Below, one piece after another: positions 1-64,000 of a DNA stretch of 64,000 nucleotides. Under the pieces are notes generated by a model. That model was not told the origin of the DNA and did no database searches. It saw only the letters and a list, made by a program, of their open reading frames with translations. The translations under genes and the position numbers were made by a program. The stretch's first letter is position 1, and each line of letters begins with the position of its first letter. The DNA is taken from contig JAFDWU010000002.1 of the NCBI GenBank assembly GCA_018268315.1, positions 473,153-537,152 of the forward strand, given 5' to 3'. This DNA is from Armatimonadota bacterium (GTDB taxonomy: Bacteria; Armatimonadota; Fimbriimonadia; Fimbriimonadales; Fimbriimonadaceae).

Positions 1-123
1 AGCCTGTCCCTCCTTCTTCTGACATCGAAACTCACCACTCCTTTTGAACCCCCGACGCCCTTAATCTGGAGTCAATTCTATTGTCTGCGCGCCGCGATTT
101 CGTAGCGCGTTAAGGAGTGACTT

Positions 124-849
124 ATGCTTTTAACCCGTTGCGGTTTCTCAACGCGGGCGGCCGTTCTTCCGCTCGCAATATTTGCTTCCACGGCTCTTGT
201 ACAGGGCATGATCTTCGTCAATCAAACTCCTGCCCCCGGCGGCGGCGTGGGCCGATGGTCCAAGCTCTGGGTCGACCCTAACGGCCAGAACAATCTGGAC
301 GGCGATGCCATCTGCTATGAGGACTTCACCCTCGCAAACGACTCCAGCATCAACCACATTGAGTGGTGGGGAGACGGCCCGCCCAACCAAGGCTTCCAAA
401 TTGAATTCTGGAAGCAGGATCCGGGAACGATTGCCTACCAGCCCTATGCGGTCTTTAGGGAGCAGGGCGCCCAGCCCGAGTTCGCAACAACCACAACGAG
501 CTACAGCTTCAGCGGGGACCCCAGCGGCACCACCCATTACAGCTTCGACTTCACCAGCCCGGTGAATCTTGCCGCGAACAATGCCTCCAATCCGCGCTGG
601 TTCGTGGCGGTTATCGGTCTTACCGATGTGCCCTATCTGGAGTGGAATTGGGCTCAGGGCCTTGGCGGCTCGAATAGAACTTTCCAGTTCGTCCGTGGCG
701 GTAACGAAGGAGGAGGAGACCTGTATCGGGCGCTCCCCGAAGGGAGAGCGATGCTTCTTTCGGGCACCGCAGTTCCGGAGCCAGCCACGCTGAGCGTTCT
801 CGGACTTGGGGCGTTGGCGCTGATCCGACGCCGAAGGGGGATTAAATGA
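124..849 (+). CDS. PEP-CTERM sorting-domain exported protein
   Basis: This 241-residue protein has a hydrophobic N-terminal export signal (about residues 10-30, Ala/Leu-rich). Its body is Gly/Asn/Trp-rich and its C-terminus is a classic PEP-CTERM tail: VPEPATLSVLGLG, a short hydrophobic stretch, then RRRR. PEP-CTERM tails are known to be recognised by an exosortase that processes the protein for surface or matrix delivery; no exosortase is in this window. The ATG is preceded by a good Shine-Dalgarno (TAAGGAG at 111-117). The stop overlaps the next PEP-CTERM gene by ATGA, so the two are translationally coupled. The body matches no enzyme family I recognise, so function beyond surface display is unknown. 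Bases 1-123 hold only the leader of this gene. Confidence 0.85.
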   Translation: MLLTRCGFSTRAAVLPLAIFASTALVQGMIFVNQTPAPGGGVGRWSKLWVDPNGQNNLDGDAICYEDFTLANDSSINHIEWWGDGPPNQGFQIEFWKQDPGTIAYQPYAVFREQGAQPEFATTTTSYSFSGDPSGTTHYSFDFTSPVNLAANNASNPRWFVAVIGLTDVPYLEWNWAQGLGGSNRTFQFVRGGNEGGGDLYRALPEGRAMLLSGTAVPEPATLSVLGLGALALIRRRRGIK

Positions 850-1550
850 AATTACGTTATACAGAAGCGGCAATCGCCTGCCTCGCTATGGTCTGCGCGG
901 CGAATGCGCAGACGGTCCAGACCATCGGAAGCGGCTCTGCCGTTACTTCGGTGGACAGGATGGCGACCTTTGACCTGCTCGATTGGAACCACAACGGCAC
1001 CCCGCTAAGCGATTACACCGAGGACAACATGTTCATCGGGGTGAACGGCGATAGCTGGGCAGGAACCAGTTCACCTCCTTACTTCGATCCGTTCCACATT
1101 CAGGGCAACCCTGCGCCGCAGGGCTTTTACTTCCCCGATGGCGGATCGTTCGGTTGGGTGTCGATTTACGCCACCGATAGCCAGAAGATCCACGCGCTGG
1201 AGTTCCTTTATGGCAACGGATGGACCACTGGAGACATCTATGGCGTGCCATGGGGCAACGACAACGCCTATCTGGATTGGGAAACCCTGGTGAATGGGAA
1301 TGTCGTGTCGTCGGGCACGGTGGGACCAAACCCGCAGTTACCGGTGGGGACGGTGGTCGGCTTTTCCGACGTGACCGGCTTTGACGAGCTTCGCTTGCGA
1401 TGCAAGATCAGCACGAGCTTTGACCCCAACGTACAGGCACTCGCGATGGACGATATGAAGGTCCAATTTAGCGCGGTGCCGGAACCGGCGACGCTGTGCA
1501 TTCTCGGCGTCGGGGTGGTTCAATTGCTTCGCCGTCGCCGCAGAAGCTAG
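846..1550 (+). CDS. PEP-CTERM sorting-domain exported protein
   Basis: This 234-residue protein has a signal peptide (about residues 5-22, ending in ANA-Q) and a C-terminal PEP-CTERM module (VPEPATLCILGVGVV followed by RRRRR). The body contains repeated Asp/Asn/Trp/Gly segments typical of extracellular beta-rich PEP-CTERM proteins, but no catalytic motif is visible. It overlaps the upstream PEP-CTERM gene by four bases (ATGA), so the pair is one operon, and the two proteins share tail type and size, suggesting related surface roles. A rho-independent terminator follows about 40 bases after the stop. Substrate and partner are unknown. Confidence 0.85.
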   Translation: MKLRYTEAAIACLAMVCAANAQTVQTIGSGSAVTSVDRMATFDLLDWNHNGTPLSDYTEDNMFIGVNGDSWAGTSSPPYFDPFHIQGNPAPQGFYFPDGGSFGWVSIYATDSQKIHALEFLYGNGWTTGDIYGVPWGNDNAYLDWETLVNGNVVSSGTVGPNPQLPVGTVVGFSDVTGFDELRLRCKISTSFDPNVQALAMDDMKVQFSAVPEPATLCILGVGVVQLLRRRRRS

Positions 1551-1589
1551 GCTCTGGTCCGTTTTGTTTTTGCTGTGCGGTTTATTAAT

Positions 1590-1622
1590 CCACTCGGCGG
1601 CTTCGTCGGGTGGGTTTCTTTT
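1590..1622 (+). terminator. Rho-independent terminator of the PEP-CTERM operon
   Basis: A 10-bp stem (CCACTCGGCG pairing with CGTCGGGTGG, two G-U wobbles) closes a GCTT loop and is followed by GTTTCTTTT. It lies 40 bases after the second PEP-CTERM stop. Confidence 0.7.
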
Positions 1623-1647
1623 GCTTCTAGCCTTGGGTGTTTTCGGA

Positions 1648-1709
1648 ACGTCGCCGTTTACCCACCCTGCCCCCGGCAGCGGCTCCGCCGCTTCCTCCCT
1701 CGGCGACGT
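1648..1709 (+). repeat. REP-like dispersed repeat, copy A
   Basis: This roughly 62-bp element begins ACGTCGCCG and ends CGGCGACGT, so its ends are inverted repeats. Its interior is self-complementary (GGCAGCGGC / GCCGCT). An inverted, clearly similar copy lies at 14761-14823, sharing the CCCACC and CCCCCGGCAGCG blocks. It sits just beyond the 3' end of the minus-strand membrane protein gene at 1749-2741. A 60-residue reading frame over it looks spurious. It resembles REP-type palindromic intergenic elements. Confidence 0.6.
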
Positions 1710-1748
1710 TCCGCCAGGTGTCAGCCGCAGGTCTCGGTCTGATTGAGA

Positions 1749-2741
1749 TCACTTCTGTCCGAAGGGATTGATGTAAACGTGGGCATCCTCGGGGATAGCA
1801 GCGGAGGCGAGGCTGCAAAGCTGCTTGTATTGAGGAATTGTCGACGAGATTTCAAACGCCTCGTTGGCAGTGACAAGTGTTAAGCCGCCCATGTTGCTTG
1901 GTCCGTCCGAACGGGCAACATAGGAGTCGTCGTATGCCAGCTTTACTTCCGACCAGCGGATATCCCGCTGCCTAATACCGTCCGAAAACGCCATGTGATC
2001 TTGATCCGCGGTAAGACTGCCGCCAACGAATCGGAAATAGGCAGCCTTGAAAGATGAAAACGGAAGCAGGGCGAACAGGGTGATGATAAAGAAAAAAGGG
2101 ACAGAGCCGCTGGCAGTCATTCCAGCCTGCCTTGCTCCATGACTCGACCCATTGAGCACCGTCGATACCAACACCGTAATGAAGATGCCGATGAACGAAT
2201 ACCAAAGGGTCGCGAAAAAGAGGGCGTAGCCATCTTGGCCCGACCTTGTTCTTGCGTCAATGGTCGAAATCGATGGGTTGCAGCGCTCAGATGGTGGCCA
2301 GCAGTTTGGGCGGACATTGTCCAAAAGCACTTGCATCAGCGATGACTCGTCGTCAACGGTAGGCAACCCTATCTTTGGGTCCCCCTTCATGATGTGCCAG
2401 GTCTTGGCACCGCGTTTGCTGATCAGCTCAAGACGGCTAATCTCATCCCAAGCGCTGAATTTGCGCCGATTAAACAGATTGAAAACCGCGACTCCTTGTG
2501 GACCAATTTCAACCCTTATGAATATCGCGGCTGCTAACATCGCTCCCCCAAGAAGGAGAAAGATGCTGATCAGCGCCATCGGCCCGATGAGGTCCGTGGG
2601 GTCATGACTCACCACTCCGTTAATCTTTATGCCTTCGGCTGGAAAGGACTGGAGCATCCCAATCGCTATGAATAGCGGCATGCCCCCAAATAATAGACCT
2701 GCGTATAGAGGGCCCCTCGGCCCCCGGAAAGTCCTGGTCAT
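1749..2741 (-). CDS. Hypothetical multi-pass membrane protein, paralog 1
   Basis: This 330-residue protein has hydrophobic segments near residues 15-32, 52-75, about 175-197 and 213-230. They alternate with two soluble beta-rich blocks, each shaped like a bacterial PH-type domain (strands ending in patterns such as IGPQGVAVFN and LTADQDHMAFSDG). It is a full-length paralog of the gene just upstream (2768-3691): both start TRTFRG, share an 'RLRGVEING/EGIKINGV' motif after the first membrane helix, and end 'ALPEGAHVY / AIPEDAHVY'. The 26-bp gap implies one minus-strand operon. No enzymatic residues are evident; a membrane-associated binding or regulatory role is only a guess. Confidence 0.7.
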   Translation of the reverse strand: MTRTFRGPRGPLYAGLLFGGMPLFIAIGMLQSFPAEGIKINGVVSHDPTDLIGPMALISIFLLLGGAMLAAAIFIRVEIGPQGVAVFNLFNRRKFSAWDEISRLELISKRGAKTWHIMKGDPKIGLPTVDDESSLMQVLLDNVRPNCWPPSERCNPSISTIDARTRSGQDGYALFFATLWYSFIGIFITVLVSTVLNGSSHGARQAGMTASGSVPFFFIITLFALLPFSSFKAAYFRFVGGSLTADQDHMAFSDGIRQRDIRWSEVKLAYDDSYVARSDGPSNMGGLTLVTANEAFEISSTIPQYKQLCSLASAAIPEDAHVYINPFGQK

Positions 2742-2767
2742 CGTAGGCCAATTATTACTGAAACGCG

Positions 2768-3691
2768 TTACAGGTAAACATGAGCGCCCTCCGGCAGCGC
2801 CGCCGATGCCAGCCGCACCAACCGGTCGTACTGCTCGATGCTCCCATCGATATCGTAACTCCCCCTCGCGGTGATCAGGTGCAGTCCGCGGCGATTAAAC
2901 CCGGACGGCTCGGAGCGGTCGTCAAGCGCCAAGATCACCTTGTTCCAACTCACTGTCTGCGTCTTCACTCCGTTAAGGAATTCAAGTGAGTCTTTGTCGG
3001 CAAGCAGCGTCCCAACCATGCTCGAGGGCCGACGGGACGAGAAGACGATGAGCAGGAAGAGCCCGATAGCAAGGACGAGGCCAATTTCCCCATTTTCAAA
3101 TGTCCCGCCAGCCAGTATCAGGATCGCCAGCAACATGAGCCCGCCGTAAACCGGCGGCGACAGAAAACTGTCAAAGCACCCTGGCATCGTTAGTAGCTGT
3201 GCCTGGAAGGGGTCAAAGTCAGGCTGTTTGCGAGTCGACTCCGGCCATGCAGTAGCTGGCAAATTCTGCGCGAGCATTCGCCACAGATCGGTTTGGAGAG
3301 CCACAACCGGCATCCTTATCTTGTGATCGCCGCTGATGAGTATCCACCCTCGCTTGCTTCGCTCTAACCGAAGCTCGCTCCAGTCGGCATGGAATTGACG
3401 CGTGCCAAGCGGACCATATAGGGTGATGCCTTCCGATGAAACGCGCACTCGCTTCAGCAAGGCGCTCACGATGGCGAAAACGCCGACCGCGAACAGGATG
3501 GCGATCGGAATTGAGGAAACTGCCATCGCCAGCCAGTCGCGCCGCAGCAGACCGTTAATCTCAACGCCGCGCAAGCGGACGTTTTCCTTGGCTGTGATGT
3601 ACAGTGGCAAGTCCGCCGCAAGGAGCATCGCCCCAGCGAGCGCCTGGCCGATCTGTCCACGAAAGGTGCGAGTCTCCGTAGGTTTAGCCAT
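2768..3691 (-). CDS. Hypothetical multi-pass membrane protein, paralog 2
   Basis: This 307-residue protein has the same plan as its downstream neighbour: TM pair at about residues 12-30 and 52-75, a PH-like soluble block (about 80-150), a second TM pair (about 178-212), then a second soluble block ending EGAHVYL. The ATG has a purine-rich upstream stretch (GGGGTGAGGA). It is the likely first gene of a two-gene operon. A third, truncated relative of its N-terminal 95 residues lies at 14839-15126, so this is a small local family. Function unknown. Confidence 0.7.
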   Translation of the reverse strand: MAKPTETRTFRGQIGQALAGAMLLAADLPLYITAKENVRLRGVEINGLLRRDWLAMAVSSIPIAILFAVGVFAIVSALLKRVRVSSEGITLYGPLGTRQFHADWSELRLERSKRGWILISGDHKIRMPVVALQTDLWRMLAQNLPATAWPESTRKQPDFDPFQAQLLTMPGCFDSFLSPPVYGGLMLLAILILAGGTFENGEIGLVLAIGLFLLIVFSSRRPSSMVGTLLADKDSLEFLNGVKTQTVSWNKVILALDDRSEPSGFNRRGLHLITARGSYDIDGSIEQYDRLVRLASAALPEGAHVYL

Positions 3692-4053
3692 TCCTCACCC
3701 CAAGGACACCGCCATAACCCCCGGCGGTTCAGTAAATCAAACTTTTGTATGCCCTGGAAAACCCTGACACGGGTTCAAATGACTTGAAAGGAAAACGAAA
3801 GCATGACAGACTTTTCATGAAAGGCGGAACAGAAGGCGTTCCGGGTCAAACTCACGGTCAAAAAGGGTTGATTCCGTTATTGCCGACTAAATCCGTCAAA
3901 TCCGCGCTCGGAACCAAGCCGATGACAATTCAAAATCAAGTCAAAGTGGCGCAAACCAGGACAGCTTTGGAAAGCAGCTCTTCTACAAACTCAGGCCATG
4001 GATGCCCGTCGGTAATGAAATTGACGCGCGCCAACGGTGGAATCACTTGCGAA
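3692..4053 (+). other. Leader region of the heme operon, possible N-terminal extension
   Basis: This 362-base stretch separates the divergent membrane protein operon from hemA. The hemA frame stays open back to about 3745, but the residues it would encode are low-complexity, basic and unlike any glutamyl-tRNA reductase, so I treat it as leader. It contains a minimal ORF (ATG at 3803, encoding MTDFS then stop) preceded by AAAGGAAAA, which could be a leader peptide. It matches no riboswitch class I recognise. The operon promoter presumably lies here. Confidence 0.4.
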
Positions 4054-5334
4054 ATGGCCGAACCCCCGCTCTCAGCGAGCGGATCGCTTGCGCCGTTCGG
4101 CGTGGTCGGTCTCAGCCACAAATCCGCCCCGCTGGACCTTCGATCAACCCTCGGTTTCACCAAAGAACAGATTCCCGAACTGCTGGATCGAGCAAGAAAA
4201 GCAGGACTGCATGAGTGCATTATCCTTGCCACGTGCAACCGCACCGAACTCTATTTCAGCGGCGGAAGCGGGCTTGCGGCGGCTGAACTTCTTGCCGATT
4301 ACGCGGGAATGCCGGTTGAAGTCCTGCGCGAGTATCTCTATGAGCGCTCGTGCGTCTGCGCGGCTTGCCACCTTTTCCGAGTGACTGCCGGTCTAGATTC
4401 CGCACTCTTGGGAGAGACTGAAATCGTCGCCCAAGTGAAGGAAGCCTGGTCCATCGCCGATAGCCACGGGATGGTTGGGCCGATGCTCGACTTGCTCTTC
4501 AAGCGCGCGATGGAAGCAAGTAAACGAATTCGAACCGAGACCGACCTGTGCAAGAGCGTTGTATCCACTGCCACCCTCGCCGTTCGTGAGGCAGAAGCCA
4601 AGGCGGGCATGCTCGACGATAAAACCGTTTTGCTGCTCGGCGCAGGAAAGATTGCCGAGCGCGTGGCAAAAGAGGTAGCTGGCAAGCGCACCGCCAAGTC
4701 GCTTGTTGTAAATCGCACCCGAGAGCACGCTGAGAAGGTCGCCGAGCTGATGAATGCCGAAGCGCGGGACTTCAACGAGTTGGCAGTCACTCTGGCGAAA
4801 GCCGATGTGACATTCGCCGCAGTAGGCGCTGGCCATGCTGTCATCGATACGCCGTTGATTGATGAAGTGATGGCTCTACGAGCCAACCGACCGCTCGTCA
4901 TTGTGGACCTCGGTGTTCCGCCGAACGTGAAAGTCACGAATATGCCAGCAGGCGTAACCGTTATCGGGCTGAGTGAGCTCAATTCAAAGTCGGCGGTAAA
5001 CAATGATACGAGGCATGCCTCGGTGCAGCCGTCCTTGAGCATCCTTGACCAAGAAATCGGTCGGTTCGGTGAGGCTCTCATCGAGCGTTCCGCTTCGCCA
5101 ACCATCAAAGCGCTCATGGGCCTCGGCGAAAGCGTTCGCCAGCGAAATCTTGAGTGGGCCAAAGAGCGGCTACCCGATCTCGATGAGCGTCACCTGCGCG
5201 TAATCGACGAACTCACCCGCCGGACGATCATCGGCTTGCTGGAATCACCCATACACAATTTAAAGACGGATGCCGCTTGGAACGAGCGCAGACACTTGGT
5301 TGAGCGGCTATTCGCCATCGACGGGGGTGAATGA
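4054..5334 (+). CDS. hemA: Glutamyl-tRNA reductase
   Basis: It reduces glutamyl-tRNA(Glu) to glutamate-1-semialdehyde with NADPH, the entry step of C5-pathway tetrapyrrole synthesis. From this ATG the protein has 426 residues, the usual family length. GVVGLSHKSAPL opens the catalytic domain, the nucleophilic Cys61 lies in LATCNRTEL, the HLFRVTAGLDSALLGETEI block follows, the NADPH-binding loop LLLGAGKIAE is near 193-202, and a C-terminal dimerisation helix region ends the protein. The frame stays open upstream to 3745, with other candidate ATGs at 3922 and 4015; the start at 4054 is chosen because homology begins about 15 residues later, and no strong Shine-Dalgarno decides it. It is first in the heme operon and overlaps hemC by 8 bases. 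Confidence 0.93.
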   Translation: MAEPPLSASGSLAPFGVVGLSHKSAPLDLRSTLGFTKEQIPELLDRARKAGLHECIILATCNRTELYFSGGSGLAAAELLADYAGMPVEVLREYLYERSCVCAACHLFRVTAGLDSALLGETEIVAQVKEAWSIADSHGMVGPMLDLLFKRAMEASKRIRTETDLCKSVVSTATLAVREAEAKAGMLDDKTVLLLGAGKIAERVAKEVAGKRTAKSLVVNRTREHAEKVAELMNAEARDFNELAVTLAKADVTFAAVGAGHAVIDTPLIDEVMALRANRPLVIVDLGVPPNVKVTNMPAGVTVIGLSELNSKSAVNNDTRHASVQPSLSILDQEIGRFGEALIERSASPTIKALMGLGESVRQRNLEWAKERLPDLDERHLRVIDELTRRTIIGLLESPIHNLKTDAAWNERRHLVERLFAIDGGE

Positions 5335-6271
5335 AATCCCTTCCCTGCGCTTAGGTTCGCGAGGCAGCAAACTGGCAATGGCGCAAGCGCGCGCGATGCA
5401 GGCCAGACTTCAAGCCCTTGACCCCTCCACAGAGGTTGAGATCGTCGTGATAAAGACGAGTGGAGACCAGGGCCTTCGAGAGCAGCTTGGCGCATTCGTT
5501 CACGAGCTTCAAATCGCCCTTCTTGATAACCGAATCGACGTCGCCCTTCATTGCCTAAAAGATTTACCGACCGAAGGGGCTCCCGGCCTTCGGCTCGTGG
5601 CGCATTTGGAGCGCGAAGACCCTCGCGATACGCTGATCGGACCGCTGCGGGGGATTGAGAATCTTCCCGAAGGTGCGGTGGTTGGCACCGGCAGTGTGCG
5701 CCGTTCGTCTCAGCTCGCTTTCATCCGCCCTGATTTGAGGTTTAAGCCCCTGGTCGGCAACATCGATACGCGTCTCCGCAAGCTGGCGGAGGGCGAATAC
5801 CACTCGATTATCCTCGCGATCGCCGGACTCAAGCGGCTTGGGCTCCTGGACAGCTGGGCTGAAGGCGATCATTCGAATTTGACGGTAGAGCCGCTTGAAA
5901 CCGACGTGATGCTTCCCGCGCCAGGACAGGCAGTGCTCGTTCTGGAGTGCCGAAAAGACGATGCGGCGGTGAACGAGCTTTGCGGGCAACTAAACGATGC
6001 GGAAGCCGAGGCGGCATCAACCGCCGAACGTATGTTCCTGAAGGCTTTTGGCGGAGGCTGCTCGATACCGGTGGCGGCGATGGCCAAGGTTAAGGCTGGC
6101 AAGCTGGAATTATCCGGGCTTGTGGCTTCGCCCGATGGTAAATCGGTGGTAAGAGGCGTGCAATCAGGCTCGCTGGAGAACCCCGCCGGACTCGGTTTTG
6201 CACTCGGCCAAGAGCTGGGCGAAAAAGGAGCCTTCGAAATTATTCGATCGCTGACCGCGGAGGCGCGATGA
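5327..6271 (+). CDS. hemC: Hydroxymethylbilane synthase (porphobilinogen deaminase)
   Basis: It polymerises four porphobilinogens to hydroxymethylbilane in the cytosol. The opening SLRLGSRGSKLAMAQA is the family signature, and Cys245 in GGGCSIPV is the expected dipyrromethane-cofactor attachment site. I place the start at a GTG (5327) inside the hemA 3' end, giving 314 residues, normal for the family. An in-frame ATG at 5270 would add 19 residues of unrelated sequence read out of hemA. Its stop overlaps hemD by ATGA, so hemA-hemC-hemD are translationally coupled. Confidence 0.93.
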   Translation: MNEIPSLRLGSRGSKLAMAQARAMQARLQALDPSTEVEIVVIKTSGDQGLREQLGAFVHELQIALLDNRIDVALHCLKDLPTEGAPGLRLVAHLEREDPRDTLIGPLRGIENLPEGAVVGTGSVRRSSQLAFIRPDLRFKPLVGNIDTRLRKLAEGEYHSIILAIAGLKRLGLLDSWAEGDHSNLTVEPLETDVMLPAPGQAVLVLECRKDDAAVNELCGQLNDAEAEAASTAERMFLKAFGGGCSIPVAAMAKVKAGKLELSGLVASPDGKSVVRGVQSGSLENPAGLGFALGQELGEKGAFEIIRSLTAEAR

Positions 6272-7035
6272 AAACCCTAAATAAGAAGCGAATCATGATC
6301 ACGAGACCGGACCATCAGTCCGGCGATCTTAAGACGAAACTTGAGGGACTGGGCGCAGAAGTCTTCGGCGTTCCCGTCGTGCAAATTGGCCCGCCGCCTG
6401 ATCTTGGCGCCCTACAAACAGCGCTAAAGAACCTGCCGAACTATGATTGGCTTGTGCTGACAAGCGTTAACGGCGTGGAAGCCGTGCGGCTTCAGGTGGA
6501 AGCGCTCGGCTTACCCAGGAACTTTGTTGCTGAGCGTAAGCTAGCCGCCATTGGGCCGGCAACCGCGAAAGCGATGGCCGAAGCGTTCCGCGCTCCTGAC
6601 CTCGTCCCCGATGAATTCGTGTCGGAAGCGATTGCAAGCCAAATGCCGGATGTGCGCGGGGTCAAATTCCTGCTTGCTCGCGCGGACCTGGCCCGCAAAG
6701 ATCTTGCCGATACCCTGAGGAGCCGGGGAGCTGTGGTCGACGAAGTTGCCGCTTACCGAATCGTGCGCGCCGCTGATGTAGACCTTCCCGATGAAGCGCC
6801 AGATGCGATCACGCTAACGAGCGCCGAGATTGCCCGCGCAACCCACGATATGCTGCAGCGCAAAGGCAAAATCCAATGGATGAGCGAGACATCGATCATC
6901 TGCATCGGGCCGATCACGGCGGCGGCCGTGCGCGAATTAGGATTTGAACCGGCGGCGGTTGCCGCCCAATACGACGAGCCGGGCCTGATCACCGCGCTCG
7001 TCGAGCTCTTTGGTAAGGAGGCTGCCCATGCCTGA
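6268..7035 (+). CDS. hemD: Uroporphyrinogen-III synthase
   Basis: This 255-residue protein is expected to close hydroxymethylbilane with D-ring inversion to uroporphyrinogen III. HemD is poorly conserved, but the family pattern is visible: ITRPDHQSGDLKTKLEGLGA at the start, DWLVLTSVNGVEAV near residue 55, and 'AITLTSAEIARATHDM' followed by 'CIGPITAAAVRELG' in the second lobe. It is coupled to hemC by ATGA, and its 3' end contains the ribosome binding site of hemB. Position between hemC and hemB supports the call. Confidence 0.9.
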   Translation: MKTLNKKRIMITRPDHQSGDLKTKLEGLGAEVFGVPVVQIGPPPDLGALQTALKNLPNYDWLVLTSVNGVEAVRLQVEALGLPRNFVAERKLAAIGPATAKAMAEAFRAPDLVPDEFVSEAIASQMPDVRGVKFLLARADLARKDLADTLRSRGAVVDEVAAYRIVRAADVDLPDEAPDAITLTSAEIARATHDMLQRKGKIQWMSETSIICIGPITAAAVRELGFEPAAVAAQYDEPGLITALVELFGKEAAHA

Positions 7036-7996
7036 TCGCCTTCGCCGCTTGCGAAAGACCCCTCAATTAAGATCGCTCTTCCGGGAGACGGAAGTCAGCG
7101 CAAGCGACTTCATTTATCCCATCTTCGTAAGCGAAACCGCTACCGGCATTGAGCCGATCGAATCGATGCCCGGCCAAAGCCGTCTTCCGCTCAGCATGCT
7201 TGCCAACAAGCTATGCGAAGTGGAATCGGCGGGTGTTCCCGCCGTGCTTTTCTTCGGCTTACCCGCCCACAAAGATGATCGCGCCAGCGCCTCCGCCGAT
7301 TCAAACGGCATCGTGCAGCAAGCGATACGGCTTGCCAAGAAGACTTGTCCCGACCTCGTAGTGATGACCGACGTGTGCGTTTGCGCTTACACTCCTCACG
7401 GCCATTGTGGGGTTCTGAAGGGTGATCAGATCGACAACGACCAGTCGTTGGAACTGCTTGCCGCGATGGCGGTATCCCACGCCCAGGCGGGCGCGGACGT
7501 GGTTGCCCCAAGCTCGATGATGGATCGCCAAGTAGGCGCAATCCGCGAGGGACTGGACGCCAACGGCTTGCAGACCACCCCGATCATGGCTTACTCGGCC
7601 AAGTTCGCTTCCGCGTTCTATGGTCCATTCCGCGAGGCCGCCGATTCTTCGCCTTCCTTTGGAGATCGCAGCAGCTATCAGCATGAGCCGGGGAACGCCC
7701 GTCACTCTCGGCTCGAACTCTTTGCCGATATCGATGAAGGCGCGGACATATTGATGGTCAAGCCGGGTTTGCCGTATTTAGATATCGTGCAGATGGCGCG
7801 CGCCGAGACGGACCTGCCGATTGCCGTGTATAACGTCAGCGGCGAGTACGCCATGGTGAAAGCTGCTGCCGAGCGCGGCTGGCTGGACGAGCGACGCACC
7901 GTATTGGAGATTTTGACGAGCTTCCGGCGAGCAGGCGCCGATCTCATCATCACCTATCACGCTTTGGAGGCTGCTATTTGGCTGAACGACAACTAA
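7028..7996 (+). CDS. hemB: Delta-aminolevulinic acid dehydratase (porphobilinogen synthase)
   Basis: It condenses two 5-aminolevulinates to porphobilinogen. The metal-site motif DVCVCAYTPHGHCG has three cysteines, indicating a zinc-dependent enzyme. The two Schiff-base lysines are seen in YSAKFASAFYGPF and ILMVKPGLPYLD. The ATG at 7028 is preceded at 6 bases by AAGGAGG (7015-7021), which decides it over an in-frame TTG at 7010; length is then 322 residues, as expected. It overlaps hemD by 8 bases and chdC by 19. Confidence 0.95.
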   Translation: MPDRLRRLRKTPQLRSLFRETEVSASDFIYPIFVSETATGIEPIESMPGQSRLPLSMLANKLCEVESAGVPAVLFFGLPAHKDDRASASADSNGIVQQAIRLAKKTCPDLVVMTDVCVCAYTPHGHCGVLKGDQIDNDQSLELLAAMAVSHAQAGADVVAPSSMMDRQVGAIREGLDANGLQTTPIMAYSAKFASAFYGPFREAADSSPSFGDRSSYQHEPGNARHSRLELFADIDEGADILMVKPGLPYLDIVQMARAETDLPIAVYNVSGEYAMVKAAAERGWLDERRTVLEILTSFRRAGADLIITYHALEAAIWLNDN

Positions 7997-8652
7997 ACCT
8001 ATATTCAACTTTCGCCTATACCGATGCTTATTTCGCGTTAAGCGCCGACGCCCGCAAGAAGGTCCGCAAGCAGATTGCCGACGAAGCGGCGAAGCTGGCG
8101 GAAAGCACCAGCTTCTACTCGGTTTACCCGGCTCGGTCGGATGTGGACATTCTTATCTGGTCCGCTTGGCAGAACGACACCGTGGGCAAAACCAAAGAAG
8201 CCTTTACCAACTACGCAAAGATTGCAGAAGGTTGGAGGCAATACATCAAGCCGGTCCAAGCTCTATGGGGCTACACGGGCATCTCAACTTACGCCCGAGG
8301 CAAGAGCGAGCAGGATATCGACCCGTTCGAGGGACCGCGCGGAACCTATTTCATCGTCTACCCGTTCAGCAAGACCAAAGATTGGTATCTGATGAGCCCG
8401 GATGCCCGCCAGGGCCAAATGAACGAGCACATCAAGCTGGGCAAGCAGTATCCCGACATCAAGCAGCTTCTGCTTTACTCGTTCGGTTTGCAAGACCAGG
8501 AATTCGTAGTCGCCTATGAGACTGAGGATTTGCCAATGTTCGGGGACCTCGTCAGGGCCCTTCGTTCCACGGAAGCCCGTCGCCACACCGCCCTGGATAC
8601 CCCGCTGATCACCGCGATCTACAGGACCCCGGAGGAGTTTGTTAGCTTGTGA
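7978..8652 (+). CDS. chdC: Coproheme decarboxylase (ChdC/HemQ, chlorite-dismutase fold)
   Basis: It converts coproheme to heme b by two oxidative decarboxylations, the last step of the coproporphyrin-dependent route. The 224-residue chain has the chlorite-dismutase-like double ferredoxin fold pattern. YPFSKTKDWY supplies the catalytic Tyr128, and His151 in NEHIKLGKQY is the expected proximal heme ligand; the Tyr-to-His spacing is four residues shorter than in Firmicute ChdC because of a shorter loop. The start is a TTG at 7978 with GGAGG seven bases upstream, overlapping hemB by 19 bases. The stop overlaps the GTG of hemL. Its presence makes the hemH here a coproporphyrin ferrochelatase. Confidence 0.88.
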   Translation: MAERQLNLYSTFAYTDAYFALSADARKKVRKQIADEAAKLAESTSFYSVYPARSDVDILIWSAWQNDTVGKTKEAFTNYAKIAEGWRQYIKPVQALWGYTGISTYARGKSEQDIDPFEGPRGTYFIVYPFSKTKDWYLMSPDARQGQMNEHIKLGKQYPDIKQLLLYSFGLQDQEFVVAYETEDLPMFGDLVRALRSTEARRHTALDTPLITAIYRTPEEFVSL

Positions 8653-9944
8653 ACACCGGGGTGCGCACTAGGTCGGAAGAGCTTTACGAGCGAGCTTGCG
8701 AGCTGATGCCGGGCGGCGTTAACAGCCCCGTCCGAGCGTTCAAGGCAGTTGGCGGAACCCCGCTTTACTTCCAAAAGGCGGCGGGCAGCCGCCTAACCGA
8801 CGCCGATGGCCGCGAGTACGTCGATTACGTCTGCTCTTGGGGCGCAATTATCCTGGGGCACGCCCACCCTTCGGTGATCTCCGCCATCGGCGATGCGGCC
8901 TCCCGAGGAACTAGCTACGGCGCACCTCATGAGGGCGAAGTGACGCTTGCCGAAGAGATTCTAAAGCGCATGCCGTTCCTGGATCGAGTGCGCTTTGTGA
9001 ATTCCGGCACCGAGGCATCGCTGGCAGTTATTCGCCTTGCGCGGGCAGCCACCGGCCGAAACAAGATTTTGAAGTTTGAAGGCAACTACCACGGGGCAGT
9101 GGATACGTTGCTTGCCAAAGCGGGTTCGGGCGTGGCGACGTTTAGCCTCCCCGATAGTGCCGGAGTGCCATCCGACACCGCCGCCAACACGCTTGTTGCG
9201 CCGTTCAACGACCTACAGGCTGTTCGAGCTCTCCTTGAGGCGAACGCCGGTCAGGTTGCCGCCGTGTTTGTGGAAGGCGTGGCCGGCAACATGGGGCTTG
9301 TTCCTCCTCAGCCGGGATTCCTTGAAGGATTGAAGGCGCTTTGCAATGAACACAAGTCGCTACTGATCCTGGATGAAGTGATGACCGGTTTCCGCGTCAG
9401 CGTCGGAGGCGTGATGGAACGCTACAACGTCAAGCCTGATCTCACAATCATGGGCAAGGTCATCGGCGGTGGCCTCCCGGTCGGCGCTTACGGCGGACGC
9501 AGAGATTTGATGGAGATGGTGGCCCCGCTCGGCCCGGTGTACCAAGCGGGCACGCTCAGCGGTAACCCGCTTGCGATGGCGGCAGGCTTTGCTACCCTTA
9601 AAGAGCTTGATGCTTCGGCTTACGCTCGGTTGGAGTCGCTGGGCAACCGGCTGGAAACCGCGCTTAGGTCGGCGGCCGCGAACGTCGGGGTAGCGACTCA
9701 GGTTCAAAGAGTCGGCTCCATGATTTCCGTGTTCTTTACCGAGCAACCGGTAACCGATTTCACCACCGCGCAAACCACCGACAAGGCACTATTCGCTAAG
9801 GTATTCCACGGCATGCTTAAACGCGGGTACTACCTTCCGCCGAGCGCGCTTGAGGCCTGGTTCTTCTCCTTGCAGCACACGGAAGAAGATATGGACCGCA
9901 CGGCAGAGGCTTTTGAAGCTTCGCTTCGGGAGGCAAGAGCATGA
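8649..9944 (+). CDS. hemL: Glutamate-1-semialdehyde 2,1-aminomutase
   Basis: This PLP enzyme moves the amino group of glutamate-1-semialdehyde to give 5-aminolevulinate, the step after HemA. The 431-residue protein opens with ELMPGGVNSPVRAFKAVGG, the family signature, and carries the PLP lysine in IMGKVIGGGLPVGAYGG (about residue 266). The GTG start at 8649 overlaps the chdC stop (GTGA) and has GGAGGAG 11 bases upstream. It ends in ATGA shared with hemE. Having hemL late in the operon rather than beside hemA is a local ordering detail. Confidence 0.95.
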   Translation: MNTGVRTRSEELYERACELMPGGVNSPVRAFKAVGGTPLYFQKAAGSRLTDADGREYVDYVCSWGAIILGHAHPSVISAIGDAASRGTSYGAPHEGEVTLAEEILKRMPFLDRVRFVNSGTEASLAVIRLARAATGRNKILKFEGNYHGAVDTLLAKAGSGVATFSLPDSAGVPSDTAANTLVAPFNDLQAVRALLEANAGQVAAVFVEGVAGNMGLVPPQPGFLEGLKALCNEHKSLLILDEVMTGFRVSVGGVMERYNVKPDLTIMGKVIGGGLPVGAYGGRRDLMEMVAPLGPVYQAGTLSGNPLAMAAGFATLKELDASAYARLESLGNRLETALRSAAANVGVATQVQRVGSMISVFFTEQPVTDFTTAQTTDKALFAKVFHGMLKRGYYLPPSALEAWFFSLQHTEEDMDRTAEAFEASLREARA

Positions 9945-10975
9945 AAGACAGTCTGTTCCTTAAAGCCTGCCGCGGGGAGCCTACGGAGCGACCACCGATT
10001 TGGCTGATGCGCCAGGCCGGTCGCTACCTTCCTGAATATCGAGCGTTGCGCGAGGGCCTTACGATGCTGCAGGCAGTCAGTACCCCTGACGTTGCCGTCG
10101 AGGCGACGCTGCAACCCATTCGCCGGTACGGATTCGATGCCGCCATCCTCTTCTCGGACTTGACGGTGGCGTTCACACCGATGGGCGCTCCGTTTGAGAT
10201 CAAAGAAGGCGTTGGGCCGGTCATCTTCGCCCCAGTGCGACAGGAATCAGACCTGGACCGCCTCCATCGCTTCGAGCCGGAAGAAGGACTCGGCTCGGTG
10301 ATGGAGACCATTCGCACGCTGAAGACGCAGCTAGAAGTTCCACTCATCGGCTTCACCGGTGCTCCGTTCACGTTAGCCTCCTACTTGGTTGAAGGCGGCC
10401 CCTCGCGAGACTTGCGATACACGAAGGCGATGATGTTGGGTGAGCCTAGGGCTTGGAACCGGCTGATGGGCCTCCTTTCGGACGTGGTAGTCGACTTCCT
10501 CTCCGCTCAACTCAACGCAGGCGCGGACGCCGTTCAGATTTTCGATTCCTGGGTTGGCAACCTCTCTCCGGAGGCGTACCGGCAGCATCTGCTACCGCAC
10601 ATGAAGTCGATCTTTGATCGCCTGCGGCCCCTGGGCGCTCCCGTCATCCATTTCGGAACGGGGAATCCGTTGCTGCTTCCGGTGATGCGCGAAGCGGGCG
10701 GCGATGTTGTTGGCGTTGACTTCAGGGTGAGCCTCACAACTGCCGCGCAGATGGTTCCCGGCGTGCCTTTGCAGGGCAACCTTGACCCAACAACGCTGTT
10801 TGCGGGCAACGAGGTCATCAAGAGGGAGGCGCTTCGCATTCTTCAAGAAGGCCAGAGCCTTCCCGGCCACATTTTCAATCTCGGTCACGGCATTCTTCAG
10901 CACACGCCGCTTGAGGGCGTGCAAACCCTGGTGGAAACCGTACAGACATTTAAGGCGACGACCGTCGTCGCGTAG
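9941..10975 (+). CDS. hemE: Uroporphyrinogen decarboxylase
   Basis: It decarboxylates the four acetate side chains of uroporphyrinogen III to give coproporphyrinogen III. The 344-residue protein has the N-terminal signature PPIWLMRQAGRYLPEYRALR with the substrate-binding arginines, the FSDLTVAFTPMG segment with the key Asp, and the C-terminal LGHGILQHTPLEGV block. It is coupled to hemL by ATGA, with a 10-base gap to hemH. Its product is the branch point at which this genome appears to use HemY, HemH and ChdC in that order. Confidence 0.95.
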   Translation: MKDSLFLKACRGEPTERPPIWLMRQAGRYLPEYRALREGLTMLQAVSTPDVAVEATLQPIRRYGFDAAILFSDLTVAFTPMGAPFEIKEGVGPVIFAPVRQESDLDRLHRFEPEEGLGSVMETIRTLKTQLEVPLIGFTGAPFTLASYLVEGGPSRDLRYTKAMMLGEPRAWNRLMGLLSDVVVDFLSAQLNAGADAVQIFDSWVGNLSPEAYRQHLLPHMKSIFDRLRPLGAPVIHFGTGNPLLLPVMREAGGDVVGVDFRVSLTTAAQMVPGVPLQGNLDPTTLFAGNEVIKREALRILQEGQSLPGHIFNLGHGILQHTPLEGVQTLVETVQTFKATTVVA

Positions 10976-10985
10976 GATATTTAAT

Positions 10986-11915
10986 ATGAACTCGAAACCC
11001 ATCGGCCTCTTGGTAATGCATTACGGAACCCCGGCTTCCATGGAAGACGTGGAGGCCTACTACACCCATATCCGCCGCGGACGTCCGCCGGAGAAAGAAG
11101 ACCTTGAAGACTTGATCTCCCGATACCAGGCCATCGGCGGCCCGTCGCCGCTAACGGCTACCTCGGAGCAGCAGGCTCAACTCATCTTGGAGGGCCTGAA
11201 GAAGCGCGGCATCGACGCTCGGCTCTACATCGGCGCGAAGCACGCTCCGCCATTCGTGGGTGACGCGGTGCGCCAAATGGCGGCAGACGGCATCGACGAA
11301 GCAGTGGGCCTAGTGCTCGCTCCGCAATACTCTTCCTTCAGCATCGCCGCTTATCGAAAGGCGGCCCTTGCTGCCGTTGAGGAATCACGTCCCCAAATGC
11401 AAATCTATTTTCTGGAGCGGTGGGGCGAGCTTCCCGCCTACATCGAGGCGCTTGCCGGCCACGTGAAAGAATCCGTGAAGGATTGGAATTTGGATGAGAC
11501 GCTGGTGATCTTCAGCGCCCACAGTTTGCCAAGGCGCATCATGGCGGAAGGCGATCCTTACGTAAAGGAGCTGATGGCCACAAGCCGATTAGTCGCCGAT
11601 GCCGCCGCGGTGCCGAATTGGCGCTTTGCTTTCCAAAGCGCGAGCAAAACCGGCGAACCTTGGCTTGGCCCGGACATCTTGGATGTGATCGACGAAGAAA
11701 AGGACAAGTATAAGAACGTCCTCGCCTGCACCGTAGGCTTCGTTTCAGATCACCTTGAAGTCTTGTACGACCTCGGCATTGAGACCCGCGACCATTGCGA
11801 GCAAGTCGGGATCAAGAACTACCGAAGGGCAAGCACCATCGGCGCCGATCCGAAGGTGATGGACGCGCTTGCCGAACAGTGCATGGGCCTGATCAAGGCC
11901 CCCACCTCGGCCTAA
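10986..11915 (+). CDS. hemH: Ferrochelatase, coproporphyrin type (CpfC/HemH)
   Basis: It inserts ferrous iron into a porphyrin; because chdC sits in the same operon the likely substrate is coproporphyrin III. From the ATG at 10986 the protein has 309 residues, the length of the soluble CpfC group, and no C-terminal membrane anchor. Motifs: GLLVMHYGTPASMEDVEAYY at the start, the metal-site His in IFSAHSLPRRI, and GFVSDHLEVLYDLGIE carrying the conserved Glu. In-frame codons upstream run back into hemE and are ignored. It is last in the operon and is followed by a strong hairpin. Confidence 0.92.
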   Translation: MNSKPIGLLVMHYGTPASMEDVEAYYTHIRRGRPPEKEDLEDLISRYQAIGGPSPLTATSEQQAQLILEGLKKRGIDARLYIGAKHAPPFVGDAVRQMAADGIDEAVGLVLAPQYSSFSIAAYRKAALAAVEESRPQMQIYFLERWGELPAYIEALAGHVKESVKDWNLDETLVIFSAHSLPRRIMAEGDPYVKELMATSRLVADAAAVPNWRFAFQSASKTGEPWLGPDILDVIDEEKDKYKNVLACTVGFVSDHLEVLYDLGIETRDHCEQVGIKNYRRASTIGADPKVMDALAEQCMGLIKAPTSA

Positions 11916-11930
11916 TAGGCCCAGACAACA

Positions 11931-11967
11931 TTGAGCCCCCAAGATGAGATCCATCTTGGGGGCTCAA
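11931..11967. terminator. Perfect 16-bp hairpin between convergent genes
   Basis: TTGAGCCCCCAAGATG pairs perfectly with CATCTTGGGGGCTCAA around a 5-base loop. It lies between the hemH stop and the convergent radical SAM stop. There is no long T-run on either side, so it may act as a bidirectional terminator or as an mRNA 3'-end stabiliser. Confidence 0.65.
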
Positions 11968-11975
11968 TGCACCAG

Positions 11976-13070
11976 TTACGCTGCGCCGATCAGTTCGCGG
12001 TTAGCCGCCTTTGGCTGATAGGAGCAGAAAGGATCACTACCGGCGGGGTTACCGGTATGGGCAAAGGCTCGGGCTCTGCTTCCGCCGCAAATCTTGCGGA
12101 ATTCGCATTCGCCACACTTGCCTTCGAAGTTGTTGACGTCGCGCACGTTCAGGAACACCTTTGAGGTGCGGTAGATCGTTGGGAGGTCTTGCAACCGCAC
12201 GTTCCCCGCTTTCAAAGGCAGGAAGCCGGAAGGATACACGTCGCCCATGTGGGATACGAAGACGATTCCATTGCCGTCCCTGATGCCATATCCGCGATGG
12301 ACGCTTGTGTGTCTCATTTCTTGGGCAGACATGCCTGCAGCAAGCATTCGCTCGTGGGCGACTCGGCGGTAAGACGGAGCTTCCGTCGTCTTGATCTGGA
12401 ACGGAGACTTCTGCGCGAGATCGTAGATCCAGTTCATCAGCTTTTCGCCGTGCACCGGGTCCATCTCGTTCAGCTCTGCGCCGCGGCCGATCGCGATGAG
12501 GAAGAACAGGCTCCATCGCATCAGCGGGAAGCCATGAAGCAGTTCGTATACCGCGGGCAGATTCTCGCTGGTCTCTTCAGAGACCAAGGTGTTGATCTGA
12601 AGCGGCAAGCCAACTTCACCAGCCCACCGAGCGGCCTGCATCGTCTTCTCGAAGCAGCCAGGCACTTGGCGAATGCTGTCGTGAATCTCAGCGGTCGGGC
12701 CATCCAGGCTAAGGGCGATGCTATCAACCCCAGCTTCCTTAAGCTGAGCGAGGATTTCGCGGGTTAGTTTGGAAGTCGCGGCAGGCGTGATGGACACTTT
12801 AATATCCAATTTGCGAGCGTAGGCGATGAGTTCAAATAGGCGCGGCCGCTCAAGCGGGTCGCCACCGGTAAGCACCAAGTGCGGCGACGGCTCGCCGAAC
12901 GAGGCGATTTGATCGAGAAGGCGCAAACCCTCTTCGTGAGTGAGTTCCTCGGGATGAGGAGTGGGCATGGCCGATGCGCGACAGTGTCGGCAAGAGAGAG
13001 CGCAGGCTCGCGTCGTTTCCCAATAAACGAGCATTGGATTCTTAGAAAAATCGATTGCAGTTGGATTCAT
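11976..13070 (-). CDS. Radical SAM/SPASM protein, heme-locus associated (TIGR04053-like)
   Basis: This 364-residue protein has the radical SAM cluster motif CALSCRHC (CX3CX2C, about residues 23-30), the GGDPLERP SAM-binding segment near 69, and a C-terminal SPASM-type Cys set (CGECEFRKICGG ... DPFC) for auxiliary iron-sulfur clusters. It resembles the TIGR04053 and AhbD/NirJ-related proteins often annotated as heme biosynthesis radical SAM proteins. Start ATG has GGGAGG seven bases upstream. It faces the heme operon tail-to-tail and is divergent from hemY. A heme-related role is suggested by context; AhbD would act on coproheme, but ChdC already covers that step, so the exact reaction is open. 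Confidence 0.8.
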   Translation of the reverse strand: MNPTAIDFSKNPMLVYWETTRACALSCRHCRASAMPTPHPEELTHEEGLRLLDQIASFGEPSPHLVLTGGDPLERPRLFELIAYARKLDIKVSITPAATSKLTREILAQLKEAGVDSIALSLDGPTAEIHDSIRQVPGCFEKTMQAARWAGEVGLPLQINTLVSEETSENLPAVYELLHGFPLMRWSLFFLIAIGRGAELNEMDPVHGEKLMNWIYDLAQKSPFQIKTTEAPSYRRVAHERMLAAGMSAQEMRHTSVHRGYGIRDGNGIVFVSHMGDVYPSGFLPLKAGNVRLQDLPTIYRTSKVFLNVRDVNNFEGKCGECEFRKICGGSRARAFAHTGNPAGSDPFCSYQPKAANRELIGAA

Positions 13071-13237
13071 AAAGACCTCCCGCTGTGTGTATGTTCAGCA
13101 ACTGTCATCGTTAAATGACTAGAATCATTATGGGTAGCACAGCCTCCCTCGAATCTGGGGTTAATTCTAACGACGAGGGCCTTCGGGCCCGCCTCCGCAA
13201 GCCAGAATGAATCTAGATTGATTAAGGAAACCGTAAA

Positions 13238-14590
13238 TTGAGAATCGCGATTGTTGGGGCAGGTATTTCCGGACTTGCGGCGGCTTACGACCTTCAGAAG
13301 CTCGAGGGTTTCGAGGTCACGCTATTTGATAAGAGCGCGGGCGTCGGCGGCAAGATCCAAACCGTGCGCGAAGGCGATTACCTGATCGAGCAGGGTCCCG
13401 ATTCCATCTTCTCCGCGAAACCGTGGGCGGTTGACCTGATGTGCGAGCTTGGCATGGAAGATGAGCTGGTTGAGCCGCTGTCCAGCGAGTTTTCGATTCT
13501 CACCAAGGGCAAGCTGCATAAGGTGCCAAGGGCTCTCGCCACCTTCATTCCTTCGGCCTCGGGCGCATTGGAAAAGGTGGGCTTTCTGAGCGCGGCCGCC
13601 AAGCGGCGAGCGCTGAAGGAAGCAGAGGTTGAACCTGGCGCGGGCGAAGATGAATCGATCGCCTCGTTCTTCCGCCGTCGATTTGGCCGCAAGTTTTCGG
13701 AGCTAGTGGCGGAGCCGCTTCTGGCGGGCACTCACGCGGGCGATCCCGAAAAGCTGAGCATGGCCGCTATGTATCCCGCCTATCTGGGCATGGAGCGGGA
13801 GCATGGGAGCGTTGCCGAGGCTGCCGCGAAGCGGCAGCACGCGAGTGGGCCGAGCCGTAAGGTTGGCTTTCTGACCCTGAAAGGGGGCATGGCGACCTTC
13901 CCGCAGCGCCTGGCCAACGCCCTAACGAACGTGCGCTGCATGCCTTCGACCGAAGTGCTTGGTCTTGCGCCGGAATCAGGGGCTGTTCGGCTTCAAACCT
14001 CGTCTGGCGAGTTCGTGTTCGACCATTTGATCCTCGCGGTACCGGCAAACGTTGCTTCCTCTCTCTTGGCCGGAAGTCGCCCGGGCGCGGCGGAAAAGCT
14101 TGGTCAAATTCAGTACGTTTCCACCGCCATCGCCACGCTCGTATACAAGCGAAGCGCTTTTCCCGAGCCCCTTACCGGCAACGGGTTTCTTGTGCCTTTC
14201 AGCGAGCCATCCGCGATCACCGGCTGCACCTGGAGCTCGAACAAGTGGGCCTCTCGCGCGCCGGAAGATGAGCTTTTGATTCGAGCGTTTATGGGGCGGA
14301 CCGGCGGGCTTAACGTTGACGATTTTGATGATGATTCCCTGATTGCGCAGGCTGCGGATGAGCTATCGGTGTTAGTGAAGCCGAGCCAGCCGCCTCTGTT
14401 CACCCGATTGGATCGATGGCCGAAGGCGATGGCACAGTATGAGCTTGGGCATCTTGCCTTGCTGGCGGGCATCGAGGAGTCGCTGGCGGGTCTGCCGATT
14501 AGCCTGGTCGGCTCGTCGTACCGGGGCAACAGCATCCCGGACTGCGTGCGTCAGGGCCGCGAAGCGGCGCGTAAGCTTGCTGCCAAGTGA
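13238..14590 (+). CDS. hemY: Coproporphyrinogen III / protoporphyrinogen oxidase (HemY/CgoX)
   Basis: This FAD enzyme removes six electrons from the porphyrinogen using oxygen. With ChdC and CpfC next door, the physiological substrate is probably coproporphyrinogen III (CgoX). The 450-residue chain has the Rossmann motif IVGAGISGLAAAYDLQKLEG followed by an acidic strand end, VGGKIQTV, the GPDS loop, and the C-terminal FAD motif RGNSIPDCVRQGREAA. The start is a TTG at 13238 with TAAGGAAA eight bases upstream. It is transcribed on its own from the region shared with the divergent radical SAM gene and ends at a terminator. Confidence 0.9.
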   Translation: MRIAIVGAGISGLAAAYDLQKLEGFEVTLFDKSAGVGGKIQTVREGDYLIEQGPDSIFSAKPWAVDLMCELGMEDELVEPLSSEFSILTKGKLHKVPRALATFIPSASGALEKVGFLSAAAKRRALKEAEVEPGAGEDESIASFFRRRFGRKFSELVAEPLLAGTHAGDPEKLSMAAMYPAYLGMEREHGSVAEAAAKRQHASGPSRKVGFLTLKGGMATFPQRLANALTNVRCMPSTEVLGLAPESGAVRLQTSSGEFVFDHLILAVPANVASSLLAGSRPGAAEKLGQIQYVSTAIATLVYKRSAFPEPLTGNGFLVPFSEPSAITGCTWSSNKWASRAPEDELLIRAFMGRTGGLNVDDFDDDSLIAQAADELSVLVKPSQPPLFTRLDRWPKAMAQYELGHLALLAGIEESLAGLPISLVGSSYRGNSIPDCVRQGREAARKLAAK

Positions 14591-14598
14591 GAAGGCGC

Positions 14599-14624
14599 AA
14601 GCCGCCCTATCCCGGGCGGCTTTT
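14599..14624 (+). terminator. Rho-independent terminator of hemY
   Basis: AAGCCGCCC and GGGCGGCTT form a 9-bp stem around a 6-base loop (TATCCC), followed by TT, eight bases after the hemY stop. Confidence 0.7.
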
Positions 14625-14760
14625 GGGACAATGCTTTGGCTATCCAGGCAAGGTCCCGCTGCTTTAGCTGAGACGCAACAGGAGCATACGAATTCACTCA
14701 TATCCCCGAACTCGTCCCTAGACCAGACCCTAACAAGCACCCCGACTCGCGGTCTTAGGG

Positions 14761-14823
14761 CGTCGCCGCGGGAGGCAGCGGCGAAGTCGCTGCCGGGGGT
14801 TGGGTGGGCAAAGGCGGCGACGT
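14761..14823 (-). repeat. REP-like dispersed repeat, copy B (inverted)
   Basis: The reverse complement of this 63-bp stretch aligns almost end to end with copy A at 1648-1709. Both have ACGTCGCCG and CGGCGACG ends, a TT(G/A)CCCACCC block and CCCCCGGCAGCG. It abuts the 3' end of the truncated gene at 14839-15126. The remaining bases of 14625-14838 show no gene that I can support. Confidence 0.6.
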
Positions 14824-14838
14824 CCCATCCGAACCTCA

Positions 14839-15126
14839 TCATTCAGCGGAGCCCGGACTGAAGAATAGCGAGATGAGGGCGTAGAGTCCCAGCAGGGCCA
14901 CTAGCCCAACCGGGATCATCGCAAGCATCGTCGCTAGCCAATCCCGCCGCAGCACGCCGTTGATTTCAATGCCCCGAAGACGAACGTGATCGCGAGCGGT
15001 CTCGTACAGCATCCAGTCGGCGGCCAAAATCAGCAGCCCTGCAATCGCCTGCCCAATGATGGATCTAAGCGAGCGGTTCACATTTTTGGTTCCCTGATAT
15101 GCGGGACGATTGTTTGGTCTCCGCAC
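14839..15126 (-). pseudogene. Truncated third paralog of the 1749-3691 membrane proteins
   Basis: This 95-residue frame matches the first third of the protein at 2768-3691: a membrane helix near 20-37, then VRLRGIEINGVLRRDWLA, and a second helix near 70-90. It then stops after LFFSPGSAE, where the relatives continue into a soluble PH-like block. The stop is followed within about 15 bases by REP-like copy B. This suggests the rest of the gene was lost by deletion or rearrangement at the repeat. It could still be expressed as a two-helix protein. Confidence 0.55.
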
Positions 15127-15141
15127 GTTCGAGGGCTGCGG

Positions 15142-16122
15142 TTATAGTTCCGCGCTCTTCCCAACCCCCAATTCTCTTGCCCTGCGCAGAACCAGACTCG
15201 CTGCGGCGGCATCCTGCACGCCGACCCCCACCGACTTGTAAAGCGTGATCTCCTCCGCCGATTGCCGCCCCGGCTTCACCCCCAGAACCACCTCGCCGAT
15301 TTCGGTGAGCGAATTGAGCGTAAACGCCCCCTCCTCAAACGGCAAGCGGAGGTCGTTACTGCCCGCCGAGAATGGGAGGGTTGCGGTAGAGCGCTGCTCC
15401 ACAAAGATCCGCGCCTGGCGCACGGTTTCGGCGTCCACCTCCCGCCCCTCCGCGCTTAATCCGACCGACGTGACATGCGCGCCCGGGCTCAGCCACTCGC
15501 GCCGCACCACCGGATCGTGAGGATGGGTGGTAGCGCAAACCACGTCCGCTCCCTGCGTGGCCTCCGCCCAGCTGGACACCGCTCGGAACGGCAAATCAAG
15601 CTCCGCCTTCATCCGGTTGGCCAGCTTTTCTGCCGCTTGCAAGGAGCGGCTGGCGATGCGAATCTCCTTGAAATCCCTCACCCGGGTAACCGCCTTGGCG
15701 TGAGATTCCGCCTGCACGCCGGTCCCCAAAATCGCGAGCACCGAGGACTCCGGTCGGGAAAGCAGCTTGACAGATAGCGCCGAAGCGGCGGCGGTCCGCG
15801 TCGCCGTAATTTCCGTGCCATCCAGCATCGCAATCGCTTGACCGGTGGCGGGATCGAACACCACGATCACCGCCTGATGTGAGGGCAGCCCCTTCTCGTG
15901 GTTACCAGGGAAAACGGAGACCAGCTTAGAGGCAAGCGCGTTCGCCGAAGGGCAATACGCCGCCATCGCCCCCAGAAATCCCACGCCTTCCACGCTCGCG
16001 CCGATTCGTGGCGGCTGAGACGCCCTCCCCGCGCTGATATCGGCCATCGCCCCCGAGACGGCGTCGAGGAGATCGTCGAGATTCAGCAGGCTCCGTATCT
16101 CGGACTGGGTTAGGAGAAGCAT
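15142..16122 (-). CDS. Ornithine cyclodeaminase / mu-crystallin family protein
   Basis: This 326-residue NAD(P)-dependent enzyme has the family layout: an N-terminal half with KLVSVFPGNHEKGLPSHQA and DGTEITATRTAAASALS, and a Rossmann half with LAILGTGVQAESHAKAV (GxGxQ) near residue 130. Members include ornithine cyclodeaminase, alanine dehydrogenase (archaeal type) and ketimine reductases; the sequence alone does not choose among them. It lies 15 bases downstream, in reading direction 3', from where the truncated paralog starts, but no functional link is evident. Confidence 0.85.
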   Translation of the reverse strand: MLLLTQSEIRSLLNLDDLLDAVSGAMADISAGRASQPPRIGASVEGVGFLGAMAAYCPSANALASKLVSVFPGNHEKGLPSHQAVIVVFDPATGQAIAMLDGTEITATRTAAASALSVKLLSRPESSVLAILGTGVQAESHAKAVTRVRDFKEIRIASRSLQAAEKLANRMKAELDLPFRAVSSWAEATQGADVVCATTHPHDPVVRREWLSPGAHVTSVGLSAEGREVDAETVRQARIFVEQRSTATLPFSAGSNDLRLPFEEGAFTLNSLTEIGEVVLGVKPGRQSAEEITLYKSVGVGVQDAAAASLVLRRARELGVGKSAEL

Positions 16123-16231
16123 TTCTCAAGTATGAAGAATGAGCTCGACATTCAAATCCTTAATATGTCAACAGCTAATGAATTGTGTTTAAGTACCGTC
16201 TTATGATAACCTCCTACCCTAGCAGGATGTC

Positions 16232-16444
16232 ATGAAGAATAGCGGGTTGATCTTAGGCGGGGTGATTGCTGGCTCGGTGTTGGGCGTTCTGTGCACCCTA
16301 TCTTATGTCTCATTTCAGAACGGCCTCTTTGACAAATCCTTTCGAGAAGGACTTGGTTTTGGGCTGGGCTTAGGCATTGTGTTCTCACTCGTCAACGGCC
16401 TTATTGGTCTTTATAACCACTTGGCTTTTCGCTTGCGGAATTAA
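16232..16444 (+). CDS. Small two-helix membrane protein
   Basis: This 70-residue protein has two hydrophobic helices (about 5-28 and 42-62), the second rich in Gly (LGFGLGLGIVFSLVNG). The ATG has AGGA five bases upstream. It ends three bases before the membrane-anchored phosphoesterase, so the two are probably cotranscribed and it may be a partner subunit. No homologous family is recognised. Confidence 0.6.
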   Translation: MKNSGLILGGVIAGSVLGVLCTLSYVSFQNGLFDKSFREGLGFGLGLGIVFSLVNGLIGLYNHLAFRLRN

Positions 16445-16447
16445 CCA

Positions 16448-17575
16448 TTGGAGTTCTTCCTTCAAATCGTTGGTTGGATGGTCGGGCTCGCTGGCTCGAT
16501 TTTAGTCGGCATGCTTGGAGTAGTACTGGCAATTCTGATCGCCGAATTCCTCATGGAATGGGTGGATCGACTTACCGGTTTCGGTCCCGAATATGAGCCC
16601 AATGAAGGCAAGGACCTGTCTAAACCAGTGGCGGTTATTGTCTCCGATCTCCATATTGATACTTGGAAGGATCCAACGGGCCAGCGCACAGATAAGAGCC
16701 CGGAATTCCTGGCTTTTCTGGACCAGGTTCAAGAGTCCGGCATCCCGACCTTCATATTGAACGGCGATTTGTGGGATGCGCCACCATTCCAACTCAATCA
16801 GATGGACCCGACTCCGCTCCAAGTAAACCAGTTGAACGGCGCGCTTCACGTGTCCGATTGGCCGGTGTTTGGTGGCATCGGCCACCCAGGCATCTTTCAG
16901 GATTGGGACGAGCCAATTCTCCACCGGCTAGCCGCACTCGGCGCGAGCGGGTGCAACCTGATCTACGGCGCTGGTAACCACGATTTCACGATGTCGGGTC
17001 TCCGATTCATTAGCCATTCGAAGGACATTTCATGGTCGCCAAGCATCTCTTTTGATTGGATGGACCCAGACTCCGTCGCGGCAAATGGAAAGCGTGTGCT
17101 CAGAATCGAGCATGGGCATCGATTCGATATTTTTCTCTGGTTGTACCTACGCTACTCCATGATGGACGTCCTGAGGCCCATGACGAGCCGATCAAATAAC
17201 GGAATGCAAAGGGGAGGCAAGACCGGGGTTGGCGCGCCCGCGAATCAAAATATAGATCCTCGGCAAATCGATCCTCTGGCGAAGAGCCCACCTAAAGTCG
17301 AGGCTCCGAAAATGATCTTCCGATTCTTTGCGCGCTTGCAGCTGTTCTACTTGCGAACACTGCAAAAAGGAGCGCGCTCAATGACCGATGTGGGCCAAGC
17401 TCTGACCATCGGACACACCCACAAGCCGGATCGCTATCGTTTCCGCTCTGGGCTATACGTCAACAGCGGGGACTGGTCTGGCGAGACACCGCATCAGACT
17501 TATTTGCTCGTTTTGGAAGATGGATCGATAAACGGACCTTATCAGTGGCCGTACTGGCCAAGCACCTGTCTCTAG
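16448..17575 (+). CDS. Membrane-anchored calcineurin-like metallophosphoesterase
   Basis: This 375-residue protein has one N-terminal hydrophobic region (residues 4-38), then a full metallophosphoesterase core: VSDLHID, NGDLWD, GAGNHDF, EHGHRFD and GHTHKPD, ending with VNSGDW. These are the dinuclear-metal ligands of the calcineurin-like superfamily, in the UDP-2,3-diacylglucosamine-pyrophosphatase-like subgroup by layout. Substrate is unknown. The start is a TTG; the preceding small membrane protein gene is only three bases away. Confidence 0.82.
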   Translation: MEFFLQIVGWMVGLAGSILVGMLGVVLAILIAEFLMEWVDRLTGFGPEYEPNEGKDLSKPVAVIVSDLHIDTWKDPTGQRTDKSPEFLAFLDQVQESGIPTFILNGDLWDAPPFQLNQMDPTPLQVNQLNGALHVSDWPVFGGIGHPGIFQDWDEPILHRLAALGASGCNLIYGAGNHDFTMSGLRFISHSKDISWSPSISFDWMDPDSVAANGKRVLRIEHGHRFDIFLWLYLRYSMMDVLRPMTSRSNNGMQRGGKTGVGAPANQNIDPRQIDPLAKSPPKVEAPKMIFRFFARLQLFYLRTLQKGARSMTDVGQALTIGHTHKPDRYRFRSGLYVNSGDWSGETPHQTYLLVLEDGSINGPYQWPYWPSTCL

Positions 17576-17672
17576 ATTCAAACTCAGCCGCTTCGCGCCG
17601 ATTCGCGCAACCCCAACGTCCTAACAAAACCGCAAAAGTGCGGCGAAAAGCGAAATCACGGAGGAAGACGCA

Positions 17673-18896
17673 ATGCCAAATATCGATACCGGTAATACCG
17701 CCTTTATGCTGCTGTGCAGTAGCCTCGTTATGCTCATGACGCCAGGATTGGCGTTCTTCTACGGCGGACTGGTTGGCCGAAAGAACGTGCTGACCATCAT
17801 GATGCAAAGCTTCGTTTCCATGGGTTGGACCACTGTGCTGTGGTACACGTTTGGCTACTCGCTCTGCTTCAGCGGAGACGTCGGCGGGATCATCGGCAAC
17901 CTTGATCAGGCATTCCTGAAGGGCGTTAACCTGATGTCGCCATCTCCGGCGAACCCCACCATTCCCCTCATCGTTTTCATCGCCTACCAAATGATGTTCG
18001 CCATCATCACGCCCGCGCTCATCACCGGCGCGTTCGCTAACCGAGTGACCTTCAAGGCGTACATGTGGTTCCTCACCGGCTGGCTGGTGTTCGTCTACTT
18101 CCCGTTCGTTCACATGGTTTGGGGCGGAGGGCTGCTGCAGAAGTGGGGCGTACTCGATTTCGCCGGCGGCATCGTGGTTCACAACATCGCCGGCATGGCG
18201 GCGCTGGCTTCGGTCATCTTTGTGGGTAAGCGAAACGCCAAAGATCTTGGCCCGCACAGCATTCCGCTTGTTGCGCTTGGCACCGGCCTTCTGTGGTTCG
18301 GCTGGTACGGGTTCAATGCGGGCAGCGAGTTCAAGGTCGATTCGGTTACGGCAGTGGCATTCCTGAATACCGACGTCGCGGCTTCCTTCGCGGCGATTGT
18401 GTGGATGCTGATGGATTGGAAGCAGGCGCGCAAACCGAAATTCCTTGGCCTGCTTACCGGCGCGGTGGCGGGGTTGGCCACCATCACTCCAGCAGCGGGC
18501 TATGTCTCGCCGACGATGGCGGTAGTCATCGGCTGCATTTCGGGCTTCGTTTGCTACATGGCGGTCGCGCTTAAGAACAAGCTAGCTTTGGACGATGCGC
18601 TTGATGTTTGGGGCGTACACGGCGTAGGCGGCATGCTGGGCATCATTCTGCTCGGCGTTTTCGGCTCGCTGGAGTTCAACCCGAACGGCGCGAATGGCCT
18701 TATGTACGGCGGCAGCAGCTTCTTTGTGAAGCAGCTTGTTGCGGTGGTGGTGTCGTCGGTTTGGGCGTTCCTGTTCACCTACGTCATGCTGTGGCTGATC
18801 AACAAGTTCACGCCGGTGCGAGTCGAGGCGAGCGCCGAAGACGTGGGCCTCGACGAGGCCCTGCACGGCGAGACAGCCTACTTGGAAGCGATCTAA
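17673..18896 (+). CDS. amtB: Ammonium transporter
   Basis: This 407-residue inner-membrane channel has the eleven-helix Amt pattern. TPGLAFFYGGLVGRKN is the family opening, and the twin pore histidines appear in FVHMVWGGGLL and VWGVHGVGGMLG. No N-terminal signal extension is present. The ATG is preceded by GGAGGAAG. Amt genes usually travel with a PII gene (glnK), but none is visible here, so control by a PII encoded elsewhere is assumed. A hairpin terminator follows. Confidence 0.94.
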   Translation: MPNIDTGNTAFMLLCSSLVMLMTPGLAFFYGGLVGRKNVLTIMMQSFVSMGWTTVLWYTFGYSLCFSGDVGGIIGNLDQAFLKGVNLMSPSPANPTIPLIVFIAYQMMFAIITPALITGAFANRVTFKAYMWFLTGWLVFVYFPFVHMVWGGGLLQKWGVLDFAGGIVVHNIAGMAALASVIFVGKRNAKDLGPHSIPLVALGTGLLWFGWYGFNAGSEFKVDSVTAVAFLNTDVAASFAAIVWMLMDWKQARKPKFLGLLTGAVAGLATITPAAGYVSPTMAVVIGCISGFVCYMAVALKNKLALDDALDVWGVHGVGGMLGIILLGVFGSLEFNPNGANGLMYGGSSFFVKQLVAVVVSSVWAFLFTYVMLWLINKFTPVRVEASAEDVGLDEALHGETAYLEAI

Positions 18897-18918
18897 GATC
18901 GTTCAGACGTACACATGC

Positions 18919-18950
18919 GCGCTTTCCGGGGCGACAGCTCCGGCAAGCGC
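18919..18950. terminator. Hairpin between convergent amtB and propeller gene
   Basis: GCGCTT-T-CCGG pairs with CCGG-C-AAGCGC (10 pairs, one mismatch) around a 10-base loop. It is placed between two convergent stops and has no T-run. Confidence 0.5.
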
Positions 18951-18979
18951 CCATAGTCATGTTTAGATTGCAGCGGGCC

Positions 18980-19984
18980 TTAGCGCTTTGGTTCAACCAC
19001 CAGAATCACCGCGCTGCCCGGCTTCATCTTCCCTCGGCGCTGACCGGGTGCGGGAGCGTCGAACTCTGCTGCGATCAGATACGCGGCGTGCCGGGCCGGA
19101 TCGTAGGCGATCGTGCGGGCGCTTCTCATCGTCTCAAGGGTCTGAACGACTTTCGGCTCCTTGCCCTCAAGGCTCACAATCGTGAGAGTGCCGTCCTGCC
19201 CGTTCGGACTGAAGGCCAGCTTCCAAGCCGGATCCCAAGCCGCGCCATCCGGTCCCTTCCCGACGGGAACAAAACTCACCACCGAGCCCTTCGCGGAATC
19301 TGAAACGACCATCGTCTGATTAGAGCAAACGCTAATCAAGCGATGCCCCTTCATGTCAAAAGCAAGACCGCTCGGCTCTTCGCCCGGCTTAATCGACCAC
19401 ACCTTCACCACTGCTCGCTTGTGAACATCGATCTGCTTGATCTCGCTGGTGTCCTCCACGTTCACGAAAATGCTGCCCTTCTCATCGGAGGCGGCGAATT
19501 CCGGCTTTCCGCCAATCGCCACCGTTCCAACGACCTTGTGAGTGCTTGCATCAAGGATGGTTGCGTCGTTGCTGCGGCCATTGAAGCTGAAGACCTGGTT
19601 CGAGTGGGCGTCGAACATGATCACGTCCGGGTTCTGGCCAACCGGCACCGACTCCGTTGTCTTCATGGTCTTCAAGTCAAAAATCTTCACCGAGTTGTCC
19701 CTTCCGCTGGAGATGTATCCCTCGTTTCTCTTGTGGTTGATCGCGATGGCGTGGACGCCGGGGGTATCGGTGATCTCGCCAACCAGATTTCCGTTTTCGG
19801 TATCCATGATCTGAACCCGCGTTCCGCGGGAGATATAGAGCCGGTGAGCTACGCCGTCGACCGTCAAGCAGTCCCATCCGCCTTCGCCGCTAAGAGCGAA
19901 TTTGTGGGTTACGGCGAACGTAGGAGGCGCGCTGAAGCCGATGGCCGCGCCAGCGAAGAGGAGCGAAGCAAGAAGTGATCTCAT
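18980..19984 (-). CDS. Secreted YVTN-type beta-propeller protein
   Basis: This 334-residue protein has a signal peptide (about residues 1-24, ending TFA) and repeated roughly 40-residue blades of the YVTN/NHL kind: 'RLYISRGTRVQIMDTENGNLVGEI', 'GYISSGRDNSVKIFDLKT', 'FSFNGRSNDATILDAST'. Such seven-bladed propellers usually bind ligands or proteins in the periplasm rather than catalyse. It is divergent from the ArsR-ClC operon with a 76-bp gap, which may allow shared control. No catalytic residues are visible. Confidence 0.8.
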   Translation of the reverse strand: MRSLLASLLFAGAAIGFSAPPTFAVTHKFALSGEGGWDCLTVDGVAHRLYISRGTRVQIMDTENGNLVGEITDTPGVHAIAINHKRNEGYISSGRDNSVKIFDLKTMKTTESVPVGQNPDVIMFDAHSNQVFSFNGRSNDATILDASTHKVVGTVAIGGKPEFAASDEKGSIFVNVEDTSEIKQIDVHKRAVVKVWSIKPGEEPSGLAFDMKGHRLISVCSNQTMVVSDSAKGSVVSFVPVGKGPDGAAWDPAWKLAFSPNGQDGTLTIVSLEGKEPKVVQTLETMRSARTIAYDPARHAAYLIAAEFDAPAPGQRRGKMKPGSAVILVVEPKR

Positions 19985-20050
19985 GCCCCTTCATACCAGA
20001 AACTTTAGAGAGATTTAGCAAAATTACGGAGTTCAAGATATTTAGATATT

Positions 20051-20065
20051 CGCATATACTATGCG
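20051..20065. promoter_or_regulatory. Candidate ArsR-family operator
   Basis: CGCATA-TAC-TATGCG is a perfect 6-3-6 inverted repeat that overlaps the arsR start codon at 20061. Just upstream are direct AGATATT / TAGATATT repeats. A repressor bound here could block its own expression and that of the downstream ClC gene. TATACT at 20055-20060 could serve as a -10 box, which would favour a later in-frame start (20091). Confidence 0.4.
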
Positions 20066-20387
20066 CGTGGATACCGGAACTGTAGATCGTATGGCGGCGC
20101 TATTTGGGGCGATGGGGAACCCGACCAGGGTTCAGATCATGACCCTGCTCTCCGCAAAGCCGATGAGCGTGAATTGCGTTGCCCAGGAGCTTGCAATTGG
20201 CCAGCCGAACGCATCCCAACACCTCGCGATCCTAGAGCGGGTCGGGCTGCTCAAGGTCACTAAGGATGGCGCAAAGCGAATTTACGAACTGCGCGGACCC
20301 AGGGTCCGTCAGATTCTGGAAACGCTTAAGGAGTTCTGCGACATTCACGGACTGAAGGGCATGCCAGAGGGGGAGATGGGATCATGA
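20061..20387 (+). CDS. ArsR/SmtB-family transcriptional regulator
   Basis: This 108-residue winged helix-turn-helix protein has the ArsR core: FGAMGNPTRVQIMTLLSAKP, then the recognition helix region VAQELAIGQPNASQHLAILERVGLLKV. Only two cysteines are present (NC, FC) and they do not form the classical metal site, so the inducer is unclear. It overlaps the ClC gene by ATGA and so is likely its operon regulator. The ATG at 20061 lacks a Shine-Dalgarno; an ATG at 20091 would still keep the whole domain. Confidence 0.85.
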   Translation: MRVDTGTVDRMAALFGAMGNPTRVQIMTLLSAKPMSVNCVAQELAIGQPNASQHLAILERVGLLKVTKDGAKRIYELRGPRVRQILETLKEFCDIHGLKGMPEGEMGS

Positions 20388-21763
20388 GCGAGGCCAACAT
20401 TGACGCCAGGCATATCGAAGAGGCCGAGTACCTTGAGACGAGAGCCGTACGAAGCCGTTTGCTCCCCCGCGCGGTGCTGGTCGGCATAGCCGCCGGGCTG
20501 GTTGCGGTTGCCTTCCGATTTGGAATCGACGAGCTGAAAGCGCTTAGACTCTCGGTTGCCACTGCCGCCCGAGGGCATGCTTTCCAGTGGTTCGCCCTAA
20601 CCTGGCTCATCGTCACCGCCGGAGCCTATTTCGGTGTACTGATCGCAAAGCTGGAGCCGGACGCCTCCGGCAGCGGTATCCCACAAATGAAGGCGGTTCT
20701 TGAGGGACACCTTGGCTTGAACTGGGTGCGCCTGCTCTGGGTTAAGTTCACGGGCGCGCTAGTTGCGCTGGGTAGCGGGCTCGCGATGGGGCGCGAAGGA
20801 CCAACTGTCCAGATGGGCGGTGCAATTGGACACGGCATCGCGGGACTAACCGGGGTCTCGGGGCGAGAGCAACGCGCGCTTGCCGCCGCAGGCGCGGGCG
20901 CGGGGTTGGCGGCGGCATTCAACGCGCCGCTTGCAGGAGTAACGTTCGTTCTTGAGGAGTTGCAGCGAGACTTCCAGCCCGTGGTCTTTGCGGCGGCGCT
21001 GCTTTGCGCGACGGTCGCAACCGTCGTGTCTCGGTTTGCGTCAGGCTCCGCGAATGTGTTTTCACTGCCCGATATCCCAGCGCCTCCTCTCAGTTCGATT
21101 TGGATCTTCATTGCCATCGGGCTCGCTGGCGGCGTGCTGAGCGTGCTGTTCAACCGCTGCCTCCTGGGCTCCATGAGCTTCTTCTCTCGCACAAGGCAAC
21201 GCTCACCGTTAACGTTGTGCGCGCTCGTGGGTTTCATCTTTGCGGGAGCCGCCATCTATTCGCCTGATCTGCTCGGCGGCGGCCACACCATGAGCGAGCA
21301 TGCGCTGGCTGGCGCCTACCCGCTCGTGTTTGCCCTCGGGTTATTCGCCATCCGCTTCCTGCTCATCCACCTCTGCTACGCAACCGGCGCGCCCGGCGGC
21401 GTCTTCGCGCCATTGCTCTCGCTTGGCGCGGTAATGGGGTTAGTGATGATGCGCACGGCCGCCCAATTTGGCGGACTCGAGGGCGTTGCTCTGGCAGCTT
21501 GCGTCGTCGCCGGGATGTCGGCGATGTTCTCCGGCATTGTTCGCGCGCCGCTGACGGGAGTTATCTTGATCGTGGAAATGACGGGCAGCTACGACTTGCT
21601 TCTGCCCCTGCTCATCACCGCATTTACGTCGTACGCGGTAGCGGAAGGGATGAAGTCAACGCCGCTATACGAAGCCTTGCTCCAGCGCTTTATGGAGCAG
21701 CGCGTGGAAGCGCCTCTGCCAAGCTTTGCTCCTCAATTTGGCCGTGTCTCCGGCTACGACTAG
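20384..21763 (+). CDS. ClC-family H+/Cl- antiporter
   Basis: This 459-residue membrane protein has all the ClC selectivity-filter motifs: GSGIPQMK, GREGPTVQMGG (gating glutamate), GAPGGVFAP and STPLYEALL with the pore tyrosine. The internal proton-path glutamate is also present (LEELQRDF, matching the E203 position of E. coli ClC), so proton-coupled antiport rather than channel behaviour is expected. It is translationally coupled to the ArsR regulator (ATGA). Its stop shares the palindrome CTAG with the stop of the convergent gene. Confidence 0.92.
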   Translation: MSEANIDARHIEEAEYLETRAVRSRLLPRAVLVGIAAGLVAVAFRFGIDELKALRLSVATAARGHAFQWFALTWLIVTAGAYFGVLIAKLEPDASGSGIPQMKAVLEGHLGLNWVRLLWVKFTGALVALGSGLAMGREGPTVQMGGAIGHGIAGLTGVSGREQRALAAAGAGAGLAAAFNAPLAGVTFVLEELQRDFQPVVFAAALLCATVATVVSRFASGSANVFSLPDIPAPPLSSIWIFIAIGLAGGVLSVLFNRCLLGSMSFFSRTRQRSPLTLCALVGFIFAGAAIYSPDLLGGGHTMSEHALAGAYPLVFALGLFAIRFLLIHLCYATGAPGGVFAPLLSLGAVMGLVMMRTAAQFGGLEGVALAACVVAGMSAMFSGIVRAPLTGVILIVEMTGSYDLLLPLLITAFTSYAVAEGMKSTPLYEALLQRFMEQRVEAPLPSFAPQFGRVSGYD

Positions 21764-22836
21764 TTGCGAGCGATCAGGCTTCTCGTCTCATGAGCCGCTG
21801 CGCGCAAAAGACCCTTTGCCACAGCAAGCTCAGGGGAGCCGTGGGCGAAAGCTGCACCGATGGCGCGCAGATGCCGCCACTGAAAGGTATCCGCTTTCAC
21901 GATAACGCTTACCGGCTGCCAAGAGTCGGGGCGAAACTTGGCCTTGAACGCCTCTAACCCTTGGAAATTGTAAAACCGGTTCCCATGCGCCTTCGCCCAT
22001 CCGAGGATCGGGCGCATCCAATTCGGAGTACTCGCTCCTTCAACGACGCCCCGCTCGGCAAGTGGCACCATACCCATGGTGAGGTATTCCGCTCCCGCCT
22101 CCGCGATGGCCGAAGCCCCGCGAAACAGCAATGACTCGATGACCCCGTTTGGGGCTGATGAGCGGCGAACATACTGCTCGGTCAGCCAGCCGTTCCGCGC
22201 AGGCACCGGGCAAAGGGTGACGAAGGCAAGCACCTCGCCATCGCGATGGGCGACGAAGATACGCCGATCGCGCAAATCAGAGAGTGTCTCGGGCTCAACC
22301 AGGAAGTGAAGCGGCGGGAGGCCCCGATGCTGTAGCCACTCCTTAAGCGCCAGTCGCAAGCCCGGATGGTTCTCGGCCTGCTCCCTTGGCCACTCCTCAA
22401 TTGTCACCCGCTTGTTGCGCACTCGGTTCAGCTGAGCTCGTAACGAAGGCTCAGACTGCATCTTCTCGATAAAACTCTTCGGCGTCCACTCCGGCTGCCA
22501 ACCCAAAACGACAAGCGTGTAGCCCGCCCGGTTGCGCAAGTGCTCTCGCAGGCGACCCTCCGCTCCGAAATAGCAGACACCCATCCCCTGCCCCGCGGCA
22601 TAGCCTTCCCATTCGTTCGCGGTTTGGCCAAGGCGATCAAGTTGGCACACAGGCGCTCCTGCAACAACCGCGATGCCGTTCGCGCGAACAAACCCGACCA
22701 GTGCATATTGATCCGCGGAAACCCAGCGGCTGATACCGCTGTTCAGTATCTGGTAGCAGGTGCTGTTCCAACCTGAAGCCAGTACCAGGTTGCGGGCGAC
22801 GCCGTCGTTGTTTTCACCGGCAATCGTTTGAACCAT
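21760..22836 (-). CDS. DUF2156 / phosphatidylglycerol lysyltransferase-like protein
   Basis: This 358-residue soluble protein resembles the C-terminal catalytic domain of MprF (tandem GNAT-like folds): 'YALVGFVRANGIAVVAGAPVC' early, 'RNKRVTIEEWP' in the middle, 'FVAHRDGEVLAFVTLCPV', and 'GNRFYNFQGLEAFKAKFRP' near the end. MprF transfers aminoacyl groups from tRNA to lipids, but this protein lacks the membrane flippase half, so its acceptor is unknown. It converges on the ClC gene with a 4-base overlap. Confidence 0.78.
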   Translation of the reverse strand: MVQTIAGENNDGVARNLVLASGWNSTCYQILNSGISRWVSADQYALVGFVRANGIAVVAGAPVCQLDRLGQTANEWEGYAAGQGMGVCYFGAEGRLREHLRNRAGYTLVVLGWQPEWTPKSFIEKMQSEPSLRAQLNRVRNKRVTIEEWPREQAENHPGLRLALKEWLQHRGLPPLHFLVEPETLSDLRDRRIFVAHRDGEVLAFVTLCPVPARNGWLTEQYVRRSSAPNGVIESLLFRGASAIAEAGAEYLTMGMVPLAERGVVEGASTPNWMRPILGWAKAHGNRFYNFQGLEAFKAKFRPDSWQPVSVIVKADTFQWRHLRAIGAAFAHGSPELAVAKGLLRAAAHETRSLIARN

Positions 22837-22877
22837 GCTCTTCTAATCGCGAATTAAGGCGCATAATACTAGCGTAC

Positions 22878-23336
22878 ATGAGGCTCGGACCTATCACTCT
22901 AAATGGTCTTACCTTGATTGCCCTGGTTATTGGGCAAGTACCCGCATGTTCGCCGGCGATTTCCAAAGATAGCCTCGGTTCGACACCCTGCTGCGTTAAG
23001 CCAGTAGAGGCACAGCCGATGCAACCCCACCATTCGGGTTGTTGCAAGCTCCACAATAAGCCGGTTTCCGCCAGGGCTACCCATCACTCCGATCTGCCCA
23101 CCTGTTCCTGTAGTGAGCGGCCGCGAACCACCTCGATTCAAGCGGTTCAAACAACGAAAGAGCCTGGCAAAGATTCTGCTTTAGTCAGCCACGCTAGCCT
23201 TCCGACTGCCATTCGCGTAGCTACGGAAGATATCCTCGAGCTCACTGCGGGCTTCACCCGCACCGATTCCGGCCCGCCGAAGATTGCTACATTCGGCGTG
23301 CGGCTAGCAAGAGCCCCGCCTGCTTCCCTTGCCTAG
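22878..23336 (+). CDS. Exported Cys/His-rich protein
   Basis: This 152-residue protein has a short hydrophobic N-terminus (about 7-22) ending near a cysteine, then Cys/His clusters (PCCVKP, HHSGCCKLHN, THHSDLPTCSCS). The C-terminal FGVRLARAPPASLA end recalls small metal-related DUF2946-like proteins, though I cannot confirm that family. The ATG has no obvious Shine-Dalgarno; TAATACT lies about 10 bases upstream. It is followed by another Cys-rich gene, so a metal-handling role is plausible but inferred. Confidence 0.5.
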   Translation: MRLGPITLNGLTLIALVIGQVPACSPAISKDSLGSTPCCVKPVEAQPMQPHHSGCCKLHNKPVSARATHHSDLPTCSCSERPRTTSIQAVQTTKEPGKDSALVSHASLPTAIRVATEDILELTAGFTRTDSGPPKIATFGVRLARAPPASLA

Positions 23337-23407
23337 GCTTGTTCGCTACCTGCGAACGCGCCTCCTCGTCACCGGCGAAAGCCCACGACAAAGCAAGGAG
23401 AAATTCA

Positions 23408-23623
23408 ATGCTATCACTACTCGTTTACTCAGCCATGGCGTTCAGCCAGGTTCAGGGCATTCATGCCCAGATGCCGTCCTGCACGGCGGACTGCACGCCC
23501 TGCTGCTCGCAGTGCTGCAAGGACTGTAAGTCCTGTGCTGACTGCTCCTGCAGCAAAGACTGCAAGAAAAGCTGCGATAGTGGCAAATGCTGTAGCTCCG
23601 GCTGCGGCGGCTGCAAGTCGTAA
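23408..23623 (+). CDS. Small exported metallothionein-like Cys-rich protein
   Basis: The 71-residue product has a signal-like N-terminus (residues 1-21, LLVYSAMAFSQVQGIHAQ) followed by 16 cysteines in about 50 residues, as CC, CXXC and CXC pairs (CCSQCCKDCKSCADCSC). The ATG is fixed by AAGGAG (23395-23400) seven bases upstream; longer in-frame starts lack one. The composition suggests metal binding outside the cytoplasm. A UUCG hairpin terminator follows. It belongs to no family I can name. Confidence 0.65.
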   Translation: MLSLLVYSAMAFSQVQGIHAQMPSCTADCTPCCSQCCKDCKSCADCSCSKDCKKSCDSGKCCSSGCGGCKS

Positions 23624-23638
23624 GCTCGTCTAATGGTC

Positions 23639-23664
23639 GCCGCCCTTCGGGGCGGCGGCCTCTT
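23639..23664 (+). terminator. UUCG-capped terminator hairpin
   Basis: GCCGCCC and GGGCGGC form a 7-bp stem around the stable TTCG tetraloop, followed by GGCCTCTT, 15 bases after the Cys-rich gene. Confidence 0.6.
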
Positions 23665-23684
23665 AAATCGGCGATAATCAGCCG

Positions 23685-24866
23685 ATGGTTTCAATCGGCA
23701 CTCCGCTATCTCCCACCGCGACGCGCGTGATGATGCTCGGCTCCGGCGAGCTTGGCAAAGAGGTAGTCATTGAATTGCAGCGGCTCGGCGTGGAGGTCAT
23801 CGCGGTAGATCGCTACAACAACGCTCCCGCGATGCAGGTGGCCCATCGGGCTCACGTTTTCCCCATGCTGGATGGCGACGCCTTGCGGGACGCCATCAGG
23901 ATGGAAAAGCCGCATCTCATCGTGCCGGAAATCGAGGCGATCGCCACCGATGTTCTGCTGGAGATGGAGGCAGAAGGATTCACCGTCATCCCGACCGCTC
24001 GCGCCACTAAGCTGACCATGAATCGCGAAGGCATCCGGCGGCTGGCGGCGGAAGAGCTTGGCATCAAGACCTCGCCCTACCGCTTTGCCGACAATCTGGA
24101 CGATTTTAACGACGCTGTGAAAGAGATCGGCTTCCCATGCGTGGTGAAACCGATCATGAGCTCTTCCGGCAAGGGCCAAAGCACCGTTCGCACATCCGAG
24201 GACGCTGTGAAGGCGTGGAAATACGCGCAGGAAGGCAGTCGCGCGGGCGCCGGCAAGGTCATCGTGGAAGGGTTCGTGGATTTCGACTACGAAATCACCC
24301 AGCTAACGGTCCGCCACGCAAGCGGGACCAGCTTCTGTGAGCCAATCGGCCATCGCCAGGTTCACGGCGACTATGTGGAGTCCTGGCAGCCCCATCCGAT
24401 GTCGGCGGCGGCGCTTGAAGAATCTCGAAGGATCGCCCGCGAAGTAACGGACCGCCTTGGCGGAAGGGGCATCTTCGGCGTCGAGCTGTTTATTAGAGGT
24501 GATGAGGTGTACTTCAGCGAGGTCTCCCCGCGCCCACACGACACCGGACTGGTGACGCTGATCAGCCAGGACCTTTCCGAGTTTGCGCTTCACGCACGAG
24601 CGATTCTGGGCTTGCCAATTCCCGAAATCATCCAGTACGGACCTTCGGCTTCGGCGGTCATATTGGTGGATGGGCATTCCACACAGGTGGAGTTCACGCA
24701 TGTCGATGCGGCGCTCGCCGAGCCGGGTACGGCTTTGCGGCTGTTCGGAAAGCCTGAAGTGGCGGGCCATCGACGAATGGGAGTGGCTCTTGCAAGAGCG
24801 GCGACCATCGAAGAAGCCCGAGAGAAAGCCAAGCGCGCGGCCAGCGCGGTTAAACCGAAGCTGTAA
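23685..24866 (+). CDS. purT: Formate-dependent phosphoribosylglycinamide formyltransferase
   Basis: This ATP-grasp enzyme formylates GAR using formate and ATP in purine synthesis. The 393-residue protein has [21 protein letters not shown] at the N-terminus, [14 protein letters not shown], the ATP-grasp glycine-rich loop ([15 protein letters not shown]) and metal-binding [23 protein letters not shown] segments. It is an alternative to tetrahydrofolate-dependent PurN. It is monocistronic here and converges directly on a VOC gene. Confidence 0.93.
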
Positions 24867-25226
24867 TCAGCGGGCTTTGAAAAGCTCAATCGGGTTGCCA
24901 TCGGGGTCTTCGATCAAGACCTGGGTTCCACCCGGGCCGGAGAGGGGCTCGTTGCGAAATACTGTCCCGCTTGCTTTCAGGGCTGCGACTTGCGCATCGA
25001 AGTCGCCCAATTCGACAACGATCCGGTTCCAACCGCCAGGTTCAGGCGTTCTTCCGTCCGGCATTGGCTTGGCGGCGCTGGTTCCCGGACCGCTAAGCCA
25101 AAGCTCCCCGCCGCCACGCTCGACGATTGCAAACGCCGGTCCCCACTTTTCCTTGAGCGCGAAGCCTAGCTGCTCGTAGAACTTGATGGATAGATCGACA
25201 TCGGCGACGAAGTAGCGAACGGTCAT
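24867..25226 (-). CDS. Glyoxalase/VOC superfamily protein
   Basis: This 119-residue protein has two beta-alpha-beta-beta-beta modules: RYFVADVDLSIKFYEQLGF and the C-terminal 'VLIEDPDGNPIELFKAR' typical of VOC metal sites. Family members include glyoxalase I, dioxygenases and antibiotic-resistance proteins; nothing here selects one. Its stop abuts the purT stop. Confidence 0.82.
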   Translation of the reverse strand: MTVRYFVADVDLSIKFYEQLGFALKEKWGPAFAIVERGGGELWLSGPGTSAAKPMPDGRTPEPGGWNRIVVELGDFDAQVAALKASGTVFRNEPLSGPGGTQVLIEDPDGNPIELFKAR

Positions 25227-25297
25227 AACGCTAAACAGGATACTTTTCGCGAGACCGCAACTCGCGCAGATACGAAAAGATTACAGAATAGAGGTGC

Positions 25298-25981
25298 ATG
25301 CGCATTTTGTTGGTCGAAGATGACCTTGGCATCGCCAGATTTGTTAAGCGCGGCCTTGAGGCGAACGGCTACCGGGTAGATCACGCGGAGCATGGTCTTA
25401 CCGGCCTCGATATGGCTCTGCGCGGCGAGTACCACCTCATCATCCTCGACATCATGCTGCCTGGCAAGGATGGGTTTGCCATCTGCGAGGAAGTTCGGCG
25501 CAATCGCATTTCAACCCCGGTTCTGATGCTGACGGCAAGAGACACGGTGACCGACAAGGTGACCGGCCTGGACCTTGGGGCAGACGATTACCTCCCCAAG
25601 CCGTTCGACTTTATGGAACTTGCCGCGCGGGTCCGCGCTCTTACGCGACGGGATCGGGCGCGAAAGTCGCGAGTGATTCAAATTGATGATCTTGAGATCG
25701 ACACCGGGGCGCGGGTTGCAAGACGCGCCGGGAAAGAGCTTGACCTCAGCGCGCGCGAATACGAGCTTCTGGAGGCTCTCGCCTCTCATGAGGGGCAAGT
25801 GCTCACCCGCCAGGCAATCCAAGACCGAATTTGGCAGAACTCCGATGCAGTCAGCAACGTGGTAGACGCCTTCATCCGGACGCTTCGAAAGAAGGTGGAT
25901 CAAGACCATCCGATTAAGCTGATTCAAACCATCTACGGACTGGGCTACAGCCTACGGCCGAAGGAGCCCGGCGAGGCATGA
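25298..25981 (+). CDS. OmpR-family response regulator
   Basis: This 227-residue regulator has a receiver domain (residues 1-115: acidic VEDD, phospho-Asp in LIILDIMLPGKDGF, TARD, and Lys in LPKPFDF) and an OmpR/PhoB winged-helix DNA-binding domain (about 130-225). GAGGTG precedes the ATG. It is coupled to the downstream kinase gene by ATGA. The target genes are not evident. Confidence 0.93.
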   Translation: MRILLVEDDLGIARFVKRGLEANGYRVDHAEHGLTGLDMALRGEYHLIILDIMLPGKDGFAICEEVRRNRISTPVLMLTARDTVTDKVTGLDLGADDYLPKPFDFMELAARVRALTRRDRARKSRVIQIDDLEIDTGARVARRAGKELDLSAREYELLEALASHEGQVLTRQAIQDRIWQNSDAVSNVVDAFIRTLRKKVDQDHPIKLIQTIYGLGYSLRPKEPGEA

Positions 25982-27351
25982 TACGATCCGTTCGTGGTCG
26001 GCTGATCCTGGGAAACACTGCGATTCTTGCGGCAATTCTGCTGCTGTTTGGGCTTGCCATCCAGGAAGGTTTCCATGCGTTCACCGCTCGCACCATCGAT
26101 AACGAATTGGTTCGCCGGTCCCGCCGCCACATTCCGCAGATATCGCCTCCGCCAGGCGCGGAGCGTGAGTTTGCGAACGGCCCTCTCGTGTTCAATGAGC
26201 GAGGGCAGGCGGATTTCTTTGGGCAGTTGGTCGGCCCGTGGGATCCAGTTGCTTTCAGCAACCTTGGCGACAAGCGGCGGACTTTTACCGAGGTCACAAC
26301 CCAAGATAACCGCCATCTGCGGGTGATGACGCAGTTTATGAGCGAGGGGCGAACGCTTCAGGTTGCCTATCCGATGGCAGATATCGATACTGCCGCCGGG
26401 CAGCTGAATATGCTGCTGCTGGCACTGGCCCCGGTGGCGCTGCTGCTCTCGGTGTTTGGCGGGTTCGTGCTGACCAACAACATGCTTGGCAGAATGGGAC
26501 AAATAACCAAGGCCGCCACCCAAATCGACGAGGACGACCTTACGGAGCGCCTTCCCGACCTTGGCGATGACGAATTTGGCGAGCTTACGAAGGCGTTTAA
26601 CGGCCTGCTTGACCGACTAGAGGCCGCCTTCAACCGCCAGGGTGCGGTTGTTCAGCAGCTTCGCCGGTTTACGGCGGATGCCTCTCATGAGCTCAAGACC
26701 CCGCTTACCGTCATCAAAGGAAATGCAACCCTCGGGATGCAGCCCGGGCAAGACACGCAGACGGCGTTAAGCGAAATCAACCGGGCGGCGGATGGCATGT
26801 CGAACTTGGTTCAAGACCTGCTGCTCTTGGCGCGTTCGGATTCCGGCCAGCTCGACCTTGAGCGCAAGACTCTCAATCTTGACGATCTCCTGCGTGACGC
26901 CGCCCGCTCCGTGCCTAACCCCAAGGATGTCGCGGTGGATGTCCGCGCAAGCGGCTTGCACGTACTTGGAGATCAAGCTGCCCTTCTCCGACTCTTTTCG
27001 AACCTGATTCACAATGCCGTTCGCCACACAGCTCCCGAAAACGCCATCCTGATCCACAGCTTAAAGGACAGCGCGTTTGTGAAGGTAGAAGTCATTGATA
27101 GCGGCGAGGGGATTTCGAAAGAGCATCTGGCGCACCTTGGCGAGCGCTTCTATCGGGTGGAGAAGTCTCGCGCGCGCCAAGAAGGCGGTGGCACCGGGTT
27201 GGGGCTTGCGATCTGCTTCAGCATTGTCGAAGCATCGAACGGGTGGATGGAAATCACCAGCGACCTGGGCGTGGGAACCAAGGTTACGGTGTGGCTGCCG
27301 AGGGCTGAGCCAGCGCTAGGAGCCTCCGGGCAGAAAGCTCTCAACCCCTAG
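25978..27351 (+). CDS. Sensor histidine kinase
   Basis: This 457-residue kinase has a membrane helix near residue 12-28, a periplasmic sensor of about 110 residues, a second helix (about 142-164), HAMP, a HisKA domain with DASHELKTPLTVIKG (phospho-His), and an HATPase domain with NLIHNAVRHT, DSGEGIS and GGTGLGLAI. It partners the preceding OmpR-type regulator. Its last 36 bases overlap the 3' end of the convergent gene at 27316-27813. Confidence 0.92.
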   Translation: MIRSVRGRLILGNTAILAAILLLFGLAIQEGFHAFTARTIDNELVRRSRRHIPQISPPPGAEREFANGPLVFNERGQADFFGQLVGPWDPVAFSNLGDKRRTFTEVTTQDNRHLRVMTQFMSEGRTLQVAYPMADIDTAAGQLNMLLLALAPVALLLSVFGGFVLTNNMLGRMGQITKAATQIDEDDLTERLPDLGDDEFGELTKAFNGLLDRLEAAFNRQGAVVQQLRRFTADASHELKTPLTVIKGNATLGMQPGQDTQTALSEINRAADGMSNLVQDLLLLARSDSGQLDLERKTLNLDDLLRDAARSVPNPKDVAVDVRASGLHVLGDQAALLRLFSNLIHNAVRHTAPENAILIHSLKDSAFVKVEVIDSGEGISKEHLAHLGERFYRVEKSRARQEGGGTGLGLAICFSIVEASNGWMEITSDLGVGTKVTVWLPRAEPALGASGQKALNP

Positions 27352-27813
27352 CTCTTTGGGAAGTATCACTTCTCGCAGCTTCCAGCTCTTCACCGGAAGG
27401 AAGATGAACGCATGCTCGGTCTCCTTCTCGAAAATCAGGTTGATATCCGGCACTGTCCGGTCGATGTTGAATCCCATAAAGTCGATCTTAAGGGATACCG
27501 GCGCCACGTAGCGCGCTTCCTCATCCGAAACTGTCAGTTGGCCATCGCCCACATGAATATCCGGGTGGCTATTGCGGATGAAGTTCATGATTTGGGGTTT
27601 TGATCCCGGATTCACATCGTTCACTTTGAAGTTCTTCGATAAGATTTCCAGCACTCCGCCAGGCTCGCCATCGTGGCTTGCCTGCTCTGCGGTGTGGATA
27701 GCTCGTTTAATGAGCGTTTCATCGCTCGGGCCAAACACGTTCAGCCTCAGGAACTCAAAGCCATAAAACGCGACGACCGCGCCGAGTGCGAGCTGCCAGA
27801 ATTTGACTTTCAC
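27316..27813 (-). CDS. Hypothetical membrane-tethered protein (NTF2-like shape)
   Basis: This 165-residue protein has one N-terminal helix (about 7-25), then a soluble domain with 'DETLIKRAIHTAEQASHDGEPGG' and alternating strands ending in WKLREVILP, a pattern like NTF2/SnoaL folds. It starts with GTG, six bases after ribF, so it is likely the last gene of the flagellar-ribF transcript. Its 3' 36 bases overlap the kinase gene on the other strand. Function unknown. Confidence 0.6.
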   Translation of the reverse strand: MKVKFWQLALGAVVAFYGFEFLRLNVFGPSDETLIKRAIHTAEQASHDGEPGGVLEILSKNFKVNDVNPGSKPQIMNFIRNSHPDIHVGDGQLTVSDEEARYVAPVSLKIDFMGFNIDRTVPDINLIFEKETEHAFIFLPVKSWKLREVILPKELGVESFLPGGS

Positions 27814-27819
27814 GCTTCG

Positions 27820-28725
27820 TTAGACGCTTCTCGCAAGCTCAACATCCTTGCTCATCTGTACTTTTAGGTCTTCCAGAGACTCAAAGCGCTCTTCCTCTCT
27901 CAGCTTTTGCCAGAGTTCGATCTCAACCGACTGCCCATAAAGCGAATCGCCGGGATAGTCGATGAGGAATGCTTCGATGGTCGGGGATTCCCCTCCAACC
28001 GTCGGCCTTACGCCAATGCTGATGGCTGCGCGGTAGCGGCCACGAGGGGTAACGCACCATCCCGCAAATACGCCGAAGCCTGGCATCACGGTATCCGCTG
28101 AGCGGGCGACGTTCACGGTTGGAAAGCCAAGCTGACGTCCCAAGCGCTGGCCCCTTACCACAACACCCTTTATCGTAAACGGGTGGCCAAGCAGCTTCAT
28201 CGCTTCCGGCAGATTTGCCTCGTGAACAAGTTCACGAATTACCGAAGAGCTCACACGCCTGCCCTCGATCTCGAAGGCGGGGACGATTTCAGTGGGGATC
28301 CGCTCCGCTATCCATTGAGCGGTGCCCTGCCGATTCTTGCCCATCGCGAAGTCGTGGCCAACCACCAAACTCTTTGCGCGCAGCTTCTCAACAAGGATGT
28401 GGTTGAGGAAGTCTGCCGCGGTGGTCTCGGCCAGCTCGTGGTCGAAGGCGAGAATGAGCACCATCGACGCGCCAAGTTCCTTGAAGCGAAGCAGCTTTTG
28501 ATCCAGCGAGCAAAGCGCGGCGGGAACCGCCTCCGGTCTTAGCAGGGCCGCCGGGTGACGATCGAAGGTGACAACGATGGAAGGGAGTTCTTGGGCGGCG
28601 GCGGTCTCGATGGCCCGCTTGACCACTTGCTGATGGCCGAGGTGAACGCCGTCAAAGGTGCCAATGCAGACCACCGACTCGGACCATTCGGCGCGAAGCG
28701 TTTTGAACCCAAACTGCACCAACAT
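27820..28725 (-). CDS. ribF: Bifunctional riboflavin kinase / FAD synthetase
   Basis: It phosphorylates riboflavin to FMN and adenylylates it to FAD. The 301-residue protein has an N-terminal nucleotidyltransferase domain with GTFDGVHLGHQQVVKRA (HxGH) and a C-terminal flavokinase domain with GQRLGRQLGFPTVNV and the NDTQ-like region downstream. It lies 12 bases after a small membrane protein gene in what appears to be the tail of the flagellar operon; this is a housekeeping gene, so an internal promoter is likely. Confidence 0.93.
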   Translation of the reverse strand: MLVQFGFKTLRAEWSESVVCIGTFDGVHLGHQQVVKRAIETAAAQELPSIVVTFDRHPAALLRPEAVPAALCSLDQKLLRFKELGASMVLILAFDHELAETTAADFLNHILVEKLRAKSLVVGHDFAMGKNRQGTAQWIAERIPTEIVPAFEIEGRRVSSSVIRELVHEANLPEAMKLLGHPFTIKGVVVRGQRLGRQLGFPTVNVARSADTVMPGFGVFAGWCVTPRGRYRAAISIGVRPTVGGESPTIEAFLIDYPGDSLYGQSVEIELWQKLREEERFESLEDLKVQMSKDVELARSV

Positions 28726-28737
28726 AGGCGACTCCTA

Positions 28738-29154
28738 CTATACCGTTCGATGCTCGGCGCGAGCGTAAAGGCCCAGAATCCCTGCCTCCGCCACATAAAG
28801 AAGAATGAAGGAGGTTGGCTGTTGCCAAATGCTGTTGCCGAGGTGAATGCCCTTCAACTGCAGCACATCGCTCTGATTTAAGAATGCGTTAGCCGCAGTG
28901 AATATGAAAACACAGTGAAGCAAGGGGATGACGAGCCAGTTGCGGTGCTGAAGGTCGTTGCCAGGGCTGATACCCGCCACAAGAGTCCCTACGATTACCA
29001 AGGCGGCGGTGGCCATGGAAATGGGCGCAAGCCCGCCAATTAGGGCGTATCGGTCAAGCGCAGAAAAACGCCAGAGAATGGCCGCCAGGATGAGCGATGC
29101 AATTACGATAAGGGCCGCACCAAGGGCGGAGAAGAATTGGAATCGGGCAATCAT
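28738..29154 (-). CDS. Hypothetical four-helix membrane protein
   Basis: This 138-residue protein has four hydrophobic helices (about 7-29, 40-62, 73-92 and 112-130), with few charged residues. It starts three bases after the csrA stop. No family recognised; a flagellar role cannot be inferred from position alone. Confidence 0.6.
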   Translation of the reverse strand: MIARFQFFSALGAALIVIASLILAAILWRFSALDRYALIGGLAPISMATAALVIVGTLVAGISPGNDLQHRNWLVIPLLHCVFIFTAANAFLNQSDVLQLKGIHLGNSIWQQPTSFILLYVAEAGILGLYARAEHRTV

Positions 29155-29157
29155 AGA

Positions 29158-29364
29158 CTAGGAGGGCAGGTCTTCTGGGCGATTCTGAGACGCCTCCAGG
29201 TTTTCCTCAAAGATCTGCTCATACACCTCTTTACGGTGTACAGACACCGTTTTCGGCGCCTTGATTCCCAACCGCACCTGCTCTCCGCGCACATCAAGGA
29301 CAACGACTTCGATGCCGTCGCCGATGATTATGCTCTGATGAATTTTTCTTGTAAGTACAAGCAC
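29158..29364 (-). CDS. csrA: Carbon storage regulator
   Basis: This 68-residue RNA-binding protein starts [18 protein letters not shown] and contains the conserved [18 protein letters not shown] strand region, the surface that binds GGA motifs in mRNA leaders. It starts with GTG. It follows fliW, which in Gram-positive and some other bacteria binds and inactivates CsrA and thereby links flagellin level to translation. So the pair supports a FliW-CsrA-flagellin switch here, although flagellin is not in the window. Confidence 0.95.
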
Positions 29365-29408
29365 CCGTTATCGCCTTCCGTAGCTCGGTTCGCTTTCAAA
29401 ATCAGTTG

Positions 29409-29864
29409 TTAAGCAGCTGGTCTTGATTCTTCGACGGATTCCTTAAAAACCCGATGCTTGATAGTATACGCCGGATCATCAAGAATCACTTGCGCGCCCT
29501 TCTTTCCATCAAGGTTCAGCACAATCGGCGCTGCAAGATTGATGGTCATATCGGTCGGCTTTCCGTGAGGAATCGTTGCCGTCACCAGCAAAAGCATCCG
29601 CGAGTCCTGCTCGATTTGGAGTACGTCGCGTAGCCAATTGGGCAGCTCCGGCTGATACTCCGGCACGTAGATCTCGGGGACGGTGGCCAAGAAGGCGACC
29701 TCGGGTTCCTGAACGCTTTGCAGCCAGTGGAACGGAGAGCCGTCTGAGGACAGCACCACGAACTTCGTGAGTGCGTCAAAGCCGACAAGCGGTACAGGGA
29801 AGTTGATTACTTCCTTAGCCTTATAGGTTATTTCGCCGAAGCGAGTTCCTTCGAGTGTTTTCAT
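29409..29864 (-). CDS. fliW: Flagellar assembly factor FliW
   Basis: This 151-residue protein has FliW features: an early 'TRFGEITYKAKEVINFPVPLVGFD', the 'FHWLQSVQEPEVAFLATVP' block and a C-terminal NLAAPIVLNLDGKKGAQVIL segment. It binds CsrA and flagellin in known systems. It is placed between flgL and csrA, matching the common order. ATG start; seven bases after flgL. Confidence 0.9.
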   Translation of the reverse strand: MKTLEGTRFGEITYKAKEVINFPVPLVGFDALTKFVVLSSDGSPFHWLQSVQEPEVAFLATVPEIYVPEYQPELPNWLRDVLQIEQDSRMLLLVTATIPHGKPTDMTINLAAPIVLNLDGKKGAQVILDDPAYTIKHRVFKESVEESRPAA

Positions 29865-29871
29865 AGTTCTT

Positions 29872-30753
29872 TTATTTAATGTAATCCATCAGACTAAGGC
29901 CAAATCCGTGGCTCGCGACGCTCAACGCCGCTTGATACGCAGTTTGCGCAAGCTGATACTGGGTAATCGCTTGCGTCATATCCACATCTTGTGTTCCGGA
30001 AATGCTCTTCGTTAGCTCGTCGATACGCTGCTGATTCTCAACGCTAAGCTGGCTCACCGTCTGCAACCTTGCACCAACATCGCCTCTGGTCTGGCTAACG
30101 GTATCCTTGATCGTTTTAAGGGCATCGATGCTCACTCCGCTAATGGAGCTCGTATCGTTGCCCGTAAGATAGTTCTTAAGGTTCTCAAGCTGAGAATATG
30201 CGTTTTGGAATAACTGCTGACCTGGTGTATTCACGGTTAACGTGCTTGTCGGCCCGGATTCAACAGTTATCGGATTACCGTCTCCGTTGTAGGTGAGCGC
30301 ATTGTTGTTCAGCGAGAAGGGAACGGAAGCGTTCTTCTGGCCGCCAAAGAGGTACTGCCCGTTCGCGCCTTTTGCGTTGGCCAGGTTCAAAAGCTGATCC
30401 TGGAGGGAGCTAATCTGAGAAGCCAAAGCGCCGCGGCTCGCCGCATCATTGGTGCCGTTGGCGCCGTTTACGGCAACGGAGTAGGCAGAATCAATGATGT
30501 TCGATACCGAATTCAGTGTGCTATCCGTGAACTGCAACGTCGTCTTCGCACCCGAAAGATTGCTGTTATATTGCTTCAGTCGATTCTGAACTGAAGTTTG
30601 AGACAGCACGCTCGTCAAGCCCATCGGGTCGTCGCTCGGCTTTAGGATTCGCTTGCCGGTTGTAATCTGGTTCTGCAAATCGTTAATACGAGACATGCTA
30701 TTAGAGATGTCCGCCGTATAGCTATCGTATTGGAAGGCAGTACTAATTCTCAT
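29872..30753 (-). CDS. flgL: Flagellar hook-associated protein 3
   Basis: This 293-residue hook-filament junction protein has the flagellin-like N-terminus 'RISTAFQYDSYTADISNS' with coiled coil, and a matching C-terminal helix ('QAITQYQLAQTAYQAALSVA'). It caps the hook before filament growth together with FlgK. AGGTGA precedes the ATG. It lies seven bases after flgK. Confidence 0.92.
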   Translation of the reverse strand: MRISTAFQYDSYTADISNSMSRINDLQNQITTGKRILKPSDDPMGLTSVLSQTSVQNRLKQYNSNLSGAKTTLQFTDSTLNSVSNIIDSAYSVAVNGANGTNDAASRGALASQISSLQDQLLNLANAKGANGQYLFGGQKNASVPFSLNNNALTYNGDGNPITVESGPTSTLTVNTPGQQLFQNAYSQLENLKNYLTGNDTSSISGVSIDALKTIKDTVSQTRGDVGARLQTVSQLSVENQQRIDELTKSISGTQDVDMTQAITQYQLAQTAYQAALSVASHGFGLSLMDYIK

Positions 30754-30760
30754 AGTTCAC

Positions 30761-32137
30761 CTAGTGGAGAAGATTCACCAAGTCCTGGGTCACCTGATCG
30801 AAAATGCTGAGAACGTGAGCTGCAGCCTGGTAACTACGTTGATAGCGAAGCATGCTCGCCATTTCGTCGTCAAGATTGACGCCGCTCTGGCTCTGGATCT
30901 GCTGATCGATCTGCGTTGTTACCGATTTCTGCACCCCTAAACTGTTGTTGTAGTAAGTGTTGTCGGAGCCGACTTGGCTCACGAACTGCTGGTAGTAATC
31001 AGAAAACGTCTTGTTCCCAAGGCCGCCAACGGTTGTTGAGGCTAACTGTGAGATACCAAGGGCAACGCCTCCATCGCCGGCATTCCCGCTAACACCGCCT
31101 GCAATCGCCTGGGCGTTCGCCTTGATCGTTGGATCAAGATCGAAGTCCACTGCGCCGGTTTGGGGATTCGCGTCGTTGAAGAAGTTCAACCCCGTCTGCC
31201 CTGCTGAGTTGGTACCCGTTTGATGAAGCGTATTCACCTGCGTTCGCAGATTATTTGCAAGGCTATCGAGCTGCGCTTGGTACCCGGCAAGCATCGTCTG
31301 AGACTGGAAGAGCCCAGCGAGACCGCCGCTTGAAATTTGATACGTCAGGTTGCCGTCGGTTACCGTCCCCGCTGCCGCATTGTACGTGCGCGGGAAAGCG
31401 TTTGCTCCCTGAGAATCTACGAGCGTGAACTGGTTTACATAAACCGAGACCGTGCCGTCGCCATAGGTGGTCGTTCGCAGGTCGGTAAGCCCGCTTAGCT
31501 TTTGGACTGCCTGATCACGCTGATCTAGAAGGTCGTTCGGGGTTGCGCCGGTAGCCGCTGCTGCCCGAATTTGCTTATTAAGACTATCAACCTTGTTCGC
31601 AAGCTGGTCGATCTGGTCGAAAGTCGAATTCACCTCGCCCGCAAGCTGGGTCTGCATGTTGCTCATATCGCCATAAAGCTGGCGAACATCCTGCGCGAGT
31701 ACGGAGCCAGCTTGCTGGACGGCAATCCTTTGGCCGGTATCGTTCGGATTCGAGGCTAGCCCCGACCAGGCGTTGAAGAACCTGTCGAGGTCAGATGAGA
31801 TGCCGGTTCCATTCGCATCCTGCAACAGCGATTGGATCTGGCTGAGGTTGGTCGTGAGATTCGTTGCCTTCTGAAGTCCCGATTCAGCGCCTTGACGCCG
31901 AGCCTCTAGGAATGCGTCGCGAATGCGCGTAACATCGGCAATGGTAACGCCATTACCGACCGCATACTGGTGCAGTCCGTATTCAATGCTGGGCGGCTGG
32001 GTTGTCAAGTCAACCGTCTGGCGCGAGTAGCCAGGGGTGTTGACGTTGGCAATGTTGCTGCCCGTCACATTTAACTCCTGCTGGAACGCCCGGAGGGCGT
32101 TGCTCATCAGGTCAATACCGTGAAACGCGCTTGACAT
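30761..32137 (-). CDS. flgK: Flagellar hook-associated protein 1
   Basis: This 458-residue protein has the FlgK N-terminus 'GIDLMSNALRAFQQELNVTG' followed by NIANVNTPGYSRQTVDL, and a C-terminal SGVNLDDEMASMLRYQRSY block that packs against the N-terminal helix in the hook junction. Length is in the usual range. It is preceded by the FlgN-like chaperone gene, as in many flagellar operons. Confidence 0.94.
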   Translation of the reverse strand: MSSAFHGIDLMSNALRAFQQELNVTGSNIANVNTPGYSRQTVDLTTQPPSIEYGLHQYAVGNGVTIADVTRIRDAFLEARRQGAESGLQKATNLTTNLSQIQSLLQDANGTGISSDLDRFFNAWSGLASNPNDTGQRIAVQQAGSVLAQDVRQLYGDMSNMQTQLAGEVNSTFDQIDQLANKVDSLNKQIRAAAATGATPNDLLDQRDQAVQKLSGLTDLRTTTYGDGTVSVYVNQFTLVDSQGANAFPRTYNAAAGTVTDGNLTYQISSGGLAGLFQSQTMLAGYQAQLDSLANNLRTQVNTLHQTGTNSAGQTGLNFFNDANPQTGAVDFDLDPTIKANAQAIAGGVSGNAGDGGVALGISQLASTTVGGLGNKTFSDYYQQFVSQVGSDNTYYNNSLGVQKSVTTQIDQQIQSQSGVNLDDEMASMLRYQRSYQAAAHVLSIFDQVTQDLVNLLH

Positions 32138-32147
32138 AACTTAGCTC

Positions 32148-32618
32148 CTAGGCGGCCTGATTAACGAGGACGCCTCCCGTGCCTGCATTGCCGAATCGGC
32201 CCTCCGACTCCACTGCCGCGCGAGCGATCAGGGTCAGAGTTCCGTTGATATAAGTCATCTCATTCTCGATGAGCTTGCGGTTCTTCTCGATAACGGTCTG
32301 AACGTTGCGCGCGGCAACCTTCACTCGATTGGCGAGACCTTGAACCTGCTGCGCTTCTGCCTTATCCAGGGCCAGCACCAAGCTTCGGAGATTCGGTTCG
32401 CAACCGAGCTCTCCGGCCAGCTTCTTAGCGCAAGCCGCAGCCTGTTCGTCAATGCTCTTCATTCGCGCGGTCATCGCGTCGAGTTCGGGCTGAATTCGCT
32501 CAACTCGGGCGACGTCGCGCAAAGTAAGGGCGGCCGTCTGCTCATACAAAGAGCGAAGCAATCGCTCCGACGTGCCGAGCCAATCCCACCAAAGGGTCTG
32601 TAGTTCACGTGTGATCAT
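32148..32618 (-). CDS. flgN: FlgN-like flagellar export chaperone
   Basis: This 156-residue, nearly all-helical protein has heptad-like patterns and the terminal 'ENEMTYINGTLTLIARAA' segment resembling the FlgK/FlgL-binding end of FlgN. Its position immediately upstream of flgK is the main support. Sequence identity within FlgN is always low, so the call is by shape and context. Confidence 0.75.
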   Translation of the reverse strand: MITRELQTLWWDWLGTSERLLRSLYEQTAALTLRDVARVERIQPELDAMTARMKSIDEQAAACAKKLAGELGCEPNLRSLVLALDKAEAQQVQGLANRVKVAARNVQTVIEKNRKLIENEMTYINGTLTLIARAAVESEGRFGNAGTGGVLVNQAA

Positions 32619-32623
32619 TGAGT

Positions 32624-32986
32624 CTATTTGTCTCCTTGCAGGCTAGTTGCCTGGGATTTGGGTTGAAGGTTGTGCGCTTCGCGAACGCGGCTTTCCGCCT
32701 GACGCAGAATGTCGCGCGCAAACTGTTTGTATAGGACATCGCCAATTCCAAGCTGGCTCGACTTACTGGCGTTCTCCGCCATCGTCTGATCCATCATGTC
32801 CTTGTAGATATCGCCGCCGAAGCTCTTTCCGAAGAGGTCGGGATGCTTGCCCTTCCGCATCTCGGCAAGCATGTTCTTCAGGAACATCGCCTCGATGTTT
32901 TGGGTCGCTCCCCTTAGCTTCTTCAGGTCGTTTCCGGCCGCCGATGCAATCGTGGCCGCTTGGGCTATTGGGCTAAAGCTGCTCAT
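32624..32986 (-). CDS. flgJ: Rod-binding protein FlgJ (N-terminal domain only)
   Basis: This 120-residue protein carries the rod-binding domain: EAMFLKNMLAEMRKGKH, then GDIYKDMMDQTMAENASKS and GIGDVLYKQFARDIL. There is no C-terminal peptidoglycan hydrolase domain as in E. coli FlgJ; single-domain versions are common outside Gammaproteobacteria, so another hydrolase must open the wall. It overlaps flgI by four bases. Confidence 0.9.
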   Translation of the reverse strand: MSSFSPIAQAATIASAAGNDLKKLRGATQNIEAMFLKNMLAEMRKGKHPDLFGKSFGGDIYKDMMDQTMAENASKSSQLGIGDVLYKQFARDILRQAESRVREAHNLQPKSQATSLQGDK

Positions 32987-34194
32987 TGCAATTCAATCCT
33001 TGCCTTGAGGGCGCCCTGCTGGCGCAAAGCCTGCAGGATAGAGATGATCTCCGTCGGCTTTAACTCAAGCGTTTGGAGAATTCGGCTGAGATCAGCCACC
33101 GTGGTGTTCGGCGGAATCATGGCGACCTTGGCGGTGTCTTGATCTGCGCGAACGGTGGTTTCGTTTACGACCGTGGTCTGGCCGCTCGAAAACGGATTTG
33201 GCTGGCTCACAATCGGCTCTTGCTCAATCTTGATGCTGAGACTGCCGTGAGCGATCGCCGCCGGGCCAAGGCGAACGTTGCCGCCGATAACGATGGTGCC
33301 GGTGCGCTCGTTGATCACGACCTTCGCCTCGATGTCGGCGAAAACCTTAACCGATTCAATCAGGCTCATCGCCTGAACCGGAGTCATGCCTTCCGGCAGA
33401 TTCAAGCAGATCGTCGCACCGTCTTCGGCATCGGGCGAGAAAGCTGGGTATGCCTGAGAAATCGCCTGCGCCACGCGGTTTGCGGTGGTGAGGTCCTCTG
33501 AATCAAGCTCCAGATACATGCGGCGACCGAAGATGGTCTTCGTAGGAACAGAATCTTCAACAATCGCTCCGCTCGGGATTCGGCCAACGGTGACGTGGTT
33601 TCGCTGAACGCTGTTGCCGGAGGAGCTTGCGTTGAATCCGCCAATACTCACCGCGCCTTCGGCGACGGCGTAAGCGTGCTCCTTATCCCCGGCCGCGTAA
33701 AGCGGGGTTTGGACAAGGGTGCCGCCCTGCAAACTCTTGGCATCGCCGATAGAGCTCACTCTAACGTCAATCGTCGTTCCTGGCTTAACAAATGGCGGCA
33801 GCTCGGCGGTAACCATCACGAGAGCCACATTCTTCGTCTCAAAGGTCGCCGGATTGCTGATAGTGCCCCAATCCTTCAAGAGGTTGGAAAGAAGCGTCAT
33901 CGTCATCGGCGTCTTCTTGGTGTCGCCGGTGCCTTCAAGGCCCATGACCAATCCAAAACCCGTCAGCTGGTTGCTTCGAACACCACGGAACCGGGCAATG
34001 TCCTTGATGCGCACTTCAACGCCGGCTTCCTCAGCGCGAGACAGCGCCTTGGAATCGAGCCGGATGCCCAAGGGCTTCGGCTCAGCTGGCTTAGTTTGCG
34101 CTTGCGGCTGGCTCACAGCTCCCGGAGCGCCTTGCTGAGCCGGAAAACCGGTTGCAGCAGCGAGAAAAACTAGGGTGAGAGTTGAGAGTTTCAT
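32983..34194 (-). CDS. flgI: Flagellar P-ring protein
   Basis: This 403-residue periplasmic protein has a signal peptide (about 1-20), a Gln/Pro-rich stretch (about 21-45) that is longer than usual, then the conserved FlgI core: RIKDIARFRGVRSNQLTGFGLVMGLEGTGD (opening), VSSIGDAKSLQGGTLVQTPL, and the C-terminal 'TTVADLSRILQTLELKPTEIISILQALRQQGAL'. It assembles around the rod in the peptidoglycan layer with FlgA as chaperone. It abuts flgH. Confidence 0.95.
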   Translation of the reverse strand: MKLSTLTLVFLAAATGFPAQQGAPGAVSQPQAQTKPAEPKPLGIRLDSKALSRAEEAGVEVRIKDIARFRGVRSNQLTGFGLVMGLEGTGDTKKTPMTMTLLSNLLKDWGTISNPATFETKNVALVMVTAELPPFVKPGTTIDVRVSSIGDAKSLQGGTLVQTPLYAAGDKEHAYAVAEGAVSIGGFNASSSGNSVQRNHVTVGRIPSGAIVEDSVPTKTIFGRRMYLELDSEDLTTANRVAQAISQAYPAFSPDAEDGATICLNLPEGMTPVQAMSLIESVKVFADIEAKVVINERTGTIVIGGNVRLGPAAIAHGSLSIKIEQEPIVSQPNPFSSGQTTVVNETTVRADQDTAKVAMIPPNTTVADLSRILQTLELKPTEIISILQALRQQGALKARIELQ

Positions 34195-34785
34195 TTAGAA
34201 CAACCACTCCAAGATTCGAGAGAAGATGCCCCGCCGCTGCTGGTTCGCAATCTGGCCCTTGGCATCCACCTTGATTTCTGCGTTCGCAATGTTGGAGCTA
34301 AGAACCGTGTTGTCGGAGCGGATATCGTCCTGGCGGACGAGGCCGGTGATCAAGAGATTCTGGTTCTCCTTATTCACCCGCACCCAGCGAACGCCTTCGA
34401 TCATGAGCACGCCGTTCGGCATCACCTTCTTCACCGTCACCGTCATTTGAGCGGTTAGATTGCCGGTTTGGGTGCTGCTCCCATCGCCCTTATAGCTGCT
34501 GGAGTTATCTAGGCCAAGCGACTTGAAGAAATTTGTGAGCACCGGCACATTGATGTTGCCAATGTCGGTCTTCTCAGTTCGGCTTGTGCTGGTGGTCGCG
34601 CTGAAGTTTGCCGACGAGCTTTCATTGATGATCACCGTCAGCAGATCGCCCTCATGTTTAGCAACGCGATCGAGCAGCGGATTCGTATAGCAGTGCTTGG
34701 GCCACAACGAGCCGGGGTTGTTGTCGTCAGCCTGCGCAAGCAGCACAGACGGCGTCACAGCTAAGAGTAGAAGCAGTTTCTTCAT
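34195..34785 (-). CDS. flgH: Flagellar L-ring protein
   Basis: This 196-residue protein has a signal peptide (about 1-18), and the family pattern 'GDLLTVIINESSSANFSATT', 'MTVTVKKVMPNGVLMIEG' and 'ITGLVRQDDIRSDNTVLSSNIANAEIKVDAKG'. The usual lipobox cysteine at the signal cleavage site is not evident (VLLAQA instead), so this FlgH may not be lipidated. It indicates an outer membrane. It overlaps flgA by four bases. Confidence 0.94.
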   Translation of the reverse strand: MKKLLLLLAVTPSVLLAQADDNNPGSLWPKHCYTNPLLDRVAKHEGDLLTVIINESSSANFSATTSTSRTEKTDIGNINVPVLTNFFKSLGLDNSSSYKGDGSSTQTGNLTAQMTVTVKKVMPNGVLMIEGVRWVRVNKENQNLLITGLVRQDDIRSDNTVLSSNIANAEIKVDAKGQIANQQRRGIFSRILEWLF

Positions 34786-35963
34786 AGTTGAACCTCAACA
34801 ATGCCGACGGCAACGAGCTTGCCCTGCAAGGTGGCGCCGGTATCGGTGGTAACGGAAACGGGTTGTCCGACGAAGGCGTTGTTGCGGGCGTGCCCGCCAA
34901 TCTCAACCGCCGCGCCGTTAAGCTTGATGAGAACCTTCACGATCTCACCGGACTGGACCTTGCCCGCCGCGGAATCGAAGGTGAGGACGACAAATCGAGA
35001 GTTGAAGCGTTTGCCGTCGACCAGCACGGCAACGCCGGCATTGACGCCGTTCGCTGTCTGGTTCAGGTTGTCAATCTCAAAAGTTGCGTTGCCCTTCGGC
35101 GCTTGGAAATCGGGCGTCGATCGCGGCTCGATGAGAGGGGCTTTTATGTTGAATCGCTTCTTTGCCTCCTCGCGAACAAGATCAACGAACTTGGCGGCAG
35201 GGATAACCTGACAGTCGCGCTTAACCTCGACCGAAGGCGGCATCTGGATGGAAATCTTATCGGTGGTGAATCCTGCCGCTCGCAGGCGAGCATAGACCCA
35301 GTTCTGGCCGAGCCGGCGGGCTACTCCAACTGCGGGAACGTCGCCCAAATCGATTGGGCCGAACGCCTTTGCGTGAGGACCGGATATATCCGCGATATCA
35401 GCGATGGTGATCCGATCGCCATCCATCGTCGTAGTCGCGTGAAATACGATCTGATCCTGGCTTGACGGCGCGATAACTGTCTTGACTTCAGTTTTCGCAG
35501 GGGCTTGCTTAACCGGTTCAGGTTTCTTGACAGGCTTGGTCACGGTGACCATCGGCAAGTTAGCCTTCGGCGATTCCGGCGCAGCCTGCAAGTTATCGAT
35601 CCAACCGGCGGTTTCGCTAGGGTAAGCGAGATTCGGACGATCCTGAGCAGCAAACAGTCCTGAACCAAGCGGCTGCAAGGAACTGCTGTTGAACTGCGCA
35701 AGGACAATGCGGCCAACGGTGACCTCGTCTTCCTTCACATCGCCGTTCTTCTCAATCTTCACGTGCGACAGATTGCTGCACGTAACTTCAGGAAAGAAGA
35801 TCGAGCCCTTCTGCCCGCCCAGCCGGTGGTCGATCACCTGGAGGGAAAGGTTCTTGGCGAACACGATCCTCCCCGCTTGGAGCAAACGGAAGTAGCCCGG
35901 TCCCGCCACCGTGAGTTCACGCGGTGACGTTGCGGTAAGTAGAAGAAGAGCGAAAGTAGTCAT
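34782..35963 (-). CDS. flgA: P-ring assembly chaperone FlgA fused to a rod-protein-like domain
   Basis: At 393 residues this protein is well above usual FlgA length. Residues about 165-393 form a normal FlgA: ITIADIADISG, 'RRLGQNWVYARLRAAG', the SAF-type strands, and the end 'FVGQPVSVTTDTGATLQGK'. Residues about 14-122 instead read like the D1 domain of FlgG/FlgF: PRELTVAGPGYFRLL (compare PTDLAIQGQGYFQVQ in the flgG product next door) and VTVGRIVLAQFNSSSLQPLG with SGLFAAQ (compare TTIGQITIATFSNPAGLTRLG with HNLYAAG). A Lys/Pro linker (131-160) joins the two. The D0 helices of rod proteins are absent, so it should not polymerise. The short hydrophobic N-terminus suggests export. It is coupled to flgG (TAATG overlap) and flgH. 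Confidence 0.85.
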   Translation of the reverse strand: MTTFALLLLTATSPRELTVAGPGYFRLLQAGRIVFAKNLSLQVIDHRLGGQKGSIFFPEVTCSNLSHVKIEKNGDVKEDEVTVGRIVLAQFNSSSLQPLGSGLFAAQDRPNLAYPSETAGWIDNLQAAPESPKANLPMVTVTKPVKKPEPVKQAPAKTEVKTVIAPSSQDQIVFHATTTMDGDRITIADIADISGPHAKAFGPIDLGDVPAVGVARRLGQNWVYARLRAAGFTTDKISIQMPPSVEVKRDCQVIPAAKFVDLVREEAKKRFNIKAPLIEPRSTPDFQAPKGNATFEIDNLNQTANGVNAGVAVLVDGKRFNSRFVVLTFDSAAGKVQSGEIVKVLIKLNGAAVEIGGHARNNAFVGQPVSVTTDTGATLQGKLVAVGIVEVQL

Positions 35964-36751
35964 TAGCGCTTGAGCTGGCCCACGGTCTGCAGCATTTCGT
36001 CTGCGGTCTGAATGGCCTTAGAGTTAACTTCGTAGGCTCGCTGAGCCACGATCATCTTCACCATTTCCTCAACGACCTGAACGTTCGAACCTTCCACGAA
36101 ACCGGCTTCGACAGAGCCGAATCCGGTTGAACCAGGGTTGCCCACTTGAGGATCACCGCTTGCACCGCCAGCGGCATACAAGTTGTGACCAAGTCGGGTG
36201 AGGCCAGCGGGGTTCGAGAAAGTGGCAATCGTAATCTGCCCGATAGTAGTCGGTGAAGACTGCCCGGGAAGCACTGCCGTCACCAAACCGCTGCCGCTAA
36301 TGCTGACTGCAGTTGAACCGGCGGGAATCTGTATCGAAGGGATGACTTGGTAGCCATCGTTGGTAACGACCTGTCCCGTTGAATCCAGCTTGAAGCTTCC
36401 GTCTCGCGTGTAGCCGGTTGAGCCATCTGGCATCTGAACTTGGAAATAGCCCTGACCCTGGATCGCAAGATCGGTGGGGTTGCCGGTCGATGTGAGCGGT
36501 CCCTGACCCTCGAATGCAGAGTTCACCGCAAACTTCGAACCGAGGCCGATTTGCACTGCGATCGGGCTTGAGGACGAAGCACCGGTACTGGCGCCAGAGG
36601 CGCGAACGGTCTGATAAACGATATCCTGAAACTCAGCGCGCTGAGCCTTGAAACCGTTGGTGTTTACGTTCGCCAGGTTGTTCGAAATCGTATCTAGGTT
36701 CTGCTGCTGAGAAATCATTCCCGTGGCAGCAGTGGTTAAACTGCGCATCAT
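35963..36751 (-). CDS. flgG: Flagellar distal rod protein
   Basis: This 262-residue rod protein has the N-terminal D0 helix with SNNLANVNTNGFKAQRAEF, a D1 domain with DLAIQGQGYFQVQMPDGST, and the C-terminal VEGSNVQVVEEMVKMIVAQRAYEVNSKAI signature. Length and motifs fit FlgG precisely. Stop codon overlaps the flgA start (TAATG), giving coupled translation. Confidence 0.95.
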   Translation of the reverse strand: MMRSLTTAATGMISQQQNLDTISNNLANVNTNGFKAQRAEFQDIVYQTVRASGASTGASSSSPIAVQIGLGSKFAVNSAFEGQGPLTSTGNPTDLAIQGQGYFQVQMPDGSTGYTRDGSFKLDSTGQVVTNDGYQVIPSIQIPAGSTAVSISGSGLVTAVLPGQSSPTTIGQITIATFSNPAGLTRLGHNLYAAGGASGDPQVGNPGSTGFGSVEAGFVEGSNVQVVEEMVKMIVAQRAYEVNSKAIQTADEMLQTVGQLKR

Positions 36752-36868
36752 AAGGCGGCCAAACTCCTATTTGTTCGTGGCCCATCCCTGCACCGCTTAC
36801 GCTCGCCTTATCCATGGCGGAGCTTGCTTCCTAGCCCTTGCGAGCGTCGGTCCGGCAATTAATAGCGG

Positions 36869-37594
36869 TTACTGGTTGAGGCTTTGGATCAGTCGTTGCG
36901 AGAGATCGTCCTGTTGCTGGATCGACTTCTGCGCGAGTTCAAATTGTCGGTTCAAAGTGATGAGTTCCACCATTGAACTTACGGCGTTGACGTTAGAGCC
37001 TTCGAGCGCGCCAGGCGTAACCGTTGCTCCGGTAGAAGGCGCGGCGTTCGAGCTTGTATAAAGGTTCTGCCCTTCTTTGATGAAGGATCCCGTGTATATG
37101 CCAAGGGTGCCGACCACTTTGTCGTCGGCAGTGATCGCCCCGGTAGGGTCGATCTTGATCTTCGCATTCGGTGAAAGTGTGATGGGCTGCCCGCTGCTAT
37201 CCAGCACGGCGTCTCCAGAGTTGTTTACAAGCTGCCCTGCTTGGCTAATTTGGAACGCGCCGTCACGGGTGTAGCGAGTACCGCCCGGGGTTGCTACCGA
37301 AAACATCGTGTTAGGATCATTCAGGGCGACGTCAAGCGAGCGCCCAGTCTGGTTGATCGAGCCTGCTTCGAAAGACGTGTACTGTCCGGCGGCGGCGGGG
37401 CCGTAGCCCACGGAGCCAATCGGCTTACCCTGGCCGGAATTTGCGGCAAGCTGCTGCTCAAGCGTATCGTTAAACGCCAGAGTATCTCGCTTAAAACCGG
37501 TGGTTGAAACGTTCGCCAAATTGTTGGCGGTAACGTCCATCCACTGTTCCATCGAGGTCATCCCCGATGCTGCGGCATAAATTCCACGGTTCAT
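36869..37594 (-). CDS. flgF: Flagellar proximal rod protein
   Basis: This 241-residue FlgF/FlgG-family protein has NRGIYAAASGMTSMEQWMDV, NNLANVSTTGFKRDTLAF and a C-terminal 'LEGSNVNAVSSMVELITLNRQFELAQ' segment. It is shorter and more divergent than FlgG and precedes flgG, so FlgF is the better name. GGTGGG is just upstream of the ATG. It is the first gene in the flagellar run; the 117-base gap to flgG holds no gene. Confidence 0.9.
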   Translation of the reverse strand: MNRGIYAAASGMTSMEQWMDVTANNLANVSTTGFKRDTLAFNDTLEQQLAANSGQGKPIGSVGYGPAAAGQYTSFEAGSINQTGRSLDVALNDPNTMFSVATPGGTRYTRDGAFQISQAGQLVNNSGDAVLDSSGQPITLSPNAKIKIDPTGAITADDKVVGTLGIYTGSFIKEGQNLYTSSNAAPSTGATVTPGALEGSNVNAVSSMVELITLNRQFELAQKSIQQQDDLSQRLIQSLNQ

Positions 37595-37631
37595 CCCACC
37601 ATGTGAATCGGCAGGAAGAATTACTAGGTTT

Positions 37632-37670
37632 AGGGTCCAAACCTCGCAATCGACTTGAGGTTTGGACCCT
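37632..37670 (-). terminator. Terminator hairpin of the first tricorn-type protease gene
   Basis: AGGGTCCAAACCTC pairs perfectly with GAGGTTTGGACCCT (14 bp) around an 11-base loop, starting 12 bases past the protease stop on the minus strand. No long T-run follows. Confidence 0.6.
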
Positions 37671-37681
37671 TTGAAGCTGAA

Positions 37682-40600
37682 TTACTTGCCAACGTGGGGA
37701 TATGCGGGAATCTTAATCTTCCTCGGCCCCTGCTTTTGCAACTGATCCAGCAGATACTTGACCGCTTGCTCCAGCTGCGGGTCCTGACCCTTTGCGATGA
37801 GGTCTGGGCGGGCGTCAACATCAATGTCGGGATCAATGCCTTTATTCTCGGCAATCCACTCACCAGATCGGAAGTCAAACGTTCCGAATTGAGGGGATGT
37901 AATTTGTCCGCCATCAATGAGGTTGAGCACAAAGAAGTAGCCCATTAGCCCGCCCCACGTTCGCTTACCCAGCAGCGGCCCCAGTTTATTCTCGCGGAAC
38001 AACCAAGGAAACATGTCGCCACCGGAGCCAGCGAACCCATTGATCAGCATCACCTTGGGTCCAGGAATTTCAAATCGAGGGACGGTGCTGATTGCGGAGT
38101 TTCGATATTCAAGGCCAGAGAACGACTGCCGCTGAAGCTTCTCTATGAAGAAAGATGGGAAGAATCCTCCTCCGTTGAAACGCTCATCCACAACAATCGC
38201 TTCCTTTCCTGATTGAGAATAGAGGGCCTTTGTGAATTCAACAATGCCCTCCTGAGCCGTATTTGGGACGTGCATATAGGCAAGACGCCCACCCGAAAGC
38301 TTATCAACCAACTTGCGATTTGCTTCGATCCACTCCGCGTACCTTACCGTTGCCTCGCTGCCTATCGGCTTGACGACAACTTTTCTTGCTCCCTCAATGC
38401 TTGGCTTATCATTGATTGTCAAAGTAACGTATTGACCAACCTTGCCCATAAGAAGCAGCCCCGGTGGATTCATTCGAGTTACCGGTTTCCCATCGATAGC
38501 AAGCAAGTATTCGCCGTCCCTCACGTTGATTCCGATCTGGCCCAATGGACCGCGATGCTGTTCGTCGTCGCCAAATCCGCGGTAGATCTTGCTTAACTGA
38601 GCGGTATCTCCATTCCAGGTGATATCGACCCCCAACTGCCCAACAGGCACAGGATTCAGTAGCGAGCCGTATTCCTTTGCTGGTGCGGGATAGACATAAG
38701 CGTGACCGGTCCCAAGCTCGCCCTGGAGCATGCCCATGACATAGTCTAAGTCCGAGCGGTGACCAACTTGAGGAAGGAGCGCCGCGTAGTTGTCGCCCAT
38801 CGCCTTCCAATCGATTCCAAGCATGTTCTTGTCGTAATACTGGTCCTTCTCAAACCTCCATGCTTCCCAGTACATCTGCTTCCATTCGGCACGAGGATCG
38901 ACGGTTGTTGCCACTCCGCTTGTGTCCACTCGGCCTTCACTTGGTGTGATATTCGGATGGATATCGGTTACGCAAAGAGCATTAGATGGAGTCACATAGG
39001 CGACCTTTGTCGCGCCGGGATTCATGCTGAATTGCTCGCTTGCGGGCATGATCGTTGTTGATTGGCGCGTGGCAAAGTCGAACTTCGTGAGCATGCCATT
39101 TGCCACATAGAACACGGCATTGTTCCCGCCGATTGCTTGCCCATACTGCCCGGCAGGCATTGGCAGAACCGCTATGCGTTGCTGAATGCCATCAAGGTCG
39201 ACCCGCCCATCTTTTGTCGTCGTTGCCTTGGATTCAGGGGCGCCCGCTTCATCTTCTATCGGCGGCTCAAGAGGGTTCTTGGTGTCGCCTGTAAGCGCCA
39301 TCACGTAAATGCGCTCACCAAGCGAAGTGGTTGTAATTTGTATGTCCGCGCTAAGCTCCGGTTGCACGGTTCGAGCCGACACAAAGTACAGATATTTGCC
39401 GTTCTGGTCGAATGACACTCCACCGTCGGCAAAGTAACCCTCACTTACTTGGTTCAGCTTACGGCCGACAACGTCGTATAGGTAGATAATGGACTTGGTG
39501 CTGTTAACTGAAGCAGTTATTGCGATCCACTTGCTATCTGGCGAAATATCCAGCGCACCGTAGCCGAACTCCGTCTTCATCACCTCGGTTTCAGCGCCGG
39601 TCTTTGAATCAACTAGGAGGAGCCTCTGGTTCGTATCCTGAACCAAGAAAGACTTCCCGTCTGGCGACCAAATGAGACTTGTAATCGACCCGCCATCGTG
39701 GCTCGAAACCCTTCGCGCCTCTCCTCCTGTAGCAGGGATAACATAGATCTGATCTGAGCCTGACTCATCGGAAATAAAGGCCAGTTCCTTCCCGTCCGCA
39801 GACCACTGCACCGATTTTGCGCGCGCGCTAGGGTGGGAATACAAAACCTTCGTCTCGCCCGACTTGGCAGGAATAGAGAAGATAATTCCGCGCGCTATAC
39901 CGGCAACTCTAGTTCCACTTGGGGAGATCGATATTGAGGAGAGTTCCTCGCCCATGCGGCGGTAATAGGGCCGCGCCGTCACGTCGTCGGTTGCAATCTT
40001 TGGCGCAAGCTCGCTGATTACTCCGGTTCCAATGGAGAATGCGTAAAGACCGCCATTGCGCTCATAAACGATTTGCTTCCCGTCGGTTTGCGCCCACTTC
40101 ATGTCGTGGTCGCTGAAATTCGTCAACTGAGACGTCTTGTTGCTGGAAGAGTCGTACTTGAACAGATTGACGGTGCCGAGATTCTTGTCGCTAAGGTAGT
40201 AAATATCGTTGCCAATCCACATTGGCCGCCAGGCGTTTTCGCGGCCATGGTCCAGCTCCCGATAAGCATTGTTCTTAAGATCGTAGATTGAGATAACACC
40301 CTGGCTCCCGCCACGATAGCGCCTCCAGTTGAACCTGTCACTGGTTTGTCGGCAATAGGCCACCTTCTGTCCATCAGGCGAATACGATCCCTCGCCAAAC
40401 TCCTGGATCGCGGTCGGCTGACCGCCACCGACTTGCGGATCGATCGTCCAAAGCACCGCCTTCCGGGGAGTAAAGCTGCCGTGAGTCGTTCGGTAGGCGA
40501 TCTTTCCATCCGGAGTCCAGCCCGCAACTTCATCCACTTCAGGATCGAAGGTCACTCTTCTAGGCTCCCCACCCTCGGCGGGCATAACGTACACGTTCTG

Positions 40601-40861
40601 AGGGCCATCATACGAAGCAGTGAACGCGAGCCACTTTCCATCTGGAGAGAAATGGGGGAAAGCTACTATTCCAGCACGGCTCGTCAACCTTCGGGCCATC
40701 CCGTCGCCGCTAATATCGGACGTCCACAAGTCGCCCGCATAGACAAAAACAAGCTGGTTTCCGCTCACGGCAGGGTGGCGAAGCAGCTTCAAAGTGCCGG
40801 CTTGGCTAAGGGCTGACGCAACGACGAAGAGGCTGGCGAGGCTAAAAGTTCTCAGGTTCAA
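37682..40861 (-). CDS. Exported tricorn-type S41 protease, paralog A
   Basis: This 1059-residue protein has a signal peptide (ending ALSQAG), an N-terminal beta-propeller of 'W/FSPDGKWLAFTA' blades, a second propeller, a short PDZ (GPLGQIGINVRDGEYLLAIDG) and a C-terminal S41 core with Ser946 in AGSGGDMFPW, His720 in GTGHAYV, and ENKGIDPDIDVDA. These match the tricorn layout and Ser/His catalytic set. The residue before His720 is Gly where tricorns have Ser. The TTG start at 40861 is chosen because GGAGG lies nine bases upstream and because it aligns with the start of paralog B; a TTG six codons earlier lacks this. Exported tricorns probably degrade oligopeptides in the periplasm. Confidence 0.88.
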   Translation of the reverse strand: MNLRTFSLASLFVVASALSQAGTLKLLRHPAVSGNQLVFVYAGDLWTSDISGDGMARRLTSRAGIVAFPHFSPDGKWLAFTASYDGPQNVYVMPAEGGEPRRVTFDPEVDEVAGWTPDGKIAYRTTHGSFTPRKAVLWTIDPQVGGGQPTAIQEFGEGSYSPDGQKVAYCRQTSDRFNWRRYRGGSQGVISIYDLKNNAYRELDHGRENAWRPMWIGNDIYYLSDKNLGTVNLFKYDSSSNKTSQLTNFSDHDMKWAQTDGKQIVYERNGGLYAFSIGTGVISELAPKIATDDVTARPYYRRMGEELSSISISPSGTRVAGIARGIIFSIPAKSGETKVLYSHPSARAKSVQWSADGKELAFISDESGSDQIYVIPATGGEARRVSSHDGGSITSLIWSPDGKSFLVQDTNQRLLLVDSKTGAETEVMKTEFGYGALDISPDSKWIAITASVNSTKSIIYLYDVVGRKLNQVSEGYFADGGVSFDQNGKYLYFVSARTVQPELSADIQITTTSLGERIYVMALTGDTKNPLEPPIEDEAGAPESKATTTKDGRVDLDGIQQRIAVLPMPAGQYGQAIGGNNAVFYVANGMLTKFDFATRQSTTIMPASEQFSMNPGATKVAYVTPSNALCVTDIHPNITPSEGRVDTSGVATTVDPRAEWKQMYWEAWRFEKDQYYDKNMLGIDWKAMGDNYAALLPQVGHRSDLDYVMGMLQGELGTGHAYVYPAPAKEYGSLLNPVPVGQLGVDITWNGDTAQLSKIYRGFGDDEQHRGPLGQIGINVRDGEYLLAIDGKPVTRMNPPGLLLMGKVGQYVTLTINDKPSIEGARKVVVKPIGSEATVRYAEWIEANRKLVDKLSGGRLAYMHVPNTAQEGIVEFTKALYSQSGKEAIVVDERFNGGGFFPSFFIEKLQRQSFSGLEYRNSAISTVPRFEIPGPKVMLINGFAGSGGDMFPWLFRENKLGPLLGKRTWGGLMGYFFVLNLIDGGQITSPQFGTFDFRSGEWIAENKGIDPDIDVDARPDLIAKGQDPQLEQAVKYLLDQLQKQGPRKIKIPAYPHVGK

Positions 40862-40970
40862 ACGTAGGTTCCTCCACAAGGGTGAGACTCCACGTTACCA
40901 AACCGAATATGCGTCGATGGACCGAAGGCCCAGGCTCAGACCGACAGTTTGTGCGAACTTGCAAAGAGCA

Positions 40971-41004
40971 CTAGCCGTGCCGCGGTTTTCCGCAGCACGG
41001 CTAG
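40971..41004 (-). terminator. Terminator hairpin of the second tricorn-type protease gene
   Basis: CTAGCCGTGC-C-GCGG pairs with CCGC-A-GCACGGCTAG around a TTTT loop (14 pairs, one mismatch), 11 bases past the stop on the minus strand. It separates the two tandem protease genes. Confidence 0.6.
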
Positions 41005-41014
41005 GTCGACAATC

Positions 41015-44000
41015 TTACTTCCCGACTTTGGGGAATTTCGGCAAGATGAGCTTTCTCGTACCCTGTTTCTGCAACTGGTCGAGCAAATACTTAACCGCCT
41101 GCTCAAGCTGAGGGTCTTGACCCTTCGCCATCAAATCCGGCCGCGCATCCACATCGATATCCGGCTCAACGCCGTTGTTCTCCGCGATCCACTTGCCGGT
41201 TCGGAAGTCGAACAAACCAAACTCGGGCGCGGTGACGTTGCCACCATCGATCAGCTCAACTCCGCCGCTGATGCCAACAAGTCCGCCCCAAGTGCGCGTG
41301 CCCATCAGCGGTCCGAGCTTGTTCTCGCGGAACAGCCATGGGAACATATCGCCGCCAGACCCTGCGTATCCGTTGACAAGCATCACCTTCGGCCCAGGAA
41401 TCTGGAACTGAGGGGTGATGAACGGTCCGCTGTTGCGAACGACGGCGCCAGCTATCGCCTGGCGCTGAAGCTTCTCGATGAAGAAGGTGGGAATGTACCC
41501 ACCACCGTTGAATCGCTCGTCGACAATCAGAGCCTCTTTGTTCGGCTGGGAATAGTACGCCTTGGTGAATTCAACGATGCCTTCTTCAGCCGTGTCGGGC
41601 ACGTGCATGTAAGCGATCTTGCCGCCCGAAAGCTTATCTACAAGCTTGCGGTTGGTCTCAATCCAATCGGCATACCGCAGCTTCACTTCGCTTGCGATAG
41701 GCTTAACGACCACTTTGCGCGCGCCGTCCATGCTCGGCTTGCTGTTCACCGTAAGTGTTACCTGCCGGTCTGCTTTACCCAACAGCAGCGACTCCGGCGG
41801 GGTCACCCGAGTTACCGGGTTCCCATCGATTGCAAGCAGATACTCGCCATCCTTCACGTTTACGCCGAGTTCGCCGAGAGGGCCGCGAGTTGCTTCCTCA
41901 TAGCCGAATCCGTGCAGGATGTGGGCGAATTTCGCATGGTCGCCTTCCCACGCAAAATCAGCGCCAAGTTGGCCGATCGGAACCGGATTGGGAACAGGAG
42001 CGACCTCTCCGCCTGAAACGTACGCATGGCTAGTCCCAAGTTCGCCAATGAGCATGCCCAAGAGGTAGTTCAGGTCGGAGCGATGACGTACCTGGGGGAG
42101 CAAGGAAGCATAGTTATCGCCGATTGCCTTCCAGTCCATGCCAAGCATGTTCTTGTCGTAGAAGTGATCCTTCTCGTACCGCCAAGCTTCCCAGAACATC
42201 TGCTTCCACTCAGCGCGCGGATCAATCATCGCTGATACGCCGCCGGTATCAACCTTGCCTTCGCCAGGCGTGATGTTCGGATGAACGTCGGTCACGCACA
42301 GTTGCTTGCCAGGCGCGAGGTAAGCGATCTTTGTAAACGTGGGGTTGACGCTGATTTCCGGGCTTAACGGAATGATCGGCGTTGACTGCTTCGTCGCAAG
42401 ATCGAACTTCGTGATCGTGCCGTTGGAAACGTAGATGACGCCGTCCTTACCACCCAGTGTCTGCCCATATTCACCGGGAGGAATTGGCAATGCTGCCACT
42501 CGATCCTGGATTCCATCGAGATCAACCTTCATGTCCTTGCTCTTTGGTGGCTCAGCGGCAGGGGTGGCGGCAGGCGCGCTTGCTTCGTCATCCGCAGGAG
42601 GATTAAGCGGGTTGGTCGCGTCCTTGGCGAGCGGGATCATATAGATTCTCTCGCCGAGGGAATCGATGCTGATTTGCGGGTCCCCTCCACGCGTCGGGTG
42701 CACCGTTCTGGCCGACACGAAGTAGAGATACTTGCCGTTCTGGTCGAAGGATGCGCCTCCATCGGAGAAGTAGCCTTCGCTCACCTGAGTCAGCTTCTTG
42801 TTAGCGACATCGTAAAGGAAAATCGCGCTCTTTGAGCTATCGGTTGCCGCAGTGATGGCAATCCATTTGCTATCAGGCGAAATATCCGTAGGGCCGAATC
42901 CATAGTCAGTCTTCATCACCTCGGTCTCTGCCCCACTTGCGACATCAAGCAGAACAAGATGGTTCTGAATGTCCGAAATCAGGATCGATTTGCCGTCCGG
43001 TGACCACCCAAAGTTGTCAATCGCAGCCCCGGTGTGATTTGAGACCTTCTTGACGTCCCCTCCGTTTGGGGACATGGTGTGGATTTGGTATGACCCTGAC
43101 TCATCGGAAAGGAAGGCGACCTGCTTTCCATCGGGCGAGTACTGCACGTTCTTCGCTCGTGAGCCCGGATGCGAGTAGATAACCCTCGTCTCACCAGCCT
43201 TAGCAGGAATGCTAAAGATCATTCCGCGTGCCACCGCTGCCACTCGAGCGCCGCTTGGCGAAATTGCGAGCGCCGTTAGTTCATTCCCCATTCGACGGAA
43301 GTAAGGCCGTGCCGTCACTTCATCGCTGGCGACCTTTGGCGAAACTTCGGTTACGGCTCCGGAACCGATTGCGTAAGTGTAAACACCACCATTGCGCTCG
43401 AATACGATGTTCTGACCATCAGTTTGCGCCCACTTCATGTCATGGTCGTTGAAGTTTGTAAGCTGCTTCGTCTGCCCATTCGACGAATCGAACTTGTAGA
43501 GGTTTACTGTGTTTAGGCTCTTATCGCTGAGGTAGTAGATATCTTTGCCAACCCACATCGGTCGCCAAGAATTCTCGCGCTCATGGTTGAGTTCGTGGTA
43601 AGTGTTGTTCTTCAGATCGTAGATGGAGATCACACCCTGGCTGCCGCCTCGATACCTGCGCCAGTTGAAGCGATCGCTGAGCTGCCGGTTGTAGGCAACC
43701 CTGCTGCCATCCGGTGAGAACGAACCTTCGCCAAATTCGATGATCGAAGTGGGTTGAGCGCCGCCAACCTTGGGATCGATCGTCCACAGTCTCGCCTGGC
43801 GGTTCGTGAAGCTGCCGTGAATCGATCGGTAAGCAATCTTCCCGTCCGGCGTCCACCCTGCCACCTCATCAGGCTCTGGATCAAAGGTAACCCTGCGCGG
43901 CTCGCCGCCTTCAGCGGGCATTACATAAACGTTTTGGGCGCCATCGTAGGCAGCCGTGAATGCCAGCCACTTTCCATCCGGCGAAAACCTCGGGTAAGCG

Positions 44001-44197
44001 ACGATCCCCGCGCGGCTGGTGAGGCGACGGGCAAAACCGCTGCCGCTCATGTCCGATGTCCACAGATCTCCGCCGTAAACAAACACAAGCTGATTTCCGT
44101 TTACAGCCGGGTGCCGAAGAAGTTTTAAACTTTCAGCTTGGCTGTACGCTGTTGAAAGGGCAAAAAGGCCAGCAAGGCCGAGGGCTCTCAGATTCAA
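41015..44197 (-). CDS. Exported tricorn-type S41 protease, paralog B
   Basis: This 1060-residue protein aligns throughout with paralog A immediately downstream: signal peptide (ending AYSQAE), two propellers, PDZ, and S41 core with Ser947 in AGSGGDMFPW, Ser723-His724 in GTSHAYV, and ENNGVEPDIDVDA. The full tricorn tetrad environment is kept here. The insert in the first propeller-to-PDZ region (PAATPAAEPPKSKD) is Pro/Ala-rich and absent in A. It starts at a TTG with GGAGG seven bases upstream. Each gene has its own terminator, so they look like a tandem duplication with separate control. Confidence 0.9.
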   Translation of the reverse strand: MNLRALGLAGLFALSTAYSQAESLKLLRHPAVNGNQLVFVYGGDLWTSDMSGSGFARRLTSRAGIVAYPRFSPDGKWLAFTAAYDGAQNVYVMPAEGGEPRRVTFDPEPDEVAGWTPDGKIAYRSIHGSFTNRQARLWTIDPKVGGAQPTSIIEFGEGSFSPDGSRVAYNRQLSDRFNWRRYRGGSQGVISIYDLKNNTYHELNHERENSWRPMWVGKDIYYLSDKSLNTVNLYKFDSSNGQTKQLTNFNDHDMKWAQTDGQNIVFERNGGVYTYAIGSGAVTEVSPKVASDEVTARPYFRRMGNELTALAISPSGARVAAVARGMIFSIPAKAGETRVIYSHPGSRAKNVQYSPDGKQVAFLSDESGSYQIHTMSPNGGDVKKVSNHTGAAIDNFGWSPDGKSILISDIQNHLVLLDVASGAETEVMKTDYGFGPTDISPDSKWIAITAATDSSKSAIFLYDVANKKLTQVSEGYFSDGGASFDQNGKYLYFVSARTVHPTRGGDPQISIDSLGERIYMIPLAKDATNPLNPPADDEASAPAATPAAEPPKSKDMKVDLDGIQDRVAALPIPPGEYGQTLGGKDGVIYVSNGTITKFDLATKQSTPIIPLSPEISVNPTFTKIAYLAPGKQLCVTDVHPNITPGEGKVDTGGVSAMIDPRAEWKQMFWEAWRYEKDHFYDKNMLGMDWKAIGDNYASLLPQVRHRSDLNYLLGMLIGELGTSHAYVSGGEVAPVPNPVPIGQLGADFAWEGDHAKFAHILHGFGYEEATRGPLGELGVNVKDGEYLLAIDGNPVTRVTPPESLLLGKADRQVTLTVNSKPSMDGARKVVVKPIASEVKLRYADWIETNRKLVDKLSGGKIAYMHVPDTAEEGIVEFTKAYYSQPNKEALIVDERFNGGGYIPTFFIEKLQRQAIAGAVVRNSGPFITPQFQIPGPKVMLVNGYAGSGGDMFPWLFRENKLGPLMGTRTWGGLVGISGGVELIDGGNVTAPEFGLFDFRTGKWIAENNGVEPDIDVDARPDLMAKGQDPQLEQAVKYLLDQLQKQGTRKLILPKFPKVGK

Positions 44198-44392
44198 ATT
44201 AGTTCCTCCAGAATAGCAAGGACTCTAAGTTACCAAATTCAAAACTGACAGTGTTGGGACCATGTACGAAATTGCTACACACGACGCGCTTTTCTGGCGT
44301 CCTCCGAATTCACCTCGTCGGATCATCGCTACCGCATAGTTTCGTTACCGCCACTAAACCGGCGCGTATGCTTCACGGGGTAAAAAGTTGGC

Positions 44393-45418
44393 ATGCTTAT
44401 CGCAGCCATCCTTCTCCTCCATGCCGCTGAACCCGCCAAGCCTGTGGCAGACATCGCCGGAGAGACCCATCTCTCCAACGTGCGCCAGCTAACCTTTGGC
44501 GGTCAGAACGCAGAGGCGTACTGGAATGTGAAGGGCGATAAATTTTGCTTCCAGGCCCGCTACCCCGGCTACCCGGATGAGCAAATCTTCACTCTGCCGA
44601 TAAGCGGAGGAACTCCCACACTCATCAGCACCGGTAAAGGCCGATGCACTTGCAGCTACTACCTGCCTGGCGATAAGGAAATCATCTTTAGCAGCACCCA
44701 CGCCACCCAGCCGGGGCCACAGCCACCAGTCGATTACTCGAAGGGTTATGTGTGGATGGTGAATCCGAATTACGCGATGTACAAAGCAAAACCGGATGGC
44801 AGCGGGTTAAAGCCGGTAATCGTCAAACCGGGCGCTTACGTTGCGGAAACAACCGTCGCGCCAAATGGTAAGTACATGGTATGGACGAGTGATTTCGAGG
44901 GCGACCTGGAGATTTACCGCAGTAACTTGAACGGCAAGAATGTTAAACGCCTTACTCATGAAGTGGGCTATGACGGCGGCCCGTTCGTTAGCTGGGATAG
45001 CAAGAAGATTGTTTACCGCCGGGACGTGCTTGACACACCCGAGCAGGTTGAAGACTACAAGTCTCTGCTGAAGCAGCACCTCGTCCGCCCCACCCACATG
45101 GAAATTTGGGTGATGGACGCGGACGGCTCCAACAAGAAGAAGTTGACCGACCTGCCCGGCGCAAGCTTTGCACCGTTCATGCATCCGAACGGAAAGAAGA
45201 TCATCTTCAGCTCAAACTGGATGAATCCGCACGGCCGCGCGTTCGAGCTCTATACGATCGATATTGATGGCAAGAACTTGGAGCGCATCACCTACAGCAA
45301 CGATTTCAACAGCTTCGCGATGTTCACACGGGACGGGAAGAAGATTATCTGGGCTTCAAATCGATACAATAAGGAACCGCGCGAAACAAATATCTTCGTG
45401 GCTGATTGGAAAGACTAA
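44393..45418 (+). CDS. Exported PD40/TolB-type beta-propeller protein
   Basis: This 341-residue protein has a signal peptide (about 1-13) and repeated TolB/PD40 blades: VRQLTFGGQNAEAYWN, 'IYRSNLNGKNVKRLTHEVG', 'IWVMDADGSNKKKLTDLPG', 'LYTIDIDGKNLERITYSND'. Such propellers often accompany DPP-type peptidases; here it is divergent from two tricorn-like proteases that carry similar propellers, which hints at a shared role in protein turnover. It has no catalytic domain. The 195-base gap before it shows no gene and must hold divergent promoters. Its stop overlaps the stop of the convergent regulator. Confidence 0.8.
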   Translation: MLIAAILLLHAAEPAKPVADIAGETHLSNVRQLTFGGQNAEAYWNVKGDKFCFQARYPGYPDEQIFTLPISGGTPTLISTGKGRCTCSYYLPGDKEIIFSSTHATQPGPQPPVDYSKGYVWMVNPNYAMYKAKPDGSGLKPVIVKPGAYVAETTVAPNGKYMVWTSDFEGDLEIYRSNLNGKNVKRLTHEVGYDGGPFVSWDSKKIVYRRDVLDTPEQVEDYKSLLKQHLVRPTHMEIWVMDADGSNKKKLTDLPGASFAPFMHPNGKKIIFSSNWMNPHGRAFELYTIDIDGKNLERITYSNDFNSFAMFTRDGKKIIWASNRYNKEPRETNIFVADWKD

Positions 45419-46098
45419 GGCTTCTCCACCTTCAGGCTCCGTACGATGCAGGTAGCAAAAACCCCTTCCTTCGTGCTCATTGCGCTTAAGGTTGCGGCAA
45501 CCAGGAATTCGGTTCCATCCTTGCGCAAGCCGTAAGTTGCCAGGTGCTGCCCCATCCGGCGCTTCACCGGCCGAGAGTCGTACTCGTTGCGGTGTTCGGC
45601 GTGCACCTGCCTCAGTCTCTCAGGAACAAGTTGGTCCACATGCAAATTCAACAGCTCGTCTTTCGAATACCCGAAAAGGGACTCCGCCTCGTGGTTCGCC
45701 AGCCTGATGTAACCTTCTTGATCGACGAGGAGGATGGCGTCCGGCGCAGTCTCGATAAGACCGCGAAAGAAGTCAAGGATGCCCTTCAGCCTCTTCGCGT
45801 TCCGTGAGTGCTCAGCAACTTCGGCTAGCAAGCGCTGATTATCTTCGCGGAGGGATTCGACGACTTTGGCCGCCTCTTCCTTGAGATATTTGGCGACGAG
45901 TTCCGTGCGGCTAAGCGGCCCGAACTTCAATCGAATTCGGCCCCAGTAGGTGCCGACGGTGGCGAGCCCGATGCCAAGCTCCTTGGCAATTGCTTGATCA
46001 GTTAGGCCGCGCTCGGCGAGAAGCAGCAACTGTTTTTCGCGCGGCGAAAGTCCATCGCCAATGAGCGCATCTTCACTTCCTGCTACCTCGCGCCTCAC
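45415..46098 (-). CDS. Helix-turn-helix (LuxR-type) regulator with C-terminal PAS domain
   Basis: This 227-residue protein has a LuxR/GerE DNA-binding domain at the N-terminus (LSPREKQLLLLAERGLTDQA followed by IAKELGIGLATVGTYWGRIR), a coiled coil (about 70-105, KVVESLREDNQRLLAEVAEHS), and a PAS domain (about 107-225, LIETAPDAILLVDQEGYIRLAN ... FGYSKDELLNLHVDQLVP). This is the reverse of the usual sensor-then-HTH order. The GTG start has no clear ribosome binding site. Ligand and targets are unknown. Confidence 0.82.
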   Translation of the reverse strand: MRREVAGSEDALIGDGLSPREKQLLLLAERGLTDQAIAKELGIGLATVGTYWGRIRLKFGPLSRTELVAKYLKEEAAKVVESLREDNQRLLAEVAEHSRNAKRLKGILDFFRGLIETAPDAILLVDQEGYIRLANHEAESLFGYSKDELLNLHVDQLVPERLRQVHAEHRNEYDSRPVKRRMGQHLATYGLRKDGTEFLVAATLSAMSTKEGVFATCIVRSLKVEKP

Positions 46099-46292
46099 GG
46101 GACAAGGTTACCGCTTAACGCGAATGCAGGACCACGATTTGAACTTCGCCTCTCACTGTGCAATTACCGGTAGTAGCTTACGAAATGGGAATCGATGACG
46201 CGGAAACCAAGGACTCTCCAAGCCTCTGGCAGCGAGCAGAATTAGGTTGTCCATTGAGAGACTTTCAGCCTCTAAATGGAAGGAGAAATACA

Positions 46293-46715
46293 ATGCTACT
46301 TACCAGACTTGCCCCAGAGAGGGCTCGTGCATTTGAGCACTTCAGCAAAATGATGGAGGAGATTTTCAGCAACGATCTCCGAGGTCCCTGGATGCCGAAT
46401 GTCGACGTGAAGGAGACGGATAAAGAAGTCATCTTCATCGCCGAGTTACCTGGTCTAGAGCAGAAGGACGTTGAGGTTGAGCTGAACGGCGACATCTTGA
46501 CGATCCACGGAAGCCGCGAGTTCAACAAGGAAGAACGCAAAGAAGATTACGTTCGAATCGAGAGGAACTACGGCAGCTTCCACCGATCGTTTACACTTGA
46601 AATGCCGGTGAAGCCAGACGCCATTTCTGCCACGTTTAAGAACGGCGTGCTTACCGTGACTCTTCCAAAAGTTGAGGGAGCAATCCCCAAGAAGATTCAC
46701 GTGAAGCAGGGCTAA
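46293..46715 (+). CDS. Hsp20 / alpha-crystallin small heat-shock protein
   Basis: This 140-residue chaperone holds unfolding proteins in an ATP-independent way. The alpha-crystallin domain spans about 40-130: VDVKETDKEVIFIAELPGL, 'DVEVELNGDILTIHG', 'YGSFHRSFTLEMPV', 'ATFKNGVLTVTLPKVE'. The C-terminus lacks a clear IXI motif. The ATG at 46293 has AAGGAG (46280-46285) seven bases upstream, which rules out a 45-residue upstream extension. TCTCC in the leader (about 46215) could pair with the ribosome binding site, as in heat-sensing leaders, but this is only suggestive. Confidence 0.92.
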   Translation: MLLTRLAPERARAFEHFSKMMEEIFSNDLRGPWMPNVDVKETDKEVIFIAELPGLEQKDVEVELNGDILTIHGSREFNKEERKEDYVRIERNYGSFHRSFTLEMPVKPDAISATFKNGVLTVTLPKVEGAIPKKIHVKQG

Positions 46716-46724
46716 TCCTTATGG

Positions 46725-46759
46725 GCGGCAGCGTATGCGTGGCCACGCATCGCTGCCGC
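46725..46759 (+). terminator. Terminator hairpin of hsp20
   Basis: GCGGCAGCG and CGCTGCCGC flank an inner palindrome ATGCGTGG/CCACGCAT with a single bulged T, giving a 17-bp stem with almost no loop. It starts 10 bases after the hsp20 stop and lacks a T-run. Confidence 0.55.
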
Positions 46760-46803
46760 TCACTCTTCATCGGTGGCCATCAGGCTCAGAAAGGCAAATC
46801 AAG

Positions 46804-47391
46804 ATGGAAGATCACCGGATTCTCGTTCTCTACGGTACAAGCCAGGGCCAAACACGAAAGATTGCCCAGCATGTAAAGGCCTATCTTGCCGAGCGTGGGT
46901 TGGCTGCCGACATCTACAGCACCAACGAATTGCCGCCTGCATTGGACGTCGACACTTACCAAGCGTACGTCCTTGCCGATCCTGTCTACATGCACAAACA
47001 TCAGAAGGAACTGGTGGCGATCGCCAAGCAGCACGCAAGCCACCTTAACACTGTCCCTACCGCATTCCTTTCAGTCAGCCTCACCGCGGCCCACTCCGAT
47101 CCTACAAGTCGGGCCACGGTTCAAAAGTGCATCGATGAATTTGTAGAAGAAACCGGTTGGAAGCCGACGATGGTCGCACCAGTTGCGGGCGCTCTTTCGT
47201 ACACCAAATACGGATTCTTTATGCGAATGATCATGAAACGGATTGCTGCGAAAGAGGGGAACTCAACCGATACGTCTCGAGACCACGAATTGACAGACTG
47301 GCAAGCGCTTGATCGCTTCCTTGCTGACTTTGTGCAGCAACTGCCTACGCCCAAACAGGGTAAACCTGAACTGAGCGTGGGTCAAGTTTGA
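46804..47391 (+). CDS. hemG: HemG-type flavodoxin, probable protoporphyrinogen/coproporphyrinogen dehydrogenase
   Basis: This 195-residue protein begins like long-chain flavodoxins (ILVLYGTSQGQTRKIAQHV, the FMN phosphate loop) and shares the HemG-specific stretches HASHLNTVPTAFLSVSLTAA, 'VAGALSYTKYGFFMRMIMKRIA' and TDTSRDHELTDW. E. coli HemG oxidises protoporphyrinogen IX using quinone, without oxygen. This genome also has a HemY-type oxygen-dependent enzyme, so HemG here may serve under low oxygen. The ATG at 46804 starts the homologous region. Its stop overlaps the TTG of the next gene. A generic flavodoxin role cannot be excluded. Confidence 0.78.
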   Translation: MEDHRILVLYGTSQGQTRKIAQHVKAYLAERGLAADIYSTNELPPALDVDTYQAYVLADPVYMHKHQKELVAIAKQHASHLNTVPTAFLSVSLTAAHSDPTSRATVQKCIDEFVEETGWKPTMVAPVAGALSYTKYGFFMRMIMKRIAAKEGNSTDTSRDHELTDWQALDRFLADFVQQLPTPKQGKPELSVGQV

Positions 47392-48668
47392 GCAGTCCGG
47401 TTTCAGCCCAAGAAGCGGTTAAGTCGATCAAGAGCGGCGACCGCGTGTATATTCACGGAATTGCTGCCCCGCCGCAGGCTCTCATTGCTGCAATGGTGGA
47501 GCGCGCTCCCGAGCTTCGCGAAGTCGAAATCACCCATCTCCATACCGATGGCATCGCTCCCTATGCGTCCCCCGAAATGGAAGGGCACTTCCGGCTGAAC
47601 GCGCTGTTTGTAGGAGGCAATTGCCGAGAAGCGGTGAACGCAGGGCGGGCGGACTACATCCCCATGTTCCTCAGCGAGGTTCCCGCGCTCTTGCGAAGCG
47701 GAGCGATGCCTCTCGACGTGGCCCTCATTCAAGTTTCGCCACCCGATCAGCACGGCTTCTGCACCCTCGGAGTGTCGGTTGAGGCAACGCTCGCTGCCGT
47801 TCAATCCGCCAAGACAGTAATCGCGCAAGTGAACCGAAGGATGCCTCGAACACATGGAGACGGCTTCATTCACGTCAGCCATATCAAGGCAATGGTGGAG
47901 CAAGATGCCGAGCTATTTGAGGTCCCTATGGCGGCCGCATCCTCACTCGAAACCCAGATCGGCCTAAACTGTGCCGCTCTCATCGAAGACGGCGCCACGC
48001 TTCAGATGGGAATCGGCGCAATTCCAAATGCCGTCCTTGGCGCTTTGACTGACCATAAGGATCTGGGCGTCCATTCGGAGATGATCTCCGATGGCATCAT
48101 CCCACTCATCAAGAAAGGCGTCATCAACGGCGTGAAAAAGCAGCGGCATCCCGGCAAGATCGTCGCCGGCTTCGTGTACGGCACCCGTGCGCTTTACGAT
48201 TTTGTCGACGACAACCCGTCTGTCGTGCTTCTTGACATCGGCTACGTGAACGATACGAGCATCATCCGCCGAAACCCAAAAGTTGCGGCGATCAACAGTG
48301 CGATTGAGGTGGATATCACCGGCCAAGTCTGCGCAGATTCGATCGGTGACCGTATCTATTCTGGTGTTGGAGGCCAGATGGACTTCATCCGAGGTGCATC
48401 GCTATCCGAAGGTGGTAAGCCGATTATCGCCCTGCCATCGACCACCAGCCGCGGTCAGTCGCGAATCGTTACCGAATTGCAGCCGGGCGCGGGAGTGGTT
48501 ACCACAAGGGCGCACGTACACCATGTCGTCACCGAGTACGGAGCAGCCAACCTTTACGGGAAGAACCTGCGGCAACGAGCCAAAGCGATGATCGAAATTG
48601 CCCATCCCGACCACCGAGAAGCTCTCGAGCAGGAAGCCCGAAAGCGCTTCGGCCAAGTCATCTGGTAG
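47388..48668 (+). CDS. Acetyl-CoA hydrolase/transferase family CoA-transferase (4-hydroxybutyrate CoA-transferase-like)
   Basis: This 426-residue protein has the class I CoA-transferase layout: VYIHGIAAPPQALIAAM in the N-terminal domain, GIGAIPNAVLGALTDHKDLG, the catalytic Glu in GVHSEMISDG, and GVGGQMDFIRGA with SRIVTELQPGAGVVTTR near the end. Members act on acetyl-, butyryl- or 4-hydroxybutyryl-CoA; the substrate here is unresolved. It is coupled by TTGA overlap to the HemG-type gene, an unusual partner. Confidence 0.88.
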   Translation: MSSPVSAQEAVKSIKSGDRVYIHGIAAPPQALIAAMVERAPELREVEITHLHTDGIAPYASPEMEGHFRLNALFVGGNCREAVNAGRADYIPMFLSEVPALLRSGAMPLDVALIQVSPPDQHGFCTLGVSVEATLAAVQSAKTVIAQVNRRMPRTHGDGFIHVSHIKAMVEQDAELFEVPMAAASSLETQIGLNCAALIEDGATLQMGIGAIPNAVLGALTDHKDLGVHSEMISDGIIPLIKKGVINGVKKQRHPGKIVAGFVYGTRALYDFVDDNPSVVLLDIGYVNDTSIIRRNPKVAAINSAIEVDITGQVCADSIGDRIYSGVGGQMDFIRGASLSEGGKPIIALPSTTSRGQSRIVTELQPGAGVVTTRAHVHHVVTEYGAANLYGKNLRQRAKAMIEIAHPDHREALEQEARKRFGQVIW

Positions 48669-48671
48669 CCG

Positions 48672-49448
48672 CTAGCGAGCGGTGTAGCCGCCGTCAATAA
48701 TCAGCTCGGAACCGGTAACGAACTTCGATTCGCTTGAAGCCAGGTAGAGGACCCCGTAAGCAATGTCATCCGGGTCACCCATATGGCCGAGAGGATGAAG
48801 ACCACCGATGGCCTTCTTGCCTGCTTCAACATCTCCCTTCGACTTCAGGAAATTCTCGACCATCGGAGTCCAAATAAACCCCGGATGGATTGAATTAACC
48901 CGAATACCGTAGCTTGCGTAAAGCATGGCGTCGGTCTTCGTCATCAGCCGAACTGCGCCCTTGGAGGCGTGATACGGAGGAGCGTCGGCGGCACCGATTA
49001 GGCCGTAGATGGAGGACATGTTAATGATGCTGCCCCTTTTGGCTTTCATCATTTGCGGCAGAACGTGCTTTGTGCAGAAGAAGACGCCCTTGACGTTAAC
49101 GTTCATCAGGCGGTCCCACTCTTCCGAAGTCACTTCATGGGTCGGCTTATCCGCTCCAGAAATACCGGCGTTGTTAACCAGGATGGAGATTGAGCCGTAC
49201 TTCGCCTTAACTTGCTCCATCACCGCCGTTACCTCGGCTTCATCAGAAACATCCAGGTGCCAATACGTTGCTTCGCCGCCTTGCTGATGAATCTCCTTTA
49301 CAAGGGCAGCGCCTTCTTTATCGAGGACGTCGGTTACGGCGATCATCGCCCCCTCGTTCGCCAGCATCAGGGCGCACGCTCGGCCAATGCCAAGCGATGC
49401 TCCGGTGATGACAGCAACTTCGCCTCTAACTCTTCCGCTGGGACTCAT
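48672..49448 (-). CDS. Short-chain dehydrogenase/reductase (SDR)
   Basis: This 258-residue classical SDR has the cofactor motif TGASLGIG (GxxxGxG), an Asp after strand 2 (VTDVLDK) pointing to NAD(H), NNAG, the catalytic Ser in NMSSIYG and the YHASK Tyr/Lys pair, and ends SELIIDGGYTAR, typical of the FabG/BDH group. GGAAGG lies about 10 bases before the ATG. The substrate is not determinable. It converges on the CoA-transferase gene, three bases apart. Confidence 0.9.
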   Translation of the reverse strand: MSPSGRVRGEVAVITGASLGIGRACALMLANEGAMIAVTDVLDKEGAALVKEIHQQGGEATYWHLDVSDEAEVTAVMEQVKAKYGSISILVNNAGISGADKPTHEVTSEEWDRLMNVNVKGVFFCTKHVLPQMMKAKRGSIINMSSIYGLIGAADAPPYHASKGAVRLMTKTDAMLYASYGIRVNSIHPGFIWTPMVENFLKSKGDVEAGKKAIGGLHPLGHMGDPDDIAYGVLYLASSESKFVTGSELIIDGGYTAR

Positions 49449-49455
49449 GGTTCAG

Positions 49456-49647
49456 TTACCTTCCGATATTCGGATTGAAATTGCGGAGATCATCGCTCCT
49501 GCTGCCCGGTTTGAAGTCCTGAATATCGGGCTGGTCAGTTTGCGGTTTAGGTTCGTGAGCATTCGCTTTGCGCTCGGCGACTGCCTTATGCATCTTTTCT
49601 AATTTGTGGTCTTTGCGCTGGCCACCCTTCTTACGGTTGTGTGCCAT
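49456..49647 (-). CDS. Small basic hypothetical protein
   Basis: This 63-residue Lys/Arg/His-rich protein (AHNRKKGGQRKDHKLEKMH... followed by an Asp/Pro/Asn-rich tail) has no membrane segment. It ends eight bases before the SDR start and could share its transcript. No family recognised; the composition is nucleic-acid-binding-like. Confidence 0.5.
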   Translation of the reverse strand: MAHNRKKGGQRKDHKLEKMHKAVAERKANAHEPKPQTDQPDIQDFKPGSRSDDLRNFNPNIGR

Positions 49648-49707
49648 ACCCTAAGTATCACAGCTTTTTGGAGTCTACAAGGTAGGGACTTCCAGGGACA
49701 ATCCTGC

Positions 49708-50430
49708 TTAGGATTTGCTAAGAACTGCCATCAAGTCGATACCGCTGCGGGCGAATATCTCAACGTCAAACTGAAGGCCTGCCTCTCGGCGTACTCCCGT
49801 CATCATCTCAAGGAATTCGAGTTCGGTCCAGACATGGAAGTGGATGCTTTCCTTGATCTTCATCATGTCGCGTACCCTCGTTTGGACTTCCTCTTCGTTC
49901 TTGATGTGCATCACCAAGCGAACCCACTCCTCGTAGTGGCTTTGGCAACTGGATGCTCCGCCATCCTCATGATCCTTTAGCAAGTGGGCAAAGTCTGTGA
50001 CCGGACGGTCAATGTCGAACGTGAATCGCTTGTCCGGAACCACTAAGAATAGGCGCCCGCCGGGCCGAAGCACACGCATAAAGTGTTTGAGGGTGCGAAT
50101 CGGATCCTCGGTGTGCTCCAGCATATGGCTGGCGATGATGAAATCCTGGGAGGAGTCGCCAACCGTGCCTAATGTCTCGCCGTCATCCACGATGTCGACT
50201 GGGACAACGTCTGCCGCCGGCACGTCGGGGTAATCCTTCAGCAGTTCTTCGCGCGGATGGCGATCCACATAGCGCACGGTTGCCTTGGATGAGACCGGCA
50301 TCGGGTTGTGCAGCGCGCCAATCTCGATTCCCTCACCCTTCAAGTAGGTGGATGCAAGCACTGGACGGGTGAAGTTCTCAAACCGCGCTAAGCGGGCGAT
50401 GAGTTCGGCGCGGCGGGACCTCTTGGGCAC
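49708..50430 (-). CDS. Class I SAM-dependent methyltransferase
   Basis: This 240-residue protein begins with a GEGIEIGALHNPMPV motif (a variant of motif I), then VRYVDRHPREE, SQDFIIASHMLEHTEDPIRTLKHF, LRPGGRLFLVVPDKRFTFD, of the Methyltransf_11/23 type often linked to sugar or lipid modification. GTG start. The acceptor is unknown. Confidence 0.78.
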   Translation of the reverse strand: MPKRSRRAELIARLARFENFTRPVLASTYLKGEGIEIGALHNPMPVSSKATVRYVDRHPREELLKDYPDVPAADVVPVDIVDDGETLGTVGDSSQDFIIASHMLEHTEDPIRTLKHFMRVLRPGGRLFLVVPDKRFTFDIDRPVTDFAHLLKDHEDGGASSCQSHYEEWVRLVMHIKNEEEVQTRVRDMMKIKESIHFHVWTELEFLEMMTGVRREAGLQFDVEIFARSGIDLMAVLSKS

Positions 50431-50508
50431 GTTGCATTTTAGCAGGCACTCGTCCTGAAGCGGACCTTGGTCTTATACATTGAACCACTTCAGTGTAGGA
50501 TGAGAGTA

Positions 50509-51282
50509 ATGCAGTGCGTCCTGGCTTCTTGCAGCGTCGGCGGCGAGGGCGGTTTTGCCGCCCAGAAAGCTGTTTACGGTCGGAAGCTTGTAACACCCCC
50601 TAGCTCCCACGCAATGGCCTATCTGTGCTTAGTTGAAAAAGGGTGCTTCACGGAAACGACGCCGCATGGAACGACGGTGCGACGGGCAGGCGGCGTGCAC
50701 TTTCATCCCCCGCATGAATTGAACGATGGCGCAATTGGAGAGGAAGACCTCTACGTTATCAGCGTGGGTATTCCTGCTACACGCTATAGAGATCTTAAGC
50801 TCAGCGCTGAACCCTTTCAAGAGATTAATAGCGGCATTCTTCCGTTGCTGATTCGGCAGATCGAAGCCCATCTGGATTCCAGCACGAAGCATGCGCAATC
50901 CGTCATCGAGGCCAAAGTTGCTGGGCTCTTTGATGAATTCTCAAAAACATTCCGCGGCCAAGCGCCACGCGAGCCGGATTGGCTTGAGGAGGCTAAGCGA
51001 TTGTTGGAGCGAGGCGTTTCGGTTTCGGATGTTGCGAGCCGATGCGAGATTCATCCTGCATCTTTCGCGCGGTCGTTCCGAAGGTGGACTCACTGCAAAC
51101 CCAACGAATATGCGAAGTTATACATGCTCACACGCGCGAGAAAGATGCTGCATGAAGACAATTGCAAGCTCGGAGAGGTTGCTTTGGAAGCTGGATTTTG
51201 CGATCAAAGCCACTTCACCCGCGAGTTTCGCAAGCACTTTGGCGCACCGCCATCTAAGTATCGCTTGCAGAGACTGCGCTGA
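50509..51282 (+). CDS. AraC-family transcriptional regulator
   Basis: The C-terminal 100 residues form an AraC double helix-turn-helix: SVSDVASRCEIHPASFARSF, then KLGEVALEAGFCDQSHFTREFRKHFGAPPSKYR. The N-terminal part is a cupin-like sensor (FTETTPHGTTVRRAGGVHFHPPHE). I take ATG 50509 as start because GGA sits about 8 bases upstream; an ATG at 50500 and a TTG at 50467 are in-frame alternatives. The inducer is unknown; the beta-lactamase-fold gene downstream is a candidate target. Confidence 0.85.
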   Translation: MQCVLASCSVGGEGGFAAQKAVYGRKLVTPPSSHAMAYLCLVEKGCFTETTPHGTTVRRAGGVHFHPPHELNDGAIGEEDLYVISVGIPATRYRDLKLSAEPFQEINSGILPLLIRQIEAHLDSSTKHAQSVIEAKVAGLFDEFSKTFRGQAPREPDWLEEAKRLLERGVSVSDVASRCEIHPASFARSFRRWTHCKPNEYAKLYMLTRARKMLHEDNCKLGEVALEAGFCDQSHFTREFRKHFGAPPSKYRLQRLR

Positions 51283-51326
51283 TTCCGTTATAGAAACTGT
51301 GCGCGCAATTCGGCATCAATAGGCTT

Positions 51327-52583
51327 ATGTTCGCTCCGCTTGTCTTTTGTGCTGCCCTTGCATCCAGTGCTGACTCAAGCCTGTCCGCTCGGATCGAAGC
51401 CTATATCAAGCCTTATGTGCTGGATCGCCAACTTTCCGGAACCATCCTTGTGGCCAAAGGGGACCGGGTGCTCTTCGAACGATCTTATGGAATGGCTAAC
51501 TTCGAGTTGGGAGTTCCCAATCGTGCCAACACATCTTTTAACATCGCTTCGATCACGAAGACGATCACGTTGATTCCAGTTCTACAGGATGCCGCAACCC
51601 ATAAACTGAACCCAAGAGCCACACTCAAGGAGTTCATCCCCGACTTTCCCAAAGGCGAGAAAATCACGCTCTTGGATCTTATCAACCACCGGTCGGGCAT
51701 TCCGCATAGCGTTACCATGCCTGCCGATGAGGTTGTTTCTCAAAACGCCGAGTCGATGACACGACTGGCTGCCAAGGCTCAACTCCTCTTTGAGCCGGGG
51801 ACCAAGGAAGAATATAGCTCGGCGGGTTTTTCCGTACTCGCCCGGGTGCTAGAACTCATCGAGGGCAAGGCATATGATGAGATCATTCGCGACCAAGTTT
51901 TTCGGCCCGCCGGAATGGAGAATTCCACCAGTTGCCTATCGCAATACTTCATCAAGAATCGCGCTCCAAGCTACATCCAGACCCTCGATGGCGTGTGGCC
52001 ATCTCAGCCCCAAGACTATTCGTATCTTGTAGGTGCGGGTTGCATCAATTCGACGCCCCGCGATCTCTTCAAACTTCTTCGAGCCGTCACTTCCGGCAAG
52101 CTTGGGGAGGTTGTGCGAAAGAACCTTGGCGACTCGCCGCAGATCTATTGGAATGGCCTGACGGACGGTTTCCGGGCGTTTGTTCAATATGACCGGGCTG
52201 ACGGAGTGACGGTGATCTGTTGCGCCAACACCGTAACGGGCGCGGCGGAGCGTATTCGGGAAGCGCTTCCCAAAATCGTACGAGGGCAAAGCGTTGCAAC
52301 GCCTGAGCGACTCCAAGTTAAGAAGGCGAACCTAACCACGGCTCAACTTGCCAAATTTGTCGGCGAATATCGAATCGGTAACGAGCGGTTCAAAATGTCA
52401 GTTCGCGATGGCTATCTGCTAGCCGGGAACACCGTGTTAGTCCCGATCGCCGAAGACCGGTTCTTCGCAATTAGAGACTATGGCGAGGTCCGCGCAACCT
52501 GGACCACCGAAGGCAAAGTGCAGAAACTGGACTGGTATGAAGGGAATTCGTTGATTGTTACGATGACCCCAGTTAGCAGCTAA
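51327..52583 (+). CDS. Exported beta-lactamase-fold serine hydrolase
   Basis: This 418-residue protein has a short signal peptide (about 1-15), then the class C beta-lactamase/esterase VIII fold: nucleophile Ser and Lys in FNIASITKTITL (SxxK), and Tyr in EEYSSAGFSVLARVLE (the Y-S-S form of the YxN motif), with a C-terminal lipocalin-like domain (about 320-418). Such enzymes act as esterases, peptidases or penicillin-binding proteins, and lactamase activity is not implied. It follows an AraC regulator by 44 bases. Confidence 0.85.
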   Translation: MFAPLVFCAALASSADSSLSARIEAYIKPYVLDRQLSGTILVAKGDRVLFERSYGMANFELGVPNRANTSFNIASITKTITLIPVLQDAATHKLNPRATLKEFIPDFPKGEKITLLDLINHRSGIPHSVTMPADEVVSQNAESMTRLAAKAQLLFEPGTKEEYSSAGFSVLARVLELIEGKAYDEIIRDQVFRPAGMENSTSCLSQYFIKNRAPSYIQTLDGVWPSQPQDYSYLVGAGCINSTPRDLFKLLRAVTSGKLGEVVRKNLGDSPQIYWNGLTDGFRAFVQYDRADGVTVICCANTVTGAAERIREALPKIVRGQSVATPERLQVKKANLTTAQLAKFVGEYRIGNERFKMSVRDGYLLAGNTVLVPIAEDRFFAIRDYGEVRATWTTEGKVQKLDWYEGNSLIVTMTPVSS

Positions 52584-52642
52584 TTTAGGCTGTTCCGACG
52601 GTCCTAGAGCGCCTGTTGCAAGCGGCGTCACAATTTCAAATC

Positions 52643-53599
52643 ATGATTTTCGGATTTATAGGCCTTCTTGCGACCGCGTTCTCGCCCACCATCGACAACA
52701 TTAGGGCCCAAGCCGTTGCAATCGAACCGCTAGTCAAGAGTCGACTTGCCAAAGAGTGGCTTGCGGGGGCGAAAACTCTGCCCGAACCCACGCCGAGAAC
52801 CCTGCACCGCGGCCAAGCTCTTCTTACCCAAGCGGAATACGACGCGCTCGATGCGGAAGCCAAGTCGAAGGTCCGCAACGTCCCAGTAGACGCAGCGATC
52901 TACTACAACACCAAGTACGGCACCCCGATCGCTTACGCCCGCGCCGTTGATCTCACTGCCAGCTTCGGCATAAAGAGCTTAAAGGGGAAGAAAGTGATGG
53001 ACTTCGGATACGGCGGCATTGGCCAGCTCAGGCTTTTCGCAAGCTGCGGCGCCCACGCAGTTGGCGTCGATGTTGACCCCTTCTTGACAATCCTGTATTC
53101 GCTGCCGGAAGATACCGGTCGATACCAAAGAGGCTCCGTGCAACTCGTAAACGGTCGCTTTCCGGCCGAAGCGTCTGTCACCAATCAAGTTGGCGGTGGC
53201 TATGACTTGATCATCTCCAAGAACACGTTGAAGCAGGGCTATATCCACCCTCAGCGGCCGGCGAAGCCTACCGACCTCATCGATCTAGGAGTCAGTGACG
53301 AAGCGTTCCTTGAAGCGGTGCACCATGCCCTGAAGCCGGGCGGCTTGCTGGTCATCTACAACCTTTGCCCGGCGCAGGCGCCGCTTGATAAGCCGTATAT
53401 CCCGTGGGCGGATGGTCAATCGCCCTTCACCAAGGAGCAATTTGAAAAGGCAGGACTTGAGGTTCTTGCGATGAATACGCCGGACGACGAGTTTGCGCGC
53501 AACATGGCCCATGCCTTCGGCTGGGATCAAGGCGCGCATCCGATGGACGTCGCCAAGGATTTGTTCACTTGGTACACGGTCGTGCGACGAACCAAGTAA
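52643..53599 (+). CDS. Probable exported SAM-methyltransferase-fold protein
   Basis: This 318-residue protein starts with a hydrophobic export-like stretch (MIFGFIGLLATAFS), followed by a Rossmann methyltransferase core: KKVMDFGYGGIGQLRLFASC (motif I), AVGVDVDPF, and HALKPGGLLVIYNLCPA. An exported methyltransferase would lack SAM in the periplasm, so it may be a diverged non-enzymatic or membrane-inside protein. ATG 52643 is chosen; an in-frame TTG at 52616 adds only nine residues. The 60 bases upstream hold no gene. Confidence 0.65.
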   Translation: MIFGFIGLLATAFSPTIDNIRAQAVAIEPLVKSRLAKEWLAGAKTLPEPTPRTLHRGQALLTQAEYDALDAEAKSKVRNVPVDAAIYYNTKYGTPIAYARAVDLTASFGIKSLKGKKVMDFGYGGIGQLRLFASCGAHAVGVDVDPFLTILYSLPEDTGRYQRGSVQLVNGRFPAEASVTNQVGGGYDLIISKNTLKQGYIHPQRPAKPTDLIDLGVSDEAFLEAVHHALKPGGLLVIYNLCPAQAPLDKPYIPWADGQSPFTKEQFEKAGLEVLAMNTPDDEFARNMAHAFGWDQGAHPMDVAKDLFTWYTVVRRTK

Positions 53600-53604
53600 C
53601 TGAG

Positions 53605-54468
53605 CTAAGGGTGGCTCACCAGAAGGCGCGTCTTCACGTCATCGAACGGAAGGGGGAAGTCAGAGTACTCGTCGTAGCAAATCCAATCGGTGCCGGATAG
53701 CGAGTACTGGCCCCACATACTGCTCCAAGCCTCGGTACGCTCGCTCCGATCCACAAATCGGGTTGATGCATAGCGGCCTGCTGGAAGCATCGTTTTTCTC
53801 ATCCCGCTTGGCGGCGCGTCGTCAGGATCACATAACCAACCAAGGTCAGCCCTCATTGTGCGGCAAACCGGGTGGGTCCACAGGTTATCGCGGTAGATCG
53901 TAATGAACGTCCCTGTAGTAGGCATGCCCGGGCCTTGCAGCGCTTTCAGTCGCTCCCATGATTCAGGCAGCTTCGCGTAGTCACCAACTGCCCGCCAAAC
54001 GTGAGCATATCGGGTAGGCAGTTCCACCGTATGGATATCGAGATCAGGTTGGCGATTGCCGAGCACCCAGTCGGCATTCCAATGAAGATCGGAGGCGGAG
54101 GCCAGCTCCCAGTTGTCGAGGCGGTTTTTCGCCTCGGTCGGGAGGCATCCAAAGGTTCGTTTGAACGCCCGCGAAAACGCCTCCGGACTGCGATAGCCGC
54201 TCTCCTTGGCAATTTGAGTAATTCTTTGGTTCGTGTGAAGGAGGAGATAGGCGGACCGCTCAAGCCGGATCCGCCGAAGAAACTGCTCCAGCGTCTCACC
54301 GGCAGTGTAGTTGAACAACCGCGTAAGGTGAAAGCGGGAAAAGCCGGCAACCGCAGCGAGCTCGGGAACCCGCACTCGCCCAGATTTGCGGCGCAGCACC
54401 TCCTCAATAACGGTCGCGAGGATCTTGTGATAGTGGTATTCCGCTGCAGATGATTCTTTGGGTGGCAT
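53605..54468 (-). CDS. AraC-family regulator with GyrI-like effector domain
   Basis: This 287-residue regulator has an N-terminal AraC domain (VPELAAVAGFSRFHLTRLFN ... ITQIAKESGYRSPEAFSRAFKRTFG) and a C-terminal GyrI-like ligand-binding domain (about 140-285, ending LPFDDVKTRLLV), as in Rob/SoxS-like or BmrR-type drug sensors. ATG 54468 is preferred because GGAG lies seven bases upstream; a TTG four codons earlier is the alternative. It is divergent from a GNAT gene. Confidence 0.87.
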   Translation of the reverse strand: MPPKESSAAEYHYHKILATVIEEVLRRKSGRVRVPELAAVAGFSRFHLTRLFNYTAGETLEQFLRRIRLERSAYLLLHTNQRITQIAKESGYRSPEAFSRAFKRTFGCLPTEAKNRLDNWELASASDLHWNADWVLGNRQPDLDIHTVELPTRYAHVWRAVGDYAKLPESWERLKALQGPGMPTTGTFITIYRDNLWTHPVCRTMRADLGWLCDPDDAPPSGMRKTMLPAGRYASTRFVDRSERTEAWSSMWGQYSLSGTDWICYDEYSDFPLPFDDVKTRLLVSHP

Positions 54469-54695
54469 TGGTGGCTCCAATAATTAAAAACTTGTGTTCA
54501 TATGTGAAATTAGTTACGTTTCGTAGTATAACGCAGTTTTTCTTGATCGCTGACTTTCTGTGCGTCATTACCGGCATAAAGGCCTATCCGGTGCGCAATT
54601 TGAATCTGGCTGGTCCTAACGGATGCCCGGCTAGGGGATAATCTCGCTCCATATCTGGCCGTACTACGCCTCAGCCAGCCAACAGGACAATAAAC
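54469..54695. promoter_or_regulatory. Divergent intergenic region, AraC regulator / GNAT
   Basis: This 227-base AT-rich stretch contains short inverted repeats (TTCA-TATG-TGAA at about 54498, TACG-TTT-CGTA at about 54516) next to TATAAC. They could be operator half-sites for the AraC regulator controlling one or both genes. No gene or RNA is evident here. Confidence 0.35.
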
Positions 54696-55538
54696 ATGAG
54701 TGAAACCGCCACCACCGTAGAAATCCGCAATGCGATAGGAATAACCGTGGATCAGCTTGCCGCAGACATTACGCGGTGCTTCGAGGACTACGTGATTCCG
54801 GCCAACACCACCCCCGAGCTCTTTTCCTCAAAGCTCAGGATGGATGCCATCGACATGGTCAACACGCTCCTTGCCTATCAAGGGGACGAGATGGTTGGCA
54901 TCTTGATGATTTGCCGCCGCGATGCCGTCGCAAGGGTTGGCGCGATGGCGATAGCAAAACCCCTGCGGCGTCAGGGAGTTGGCAAAATATTGATGCAACG
55001 CGCAGTCGAAGATGCCAAAGGACGAGGCGATAAGCAACTTGTGCTTGAAGCAATCTCCTCGAACGCCCCCGCGATCGCCTTCTATGAAGGTTTCGGATTC
55101 AGAACCGTCTTCTCGCTCCTTGGCTTCCGGAAGAAGCTGGGTACAGAGGCGAGCCAGACCCGGATCCGGCCGGTTGGGTTGGACGAAGTGGTGGCAATAG
55201 TTTCTAAGCGCCCAAGAGGAACCCAGTCGTGGGAAACTGCTAGTGCGACGGTTGGCAACATGGCAAACCCGGCTACGGCTTATGCCGTTGATGACCTTGC
55301 GGTAGTCGTGCAGCCAATTGGGGAGGAATTCTTGCTTTGCCGCGGCCTTGCGCGCTCAGGCAATGACGATGAGGCGAAGCTAAATGAGATGATCACCGGC
55401 CTTGCCGGGATCTACCCAGGCCGAACGCTACGCTTGCCCCCGTTCTTTCCGGAAGGCGAGTACCGCGAGTTGGCGCTGGCCTGCGGCCTAGAGATCGATC
55501 CGCTTAGCCAGGTTCAGATGGAACTTGAGTTACGCTAG
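54696..55538 (+). CDS. GNAT-family N-acetyltransferase
   Basis: This 280-residue protein has an N-terminal GNAT domain with the acetyl-CoA motif RRQGVGKILM (about residue 90) and the AIAFYEGFGFR loop. The second half (about 155-280) resembles a degenerate GNAT repeat lacking a complete motif A. ATG start with AGGA eight bases upstream. The substrate is unknown. A hairpin follows. Confidence 0.82.
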   Translation: MSETATTVEIRNAIGITVDQLAADITRCFEDYVIPANTTPELFSSKLRMDAIDMVNTLLAYQGDEMVGILMICRRDAVARVGAMAIAKPLRRQGVGKILMQRAVEDAKGRGDKQLVLEAISSNAPAIAFYEGFGFRTVFSLLGFRKKLGTEASQTRIRPVGLDEVVAIVSKRPRGTQSWETASATVGNMANPATAYAVDDLAVVVQPIGEEFLLCRGLARSGNDDEAKLNEMITGLAGIYPGRTLRLPPFFPEGEYRELALACGLEIDPLSQVQMELELR

Positions 55539-55545
55539 TAAATCT

Positions 55546-55579
55546 CAATCGGGCCAAATCAGACGAAATGGCCCGATTG
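55546..55579. terminator. Bidirectional hairpin between convergent genes
   Basis: CAATCGGGCCA pairs perfectly with TGGCCCGATTG (11 bp) around a 12-base loop, between the convergent GNAT and lectin-fold genes. Confidence 0.6.
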
Positions 55580-55589
55580 CTGCTTAGCC

Positions 55590-56240
55590 TTATTTGGCCT
55601 TCACTTCGAGATTTGCAAAATAGGCTTCCGATTCTGGACCGATCCAAAGCCCAACCTGCCCGGATGTATTGCCCAGCTTGAGGTCGTGAACGACGAGGCA
55701 AGGCTGAGAGGCGTGCCCCACGTAGAACTTTGCCTCAAGACCTTTCACTTCGACGTGCAGATGCGTCCATTCTCCAACTTCCAGGTCGGTGTAAGCCTCG
55801 TAGGTCTCGGGTGATTGCTTGCGAAGAACTTGGAACGGGAAATCCGGGTGCGCAGCGTATTGCACAGCGTGGTTCCGCAAGACCTGGTTTTCAGCCCGCC
55901 CGTTTGTGGCGCGGATGTAGAAGTACTCAAACTTGGGGGTTTCGGCGGTAACCCGCCAGGCAAGCCCTCCAAATCCTCGCGCATCGGGCCGCGCGCCCTT
56001 GCAGGGTTTTGCCGCGACATCGACGTCAAGTGATCCATCTTGGAAAGTGCAATTCGGAATAAGTATTAGGCCAATTCCGTTCAAATCGGTGTTGACGGCC
56101 ATAATCGCCTTCTTCCCTCGATAGGTCGTGCTTGACATCTCCGCGGTGCCGATCATCGTCAGCCCCTTGGTTGAATCAAGCGCCATGCGCTGGGCGGGGA
56201 ATGCCGTGAGAATTGAAAAGAGGGCGAGCAGTTGAGTCAT
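55590..56240 (-). CDS. Exported concanavalin-like (DUF1080/LamG-type) protein
   Basis: This 216-residue protein has a signal peptide (TQLLALFSILTAFPAQ) and a jelly-roll fold pattern: 'ARGFGGLAWRVTAETPKFEYFYIRA', 'EVGEWTHLHVEVKGLEAKFYV' and the terminal 'GQVGLWIGPESEAYFANLEVK', as in 3-keto-disaccharide hydrolase (DUF1080) and LamG domains. ATG 56240 is chosen because it places the signal at the N-terminus; 23 extra upstream residues look non-coding. It may bind or cleave glycans, but catalytic residues are not clear. Confidence 0.65.
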   Translation of the reverse strand: MTQLLALFSILTAFPAQRMALDSTKGLTMIGTAEMSSTTYRGKKAIMAVNTDLNGIGLILIPNCTFQDGSLDVDVAAKPCKGARPDARGFGGLAWRVTAETPKFEYFYIRATNGRAENQVLRNHAVQYAAHPDFPFQVLRKQSPETYEAYTDLEVGEWTHLHVEVKGLEAKFYVGHASQPCLVVHDLKLGNTSGQVGLWIGPESEAYFANLEVKAK

Positions 56241-56474
56241 GCCTTCCAGTCTTACACTGAATTCAAATCCAAGCCGCCTGCCTTTGGGCCTGATCCTCGA
56301 ATCTGGCAAGGAAAGTCAGTTTTGAAATTGCTCTGCGAACTTGGAGTTCGACTGTGAGTCGTTCGGCAGAGCGATTAACGTGCGCAAACCATTCGAATCG
56401 ATCTAACACTTGTCCTTGGTGAGTAGTCATTCGAGATGTACCCGGAAGCGTAGGTCACCGCGTCAAAACTCCTA

Positions 56475-57359
56475 ATGCGAGGCAGCTTCAAACCGTTCCT
56501 GATCCGGCTTTCAGTTCTTTTGGGAGCCCTTGCAGTTTGCCAGTTCTCACCAGCCGAGCTGCTTGTAAGCAACTACTTCGGCAACAACGTCTCGCGGTTC
56601 GATAGTCACACCGGCAAGTTCCTCGGCATCCTCGATGGCGGATCGCTCAAGGGGCCGTTGGCGATGAGAGTGGGGCCGGATGGGCTGCTCTACGTTTGCA
56701 GCGAGTCCAACAACACTATCCAGCGATTCAACCTAAAGACGCATCAGTACGTGGACACCATCGTCTCCGGCGATACCCTGAAGAACCCGGCGGGCATCGC
56801 GTTCGATGCCAAGAAGAACATCCTTGTCGGGAATTTCGAGAACAGCTCCATCACTAAATACAAACCAACCGGCGAGCCGATTGGAACTCTGGTTGAGAGC
56901 GGAAGCGGCCAGATGAAGGGTCCAGACGTTGGCCTTGTGGTTGGCCCGGATAGAAAGCTGTACGTCCCCAGCTTCTACGGCGGCGCCGTCCTGCGGTTCG
57001 ATGCCAACAGCGGCAAATTCCTTGACGCATTTGTTCCCGCAGAAAATGGCGGCCTAACTCAACCGCGAACCATTTTGTTTCGGGACAAGAAGGTGTGGAT
57101 TACCAGCGACAACGGCAACAAGGTGCTTCGCTATCGACCCGATGGCGCGTTCATCGATACCTTTGTTCAGCCAGGGCTCGGCGGGTTGAAGGGAGCATCC
57201 GGGATGGCGTTTGGCGATGACGGATTCCTTTATGTAACCTCTTGGCGAAATAACCAAGTGCTGCGATACAGGCTCACCGATGGATCATTTGTAGATTCCT
57301 TTATCAGTTCTGGCCTTCGTGGGCCCACATTCCTTTTGATCGTTCCTGATTCAAAGTAA
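56475..57359 (+). CDS. Exported NHL-type beta-propeller protein
   Basis: This 294-residue protein has a signal peptide (about 1-27, ending SPAE) and six or so NHL/SMP-30-like blades ('LLVSNYFGNNVSRFDSHTGKF', 'GLLYVCSESNNTIQRFNLKTHQ', 'VWITSDNGNKVLRYRPDGAFI', 'FLYVTSWRNNQVLRYRLTDGS'). A role in binding rather than catalysis is likely. It is monocistronic and ends at a hairpin. Confidence 0.8.
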   Translation: MRGSFKPFLIRLSVLLGALAVCQFSPAELLVSNYFGNNVSRFDSHTGKFLGILDGGSLKGPLAMRVGPDGLLYVCSESNNTIQRFNLKTHQYVDTIVSGDTLKNPAGIAFDAKKNILVGNFENSSITKYKPTGEPIGTLVESGSGQMKGPDVGLVVGPDRKLYVPSFYGGAVLRFDANSGKFLDAFVPAENGGLTQPRTILFRDKKVWITSDNGNKVLRYRPDGAFIDTFVQPGLGGLKGASGMAFGDDGFLYVTSWRNNQVLRYRLTDGSFVDSFISSGLRGPTFLLIVPDSK

Positions 57360-57375
57360 TTGCATAAGACCTCTT

Positions 57376-57411
57376 CCTTGCCTATCGGAGTACTAATACC
57401 GACAGGCAAGG
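57376..57411 (+). terminator. Terminator hairpin of the NHL propeller gene
   Basis: CCTTGCCTATCGG pairs with CCGACAGGCAAGG (12 of 13 positions) around a 10-base loop, 17 bases past the stop. Confidence 0.55.
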
Positions 57412-57463
57412 CGGCGAGGGACGGGTTATTCATTCGAGATCAGATCTTCCCCGTTCTTTCGCG

Positions 57464-58126
57464 TTAGATGTGCTGCTTACTGAACTTGATGAAGATCATG
57501 GTCTTCACCGGTGGCTTAAGTTCGGTTCGGAAGTAGAACACCAGCATTCCGTCGTGATTGTCGTTAGGAGACTCGTGAGCGGCGCCATTGTCCTCGCTTG
57601 CGTTTAGGTGCATGTCGTGCAGCCCAGTGCCTTCCTTGTAGGTGACACCATAAGCGGCAATTAGGTTTGCACGCTGTGCATAGTCCATAACGAGGTTCCG
57701 AAGGGAGCCATTCTCAATTTTGCGAAAGTCGCCATCCTTCAATCCCATCTTGCTGTAGGACACCTCCGCCTCACTAAAGCCGATAGAAGGAAGCCCTGCC
57801 TCATCTGGTGTCTCGTGGATGAAATACTCGACCTCCTTTTGAACCGGTGATCCGGGCCTGGAAGACATCGTGTTGAAAGCACACTCGTAGTGGCCCATGA
57901 AGTCACCGCCTGGCACCTTGAGCCAAAGATAGACATGGTTGTCGTCTGGGTGGCTTCCATCGTGAGGAGAAAGTGTTACGTGGTCGTACGAGCCAACAAG
58001 AACGCCGAAGCGATTCGGGGGCAAGTTGCCTTGCTCAAGATGCTGGGGGCCCGGCTGAGGCTTCTTCTTTCGGTCGAGCACAGCTACGTGGCTGTGATGT
58101 GGATGAACTTTAGAATGATGTGGCAT
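57464..58126 (-). CDS. DUF2278 (YukJ-like) protein
   Basis: This 220-residue protein has a His-rich N-terminus (MPHHSKVHPHHSHVAV), a middle 'NRFGVLVGSYDHVTLSP' segment, and a C-terminal 'GLHDMHLNASEDNG ... DGMLVFYF' and 'MIFIKFSKQH' block that matches the DUF2278 pattern. ATG 58126 is preferred since AGGTGA lies eight bases upstream; a GTG at 58138 is possible. It begins just past the stop of the phosphoesterase and is likely cotranscribed. Function unknown. Confidence 0.72.
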   Translation of the reverse strand: MPHHSKVHPHHSHVAVLDRKKKPQPGPQHLEQGNLPPNRFGVLVGSYDHVTLSPHDGSHPDDNHVYLWLKVPGGDFMGHYECAFNTMSSRPGSPVQKEVEYFIHETPDEAGLPSIGFSEAEVSYSKMGLKDGDFRKIENGSLRNLVMDYAQRANLIAAYGVTYKEGTGLHDMHLNASEDNGAAHESPNDNHDGMLVFYFRTELKPPVKTMIFIKFSKQHI

Positions 58127-58138
58127 TGTCTTCTTCAC

Positions 58139-59398
58139 CTAGCGCTTGGTAATGCGGCGCGTCCGCAGATCAACAGAAATGGCTTCGTTTGAGTTCTGAT
58201 TGGCATGGTCAATCGCCACGTATGCGATCTCAACACGAAACGGAGCTGCCGTAACGATGAGGTATCCGTTCCCTTTCTCCGAGGCTTCTTGGTTAACTCC
58301 AGGAACGGGATCCATCGGACCGCCGCCACCTCCGCCGAATTGGGAGTGATACCGGCCGCCGCCGCCCGCAACGATGTAGGGGATGTCGACCGTGGAACCA
58401 CCGGGAAGTTCCACCGTGCGCGTAAAGCGTTGGTAGTCGTGGTCGTGCGCTGCTAGAACAAGGTCTGGCCAAACACCCGCTTCCGAGAAGGCGTCGTCAA
58501 GGTCCTGGTTCATCTGAGGACTTGAAGCATGGTTGCCGTTCGTGAATGGCGGGTGGTGCAATCCAATAATCAGTGCCCTCCGCTTTGCCCCATCCTGATC
58601 CTGCCCTGCCTTTACCTCTTTGAGAGTGCGTTTGAACCAATCGTATTGATCTTCACCGGCAGCCTGACTCCTGAGCACACCTCCGCCTTCGCCGACATTC
58701 GTGCAAAGGCCGATGATCTGCACAAAAGGAGTGTCGAGCCGCCAATAAAGGCCCGGTTGAGGCGCCATCTCGCGAACCGGGCTCACACCTGCGGCAGCCG
58801 GGGGCACCGCCGCCCCACAGAAGTTCTCAATGAATGCTTGGCAAGCAAACTTCTGCTGGCTGATAGCCACTTCGACATCGTGGTTGCCAGGTATGGCGAT
58901 AATCTTGCGGGGGTAGTTCGCGAAAGGTTCGAAGAACTGCTGGGCGTAGCCGCTCCGCGTGTTATCAAAGTAGTTCACATCTCCCAAATGGAAAAGGAAT
59001 GCTGGGCCAACTTCGATTCTCTCGCCAGTATCGCTCGTCATGGCGGAAATGAGAGCCTCTTGAGCAGTGGCAAATTGCTTGTTCACTTGGTCGAACCGAG
59101 TCTCGCCAGTCCGCTGATTTAAGGGGAAGCTATCGAAGCCGGTGTCGCCGACAGAGTGGAAGCTGATCGAGCCTGCCCTCTCAATCGCATCCGCACCTGC
59201 CTGCCCAACGATATCGGCAAGCGACCAAACGGGGTTCTGGGAAAGCACCTGAACATGCTCATCACCGTGATTACCGAACTGCTTGTTAAAAGCAGCGATC
59301 TTCGCCTTTACGTCATCTGGAACTGCTGCTTTTGCATGACTGGGACTGCCGAACGGCGAGATTGGCGATCGGCGTGGTTTTGTTTGTGTGTTTGGCAT
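58139..59398 (-). CDS. Calcineurin-like metallophosphoesterase
   Basis: This 419-residue protein carries the metal-binding set HSVGDTGFD, HLGDVNYFDN, GNHDVEV, LHHPPF and AAHDHDYQRF, as in purple-acid-phosphatase/Icc-like enzymes. No signal peptide is seen. A Gly-rich loop follows (GGGGRYHSQFGGGGGG). The start sits directly after a hairpin that covers its ribosome binding site (59401-59441). It is in operon with the DUF2278 gene. Confidence 0.85.
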   Translation of the reverse strand: MPNTQTKPRRSPISPFGSPSHAKAAVPDDVKAKIAAFNKQFGNHGDEHVQVLSQNPVWSLADIVGQAGADAIERAGSISFHSVGDTGFDSFPLNQRTGETRFDQVNKQFATAQEALISAMTSDTGERIEVGPAFLFHLGDVNYFDNTRSGYAQQFFEPFANYPRKIIAIPGNHDVEVAISQQKFACQAFIENFCGAAVPPAAAGVSPVREMAPQPGLYWRLDTPFVQIIGLCTNVGEGGGVLRSQAAGEDQYDWFKRTLKEVKAGQDQDGAKRRALIIGLHHPPFTNGNHASSPQMNQDLDDAFSEAGVWPDLVLAAHDHDYQRFTRTVELPGGSTVDIPYIVAGGGGRYHSQFGGGGGGPMDPVPGVNQEASEKGNGYLIVTAAPFRVEIAYVAIDHANQNSNEAISVDLRTRRITKR

Positions 59399-59400
59399 GG

Positions 59401-59441
59401 ATATTCCTAGTCAGATTAAATCAATAATCCGACAGGAATAT
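59401..59441 (-). promoter_or_regulatory. 5'-leader hairpin masking the phosphoesterase ribosome binding site
   Basis: On the minus strand ATATTCCTGTCGGATTA pairs with TAATCTGACTAGGAATAT around a 6-base loop: 16 pairs, one bulge, one mismatch. The 3' arm contains AGGA six bases before the ATG at 59398, so the fold would hide the ribosome binding site. It could alternatively be a protein-binding dyad. The rest of 59442-59519 is AT-rich, with two AGTTTAG direct repeats, and shows no gene. Confidence 0.5.
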
Positions 59442-59519
59442 AATACATCAGTAGAATAACGAGTAAACCGGTAGTTTAGTTAAGTTTTAGTTTAGCTAAC
59501 TTGTCTACATCGGTTTCGG

Positions 59520-60065
59520 TTATCCCAAGCTTTTCACATATTCGAGCACCGCAACCGCGTGCTCGCCGCCCGCTTCGCAATGCTTCAGCAGAGGAATCTT
59601 GTGCGGGCCCAATGAGTCCTTCAGGTTCGGATGCGCTGTAAGGACCGCCTTCACGTAATCCAACTCTCCCAGCATGGCGGCGCAGAACAGATTCATCCGC
59701 GCGCCCTTGGAAAGCAGATAAAGCGCGATGTCGCGATTGCCCATGTGACCCGCGCCCTCGATCGCCTGCTCGAAATCGCCATTTCCCCAATCGACGGTGG
59801 CGTTTAGCAGCCCCGGTTCCGCCTCTAACATTTCTTTAACCGCCGGCAGGTTGCTGTGGGCGGCGATGACGAACGCTTTCACCAGCTTGGGATCAAGGCG
59901 TGGCCGTCGGAACGGGAAATCGGGGATACCGTCGGGAATATGAACCGCTGGCTTGTACTCTTGGACGGGCGGCGTCTGGGCCATCACTTTCAGGGCGATG
60001 CCGCCGATGGCGGCGCTGAACGCGCCCTTGAGAACGTCTCGACGATTGAGGGGACTGTGGGTCAT
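59520..60065 (-). CDS. Tat-exported ankyrin-repeat protein
   Basis: This 181-residue protein has a twin-arginine signal (LNRRDVLKGAFSAAIGGIALK, RR motif at about residues 8-9) and two to three ankyrin repeats (about 55-170: 'AFVIAAHSNLPAVKEMLEAEPGLLN', 'EGAGHMGNRDIALYLLSKGARMN', 'CAAMLGELDYVKAVLTAHP'). Tat export of a plain ankyrin protein suggests a protein-binding role outside the cytoplasm. It stands alone; no cofactor-binding partner is next to it. Confidence 0.78.
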   Translation of the reverse strand: MTHSPLNRRDVLKGAFSAAIGGIALKVMAQTPPVQEYKPAVHIPDGIPDFPFRRPRLDPKLVKAFVIAAHSNLPAVKEMLEAEPGLLNATVDWGNGDFEQAIEGAGHMGNRDIALYLLSKGARMNLFCAAMLGELDYVKAVLTAHPNLKDSLGPHKIPLLKHCEAGGEHAVAVLEYVKSLG

Positions 60066-60152
60066 ACCTTCAGCATACGCTGGTGAGCAGTAAGGCAGTT
60101 ATTCCATCTTGCGGAAAACGAGTTGCCGCAAAAGCTAACGAATGCCACATCG

Positions 60153-61418
60153 TCAGCTCTTAGGGCTAGAAAGCGGTACGAGATGGATGATCTTTTCTTT
60201 GCGCCGAACTGGTTCGAGCCGGATCCCGAGCCTCTCATATACCTTGTCAAGCCAAGACTTCATTCCATTGGGGGTGCCGTCTTCTGGGAACTCGTTATCC
60301 CAAAAAAGACCATCCAGACTTGGGTCGGCGGAATAGATTGGAACTCCGCGACCGGCCGCGATAAAGCTCCGCGCGTCCTCCACCGTGCGGTAGTGCTTGC
60401 GTTTGGCAGCAGGCAGCTTGTCCAATTCGGATTGCGTGATTAGTTGCCCCTGGTTTGCGACGCTCATGGATAACCCACTCACCTCTTCCTCACGCGTGTC
60501 CAGCTTCGCCTGCCATGCAGCAAGCAGCGACGTAAGAAGGTCATTCTCCATTTCCCCAACCGCTCGCTGAGCGCTCCTTCCGGCAAGGGGGCGAGTAATA
60601 ATCGCGTCCCATCGCGATTGCTGGAACTTATCGTCGAAATCGACCCTGATGTAGGCCGCGAGCGTTGCCGTCAGACTCTCAAGTAGGTCCATTGGGCTCC
60701 AGTTAATAACAGTCGCACCGACGGTCGTGCTGTTCTTGCCGTAGTGGAATCCCATTTGGCGCTTGAAGAGGGATGGCCGCACCACGGTGCAAAAGGGCGG
60801 CATAACAAGGTCGTCCTTGAGTTCGACGTAATCATATGCTGGGTCGAACCCTCCCCGGAAGGTCCTTGGCTCACCGGTCATCTGCTCGATGAAGCTAGTT
60901 CCCCGGCTCGGATCAAAGCCGTGGCCGAGGGTAGCGCCGACCCCCTTAAACTTTCCGCTGATTACCCCTTCGATCATCTCTGGAGTAATCAGATCGGGCT
61001 CAATCACGAAAGCGATTTGGCCATCTGCACCGATGATGTAAGCGGTTGGGAAGAACTTGATCCCCCATTTTCTTTTTGTCGTCTCCGTCTGATCGCTTGC
61101 GATCATGCCAAGCATCTCGGTCTTGCCCATGAACTTGGCAATAACCTCAGGGGCCTCGGGGGATATTGAGATGAATGTTACGGGCTTTCCCTTGAACCGC
61201 TCCACTAGCTCGTTCATTTTTGGAATCGTCGCGATGCATGGAGCACACCATGTCGCCCAGAAGTCGACGATTGCCACTTTGCCCTTGAGCAAGTCAGGCG
61301 AAATGGGTCGAGGTTTGCCCGACTTCTGAACTTCCACAAGCCCTGGCAAATTTGGGGCGGCAGTGCCGCTTGGCAATTGTTTGCCGACTATTAGCAGGCC
61401 AGCTAAAACGGAAAGCAT
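60153..61418 (-). CDS. TlpA-type thioredoxin-fold protein with long C-terminal domain
   Basis: This 421-residue protein has an N-terminal membrane/signal helix (about 2-18), a TlpA/ResA-like thioredoxin domain (about 40-155) with the redox motif FWATWCAPCIATIP, and a second region of about 260 residues. That region has the flavour of the TIGR03435 or STN-like modules ('GATVINWSPMDLLESL', 'KVYERLGIRLEPV' near the end), though I cannot confirm the family. A disulfide role in the periplasm is plausible. It lies downstream of the PPTase gene with a 175-base gap that shows no gene. Confidence 0.78.
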   Translation of the reverse strand: MLSVLAGLLIVGKQLPSGTAAPNLPGLVEVQKSGKPRPISPDLLKGKVAIVDFWATWCAPCIATIPKMNELVERFKGKPVTFISISPEAPEVIAKFMGKTEMLGMIASDQTETTKRKWGIKFFPTAYIIGADGQIAFVIEPDLITPEMIEGVISGKFKGVGATLGHGFDPSRGTSFIEQMTGEPRTFRGGFDPAYDYVELKDDLVMPPFCTVVRPSLFKRQMGFHYGKNSTTVGATVINWSPMDLLESLTATLAAYIRVDFDDKFQQSRWDAIITRPLAGRSAQRAVGEMENDLLTSLLAAWQAKLDTREEEVSGLSMSVANQGQLITQSELDKLPAAKRKHYRTVEDARSFIAAGRGVPIYSADPSLDGLFWDNEFPEDGTPNGMKSWLDKVYERLGIRLEPVRRKEKIIHLVPLSSPKS

Positions 61419-61593
61419 GGGGCGAATCTACCTGAACAGCCCTAACAACCCAAGGGAAATAGAACTGTACGTGAGGCGCTGTAAGCAACTTACGCCTTCC
61501 TCCGCGGGCAGCAGTATTGTAGTCATCAACGTACCCTGGTTTTTCGACGATCCTAGGAATGCCGTAGAACTCCCTTGAACTCCGGGGCTAGAG

Positions 61594-62247
61594 TCACAGT
61601 TCCTGGGGGAAAGTTGCCACTGCTCCGCAATATCCTTCCGGCACGGCCAAGCGCGTCGTGCTCAATGGATCATGGCGAGCAGCCTCTACCCGGTCTGAAA
61701 ACAGAACCTCCAGACTCGAAAGAGGCATCTTCATTCCCATCCCCAGTGCTTTTGCGCACGCCTCTTTTAGCGTCCAGGCCTGGAATGCCTCGGCTAACGA
61801 ACTCCCTTCCAAATACTGCCTCTCTTTGGAGTTGCAGTGCCGCAAAATCGCTGCTAAGCTGCCTGGACTGGGATCTATCCATTCGATATCGACCCCAACC
61901 GCCCCGCACGTTGAAAGCGCGATCAAGGCAAGGTCCCGTGATGCCGATACACTAAACTCAACTGCTCGTCCGACGAGAAATGGCTTCCCATTTTCATCGG
62001 TTTCAATTTGAAGCGATCTGGGCTCCTCACCTAATTCGGCGCCAAGTATTCGTCTCAAAGTTCCTCGACCCAACGCAAATGTAATCGCCTTCCATCGGTG
62101 TCCGTACCGTTCGAAGCGCGCGCGCTCAGAAGCTGAAAGCAGCTCAAAGCACGTCGAAAGCACCTTGGCATCTTCGGAAATTGGCGCTTGCCAAACCGTC
62201 AAGCCAGCCTCATCGTATATCTTCTTGGCCCAAGGCGCGCCTTCCAT
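61594..62247 (-). CDS. 4'-phosphopantetheinyl transferase (Sfp-type)
   Basis: This 217-residue enzyme moves the phosphopantetheine arm from CoA to carrier-protein serines. It has the two-lobe Sfp layout with GVDIEWIDP (metal-binding Asp and Glu) and WTLKEACAKALGMGM (Lys/Glu) motifs; the N-terminal lobe has RGTLRRILGAELG. Its ATG shares one base with the stop of the upstream synthetase (TAATG), so the two are translationally coupled. It should load the carrier domain of that synthetase. Confidence 0.9.
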   Translation of the reverse strand: MEGAPWAKKIYDEAGLTVWQAPISEDAKVLSTCFELLSASERARFERYGHRWKAITFALGRGTLRRILGAELGEEPRSLQIETDENGKPFLVGRAVEFSVSASRDLALIALSTCGAVGVDIEWIDPSPGSLAAILRHCNSKERQYLEGSSLAEAFQAWTLKEACAKALGMGMKMPLSSLEVLFSDRVEAARHDPLSTTRLAVPEGYCGAVATFPQEL

Positions 62248-64000
62248 TAGTTGCTCAAGGCTACCGTCTCAGTAATCTCGTGGTGCCGCACCGGATCGTC
62301 ACAAGCCTGCACCGGCGAACCGGTCCAGAACGTGTTGCTGGGAATGGTTTCTCCCTTCATAACAAGCGAAAGGTGACCGACATGAGCGTCGCTGCGCAGC
62401 TCTGAGTCGCAGAGGATAACCGAGTAGTGGCCCACTGAGCATCGATCGCCGATGCGTATCGGGCCCATCTTCATTACACGATCCTCGAAGAGGTGGGCTT
62501 GAAGAGGCGCGTTGGCGTTGATCGCCACATCGTGGCCAATTGTGATGAGATCCGTCTCTGTCCAGTCGGTCGTGTTGATGAAAGTCCGCTTGCCCACCGA
62601 TGCGCCGAGGAACCTCATGAACCAAGCAAGGAACGGCGTGCCAACGAGCGCCTGCACGAAGATCGGTACTCCAAAGTCGTGAAGCACCGCCGAGTACGTC
62701 TCCGCCCTGTATACAAATCCGCTCCAAAGCGGGCTCACCGCAGGCTCATACTTGCCAACCAGCACCCACTTGGTGAGTTTGCACATCGCAGCGGCTACCA
62801 CCGACATGATAAGGAAGATGATGGGGCTTGCTAGCGTTGCCCACACAAGCGAGGACTCATTCCAAACCAGAACGAACAGCTCTAAGAAGATCGAAGCTGC
62901 AATGAGCGAGAACATGCTTGGCAGCACGAGCCGGAATGCCTCATGAGCCAGACGGTGAATATACATCGACGTCGTGGGGCGATACGTTTTGCTGATATCA
63001 AATTGGTCGTGAACCTGCCTGTTCGGCATGCTGAACGCCGGTGAGCCAAGCCAAGCCTGCCCTTTTTCTGGGCCGCTTACCTTAGAATCCGGCCAAACGG
63101 AAAGCACGCCGAGCAGAGATTCATCTGGCACCGACGTTCCTTGCGGAAGCACCGCATCGTTGCCTAAGAAGACTCGCTTACCGACCACCGTCTTTTCGAG
63201 GAAGATCTGGCCGTTACGGCGAATCGGCATGCCGATGCTGACCTCGCTTGCCAAGAAGCTCTCCTCGCCCATCTCGAGGAGGTCATAAGGCATGCGCCGC
63301 GGCAGCGCGATTTCGCATCTTGGTCCGCACTTCATGCCAAGCGCCATACACCAGTTGCGGGCAAACAGCGAGTCGTAAATCGGCACGACCGCAGCAGAAG
63401 TTGCGTCTAAATGCCGGTCCGTAAACCACTTTCGAACCGAGTAACCGCTTGGAAAAGGCAGGGTGCCTGACTTGAGCCTTCCCAGCACGACCCACTTCAC
63501 CACCAGCGACTGCACGGCCGCTATCAGCACAAGGCCGATAGCGTAGACCGGCTCCCACAAATACTCTCTGAAGCCCACGCTCGCGCTATAAAGCGCGAAC
63601 CCGGTCACTACAAAGGGGACCGACTCGAGCATCGTCAGAACCAACACCAGCAGACTCTGAAGGATGCCAAAGAAGGCATATCGAATCATGGTGGGCTGCT
63701 TGGCCGGATCGTAAGATGGAATCAGCTGTCGATCCGCCTTGCCTGCGGGCGAGCCCGCCCACTCCTCGTAGGCGGGAACGGTGACCCCCATTCCCACGCA
63801 TGTCAGGTCTCGCAGCGTCGCCCCTTCTTCAAGCGCCGCGCCTCCGGCGACACCTGATCGAACGCCCACGATGCACCCATCGGCGATGCGGATTGGATAG
63901 ATGTGGAGTTCGCCCTGGCTAACCGCCCCCGCGTGAAGCCACGCGGAGTTCTCAAAGCTACAGTTATCGCCAATCGAGACTAAGTCCGGGCAGTCGATAT
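62247..64000 (-). CDS. Pls/PosA-type peptide synthetase, C-terminal part (runs off the window)
   Basis: Only the 3' part is seen; the frame stays open to the window end (first visible residues 'IDCPDLVSIGDN'). What is present is the terminal module of TIGR02353-type nonribosomal synthetases: hexapeptide left-handed beta-helix lobes (first 'CIVGVRSGVAGGAALEEG', second 'GEESFLASEVSIGMP ... GKRVFLGNDAVLPQG', third 'TDLITIGHDVAINANAPLQA') separated by membrane-helix pairs (about 60-125 and 310-365 counted from 63869). Pls makes epsilon-poly-L-lysine with such a tail; the monomer here depends on the unseen A domain. It is coupled to a PPTase. Confidence 0.82.
   Translation of the reverse strand, partial: IDCPDLVSIGDNCSFENSAWLHAGAVSQGELHIYPIRIADGCIVGVRSGVAGGAALEEGATLRDLTCVGMGVTVPAYEEWAGSPAGKADRQLIPSYDPAKQPTMIRYAFFGILQSLLVLVLTMLESVPFVVTGFALYSASVGFREYLWEPVYAIGLVLIAAVQSLVVKWVVLGRLKSGTLPFPSGYSVRKWFTDRHLDATSAAVVPIYDSLFARNWCMALGMKCGPRCEIALPRRMPYDLLEMGEESFLASEVSIGMPIRRNGQIFLEKTVVGKRVFLGNDAVLPQGTSVPDESLLGVLSVWPDSKVSGPEKGQAWLGSPAFSMPNRQVHDQFDISKTYRPTTSMYIHRLAHEAFRLVLPSMFSLIAASIFLELFVLVWNESSLVWATLASPIIFLIMSVVAAAMCKLTKWVLVGKYEPAVSPLWSGFVYRAETYSAVLHDFGVPIFVQALVGTPFLAWFMRFLGASVGKRTFINTTDWTETDLITIGHDVAINANAPLQAHLFEDRVMKMGPIRIGDRCSVGHYSVILCDSELRSDAHVGHLSLVMKGETIPSNTFWTGSPVQACDDPVRHHEITETVALSN

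Follow-up and report, generated by a model that had tools for sequence, protein, structure and literature searches.

The window, by which we mean the whole stretch of 64,000 nucleotides analysed here, carries on its minus strand five flagellar genes in the order flgF, flgG, flgA, flgH, flgI (Table 1). The open reading frame at 34195..34785 we take to be flgH from its position and sequence. The start ATG of flgA overlaps the stop of flgG, flgH comes after flgA, and flgA adjoins the genes of the P and L rings (flgG-flgA-flgH-flgI), the position that it shares with known FlgA genes. The product of flgI is its presumed partner. The initial annotation had placed at 34782-35963 a long FlgA with a rod D1-like domain, and the place is right: the open reading frame codes on the minus strand for 393 residues, and its product is the P-ring chaperone FlgA, extended by an N-terminal D1 domain.

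Table 1. Flagellar genes of the window and the parts of the FlgA protein
Feature	Coordinates	Strand	Basis or remark
flgI, P-ring protein	32983..34194	(-)	phmmer against solved P-ring proteins, best E 1.1e-74
flgH, L-ring protein (presumed)	34195..34785	(-)	position and sequence
flgA, FlgA with N-terminal FlgG-type D1 domain	34782..35963	(-)	393 aa
FlgA residues 168-393, FlgA proper	34785..35462	(-)	3vjp and 3frn matches; TIGR03170 at 335-392
FlgA residues 127-167, Pro/Lys-rich linker, predicted disordered	35463..35585	(-)	pLDDT <50 at 126-163
FlgA residues 12-126, FlgG-type D1 domain without D0 and L-stretch	35586..35930	(-)	structure match and TIGR02488
FlgA residues 1-13, short hydrophobic stretch, presumed Sec signal	35925..35963	(-)	sequence; no Lys/Arg near start
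flgG, distal rod protein	35963..36751	(-)	TIGR02488 E 2.4e-101
flgF, proximal rod protein	36869..37594	(-)	TIGR02490 E 5.7e-52, 2.1 bits short of 178.5-bit cut-off

An added N-terminal domain in FlgA

Profiles identify both ends of the protein. NCBIfam TIGR03170 (FlgA C-terminus) matches residues 335-392 (E 6.2e-6, 26.2 bits against a cut-off of 54.65) and TIGR02488 (FlgG) matches residues 12-106 (E 4.6e-5), both scores lying under the curated whole-protein cut-offs. The alignment of the N-terminus to the neighbouring FlgG, first noted from the letters of the sequence, is real: besides the TIGR02488 match, BLASTP pairs residues 9-133 with that protein at 26% identity (E 2e-4 in a single comparison). 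A Pfam scan did not detect the D1 domain in this member. At the level of the family, for which we aligned 38 FlgA frames carrying the extra domain, TIGR02488 matches 31 of the 38 (window included; best E 9.5e-15), PF22692 (FlgE/F/G D1) matches 27 (best E 2.1e-13) and TIGR03170 matches 30. With the window FlgG as query, the FlgA of loci L035, L054 and L052 is retrieved at E 5e-18, 4e-13 and 8e-10, and, judged by sequence, the D1 of FlgA in family f5 is still close to FlgG.

The predicted fold agrees with the profiles. We modelled the window protein and 16 relatives with AlphaFold2 without templates; the window model has a mean pLDDT of 82.4, with residues 1-11 and 126-163 below 50. A Foldseek search of the PDB (E ≤0.001) returned seven matches, five of them rod or hook chains and two Salmonella FlgA. 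According to VIA-align, residues 12-126 of the model superpose on the FlgG D1 domain, residues 90-218 of 6jf2_A (Z 16.8, 2.1 Å, 115 residues, 24% sequence identity in the structural alignment). Folded alone, the domain has a pLDDT of 90, and the 21 PDB entries that it matches at Z 11.1-16.2 all come from flagellar rod or hook assemblies; the next three, at Z 2.2-2.5, are unrelated. Residues 12-126 are thus predicted to form a complete FlgG-type D1 fold, slightly larger than the 14-122 first proposed. Chance similarity between the FlgA N-terminus and FlgG is ruled out by the family profile matches and the structure.

The remainder of the model is FlgA. Residues 334-393 superpose on Salmonella FlgA 3vjp (Z 10.8, 1.5 Å, 60 residues), and residues 169-393 span Thermotoga maritima FlgA 3frn loosely (Z 8.8, 8.2 Å); the fold of the C-terminal half is that of FlgA, the rest being matched loosely. 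Within this loosely matched part, residues 168-251 are similar to 3g74 (Z 9.9), which is a Eubacterium ventriosum protein with no assigned function, and for residues 251-330 the matches are hot-dog-like, at Z 6.9 or less.

Two sets of comparisons define what has been added. Known FlgA proteins (TIGR03170, PF13144; 3tee, 3vjp, 3frn) are like residues 168-393 and share the gene position and the C-terminal fold, whereas here a FlgG-type D1 and a disordered linker stand in front. According to an excerpt of PMC4895218, the FlgA of T. maritima likewise carries an additional domain at its N-terminus, named D0; the match to that protein (3frn) begins at window residue 169, behind the rod-type domain. 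With FlgG, FlgF and FlgE (PF22692; 6jf2, 7cbm) the protein has the whole D1 fold in common, FlgG-type by profile score, but it lacks D0, the L-stretch and the neighbour motifs, and its D1 is near neutral in charge. The initial annotation had the D0 helices missing, and they are: PF00460 and PF06429, both present in the neighbouring FlgG and FlgF, are absent from FlgA, and the structural match is confined to FlgG residues 90-218.

The D1 domain comes after the presumed export signal and before FlgA proper, and the sequence suggests that FlgA-D1 is exported to the periplasm. With FlgA start sites picked by rule, 36 of 40 D1-bearing FlgA proteins have a hydrophobic start without Lys or Arg at residues 2-7; FlgA proteins without D1 (for example at loci L018 and L033) have an ordinary signal that opens with MK or MR.

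Distribution and origin of the domain

The fusion is a conserved arrangement in the order, Fimbriimonadales, and not a one-off. A search of the window genome and 60 related genomes gave a match in 56 of the 61. A profile built from the 38 aligned sequences matches 99 of the 113 genomes of the order, some through FlgG only, and D1 and FlgA lie in one open frame in 75 of the 113 (counted from the listing): 69 in family f1, five in f5 and one in f3. A few are cut by contig ends, and one f1 genome (G021) has D1-FlgA as a fragment. FlgA without D1 occurs in two f1 genomes of one genus (G035 and G126), whose relative G006 has the domain, in one f5 genome (G046), and also in listed genomes of f2 and f4; 12 f1 and two f5 genomes have no profile match at all. 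FlgA, FlgH and FlgI are retained where D1 has been lost (loci L018, L113 and L114 of G035 and G126, and L033 of G046).

Elsewhere in the phylum, D1 is absent from the FlgA candidates at 46 loci, which represent part of the genomes outside the order that had matches; eight further loci outside the order have no match to the FlgA core, and one more was a filler. With 0 of 46 loci, the idea that D1 is typical of FlgA throughout Armatimonadota is rejected.

A scan of named genomes with family-specific patterns found 16 loci, 14 of them titled Fimbriimonadaceae, Fimbriimonas, Chthonomonas or Armatimonadetes, one titled simply 'bacterium' and one Methanoregulaceae archaeon. The last (JADZEW010000010.1, L057) holds this bacterial flagellar locus and is probably a mislabelled MAG. 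The same scan with the window protein as query confirmed nothing, and a plasmid search gave no match, which has no bearing.

In a tree of D1 sequences from 40 FlgA, 42 FlgG and 39 FlgF proteins, all 40 FlgA-D1 fall on one branch (SH-aLRT 100), many other forks being open on the few columns available (137). A FlgA-D1 profile finds FlgG at a median E of 4e-17 (42 sequences) and FlgF at 6.7e-4 (41 sequences). FlgF is accordingly disfavoured as the source, and the flgG product is likely to be kin of the donor. On a FlgG-FlgH-FlgI tree of 60 genomes the D1 trait needs three changes, which fits one gain (on a branch with SH-aLRT 96) and two losses. In all but one of 39 D1-bearing loci (38 of 39) flgA starts -1 to 16 bp from the end of flgG, and because flgA stands directly behind flgG, duplication in place of the D1 part of flgG would be the simplest origin. 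Most likely, as far as sequences can tell, D1 was gained once, beside flgG, in a common ancestor of three of the order's families.

In two close pairs of genomes dN/dS is 0.077 and 0.068 for D1, and 0.100 and 0.115 for FlgA proper. For the linker, measured over 30 codons in the first pair, it is 0.41. In two more distant pairs synonymous sites are saturated and dN/dS is unreliable. D1 is under purifying selection in the two close pairs. It is therefore very improbable that D1 is a functionless relic of the flgG duplication, for although it lies directly behind flgG and has been lost in two lineages, it is in frame in 75 genomes, is no less constrained than FlgA proper in the two unsaturated pairs (0.07-0.08), and has a confidently predicted fold.

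Residue changes relative to FlgG

We compared 40 FlgA-D1 with 42 co-resident FlgG sequences, numbering FlgG as in PMC8298488, taken as the Met-counted chain minus one; D, D and E then fall at 109, 154 and 203. The losses include stretches that are taken to hold rod neighbours in FlgG. FlgA-D1 has lost the T, D and G of the YTRDGSF motif (the Tyr and the basic residue are retained), the 180-190 stretch and S198-G199, all near-invariant in the 42 FlgG; at positions 180, 183, 188, 190, 198 and 199, 41 of the 42 share the same residue, and FlgA-D1 shows no conservation. That all residues of these stretches are true contacts is partly inference. According to an excerpt of PMC6681337, D1 domains in the rod make few direct contacts with one another, and much of the holding falls to the L-stretch, whose tip has been suggested to meet G183 and S197 of a neighbour. 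G183 is among the residues lost; position 197 varies in FlgG too and is uninformative.

The protein thus shares with the rod-hook proteins the D1 domain itself, by profiles and fold, and lacks their N- and C-terminal D0 helices, their neighbour-holding stretches and T-x-D-G. Because D0, the L-stretch and the FlgG neighbour motifs are gone, FlgA-D1 should not build rod.

The acidic residues have fared differently from one another. D109 and D154 are described in part of PMC8298488 as highly conserved acids of the rod surface. An acid stands at the D109 position in 27 of 40 FlgA-D1 (35 of 42 FlgG) and at the D154 position in 29 of 40 (12 of 42 FlgG); 36 of the 40 have an acid at one or the other, and 20 at both. 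The window D1 itself has Ala and Asn at these positions, and in six f5 and f3 members, which are more FlgG-like, the acids are rarer (2/6 and 3/6). Other acids fade: that at 117 falls from 42/42 in FlgG to 15/40, and that at 132 from 37/42 to 11/40, with glycine 133 kept in 36/40. Since acid 132 fades though glycine 133 stays, turn shape alone does not explain the acids that are kept.

The third rod acid, E203, is lost in all 40 FlgA-D1, and position 200, acidic in 33 of 42 FlgG, is basic in 35 of 40. Mean net charge moves from -6.6 in FlgG to +0.5. New basic residues appear at 26 (37/40 against 6/42 in FlgG), 32 (27/40 against 0/42), 85 (33/40 against 3/42) and 109 of FlgA (35/40, where FlgG is acidic in 33/42). 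With E203 lost, position 200 reversed and the charge shifted, the face of FlgA-D1 is no plain copy of the rod.

Candidate partners and role

An excerpt of PMC4895218 states that the C-terminal domain of Salmonella FlgA binds FlgI and that this FlgA is required for the P ring, and calls unknown both the delivery of FlgI to the nascent flagellum and its release by FlgA. FlgI K63 and K95, according to part of PMC8298488, lie near the acidic rod surface and are needed for P-ring formation. By alignment both lysines are present in the window FlgI and in 32/37 and 31/37 D1-bearing genomes; in genomes without D1 they are found in 13/13 and 3/13, with Arg at 95 in 10/13.

We also compared evolutionary distances across 32 genomes. 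D1 and FlgG distances gave a partial r of 0.20 (permutation p 0.03, uncorrected, one of five tests), D1 and FlgI distances 0.05 (p 0.32), and D1 and FlgH distances 0.04 (p 0.34). As a discriminator between FlgI and FlgG the correlation is weak and leans toward FlgG. In many members acids remain at two of the rod positions that face FlgI, which makes FlgI at least as likely a partner.

We favour, tentatively and short of calling it probable, the reading that FlgA-D1 is a periplasmic surrogate of the rod that handles FlgI. It is preferred because an isolated D1 would make few lattice contacts but offers the outer face of the rod, with two acids often kept. FlgA proper would bind FlgI in the manner of Salmonella FlgA, while D1 on its tether would cover or present the rod-facing side of FlgI, stop FlgI from closing into rings away from the rod, and release it once the real FlgG rod competes. 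In its boldest form, FlgA-D1 would hold FlgI by its rod side and hand it over by competition, such that rings form only where a rod exists; to this form we give less weight than to the general reading. Against the surrogate stand the Ala and Asn of the window D1 and the rarity of the acids in f5 and f3, as well as the charge shift, the loss of E203, and D1-FlgI distances that do not co-vary.

Its close rival places D1 on the rod rather than on FlgI. The initial annotation had proposed that a FlgA with a rod-like surface could dock on the distal rod and place P-ring subunits there. A version in which the new basic residues of D1 fasten the FlgA-FlgI complex onto the outer surface of the growing FlgG rod, and P-ring subunits are placed there in this way, is somewhat unlikely, in our view, but it draws on several observations: the conserved basics at 26, 32, 85 and 109 could suit a rod whose surface is described as acidic in part of PMC8298488, and the D1-FlgG distance correlation points the same way. 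The new basics may instead form internal salt bridges, residues 32 and 85 are mostly non-basic in f5 and f3 (basic in 2/6 each), and the stretches with which FlgG serves its rod neighbours are lost. The earlier interpretation is thus partly supported: the fusion of FlgA to a rod domain without D0 is established and conserved, by profile, by predicted fold and by the survey of the phylum, whereas the loss of residues taken to serve rod neighbours speaks against docking through FlgG-like lattice contacts.

Less likely again is that D1 is a handle, serving to stabilise or space FlgA, or to bind FlgH, peptidoglycan or some other factor specific to the order, in which case its rod origin would say little about its present partner. 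The drift of its charge and motifs far from FlgG speaks for this, as does the long N-terminal extension of FlgI in family f1 (below), where the whole neighbourhood of the P ring is altered. The acids kept at two FlgI-facing positions in many members speak against it, and there is no positive sign of another partner, the FlgH distances included.

D1 would be helpful rather than essential. Two lineages have lost D1 and keep the genes for FlgA, FlgH and FlgI, so D1 is not essential everywhere, and these lineages are natural knock-outs for comparison. If the surrogate reading is true, this is a chaperone with its own model of the shaft, linking ring and rod in one bacterial order. The fusion would also be a case in which part of a polymerising axial protein has been put to new use as a soluble module of the periplasm.

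In pilus assembly by donor-strand chaperones, a periplasmic chaperone lends a subunit-like part to the assembly subunit. FlgA-D1 would be like these only if it does act as a rod surrogate, and then by analogy alone. What is new in FlgA-D1 is the domain architecture; the chaperone is a known one, and the system is not new in kind. We found no description of a FlgA-rod fusion in the literature searched (titles and abstract openings, with few subscription journals), and domain databases may already show the D1 and FlgA combination. A natural FlgA with a rod-derived domain makes the delivery and release of FlgI concretely testable by binding.

Neighbouring genes

In family f1, FlgI is extended near its N-terminus by a charged stretch, about 25-70 residues long (judged by eye; residues ~20-60 of the window protein), which lies after the signal and ahead of the conserved RIKDI start. 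In f5 and f3 this stretch is shorter, and in f2 and f4 it is almost absent. The D1-less f1 genome G035 (L018) retains it, so the extension is not strictly tied to D1.

The signal region of the window FlgH has no cysteine and hence no lipobox, whereas FlgH of Salmonella is a lipoprotein; in a crude scan, FlgH of many relatives is similar in this region.

Two neighbouring open reading frames, at 37682-40879 and 41015-44197, are alike (1065 and 1060 aa). Both open with a signal followed by ...LKLLRHPAV.GNQLVFVY.GDLWTSD. They look like a tandem duplication, presumably of a tricorn-type peptidase.

What the first reader, a model, noticed from the sequence alone, without database searches (positions are those of the whole stretch)
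61594..64000. Pls/PosA-type synthetase tail translationally coupled to its own PPTase
The C-terminal three-lobed beta-helix and membrane module is the hallmark of self-contained synthetases such as epsilon-poly-L-lysine synthetase. A Sfp-type PPTase overlaps its stop by one base, so activation of the carrier domain is built into the operon. This points to an isopeptide or polycation product in a lineage not known for it.
Basis: partly seen in the sequence, partly recalled or inferred. Interest (0 to 1): 0.62.

Follow-up and report, generated by a model that had tools for sequence, protein, structure and literature searches.

The report
Polycation synthetase with linked activating enzyme
A little-studied bacterium of the phylum Armatimonadota carries a complete enzyme of the kind that makes antimicrobial polycations such as epsilon-poly-lysine; the enzyme has a substrate pocket not matched in the literature I could read, and its linked activating gene seems to be the only one of its kind in the cell.

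Summary
The window holds the last 583 residues of a 1,329-residue synthetase. The rest lies just right of the window in the same contig: an adenylation (A) domain, a carrier (T) domain and the first membrane pair. The tail matches TIGR02353 (Pls/PosA) end to end, 537 bits against a cut-off of 423. An AlphaFold model (pLDDT 93.8) shows three left-handed beta-helix lobes and three helix pairs. The Sfp-type PPTase overlaps the stop codon by one base (TAATG) and has an intact Asp-Glu-Glu triad.

Three results go further. (1) The A-domain code is DGESLGTVGK: the Asp and Glu that bind a diamino acid are kept, but the pocket looks wider at two positions than in epsilon-poly-lysine synthetase (DAESIGTVVK). 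All seven complete relatives with this code form one clade, found only in Armatimonadota. (2) All five members from the window's own family carry an adjacent PPTase in otherwise different surroundings. (3) The window's genome has no recognisable AcpS, so this PPTase probably also activates the fatty-acid carrier protein.

Verdict: a new variant of a known kind. The product is unproven: a basic isopeptide homopolymer, of lysine or a larger basic amino acid.

The parts
62247..64000 (-). C-terminal 583 residues (747-1329) of the Pls/PosA-type synthetase; the gene continues right of the window to window-equivalent 66236 (G000:C2:535399-539388, L002:2400-6389 minus)
   Evidence: TIGR02353 537.4 bits over 2-695/695
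63720..64000 (-). most of the first beta-helix lobe (C1), residues 747-839
   Evidence: AlphaFold2 model, pLDDT 93.8, pTM 0.92; matches to hexapeptide acetyltransferases
63474..63692 (-). membrane helix pair 2, residues 849-921
   Evidence: hydropathy scan, long helices in model
62985..63374 (-). second beta-helix lobe (C2), residues ~955-1084
62757..62939 (-). membrane helix pair 3, residues 1100-1160
62292..62636 (-). third beta-helix lobe (C3), residues ~1201-1315
62466..62495 (-). HLFEDRVMKM motif (residues 1248-1257): H, F, E, D, R and K invariant in 62 family members; candidate catalytic site of the condensing domain (inference)
   Evidence: invariant columns of alignment A2
62247..62249 (-). 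TAA stop of the synthetase, overlapping by one base (62247) with the ATG of the PPTase (62245-62247): TAATG, a stop/restart junction
61594..62247 (-). Sfp-type 4'-phosphopantetheinyl transferase, 217 aa, D120/E122/E162 triad intact; only PPTase found in the genome
   Evidence: PF01648 50.7 bits; triad invariant in seven linked PPTases

Best explanation
This is a two-gene operon for a membrane-bound, single-module synthetase of cationic isopeptide homopolymers (Pls/PosA kind). The A domain adenylates a basic amino acid, most likely L-lysine or a slightly bulkier basic relative, and loads it on the T-domain phosphopantetheine. The C-terminal domain (three beta-helix lobes on three membrane-helix pairs) repeatedly joins the side-chain amine of one unit to the carboxylate of the next, giving a short polycation that is probably released outside the cell as an antimicrobial or surface-active agent. 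The overlapping PPTase gene is probably co-translated and primes the T domain. In this genome it probably also primes the fatty-acid carrier protein in place of the missing AcpS. Shown: domains, architecture, pocket residues, gene linkage, absence of other PPTase hits. Inferred: substrate identity, polymer product, secretion, role, translational coupling, dual use of the PPTase.
For: Full-length TIGR02353 plus A and T domains and no other NRPS domain. Six hydrophobic segments in three pairs and a confident model with three left-handed beta-helices, closest to hexapeptide acyltransferases, as described for PosA (PMC10522769). Code positions fixed by gapless alignment to PosA (8G95) and Pls (7WEW): D216 and E220 match PosA D217 and E221, and T303 matches T304. 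Code DGESLGTVGK shares 7 of 10 with Pls DAESIGTVVK. On a tree of 99 relatives each code class forms one group; the DGE clade has support 100. An adjacent same-strand PPTase lies next to 5 of 5 members from the window's family, in otherwise different surroundings, and in or near many other family loci, 7 of them fused. Sole PPTase. Only two carrier proteins in the genome, the FAS ACP beside FabF and this T domain.
Against: No product, expression or enzyme data. No member of this exact code class is characterised in the papers I could read, so the substrate could be something other than lysine. The clade members G127 and G128, from another family, have no PPTase beside the synthetase, so the linkage is not needed for function. 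The genome is in 9 contigs, and a small AcpS gene could lie in a gap. Four other family genomes over 90% complete also lack the AcpS profile match.
Confidence: 0.82

Rival explanations
1. The enzyme is simply an epsilon-poly-L-lysine synthetase; the pocket changes are neutral drift and the product is ordinary epsilon-poly-L-lysine (a narrower version of the main reading).
For: Code shares 7 of 10 positions with Pls DAESIGTVVK, the nearest known code; the tree places it away from the Dap/Dab-type clade. L-lysine is always available.
Against: The three changes (A to G, I to L, V to G) are fixed in all 7 complete clade members over 3 bacterial families, within a conserved SDGHHEE(V/I)WP segment, which suggests selection. 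Position 2 is the one PosA work ties to substrate length (PMC10522769).
Confidence: 0.45
2. The enzyme makes epsilon-poly-beta-lysine, as the Streptoalloteichus enzyme with code DGESISVVNK does.
For: Both codes have Gly at position 2 and Ser at position 4 (PMC10522769).
Against: No lysine 2,3-aminomutase family (TIGR00238) match in this genome, and no match over the cut-off in any of the 85 family genomes; positions 5, 6, 7 and 9 differ.
Confidence: 0.08
3. The synthetase couples a single amino acid to another acceptor (lipid, wall polymer or small molecule) rather than polymerising it; the acyltransferase-like tail would be a plain transferase.
For: The tail is built of hexapeptide acyltransferase lobes, and most family members have no known product.
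Against: Every characterised member of this architecture named in PMC10522769 polymerises a diamino acid; the invariant tail motifs are kept here.
Confidence: 0.12

Closest known systems
epsilon-poly-L-lysine synthetase Pls (Streptomyces albulus; A domain PDB 7WEW)
   Same: A-T then six membrane helices in three pairs with three beta-helix lobes; acidic pocket with Asp and Glu; code 7 of 10 identical
   Different: Code positions 2, 5 and 9 (G, L, G instead of A, I, V); overlapping PPTase gene; phylum Armatimonadota; product unknown
delta-poly-L-ornithine synthetase PosA (Acinetobacter baumannii; PDB 8G95-8G98)
   Same: Same architecture; D217, E221 and T304 equivalents kept; best-scoring solved structure over the pocket region
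   Different: Met at position 2 and Ser at position 9, which shape the ornithine pocket, are both Gly here; H and N at positions 4 and 5 are S and L
epsilon-poly-beta-lysine synthetase (Streptoalloteichus hindustanus), code DGESISVVNK as given in PMC10522769
   Same: Gly at position 2, Ser at position 4
   Different: Positions 5, 6, 7 and 9 differ; no lysine 2,3-aminomutase in the genome
Single Sfp-type PPTases that serve fatty-acid synthesis (Haemophilus Hppt, Synechocystis Sppt; PMC4103896)
   Same: Group II PPTase as the only PPTase of the cell
   Different: Here the gene overlaps the stop codon of a polycation synthetase gene

Membership tests
Pls/PosA family (TIGR02353) homopolymer synthetases | TIGR02353 terminal domain above the curated cut-off | tested here: met
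   537.4 bits against 423.1, profile 2-695 of 695
Pls/PosA family (TIGR02353) homopolymer synthetases | A and T domains upstream, carrier Ser present, no canonical C or TE domain | tested here: met
   PF00501 257.5 bits, PF00550 32.2 bits, LGGYS at 555-559, no C or TE hit
Pls/PosA family (TIGR02353) homopolymer synthetases | three beta-helix lobes and three pairs of membrane helices | tested here: met
Pls/PosA family (TIGR02353) homopolymer synthetases | Asp and Glu at code positions 1 and 3 | tested here: met
   D216, E220
Pls/PosA family (TIGR02353) homopolymer synthetases | isopeptide-linked homopolymer product | not testable with these tools
   needs enzyme or metabolite work
epsilon-poly-L-lysine synthetase (substrate class) | lysine-type code DAESIGTV(V/I)K | tested here: not met
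   DGESLGTVGK; does not exclude L-lysine as substrate
delta-poly-L-ornithine synthetase (substrate class) | code DMEHNGTVSK with Met at position 2 | tested here: not met
   Gly at position 2
epsilon-poly-beta-lysine synthetase (substrate class) | code DGESISVVNK and a beta-lysine source | tested here: not met
   code differs at 4 positions; no TIGR00238 in the genome
Group II (Sfp-type) PPTase | PF01648, over 200 residues, Mg-binding Asp-Glu-Glu triad | tested here: met
   217 aa, 50.7 bits, D120, E122 and E162 invariant among linked PPTases
AcpS (group I PPTase) | ~120 aa, TIGR00516 above cut-off | tested here: not met
   217 aa; 17.4 bits against 59.8

The most novel reading that the evidence does not exclude
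The DGESLGTVGK clade makes a cationic homopolymer from a basic amino acid bulkier than lysine, not previously described. In the window's genome the PPTase of this secondary-metabolite operon has taken over the essential job of AcpS, tying fatty-acid synthesis to a polycation operon.
Probability: 0.2. Interest if true: 0.7.

Novelty: new variant of a known kind. Interest (0 to 1): 0.5.

Why it matters
Pls/PosA enzymes are single-gene makers of antimicrobial polycations, and few substrate classes are known. A clade-wide pocket with two widening changes is a direct lead to a further polymer, testable with one A-domain assay. A secondary-metabolite PPTase as the only PPTase of a cell would show how an operon gene can become essential. 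The linked or fused PPTase seen across the family also gives a ready-made holo-enzyme expression unit.

Tried and rejected
Riboswitch or other known RNA upstream of the gene: one sub-threshold Rfam match only, inside the coding region and far below its gathering score. Upstream DNA of four relatives is not conserved. Promoter and terminator scans gave no more than shuffles. PPTase structure without an alignment: pLDDT 40.6, not used. A hidden AcpS in this genome: PF01648, TIGR00516 and a five-sequence AcpS profile find only the linked PPTase or chance hits, and the gene that AcpS adjoins in several relatives has no AcpS after it here. Beta-lysine as substrate: no aminomutase. A wider conserved cluster: neighbours differ in the relatives apart from the PPTase. 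Recent foreign origin by composition: GC 58.2% (synthetase) and 54.6% (PPTase) against 56.6% for the window, so no signal. Solved structure of the terminal domain: none seen among the best PDB matches. Literature tying Pls to a PPTase: only a review that mentions both terms, not read further.

Full report
Observation. The window is G000:C2:473153-537152 of a 2.8-Mb genome in 9 contigs rated 100% complete. On the minus strand, the PPTase ORF occupies 61594-62247 and the synthetase runs from its stop at 62247-62249 off the right edge. The junction is ...AACTAATGGAAG..., so stop TAA and start ATG share one A. Fetching the next stretch of the contig gave the whole synthetase: 1,329 aa, ATG start, L002:2400-6389 minus.

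Architecture. Pfam and NCBIfam place an adenylation domain at 27 to ~505 (TIGR01733 379.6 bits, cut-off 317.4), a carrier domain at 533-596 with LGGYS, and TIGR02353 at 623-1309 over the whole profile. Hydropathy shows six segments in three pairs: 622-649/657-689, 849-883/894-921 and 1100-1127/1128-1160. AlphaFold2 on residues 605-1315 with an alignment of 62 sequences gave pLDDT 93.8 and pTM 0.92, with three repeats of two long helices followed by short-strand coils. Its lobes align best to hexapeptide acetyltransferases such as maltose O-acetyltransferase, Z 7.9 over 141 residues; the tool warns that Z under 8 may mean only a shared arrangement, but a three-lobed left-handed beta-helix is what the PosA authors predicted for this domain (PMC10522769). 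In the motif HLFEDRVMKM of the third lobe, H, F, E, D, R and K are invariant in 62 members; calling it catalytic is inference.

Pocket. HMMER aligns the pocket region without gaps around the code positions to PosA (8G95) and Pls (7WEW). Read this way, Pls is D-A-E-S-I-G-T-V-V, PosA is D-M-E-H-N-G-T-V-S as published, and the window protein is D216-G217-E220-S259-L279-G281-T303-V311-G312-K501. In PosA, D217 and E221 are essential and hold the two amines, T304 and S313 help, and M218 limits side-chain length; mutating it to Ala raised lysine use about tenfold (PMC10522769). Here positions 2 and 9 are both Gly, so the pocket should be wider than in Pls. That is an inference from sequence; no pocket volume was computed.

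Relatives. A genome-contig scan found relatives in many phyla, the nearest at 70% identity in an Armatimonadota MAG and the rest at 33-38%. In the window's own family 7 of 85 genomes have a long TIGR02353 match, and 25 of 291 genomes of the phylum have a Pls-like protein. Codes sort cleanly on a tree of 99 proteins: DAES-type 61 rows, DFE-type 19, DSECYGGVTK 11, DGESLGTVGK 7, one ornithine-like. The DGE clade has SH-aLRT 100 and holds genomes of three Armatimonadota families; two from another family lie among those of the window's family, which fits transfer or patchy loss. The tree used the quick method, and its long-branch warning concerns the single ornithine-like row that joins this clade, so the clade's deeper position is unsure.

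PPTase linkage. All five members of the clade from the window's family (the window, G022, G012, G035 and a fragment in G025) have a same-strand PPTase immediately downstream; where the PPTase start is clear the spacing runs from a 4-base overlap to a 10-base gap. Other neighbours are not shared, apart from a nitroreductase near two of them. Naming this family Fimbriimonadaceae is inference from the Armatimonadota MAG title and a 5.2-Mb single-contig member. The linked PPTases are 25-36% identical to the window's while the synthetases are 58-70% identical to each other, yet D120, E122 and E162 are invariant. This is the Asp-Glu-Glu triad of three-magnesium-residue PPTases (PMC4103896). In the wider set 34 of 85 loci hold a PPTase in the fetched stretch, upstream or downstream; in seven Holophagaceae it is fused to the C-terminus (one confirmed by Pfam). 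The clade members G127 and G128 have a sugar-transporter-like gene instead (by eye).

Sole PPTase. PF01648 finds one match in the genome, this gene. TIGR00516 and a profile of five family AcpS proteins find no AcpS, while the same profile finds AcpS in 65 of 70 good family genomes. The Fe-S protein gene that adjoins AcpS in several relatives is present here without AcpS. The genome has two PF00550 carriers: the FAS ACP with its GADSLD motif beside FabF, and this T domain. The other clade members of this family (G012, G022, G025, G035) keep AcpS. So the linked PPTase has probably taken over fatty-acid ACP priming in this one lineage. Cells with a single Sfp-type PPTase are known (PMC4103896). 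A gap in the assembly cannot be excluded.

Mechanism. A basic amino acid is adenylated, loaded on the holo-T domain, and chained by the membrane-anchored terminal domain through its side-chain amine; the chain is probably released across the membrane. Loading and chaining follow from the family (PMC10522769); substrate, length and release here are untested. TAATG junctions commonly allow stop-restart translation (general knowledge), so coupling is plausible but not shown.

Novelty. The family is known and widespread. Overall: new variant of a known kind.

Noticed in passing
L057, L058, L062, L068, L089, L092, L093 (C-terminal ~160-200 residues of the synthetase ORF): In Holophagaceae (Acidobacteriota) the PPTase is fused to the C-terminus of the synthetase, giving 1,536-1,678-residue proteins: a self-priming polymer synthetase.
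   Followed up: partly
L119:6298-12440 and L120:6268-12356: Two genomes of the window's family (G020, G021) have a different Pls-like operon with code DSECYGGVTK (the code of a Bdellovibrionales A domain that uses L-arginine, PMC10522769): SET-domain protein, synthetase, DUF418/HGSNAT-like membrane protein, PPTase. The SET and DUF418 genes are conserved between the two.
   Followed up: partly
G049, G062, G063, G064 (family genomes): Four other genomes of the family over 90% complete also lack a match to the AcpS profile and have only weak or no PF01648 hits, so AcpS loss or replacement may have happened more than once.
   Followed up: no
L002:8313-15348 (right of the window): An efflux-type operon (large RND-like pump, membrane fusion protein, outer-membrane factor, by eye) lies upstream of the synthetase on the same strand but is separated by a divergent gene; not seen near the relatives.
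   Followed up: no
window 60153-61418: The next gene downstream is a thioredoxin/TlpA-type protein, about 175 bases past the PPTase stop; a weakly similar gene lies near the locus in G012 in the other orientation.
   Followed up: no
L118:9768-11471: A flavin-dependent halogenase-like gene lies near the synthetase-PPTase pair in G022 on the opposite strand.
   Followed up: no
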